A stretch of DNA of 7,674 nucleotides from an uncultured Ruminococcus sp. (GTDB lineage Bacteria > Bacillota_A > Clostridia > Oscillospirales > Ruminococcaceae): positions 1 to 7,674 of the forward strand of contig CAMOXW010000063.1 of NCBI GenBank assembly GCA_946629405.1. The letters run 5' to 3'. Shown piece after piece: positions 1-7,674 of this stretch (positions within the stretch are counted from its first letter, which is position 1; every line of letters begins with the position of its first letter). The position numbers and the translations under genes are program-made. Under the pieces are notes generated by a model that was given only the letters and a program-made list of their open reading frames with translations, had not been told where the DNA came from and ran no database searches.

Positions 1-432
1 AAGGCTGTTCTGCGCGTTATTGCGAGCTTCTGCGGAGTTTACGGCTTCTCGTTCCTTTACAACAGCCGAAGGAAAATGGCTTGTACTGCCGGAGTTATCG
101 GCATGACTGCGAATACCCTGAGGCTTGAGCTGATAGATTTTACGAGTATTCCCGTACCGGCTGCGGCGTTCATCGGTGCGCTGACCGCAGGGCTCATGGC
201 ATCGGCGTTCAAGCGTTTCATCGGCTACCCGCGCATTACCCTGACCGTGCCCTCAATAGTTATCATGGTGCCCGGAATGTTCATGTACAAGGGTATCTAC
301 TACCTCGGAATGAACGATATTTCTACCGGTTCGCTGTGGCTGAGCAAGGCAGTCCTTATCGTCATGGCACTTCCGCTTGGCCTTGTATTCGCCCGTATCT
401 TCACCGACAAGAATTTCCGCAAGAGCACCTGA
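1..432 (+). CDS. Threonine/serine exporter family protein, ThrE_2-type membrane domain (3' part only)
   Basis: The reading frame is open from the first base to the TGA at 430-432, so the gene begins outside the window; 143 codons are visible. The product is a very hydrophobic membrane protein. About four hydrophobic segments can be seen, ending in a positively charged tail (TDKNFRKST). The segments around GVIGMTANTLRLEL, AAAFIGALTAGLMAS, the TVPSIVIMVPGMFMYKG loop and the last VLIVMALPLGLVFARIF helix fit the ThrE_2 (DUF3815) family of threonine/serine exporters. The P-G-x-x-x-Y/K-G turn after 'SIVIMVPG' is typical of that family. Family members export threonine and serine across the cytoplasmic membrane, either as one long protein or as a two-subunit pair. 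Because the 5' end is missing I cannot tell which form this is. The ATG at 76 is internal: the upstream codons already encode the first helix of the domain. It converges on the minus-strand operon. Confidence 0.85.
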   Translation, partial: KAVLRVIASFCGVYGFSFLYNSRRKMACTAGVIGMTANTLRLELIDFTSIPVPAAAFIGALTAGLMASAFKRFIGYPRITLTVPSIVIMVPGMFMYKGIYYLGMNDISTGSLWLSKAVLIVMALPLGLVFARIFTDKNFRKST

Positions 433-480
433 GCTTGTTCATTTGTTGATAAGATTATTTTATTATGGAACAACAAAAAC

Positions 481-513
481 TGCCGCTGTAATTACACAGC
501 GGCAAATTTTATT
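481..513. terminator. Bidirectional intrinsic terminator between the exporter and the helicase genes
   Basis: A perfect 9-bp stem, TGCCGCTGT (481-489) with ACAGCGGCA (496-504), closes a 6-nt loop. On the plus strand it is followed by AATTTTATT. On the minus strand it is followed by GTTTTTGTTG, the complement of 471-480. It lies 49 nt after the exporter stop and 18 nt after the helicase stop, so it can end both converging transcripts. Confidence 0.85.
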
Positions 514-521
514 CTATGGCT

Positions 522-2765
522 TCAATTGTTCAGGCGGAGGGCAGCCCATTCGGCAATGCGCTCGCGCATACCCTTGATATCGAGGATCCCGTGAGCAAAG
601 CCCTTGCGGATGAGCTCTGCTGGAAGAAATTCGTCATATTTCTCGAATACCGGCACCTCGCCGGGATAGACGAGATCCTCCGGGGGAAAGTCCTTTGCGG
701 CTTCCTCAGCGAGTACGCGGAAGAATTCCTCCGGCTGTGCCTTCATGGTGAACTGGATGAAATACGGCCGCGAGGAGTCCAATCCCTTCAGTCCGAGGCG
801 GTCGGCGCATTTGATTTTAAGCAGACGTTCGAGTGCAAGAAAGGCATAGCTCCCGAGCCACGGCAGCAAACACCAGACCGAACCTCCGAGGCATATCAGG
901 GGAGTATTGGTGAAGCCTGAGTTTTTCGCGGTATTTCGTGCCTGAGCGAGTCTTGCGGCAGCGTTTTTCATCAGGTAAGGATACCGTGTTTCCTCGGTGA
1001 GCACAAGGCGCATACGCTCGAGTATCTTTGTATTGATATCGCCGGCGCAGTCGCCGAAATACGCGGGGACCTTGCCCTTTATCATCTGGACATAGACGAG
1101 CCTGCGCTTGTGGTCGATCTCCTCGACTATCCAGACATGGCCGGCTATTGCGACTTTTTCGCCGACCGGCGGAGGCATGACAATGGTACCGAGCTCCTGT
1201 GATTCCCAGCGGACGGTGTACTCCTCGTTTTCCTGGAAAACGGCGTAGAATTTGAAGCTGTTGACGATCCGTTCGCCCGCAAGTCCGACTATCAGCCCGC
1301 CTTCCTCGGTGCGCTGGATATGTTCAGTTTCGAGGAGACGCCGCAGGAGAACGCGGTAGTCGTCCTTAGTTATGCGGTGGAACATTTTCATTGTAAGCAC
1401 GCTTCTTGCGAGCTCAGGAGGTGTCATTTCGCCCGACGCGGCAAGAGTGCTCATGGTCTGATGATAGAGCAGGGAAAACGGCAGTCTGTCGAGCTTCGGA
1501 GGCTCGACCCAGCGTTCCTCCCGGTAGACCTGTATGAGGGCAATGCCCTGCAAAAGCTTCCACGGGATAGTCTCCGGCAGCAGCGAGCGAGGTTCGGGGA
1601 GCTCCTCGCGTATCACGAACCACATTTCCGGCGGAAGACCGCGTCTGCCTGTTCGTCCCATTCTTTGCAGGAAAGACGAAACAGTGAATGGAGCGTCGAT
1701 CTGGAAGGCGCGTTCGAGCCTGCCGATGTCGATACCGAGTTCGAGTGTCGCGGTGGTGCAGGTAGTCATGAAGATATCGTCGTCCTTCATTGCAGCCTCG
1801 GCAGTCTCGCGGTAGGCTGAGGAAAGATTTCCGTGGTGGATAAGGAAACGGTCGGGCTCGTTATTTGCCTCGCAGTAGGAGCGCAGAGTAGTTGTGACAG
1901 CCTCGCATTCCTCGCGCGAATTAACGAAAACAAGGCATTTTTTGCCTCTTGTATGCTCAAAGATATAGCCCATTCCGGCGTCGGCGTGCGGAGGAGCGGT
2001 GTCGGTCGCACTATCGAGTACGGGGAGAGCTTCGGGAACGCTTTTGTCCTCGGGGACGTCCTGCTGACTGATGTAGAAGTGCTCCATAGACAGCCGCCAC
2101 TTCACGCCTTTTACCTCTGTTCTGGGAGTAACGGTGCCGCGTTTTGTGCCGGCGGAAAGGAAATCTCCAGCTGCACGGAGGTCGCCTAAGGTTGCAGAAA
2201 GTCCTATTCTTCGCGGATCACAGCCTGCGAGCCTTGTAAGTCTTTCGATAAGGCAAAGTGTCTGACCTCCCCGGTCGCCGCGCATGAGCGAATGCAGCTC
2301 GTCGATGACGATAAAGCGCAGATCGCCGAAAAGCTTTGGTATAAGCGCGTGTTTTCGCAGGAGCATCGCCTCGAGTGATTCCGGAGTGATCTGGAGAATG
2401 CCCGAGGGATGTTTCAGCATCCTGCTTTTGTGGGACTGTGCGACATCGCCGTGCCAGTGCCAGACGGGGATGCCGGCTTCCTCGCAGAGGGTGTTGAGGC
2501 GTGAAAACTGGTCGTTTATCAGCGCTTTCAGCGGACCGATGTACAGTGCTCCGACAGAGCGGGGCATATCCTCCGAAAACAGGGTAAGTATCGGGAAAAA
2601 AGCAGCCTCAGTCTTACCTGAGGCAGTTGAAGCCGAGAGCAGAACGTTCTGGTCGGTATTGAATATCGCGTCAGCGGCGGCAGCCTGTATTGCGCGGAGG
2701 TCGTCCCAGCCGCTGCGGTAGATGAAGTCTTGTATGAAGGGAGCGTATCTGCTGAAAATGTCCAT
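522..2765 (-). CDS. Lhr-like superfamily II DEAD/DEAH helicase (Shango SngC / BrxHI-like)
   Basis: A 747-residue helicase, predicted to unwind or translocate on nucleic acid using ATP. All SF2 motifs are visible: a Q-motif-like region (W20-Q27), motif I ASTASGKTEA (about 45-54), Ia GPLKALINDQ (78-87), Ib TPES (127-130), motif II DELH (155-158), III SATLG (190-194), IV LVFVNSREE (278-286), V TTATLELGIDIG (337-348) and VI QRMGRTGRRG (367-376). After motif VI, residues about 425-460 look like the winged-helix part of Lhr-type helicases. The remainder (about 500-747) is a less conserved C-terminal region. It is about half the length of full-size Lhr, so this is the short, defence-associated type. 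The start is the ATG at 2765, with AAAGGA (2772-2777) 6 nt upstream. It is the last gene of the operon, 15 nt after the ArsC-like gene. In context it matches the helicase of Shango (TerB, ATPase, helicase) and is similar to BrxHI of type 2 BREX. The helicase call is certain; the system assignment is inference. Confidence 0.93.
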   Translation of the reverse strand: MDIFSRYAPFIQDFIYRSGWDDLRAIQAAAADAIFNTDQNVLLSASTASGKTEAAFFPILTLFSEDMPRSVGALYIGPLKALINDQFSRLNTLCEEAGIPVWHWHGDVAQSHKSRMLKHPSGILQITPESLEAMLLRKHALIPKLFGDLRFIVIDELHSLMRGDRGGQTLCLIERLTRLAGCDPRRIGLSATLGDLRAAGDFLSAGTKRGTVTPRTEVKGVKWRLSMEHFYISQQDVPEDKSVPEALPVLDSATDTAPPHADAGMGYIFEHTRGKKCLVFVNSREECEAVTTTLRSYCEANNEPDRFLIHHGNLSSAYRETAEAAMKDDDIFMTTCTTATLELGIDIGRLERAFQIDAPFTVSSFLQRMGRTGRRGLPPEMWFVIREELPEPRSLLPETIPWKLLQGIALIQVYREERWVEPPKLDRLPFSLLYHQTMSTLAASGEMTPPELARSVLTMKMFHRITKDDYRVLLRRLLETEHIQRTEEGGLIVGLAGERIVNSFKFYAVFQENEEYTVRWESQELGTIVMPPPVGEKVAIAGHVWIVEEIDHKRRLVYVQMIKGKVPAYFGDCAGDINTKILERMRLVLTEETRYPYLMKNAAARLAQARNTAKNSGFTNTPLICLGGSVWCLLPWLGSYAFLALERLLKIKCADRLGLKGLDSSRPYFIQFTMKAQPEEFFRVLAEEAAKDFPPEDLVYPGEVPVFEKYDEFLPAELIRKGFAHGILDIKGMRERIAEWAALRLNN

Positions 2766-2780
2766 AATACGTCCTTTCAG

Positions 2781-3131
2781 CTATTTCAGCAGCTCAGCCC
2801 ACTGAGCCTCCTTAAAGCCTGCGAGAACGGTGCTGCCGCTGATGAGAAGGGGGCGCTTAACGAGCATACCGTCGGTTGCAAGGAGGCTTATCATCTCGCC
2901 GTCGGACATATCGGGGAGCTTGTCCTTGAGCTGCATGGAGCGGTATAGCATACCGCTTGTGTTAAAGAGCTTTCTGGGCGGGAGGCCGCTCATTTTTGCC
3001 CATTCTGCGAGCTCCTCCGCAGTCGGGTTATCAGTTTTTATATCGCGCAGCTCATAGCTCAGACCGTTGGCGTCGAGCCATTTTTTTGCTTTCTGGCAGG
3101 TGGAGCATTTGGGGTAGCATATGAAAAGCAT
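2781..3131 (-). CDS. ArsC/Spx-family thioredoxin-fold protein with CxxC motif
   Basis: A 116-residue cytosolic protein of the arsenate reductase (ArsC)/Spx/YusI superfamily. The N-terminus MLFICYPKCSTC has the beta-strand followed by a CxxC active site (C9 and C12). It is followed by the family's 'A-KKWLDANG' helix, the FNTSGMLYR segment (about 56-64) and the late LVKRPLLI segment (about 90-97), whose arginine corresponds to the conserved substrate-binding arginine of ArsC. The CxxC fits a disulfide-exchange role better than classical arsenate reduction. No ars genes are nearby, and a role in arsenic resistance is not supported. A 126-residue version starting at 3161 is possible, but AGGAGG at 3138-3143 sits 6 nt before the ATG at 3131 and decides the start. 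The gene is packed 10 nt after the ATPase stop and 15 nt before the helicase, so it is translated from the same message. Its role in the operon is unknown; it may sense or adjust redox state, or interact with RNA polymerase as Spx does. Confidence 0.88.
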   Translation of the reverse strand: MLFICYPKCSTCQKAKKWLDANGLSYELRDIKTDNPTAEELAEWAKMSGLPPRKLFNTSGMLYRSMQLKDKLPDMSDGEMISLLATDGMLVKRPLLISGSTVLAGFKEAQWAELLK

Positions 3132-3137
3132 GGTATT

Positions 3138-3143
3138 CCTCCT
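3138..3143 (-). promoter_or_regulatory. Start-deciding ribosome binding site of the ArsC-like gene
   Basis: AGGAGG on the minus strand, 6 nt before the ATG at 3131. Its first bases are part of the ATPase stop codon TAG (3142-3144), which suggests translational coupling. It rules against the more upstream in-frame start at 3161, which lies inside the ATPase gene. Confidence 0.85.
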
Positions 3144-4452
3144 ATATTTCAAATTCTGCAAATTCTTCGTCCTGAGGCGAATTATCCGCAGCAGCCGGTG
3201 GGGTGCTGACGGTGCCGATTATTTCCGGCACTGGCATAGCGGGGTTCTGGAAGGCAATGTCCAGAACGGTAATGAAATCGCGAATAACCTCGCGGGGAGT
3301 TATGTGGCTGTCGGCGCCTATCCTGCCGAATTCAGTCTGGATGAAGGCGACCTCCTCCGCCTGAGTGATGCGCTGGGGATAGCCGTAGAGCTGGGCGTGG
3401 ATATCGGCGAGCTTCTCTGTGAGGACGAGCATTTCCTCATAGGTCAGCGGAACAAGGCGGATCATCGGGGACATCATATCGGTAAGTCCGCCGGAGGTGA
3501 ACCGGCTGTCCGCGAGTCTTGAACGGAGCGCCTCATAGCTGAAAACGCCGCGGCGTCCGTCCTCGATGCACTGAGGAGTGCCGCCCATGATAATGCCGAG
3601 ATAGCGGGCTTTTCCCTGCAAAGTATCGTTGTACATCGTGAGTATTTTTTCGTAGTTATACTGGCGGGTGATGCTGTTGGGTATCTTATAGATATTGACG
3701 AGTTCGTCGATGAGGACGAGCATACCGCTGTAGCCTGCGCGTCTGAGGAACATGGCAAAGAGCTTGATATATTCGTACCAGTCGTCGTCGGTGATGATGA
3801 TATTCACTCCGAGGTCAGCCTTAGCCTCAGTTTTTGTGGAATACTCACCCCTGAACCACTTGACAGCCTTTGCCTTCAGGGCATCATCGCCGGACACGCT
3901 TGCCCGGTAGTACATCACAAGGAGATTTGCGAAGTCGAAGCCGTGTACCATTTCGCTGAGTGAGCTTACGACCTCATATATCCGGCTCTCGACGGCTTTG
4001 CTGAACTCCGGTGACTGCGGGGAGAGCGTTCCTTCCGCGGCGACCTCTGACTGTATGCCGCTTATCCACCTGTCGAGGACGAGGGTGAGCGCACCGCCGT
4101 CCGGCCGGGTCTTGGTGGACATATTGGAGATGAGCTCCTTGTAGGTCGCAAGTCCCTGTCCCTTGTTTCCGTGGAGGCGTCGCTCCGGGGAGAGGTCGGC
4201 ATCGACCACGACGAAGTTTCTGTCCATAACGTGGCTGCGTATGGTTTGCAGCAGGAAGCTTTTTCCGCTGCCGTATTTTCCGACGATGAAGCGGAAAGAA
4301 GCTCCGCCGTCAGCGATGATCTCAACGTCCCTGAGAAGGGCGTCTATCTCCTTTTCGCGTCCGACGGTCACATAAGCAAGCCCCGTCCGCGGAACGACAC
4401 CGCCCTTGAGGGAATTGATGACCGCAGAGGCTATCCTTTTGGGAATATTCAT
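3142..4452 (-). CDS. BREX-type (BrxC/BrxD-like, DUF2791) P-loop ATPase; Shango SngB-like
   Basis: A 436-residue cytosolic ATPase. Walker A is GKYGSGKS (58-65), preceded by the FRFIVGKYGSGKS strand. Walker B is LVLIDE (245-250), on a hydrophobic strand. The segment GIIMGGTP (286-293) is placed like a sensor 1 strand, and PREVIRDF (386-393) like a sensor 2/lid helix. The opening (IASAVINSLKGGVVPRTG) and the 'VGREKEI' strand before Walker A are typical of the BREX ATP-binding family (pfam10923 type) that includes BrxD. The tail (about 415-436) is acidic and probably disordered. A GTG at 4461, touching the TerB stop, would add three residues. I prefer the ATG at 4452 because AGGTGA (4458-4463) is 5 nt upstream of it. 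The gene lies 9 nt after the TerB gene. Known relatives act with helicases in phage defence. An ATP-driven loader or remodeller working with the Lhr-like helicase is the likely role, by inference. Confidence 0.9.
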   Translation of the reverse strand: MNIPKRIASAVINSLKGGVVPRTGLAYVTVGREKEIDALLRDVEIIADGGASFRFIVGKYGSGKSFLLQTIRSHVMDRNFVVVDADLSPERRLHGNKGQGLATYKELISNMSTKTRPDGGALTLVLDRWISGIQSEVAAEGTLSPQSPEFSKAVESRIYEVVSSLSEMVHGFDFANLLVMYYRASVSGDDALKAKAVKWFRGEYSTKTEAKADLGVNIIITDDDWYEYIKLFAMFLRRAGYSGMLVLIDELVNIYKIPNSITRQYNYEKILTMYNDTLQGKARYLGIIMGGTPQCIEDGRRGVFSYEALRSRLADSRFTSGGLTDMMSPMIRLVPLTYEEMLVLTEKLADIHAQLYGYPQRITQAEEVAFIQTEFGRIGADSHITPREVIRDFITVLDIAFQNPAMPVPEIIGTVSTPPAAADNSPQDEEFAEFEI

Positions 4453-4457
4453 GTTTT

Positions 4458-4463
4458 TCACCT
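4458..4463 (-). promoter_or_regulatory. Ribosome binding site of the ATPase gene overlapping the TerB stop codon
   Basis: AGGTGA on the minus strand, 5 nt before the ATG at 4452. Its AG comes from the TAG stop (4462-4464) of the TerB gene. The same bases contain the competing GTG start at 4461, which has only a weaker GGAAG upstream. Confidence 0.65.
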
Positions 4464-5928
4464 ATTCTTCCGGGTATTTTTCTTTGAGCTCCGCAGCGTA
4501 GTCCTCGATTATCGCAGGTATTTCTCCGTCGAACTCAATGACTGTGTCGCCGAAGATATCAAAGAGCTTTTCATTCACTGTGTCGGCGATCATCGAGGGG
4601 AGAATCCCGCAGCCTGCGGCAGTTCCGCGCCAGTTGCCGCGATAGAGAAGACTTTTCAGGAACGCCTCCTCATGAGCGCTGAGCAGGCATTCCTGTGCAG
4701 GTGAGGAGTTCTGCACGGGCATTGCAGGGGGAAGGTCATCTGTTTCCTCATCGACTATGAGCTTTTCGCGCGTGAGCTCGGAGGCAGAGCGTATCGCATC
4801 GAGTGCTGAGAGGTCAATGTGTATCTCGCGCACCTGAGCGGCTTTTTCCTCAGAAACAAGGCTGTCTATCGCGTTTTTCGCCAGCTTTGCCGAAGAAGCT
4901 GAGATCTCACCGGGAGCGAGCTTGTGGAGCTTGCCGGTTTTTTCGCGCAGCAGGCTGTCAACAGTCCGGACGATCTCGCCGAGGGGCTTGTTCCTGCCGC
5001 GGTTGCCGTACAGCTTACAGCAGGACCATTCGCCGCCGTGACATTCAAGGATGTGCAGAGGGTCGGCCATATAGACAAGATCGCGGCGGGGCGAGGTATC
5101 GAAGAATACTGCCGATTCAAAGATCCGGTGGCGTATCTTGATCATTTTTCCGAAAAGCCTGTCCGCGAGAGTTTTCTTCCGGTGCTTTGCGAAATAGTCC
5201 GAAAGCGCGCAGTATGTACGGTAAACGGCTTTCCGGAAAAGCTCCGGCTCAGCCTGATACATCTGGGAGGACTCCGCCTGGTAAGCCGAAAGCCTTAAAA
5301 CAGCCGTGCAAAGCTCATCCTCCGGGGCTTTATCCCAGTTCATCAGCGTGAGGACTGCTTTGTCAAAGAGCATATCCGGCAGATCTGCGAGCAATTCCTG
5401 CGGGAGCTGATGATAGGCAGCGAGGTCGGTGAGCCATTTGCGGACGTGTTTCTGAAGCTCTGCATTTTCTGTGCAATTGTCCGCGAGGGCTTTCAGTGAC
5501 ATGAACGCAGCCTCGGGGGAAGGCGTTCCGATAAGGTTGATAAGCTCATAGGCGTACATCAGTGCAAAAGCCTGCGGAGCCTCAGGATATTCGCCTGACC
5601 TTACCCTTGTGCGCCACGAAAAATAGCCGCGGAGCTGTTCCGTACCGAGGTCGCGGTAAGTTGGGTAATAAGCCGTAAATTCCTCACCGAACGGCTGATC
5701 GTCGGTATAATCTGCCATAAAGATGCCCTGCTGCCGGAAAAGCCATGCAGAGGTTTTCCAGTAAGCCTCCGGAGTATAGGCGAGGGCTTTCATATCCCTG
5801 ATCCGTTCGGGGACGTCCTCGCGCCGGTCGGTGCTGCGCCGGAGACCGAGCGGGATGTCGCGGTAGACCTTTGGCTCAGGGATGCCGGCTGTGGGAAATA
5901 TATCAAAATCGTCAAAGCTGTCGGTCAA
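4462..5928 (-). CDS. TerB-N/TerB-C domain protein (Shango SngA-like)
   Basis: A 488-residue soluble protein; no signal peptide or membrane segment is seen. Residues about 52-240 fit the TerB-N domain, marked by the signature LRGYFSWRTRVRSGEY (99-114) and the helix QAFALMYAYELINLIG. The C-terminus (about 415-482) fits TerB-C: HEEAFLKSLLYRGNW, then NEKLFDIFGDTVIEFDGEIP and IIEDYAAELKEKYPEE. Between them (about 240-400) is a helical, charged region with a Cys/His cluster, ECHGGEWSCC (295-304). I do not see a clear classical acidic TerB domain in the middle. Ter-linked proteins of this kind are associated with ATPases and helicases in stress-response and antiphage loci, and exactly that pair follows here. 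The start is unusual. A TTG at 5958 overlaps the end of the GH25 gene by 8 nt and lacks a good ribosome site. The TTG at 5928 has GGGAGG 8 nt upstream and is preferred. No ATG occurs before codon 46. Its molecular role is unknown; a scaffold or sensor is inferred. Confidence 0.88.
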   Translation of the reverse strand: MTDSFDDFDIFPTAGIPEPKVYRDIPLGLRRSTDRREDVPERIRDMKALAYTPEAYWKTSAWLFRQQGIFMADYTDDQPFGEEFTAYYPTYRDLGTEQLRGYFSWRTRVRSGEYPEAPQAFALMYAYELINLIGTPSPEAAFMSLKALADNCTENAELQKHVRKWLTDLAAYHQLPQELLADLPDMLFDKAVLTLMNWDKAPEDELCTAVLRLSAYQAESSQMYQAEPELFRKAVYRTYCALSDYFAKHRKKTLADRLFGKMIKIRHRIFESAVFFDTSPRRDLVYMADPLHILECHGGEWSCCKLYGNRGRNKPLGEIVRTVDSLLREKTGKLHKLAPGEISASSAKLAKNAIDSLVSEEKAAQVREIHIDLSALDAIRSASELTREKLIVDEETDDLPPAMPVQNSSPAQECLLSAHEEAFLKSLLYRGNWRGTAAGCGILPSMIADTVNEKLFDIFGDTVIEFDGEIPAIIEDYAAELKEKYPEE

Positions 5929-5936
5929 TTTTTCCG

Positions 5937-5942
5937 CCTCCC
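5937..5942 (-). promoter_or_regulatory. Start-deciding ribosome binding site of the TerB gene
   Basis: GGGAGG on the minus strand, 8 nt before the TTG at 5928. It lies in the 22-nt gap after the GH25 stop codon (TAA, 5951-5953). The alternative TTG at 5958 has only a weak AGAAG in front, so the shorter 488-residue form is favoured. Confidence 0.65.
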
Positions 5943-5950
5943 GCGCAGGA

Positions 5951-7267
5951 TTATTCAAGTGGCAGGCTTCTGTACAGGACGTTCATGTCAACGTCGCCGC
6001 AGATGCCGGGTATCTGTCCGGTGCAGCTTCCTTGCCAGATAGCGTAATCACCGGTATAATCGGTCTCATCGCAGTAGTGTGCGAGCCAGACCGGGTGAAT
6101 GCTCTTGGCTTCCTCTGTCCACACGCTGTTGAGAAAATTCTTGCTGCTGTAGAGCATGGGGGAGAGGCCGCATTTTTCGAGCTCATCCGCGAAGGCGAAG
6201 TACAGCTCGTTGAGCTGGTGGAGGCTGATGCCGAACTCCTGGAAGGTCCCGAAGTCCTCCCAGTCAAAGGCGACCGGCAGTGCGAGCTTGGTATCGCCGA
6301 CGAGACCGGCTATCCAGCGGGCGTGTTCGCGGACGGCTTCCTCGGTGCTGTCGCCGGAGTAGAAGTAGAGCCCGACGTTCAGTCCGACTTCGTTGGCTTT
6401 GCGGAAATTCGCCTCAAACTGCTTGTCGGTGACGCGGTTGCTGTAGCAGTAGCCGGTTCTCATAATGACAAACGAGCAGCCGGCGTTTTTCACGGCATTG
6501 AAGTCGATATCGCCCTGCCACTCGGAAACGTCGATACCGAAGGAGCGGCCCTCGCCGGCGTACCTTGCCATAAAGCTTTCAAACGGCTGCTTTTCGCCGT
6601 TATATGGCTGCTGCTGAGGGGGATAGTCCAAGACGTTCACGGTAACGTCAAAGCTGGCAGAGTTGCCGGAGCTGTCGGTGACGGTCGCGGTGAGCGGGTA
6701 GCTGCCGCTGGTATTCGGGTCGATATTTCCGGTATATGTCAGTACGGGAGCGCTGTCGTAATTATCGGCATAACCGACGTAGTCGCTGAGGTCGAAGGCG
6801 TTTCCGCGCAGGTGATTGGCGTTCCAGCCGCTGTTGAGGATAAGCGGAGCGGTCTTGTCAACGACGCTGAATGTGATTTTTTTTTCAGAGGGAACGCCGT
6901 CTACGGTGCATTTCACAGTGACCTCATGCGAGCCGGTGGAGGAGGTGTCAATAAGCTCGTCGGGCTGGGAAAGAACTCCGTTTGTTGAGGTAACGAATTC
7001 AGAGAGGCTGACCTTGTCGAAAACTTCCACCTCACTCAGGCAGGTCATGACGAGCTCCTCATGTGGCGCGGGAGCAGTTGAAGAAGGCGGAAGGTCAGTC
7101 TGCACGGAAGTTGTTGCAGCCGCGGAAGAAGTAGTATCAGGAACGGAAGATACCACAGATGAGGTCTTTTCAGGCGTATCGGAGGATGTATTGCTGTCCC
7201 TGACTTTACCGCAGCCTGATGATAAAGCGAGCAAAGCGGCAGCGGAAAGCAGAAAAGTTTTGTTCAT
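5951..7267 (-). CDS. GH25 muramidase (lysozyme-like) lipoprotein with Ig-like modules
   Basis: A 438-residue exported protein that should hydrolyse the MurNAc-GlcNAc bonds of peptidoglycan. The first 19 residues are a lipoprotein signal peptide: MNKT, a hydrophobic core, then the lipobox-like LSSGC with C19 as lipid anchor. A Ser/Thr/Pro-rich linker follows (about 22-68). Two beta-rich Ig/DUF5011-like modules come next (about 72-136 and 137-214; the second has the DKTAP start and the TVTDSSGNSASF end). The GH25 domain spans about 240-438. It has the FGIDVSEWQG start (D246), the catalytic AFDWED strand (D335, E337), the SPMLYSS strand and the closing IWQGSC...GDVDMN segment (D425, D427). The ATG at 7267 has AAAGGA (7275-7280) 7 nt upstream. 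It is the first gene of the operon, and its 3' end meets the TerB gene. It would act at the outer membrane face or in the wall, unlike its cytosolic neighbours, which makes its place in the operon odd. Confidence 0.93.
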   Translation of the reverse strand: MNKTFLLSAAALLALSSGCGKVRDSNTSSDTPEKTSSVVSSVPDTTSSAAATTSVQTDLPPSSTAPAPHEELVMTCLSEVEVFDKVSLSEFVTSTNGVLSQPDELIDTSSTGSHEVTVKCTVDGVPSEKKITFSVVDKTAPLILNSGWNANHLRGNAFDLSDYVGYADNYDSAPVLTYTGNIDPNTSGSYPLTATVTDSSGNSASFDVTVNVLDYPPQQQPYNGEKQPFESFMARYAGEGRSFGIDVSEWQGDIDFNAVKNAGCSFVIMRTGYCYSNRVTDKQFEANFRKANEVGLNVGLYFYSGDSTEEAVREHARWIAGLVGDTKLALPVAFDWEDFGTFQEFGISLHQLNELYFAFADELEKCGLSPMLYSSKNFLNSVWTEEAKSIHPVWLAHYCDETDYTGDYAIWQGSCTGQIPGICGDVDMNVLYRSLPLE

Positions 7268-7291
7268 ATAATTGTCCTTTCATTCGTTATG

Positions 7292-7321
7292 ATTATATTT
7301 ATGTCTGCTCAACAATTTAAA
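7292..7321 (-). promoter_or_regulatory. Possible proximal promoter of the operon (alternative)
   Basis: On the minus strand, TTTAAA (7316-7321), an 18-nt spacer and TATAAT (7292-7297) would start transcription near 7285, leaving a leader of about 18 nt that still contains the ribosome site. The -35 box matches only 4 of 6 positions and the region is AT-rich, so this may be chance. Confidence 0.35.
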
Positions 7322-7340
7322 AATGTCTTTAATTAATGTG

Positions 7341-7428
7341 ATGTGCGATTCCTCGTATTATAAGGGATCTGCGCTCCCGAACGAAGTCCGGGGCAATAAA
7401 CGTCTGACGACGGTTATTGTTGGCACAT
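7341..7428 (-). other. Structured leader element: closing stem plus three hairpins, function unknown
   Basis: An outer stem, ATGTGC (7341-7346) with GCACAT (7423-7428), encloses three hairpins. Hairpin one is 7394-7404 with 7409-7419 (11 bp, one mismatch, 4-nt loop). Hairpin two is 7376-7381 with 7387-7392 (6 bp; fully paired only as minus-strand RNA, with one G-U pair; 5-nt loop). Hairpin three is 7347-7353 with 7363-7369 (7 bp with one C-A mismatch in minus-strand RNA, or fully paired with a G-U pair in plus-strand RNA; 9-nt loop). The layout resembles a multi-branched junction RNA. It starts almost exactly where the distal promoter candidate would begin transcription and would lie in the 5' leader of the operon. 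I do not recognise a known riboswitch. A transposon-like palindromic repeat (MITE or similar) is the main alternative. Confidence 0.45.
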
Positions 7429-7431
7429 TAT

Positions 7432-7460
7432 ATTATAACACATTCACTGGGGAAAGTAAA
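7432..7460 (-). promoter_or_regulatory. Candidate main promoter of the muramidase-TerB-ATPase-ArsC-helicase operon
   Basis: On the minus strand, TTTACT (7455-7460), a 17-nt spacer and a perfect TATAAT (7432-7437). Transcription would begin near 7425, at the edge of the structured element, giving a leader of about 158 nt before the muramidase ATG. The repeats CACATT (7439-7444) and GCACATT (7423-7429) flank the -10 box and could bind a regulator. Confidence 0.45.
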
Positions 7461-7524
7461 TAGATTTCGGAGGAAGAAAAATCCGGGGCTAAAAGTTAAA
7501 AAAATAAAAAATATCAGAAAATAC

Positions 7525-7553
7525 TTGCAATCAGAGTTAGAATGTGCTAAAAT
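7525..7553 (+). promoter_or_regulatory. Promoter of the tRNA-Arg gene
   Basis: TTGCAA (7525-7530), a 17-nt spacer and TAAAAT (7548-7553), with an extended -10 TG at 7545-7546. The predicted start near 7560 lies about 5 nt before the mature tRNA 5' end, as is common for strongly expressed tRNA genes. Confidence 0.75.
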
Positions 7554-7564
7554 ATATATGTTAT

Positions 7565-7641
7565 GTCCCAATAGCTCAGGAGGATAGAGCGACTGCCTCC
7601 TAAGCAGTAGGCCGGAGGTTCGACTCCTCTTTGGGACGCCA
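7565..7641 (+). tRNA. tRNA-Arg with anticodon CCT
   Basis: A complete cloverleaf with encoded CCA. The acceptor stem is GTCCCAA (7565-7571) with TTGGGAC (7631-7637). The D stem is GCTC with GAGC (7574-7577, 7587-7590). The anticodon stem is ACTGC with GCAGT (7592-7596, 7604-7608), closing the loop CTCCTAA with anticodon CCT at 7599-7601, which reads AGG. The T stem is GGAGG with CCTCT (one G-U pair) around TTCGACT. The discriminator is G7638 and CCA is 7639-7641. It is divergent from the operon. Such tRNA-Arg genes are frequent integration sites for islands and phages, but no second copy of its 3' end was found here. Confidence 0.95.
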
Positions 7642-7654
7642 CCGGTATTCCGGT
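7641..7654 (+). other. Short hairpin just after the tRNA
   Basis: ACCGG and CCGGT pair over a TATT loop, beginning at the last base of the tRNA CCA. It may guide 3' processing or be part of a terminator, but no T-run follows in the 20 bases that remain, so it is not called a terminator. Confidence 0.35.
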
Positions 7655-7674
7655 TAGGGATATAGCCCCCCTGA

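Follow-up and report, generated by a model that had tools for sequence, protein, structure and literature searches.

A compact Shango locus with no detectable TerB core in SngA from a Ruminococcus genome

Results

Three intact open reading frames, sngA, sngB and sngC, lie on the minus strand of the window, i.e. the whole stretch of 7,674 nucleotides analysed here. The sngA gene (positions 4462 to 5928) encodes a compact SngA of 488 amino acids, with a TerB_N domain at residues 59 to 231, a TerB_C domain at residues 358 to 482 and a C-terminal winged-helix-like fold. Its product is 100% identical to a 488-amino-acid database protein (P0121), and an alternative TTG-start frame (498 amino acids) extends to position 5958. 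The sngB gene (3142 to 4452, or up to 4461 from an alternative GTG start) encodes a BrxC/BrxD-family AAA+ ATPase of 436 amino acids with intact Walker A and B motifs and a predicted Orc1/Cdc6-like fold, and sngC (522 to 2765) encodes an SF2 helicase of the Lhr/BrxHI type (747 amino acids) with intact helicase motifs. The original prediction placed these genes side by side on one strand. The common strand was confirmed, but the direct adjacency was not, as sngB and sngC are separated by a minus-strand gene (2781 to 3131) for a 116-amino-acid protein of the Spx/MgsR/ArsC family with a CSTC motif, leaving 10 and 15 bases on its two sides. This gene had been overlooked, as had the lack of a TerB core in SngA. 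The order in the window is thus A-B-(Spx/ArsC)-C, and in 73 of 80 relatives the order A-B-C was found on one strand.

A GH25 glycosidase gene with a surface Ig-like domain (5951 to 7267, minus strand) is located 22 bases upstream of sngA. Homologues were present in all ten genomes searched, five of which lack SngB, and the gene was therefore not counted as a member of the system. A consensus scan indicated a promoter-like site, TTTAAA-18-TATAAT, upstream of it (7292 to 7321, minus strand), which is a possible promoter for the whole run of genes. The same kind of scan placed a terminator-like hairpin of 11 pairs with a T tail directly past sngC (480 to 505, minus strand). This inverted repeat was also listed as a terminator on the opposite strand, following a ThrE gene.

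Pfam searches identified TerB_N (E = 1.3e-21), TerB_C (9.2e-21), BrxC_BrxD (1.1e-171) and DEAD (3.4e-27) in the three products. A comparison with the Shango profiles, which had been suggested along with the original prediction, matched all three proteins over nearly the full length of the PADLOC models: SngA at 2.5e-71 (residues 31 to 493 of the 498-amino-acid frame against positions 53 to 525 of 528), SngB at 8.1e-191 (positions 1 to 439 of 439) and SngC at 1.5e-278 (5 to 715 of 720). The key motifs of the ATPase (GKYGSGKS, LVLIDE) and of the helicase (DELH, QRMGRTGRRG) were intact in the translations, as predicted. Judged from its sequence, the locus is almost certainly a complete member of the Shango family.

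No TerB core (PF05099) was detected in the window SngA at E ≤ 0.1, a custom TerB profile giving an E-value of 7.5, and no N-terminal transmembrane segment was detected. The core was likewise found in 0/71 and 0/76 compact-clade SngA proteins, in two sets (A1 and A5) that overlap in species, and the N-terminal membrane segment is absent from the clade of the window SngA. Among eight SngA proteins encoded on proteobacterial plasmids, all carried the TerB core and seven the membrane segment. A review table assigns PF05099 to Shango; as the PADLOC SngA model also matches proteins without this domain, we treated it as a feature of a subtype and not as a requirement for membership. The SngB and SngC trees likewise separate the compact clade, the split in SngA coinciding with a deep starred branch in SngB and with the SngC partition. 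These trees are quick and midpoint-rooted, with long-branch warnings for L250, L252, L251 and L086 in SngB and for ten sequences in SngC. The label 'compact' is their default: it covers L082, L083, L084 and L086, whose SngA had no Pfam scan, and for most other genome-contig rows SngA was scanned only after tree building. The winged-helix-like end of SngA is acidic (net charge -10 over 76 residues), making DNA recognition by this part of the protein doubtful.

SngB was present in 41 of 100 genomes of a Ruminococcus sample, many of the carriers being rumen genomes, and absent from 59. Matches to rpoB were found in 93 of the 100 genomes; 85 of them, a few with partial sequences, were used for the tree and 15 genomes were dropped. 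On this tree SngB presence required 16 changes versus 27.0 in shuffles, with none of 200 shuffles as low, whereas the Cas1 control was not tree-like (20 changes versus 20.4). A stricter Cas1 set, with weak matches removed and 19 genomes on the tree, required 16 changes versus 17.4 (42/200 shuffles as low) and was not clearly clustered either. Distances correlated with those of rpoB (Mantel r of 0.81 for SngA, 0.58 for SngB and 0.70 for SngC); as the correlation is only moderate for SngB, some transfer is likely. Purifying selection acts on each of the three genes, the dN/dS of SngA being about four times that of SngB and SngC. In some genomes sngC lies apart from sngAB, so that a tight operon is not required.

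The neighbours of sng loci were mostly of housekeeping appearance. They formed 290 clusters (ORFs of at least 150 amino acids from 44 loci with full flanks), and the PADLOC scan covered representatives of 243 of these. The matches, judged by family name and not one by one, included RT_UG29/RTasDnaG-like, AriA, DolB, PDC-M37B, PDC-S33 and RT-Protease, and no clear defence gene or island was recognised among the neighbours scanned. No copy of the system was found in the viral contigs and phage records searched. A universal core locus with no link to defence islands had been named beforehand as the contrary case; the locus is not universal in the genus sample, yet no clear defence island was seen surrounding the trio. 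It seems to be inherited with the chromosome and not to be housed in such an island. With its tree-like presence, the system looks less mobile than a usual defence system, which counts against a defence reading.

Discussion

The original prediction left open whether the module was of Shango type or a Ter/BREX hybrid, and only the former has held. We consider it highly improbable, and largely refuted, that the window carries a partial or free-standing BrxD-BrxHI pair of type 2 BREX plus a Ter-type protein. SngB is indeed a PF10923 protein, SngB and SngC give highly significant matches to the BrxD and BrxHI models, and SngC and BrxHI share one helicase clade (PMC12278908). However, the PADLOC scores are far lower for the BREX models (BrxD 173 bits versus SngB 633; BrxHI 405 versus SngC 924), and the BrxD equivalog NF033438, at 173 bits, falls below the NCBIfam cut-off of 350. 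As anticipated, profile searches of the window found no BREX methylase (PglX), PglZ or PglW. None of these models appeared among the neighbour matches at 1e-15, and PglZ was matched in three of 20 SngB-carrying genomes tested, whereas the four closest to the window (G001, G002, G078 and G086) gave no match. It is also very unlikely that the Spx/ArsC-like gene encodes a fourth, redox-sensing subunit in this lineage, even though it shares the strand and the short gaps, occupies the same place in L002-L004 and is inverted jointly with sngC in L001. The insertion is confined to these close relatives among the 80, sngB and sngC are at most 60 bases apart in 47 of 74 collinear loci, five other loci (L006, L011, L017, L026 and L032) have a homologue about 7 kb upstream of sngA, and elsewhere the slot takes other genes, such as a small P-loop kinase. 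The gene is probably a passenger.

Two further readings carry more weight. The locus might be an ordinary Shango system in which the missing TerB core is length variation without functional meaning, or a form already appreciated by specialists. The good match of compact SngA to the 528-position PADLOC model is in keeping with this, and compact forms may be among the source sequences of that model; we nevertheless find it somewhat unlikely, given the sharp split between the plasmid copies and the compact clade and its coincidence with the deep SngB branch and the SngC partition. The compact trio might otherwise be a genome-maintenance module, for instance one that loads a helicase where DNA is damaged or stalled, from which proteobacterial Shango was recruited to defence. 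Tree-like presence where Cas1 shows none, correlation with rpoB, housekeeping-like neighbours, the lack of matches in viral contigs and phage records, and purifying selection all agree with such a role. Against it stand the dispensability implied by the 59 genomes without SngB, the antiphage activity of homologous systems (PMC10250203) and the rapid evolution of SngA, as would fit a protein that recognises a changing target, and we regard a primary maintenance function as unlikely.

The best explanation is that the window carries a distinct compact Shango subtype, consisting of a soluble SngA without the TerB core together with SngB and SngC. The computation shows for the trio which three families it comprises, that the motifs of the ATPase and the helicase are intact, that the genes co-occur and are under purifying selection, and that no TerB core is detectable. 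By inference, the compact subtype quite probably has an antiphage role, and that it both belongs to Shango and acts in defence is, as a joint statement, fairly probable. With slightly less than even confidence, we propose that Shango divides deeply into two or more subtypes, one with the TerB core and mostly anchored in the membrane, found here on proteobacterial plasmids, and the other a soluble compact form without the core, inherited with the chromosome in clostridia as semi-core innate immunity. TerB would therefore be dispensable, and the target would be recognised through the fast-evolving rest of SngA. Since SngB, SngC and the TerB_N/TerB_C ends are kept without a detectable TerB core, the subtype amounts to a natural deletion experiment that separates a conserved ATPase-helicase engine from a variable adaptor. 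If true, semi-core inheritance of defence in Ruminococcus would bear on the stability of innate immunity in rumen communities.

The literature searched contained no mechanism for Shango, its descriptions centring on the TerB-like protein, and no phage assay of the compact subtype. A loader idea has been published for the BrxD-BrxHI dyad of type 2 BREX. By analogy and from the predicted fold, we tentatively suggest that SngA may recognise some property of the DNA of an infecting phage or of its replication, upon which SngB, as an ORC/Cdc6-like ATPase, would oligomerise and load or activate SngC. This helicase or translocase would then act on the invading DNA, stopping replication or passing the DNA to a host nuclease; a hand-over is proposed because the three proteins have no recognisable nuclease domain. 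Target, loading step and outcome are the conjectural parts of this model.

The predicted likeness of SngB to archaeal Cdc6/Orc1 and other AAA+ loaders is at the fold level only, with about 14% identity and other partners. The type 2 BREX pair is a tightly linked, homologous ORC/Cdc6-like ATPase and SF2 helicase, but the window trio has a TerB_N/TerB_C protein, scores clearly lower against the BREX models and lacks the methylase, PglZ and PglW in our searches. Proteobacterial plasmid Shango (Bradyrhizobium, Azospirillum, Phaeobacter, Pantoea, Aeromonas and Rhizorhabdus) has the same three genes, in the order A-B-C in seven annotated loci, two loci adjoining AbiE-type genes; it differs from the window by the TerB core (8/8) and the N-terminal membrane segment (7/8). 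The tested systems, from Pseudomonas aeruginosa PA14 and Escherichia coli, are antiphage, as reported in PMC10250203, and share with the window the TerB-like protein, ATPase and helicase families in one operon. Relative to these, SngA of the window type is about 490 to 500 amino acids long with no detectable N-terminal membrane segment or TerB core, PF05099 being ascribed to the tested systems from the review table and not from their sequences. The compact form is chromosomal and tree-like in its presence, with no clear defence island, and in the lineage of the window it is accompanied by the extra Spx/ArsC-like gene.

Identity and layout of the locus

Three neighbouring genes of the 7674-base window, sngA (4462-5928), sngB (3142-4452) and sngC (522-2765), all on the minus strand, were originally predicted to form a Shango-type or hybrid Ter/BREX-type defence module. 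The three-gene observation and the Shango-type reading were right: the PADLOC models for SngA (2.5e-71), SngB (8.1e-191, 439/439 positions) and SngC (1.5e-278) all match. The hybrid BREX reading proved wrong, as PADLOC gave 173 bits for BrxD versus 633 for the SngB model on window SngB, and 405 bits for BrxHI versus 924 for the SngC model on window SngC, while window SngB did not reach the NCBIfam BrxD cut-off (173 versus 350 bits). The Pfam domains agree, with BrxC_BrxD in SngB, DEAD and Helicase_C in SngC, and TerB_N and TerB_C in SngA. The closest named relatives of SngB come from Ruminococcus, which makes this genus the probable host.

A GH25 glycosidase gene (5951-7267, minus strand) precedes sngA, and a gene of the Spx/MgsR/ArsC family (2781-3131, minus strand; TIGR01617, 93.4 bits, cut-off 75.05) lies between sngB and sngC. 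The best solved relative of its product is 3gkx, annotated 'Putative ArsC family related protein'. From the GH25 gene to sngC, the successive gaps are 22, 9, 10 and 15 bases. Consensus scans indicated a promoter-like site 5' of the GH25 gene (7292-7321) and a terminator-like hairpin 3' of sngC (480-505), so that a single transcript spanning GH25 to sngC is possible. A tRNA-Arg(CCT) is located upstream of the operon (7565-7641), and a ThrE-family gene fragment (1-432) is convergent to the sng genes.

A compact SngA subtype

A review table gives PF05099, the TerB core, for Shango (PMC10952713). Window SngA contains only TerB_N and TerB_C by Pfam, and all 71 sequences of a set comprising it and 70 database relatives had both domains and no PF05099. 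The same was found for 76 SngA copies from genome loci (TerB_N in 75, TerB_C in 76, PF05099 in none), and two Paenibacillus plasmid copies and 11 more copies of the window's phylum (L241-L251) likewise had only TerB_N and TerB_C. Among eight proteobacterial plasmid copies, Pfam detected PF05099 in seven (L236-L239, L255-L257) and missed the Aeromonas copy L235. A custom TerB profile, built from these seven and L252, a copy of the window's phylum with PF05099, recovered the core in 8/8, including L235 at 2e-15; the best of the other 162 targets reached only E 0.59.

By a simple hydropathy rule, every proteobacterial copy but L237 (7/8) had an N-terminal membrane segment, as did L252 and L253; for L256 and L257 it was read in ORFs extending upstream of an annotated or known start. 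In compact SngA, which lacks the TerB core, only L250 had such a segment by this rule. A weak internal segment was seen in 5/71 of the database set, in 2/77 genome-locus copies and in L246. Pfam assigned a TM2 domain to SngA of L254 and DUF805 to that of L255. Some SngA proteins of the compact clade carry long N-terminal extensions (L244, L246, L249 and L240, with total lengths of 1431, 816, 792 and 1052 amino acids), in which no Pfam domain was recognised.

The SngB tree (51 rows) has three deep groups: the TerB group of L252 with the eight Proteobacteria (99*), the compact group of 40 rows including L250 (99*), and L253 with L254 (100*). In this third branch SngA has membrane segments, and a TerB core was not detected. 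On the SngC tree, one change separates the compact rows from all others. The split in SngA domains and both trees therefore place the window in a distinct, deep, compact subtype.

Gene order and neighbourhood

Scanning genome contigs yielded 358 stretches encoding an SngB relative, of which the best 80, by title mostly Ruminococcus and other Clostridia, were analyzed. The order A-B-C on one strand was found in 73/80. In L001, sngC and an ArsC-like gene form a block inverted relative to sngAB (11359-13940); L015 has the order A-C-B, and L080 begins within sngB. No SngC match was present in L010, L050, L055 and L069. L069 stops just past sngB and L050 about 1.7 kb past it; L010 and L055 continue for approximately 9 and 10 kb without sngC. 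The genome of L010 (G015) encodes SngC on a separate contig, and in G041 sngC and sngAB lie on different contigs (L176, L177), internal to contigs of 83 and 210 kb.

The B-C spacing in 74 collinear pairs was at most 60 bases in 47, 61-299 in 13 and at least 300 in 14. The contents of the larger gaps differ: L002-L004 have the Spx/ArsC-like gene, whereas L014, L016, L019, L023, L039 and L041 have a gene for a small P-loop kinase-like protein in this slot, and L076 and L078 have longer inserts. Shorter ORFs at this position in L005 and L012 look like remnants. Given the split loci and these varied contents, sngA and sngB keep together, sngC is attached more loosely, and the most plausible reading of the window's Spx/ArsC-family gene is that of a passenger.

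Neighbour ORFs within at most 10 kb of either flank of the 80 loci formed recurrent clusters whose sequences look like PrfA, Sua5-like, CoaE, thiamine synthesis, MnmA, acetate kinase, MoxR and others. The 44 loci with full flanks gave 290 representative neighbour proteins; PADLOC was run on 243 of these at a threshold of 1e-15, and 23 and 7 families matched in its two runs. We interpret the matches to DndA/SspA, E1-E2, dGTPase, mad3, QatD and pVip as look-alikes, namely a cysteine desulfurase, ThiF, a dGTPase, an ABC ATPase, TatD and a radical-SAM protein; RT_UG29, AriA, DolB, PDC-M37B, PDC-S33 and RT-Protease also matched. None of the 243 proteins matched Cas, restriction, PglZ or BREX methylase models at this threshold. 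The one SngC/BrxHI match is probably a piece of the interrupted sngC of L046 itself, which was among the scanned proteins. That gene, in genome G040, has one in-frame TAG, reflecting decay or a sequencing error.

Searches of viral contigs and of phage records yielded no relative. In the plasmid collection, 691 records encode an SngB relative, all below 60% identity, mostly from Klebsiella (449) and Salmonella (144); 542 of the records were called conjugative.

Distribution, inheritance and selection

In the genus of G001, the genome that contains L001 and is titled Ruminococcus sp., SngB was found in 41/100 genomes, and SngC (E<=1e-60) in the identical 41. At higher ranks, SngB occurred in 56/245 genomes for the order (E<=1e-3, with two weak matches) and in 16/299 for the phylum (E<=1e-100). 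When mapped onto an rpoB tree covering 85 of these 100 genomes (35 carriers), SngB presence required 16 changes versus 27.0 in shuffles (0/200 as low). Cas1, the defence control (26/100 genomes, 23 on the tree), required 20 versus 20.4 (100/200 as low), or 16 versus 17.4 with weak matches removed (42/200). Correlation with rpoB distance in 32 genomes was 0.81 for SngA, 0.58 for SngB and 0.70 for SngC (0/999 permutations as high). The locus thus falls short of being universal, yet it does not show the scatter of Cas1. Inheritance accounts for most of its distribution, together with repeated loss or regain, and the weaker correlation of SngB would allow for a degree of transfer. Some isolated absences beside carriers may reflect incomplete assemblies, rpoB itself having no match in 7/100. 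Median genome size was 2.9 Mb in carriers (n=41) versus 2.3 Mb in non-carriers (n=59), a difference that could stem from common ancestry or from how complete the assemblies are.

Median pairwise identity in the 32 genomes was 48% for SngA, 83% for SngB, 85% for SngC and 93% for rpoB. Over 22 close pairs, all with dS <1.5 and not mutually independent, median dN/dS was 0.154, 0.043 and 0.034 for SngA, SngB and SngC. Purifying selection acts on all three; by this ratio, the rate of SngA is approximately 4 times that of SngB and SngC.

Discussion

A published proposal casts BrxD as a loader or activator of BrxHI, comparable to replicative helicase loaders (PMC12839542), and SngC has been grouped with BrxHI, DruE and DpdJ in a helicase analysis (PMC12278908). 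By homology with this pair, SngB would load or activate SngC. SngA would be the recognition part, a role consistent with its fast evolution. Because Pfam, PADLOC and NCBIfam profiles recognised no nuclease domain in SngA, SngB or SngC, we favour a scheme in which SngC translocation would block replication or the DNA would be handed to a host nuclease.

Shango in PAO1 is reported to protect 10-100-fold on plates against many phages, not all, and strongly in liquid (PMC10250203, which cites an earlier E. coli report). It was detected in <20% of isolates in a Clostridium perfringens survey (PMC13251782) and is listed among DefenseFinder-detected systems in a rumen survey (PMC13356809), so that its occurrence in rumen microbes is not new. 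Among the matches listed in open-licence PMC, no title or abstract opening concerned the Shango mechanism or SngA subtypes.

The Shango locus of the window is thus confirmed. It belongs to a compact subtype in which no TerB core is detectable, and which in Ruminococcus lies on the chromosome and is for the most part inherited; this variant is probably antiphage. The proteobacterial TerB-type loci L239 and L257 adjoin AbiE toxin-antitoxin genes, whereas the Ruminococcus loci do not. Shango in the window is a known kind of system, and its compact form is a new variant.
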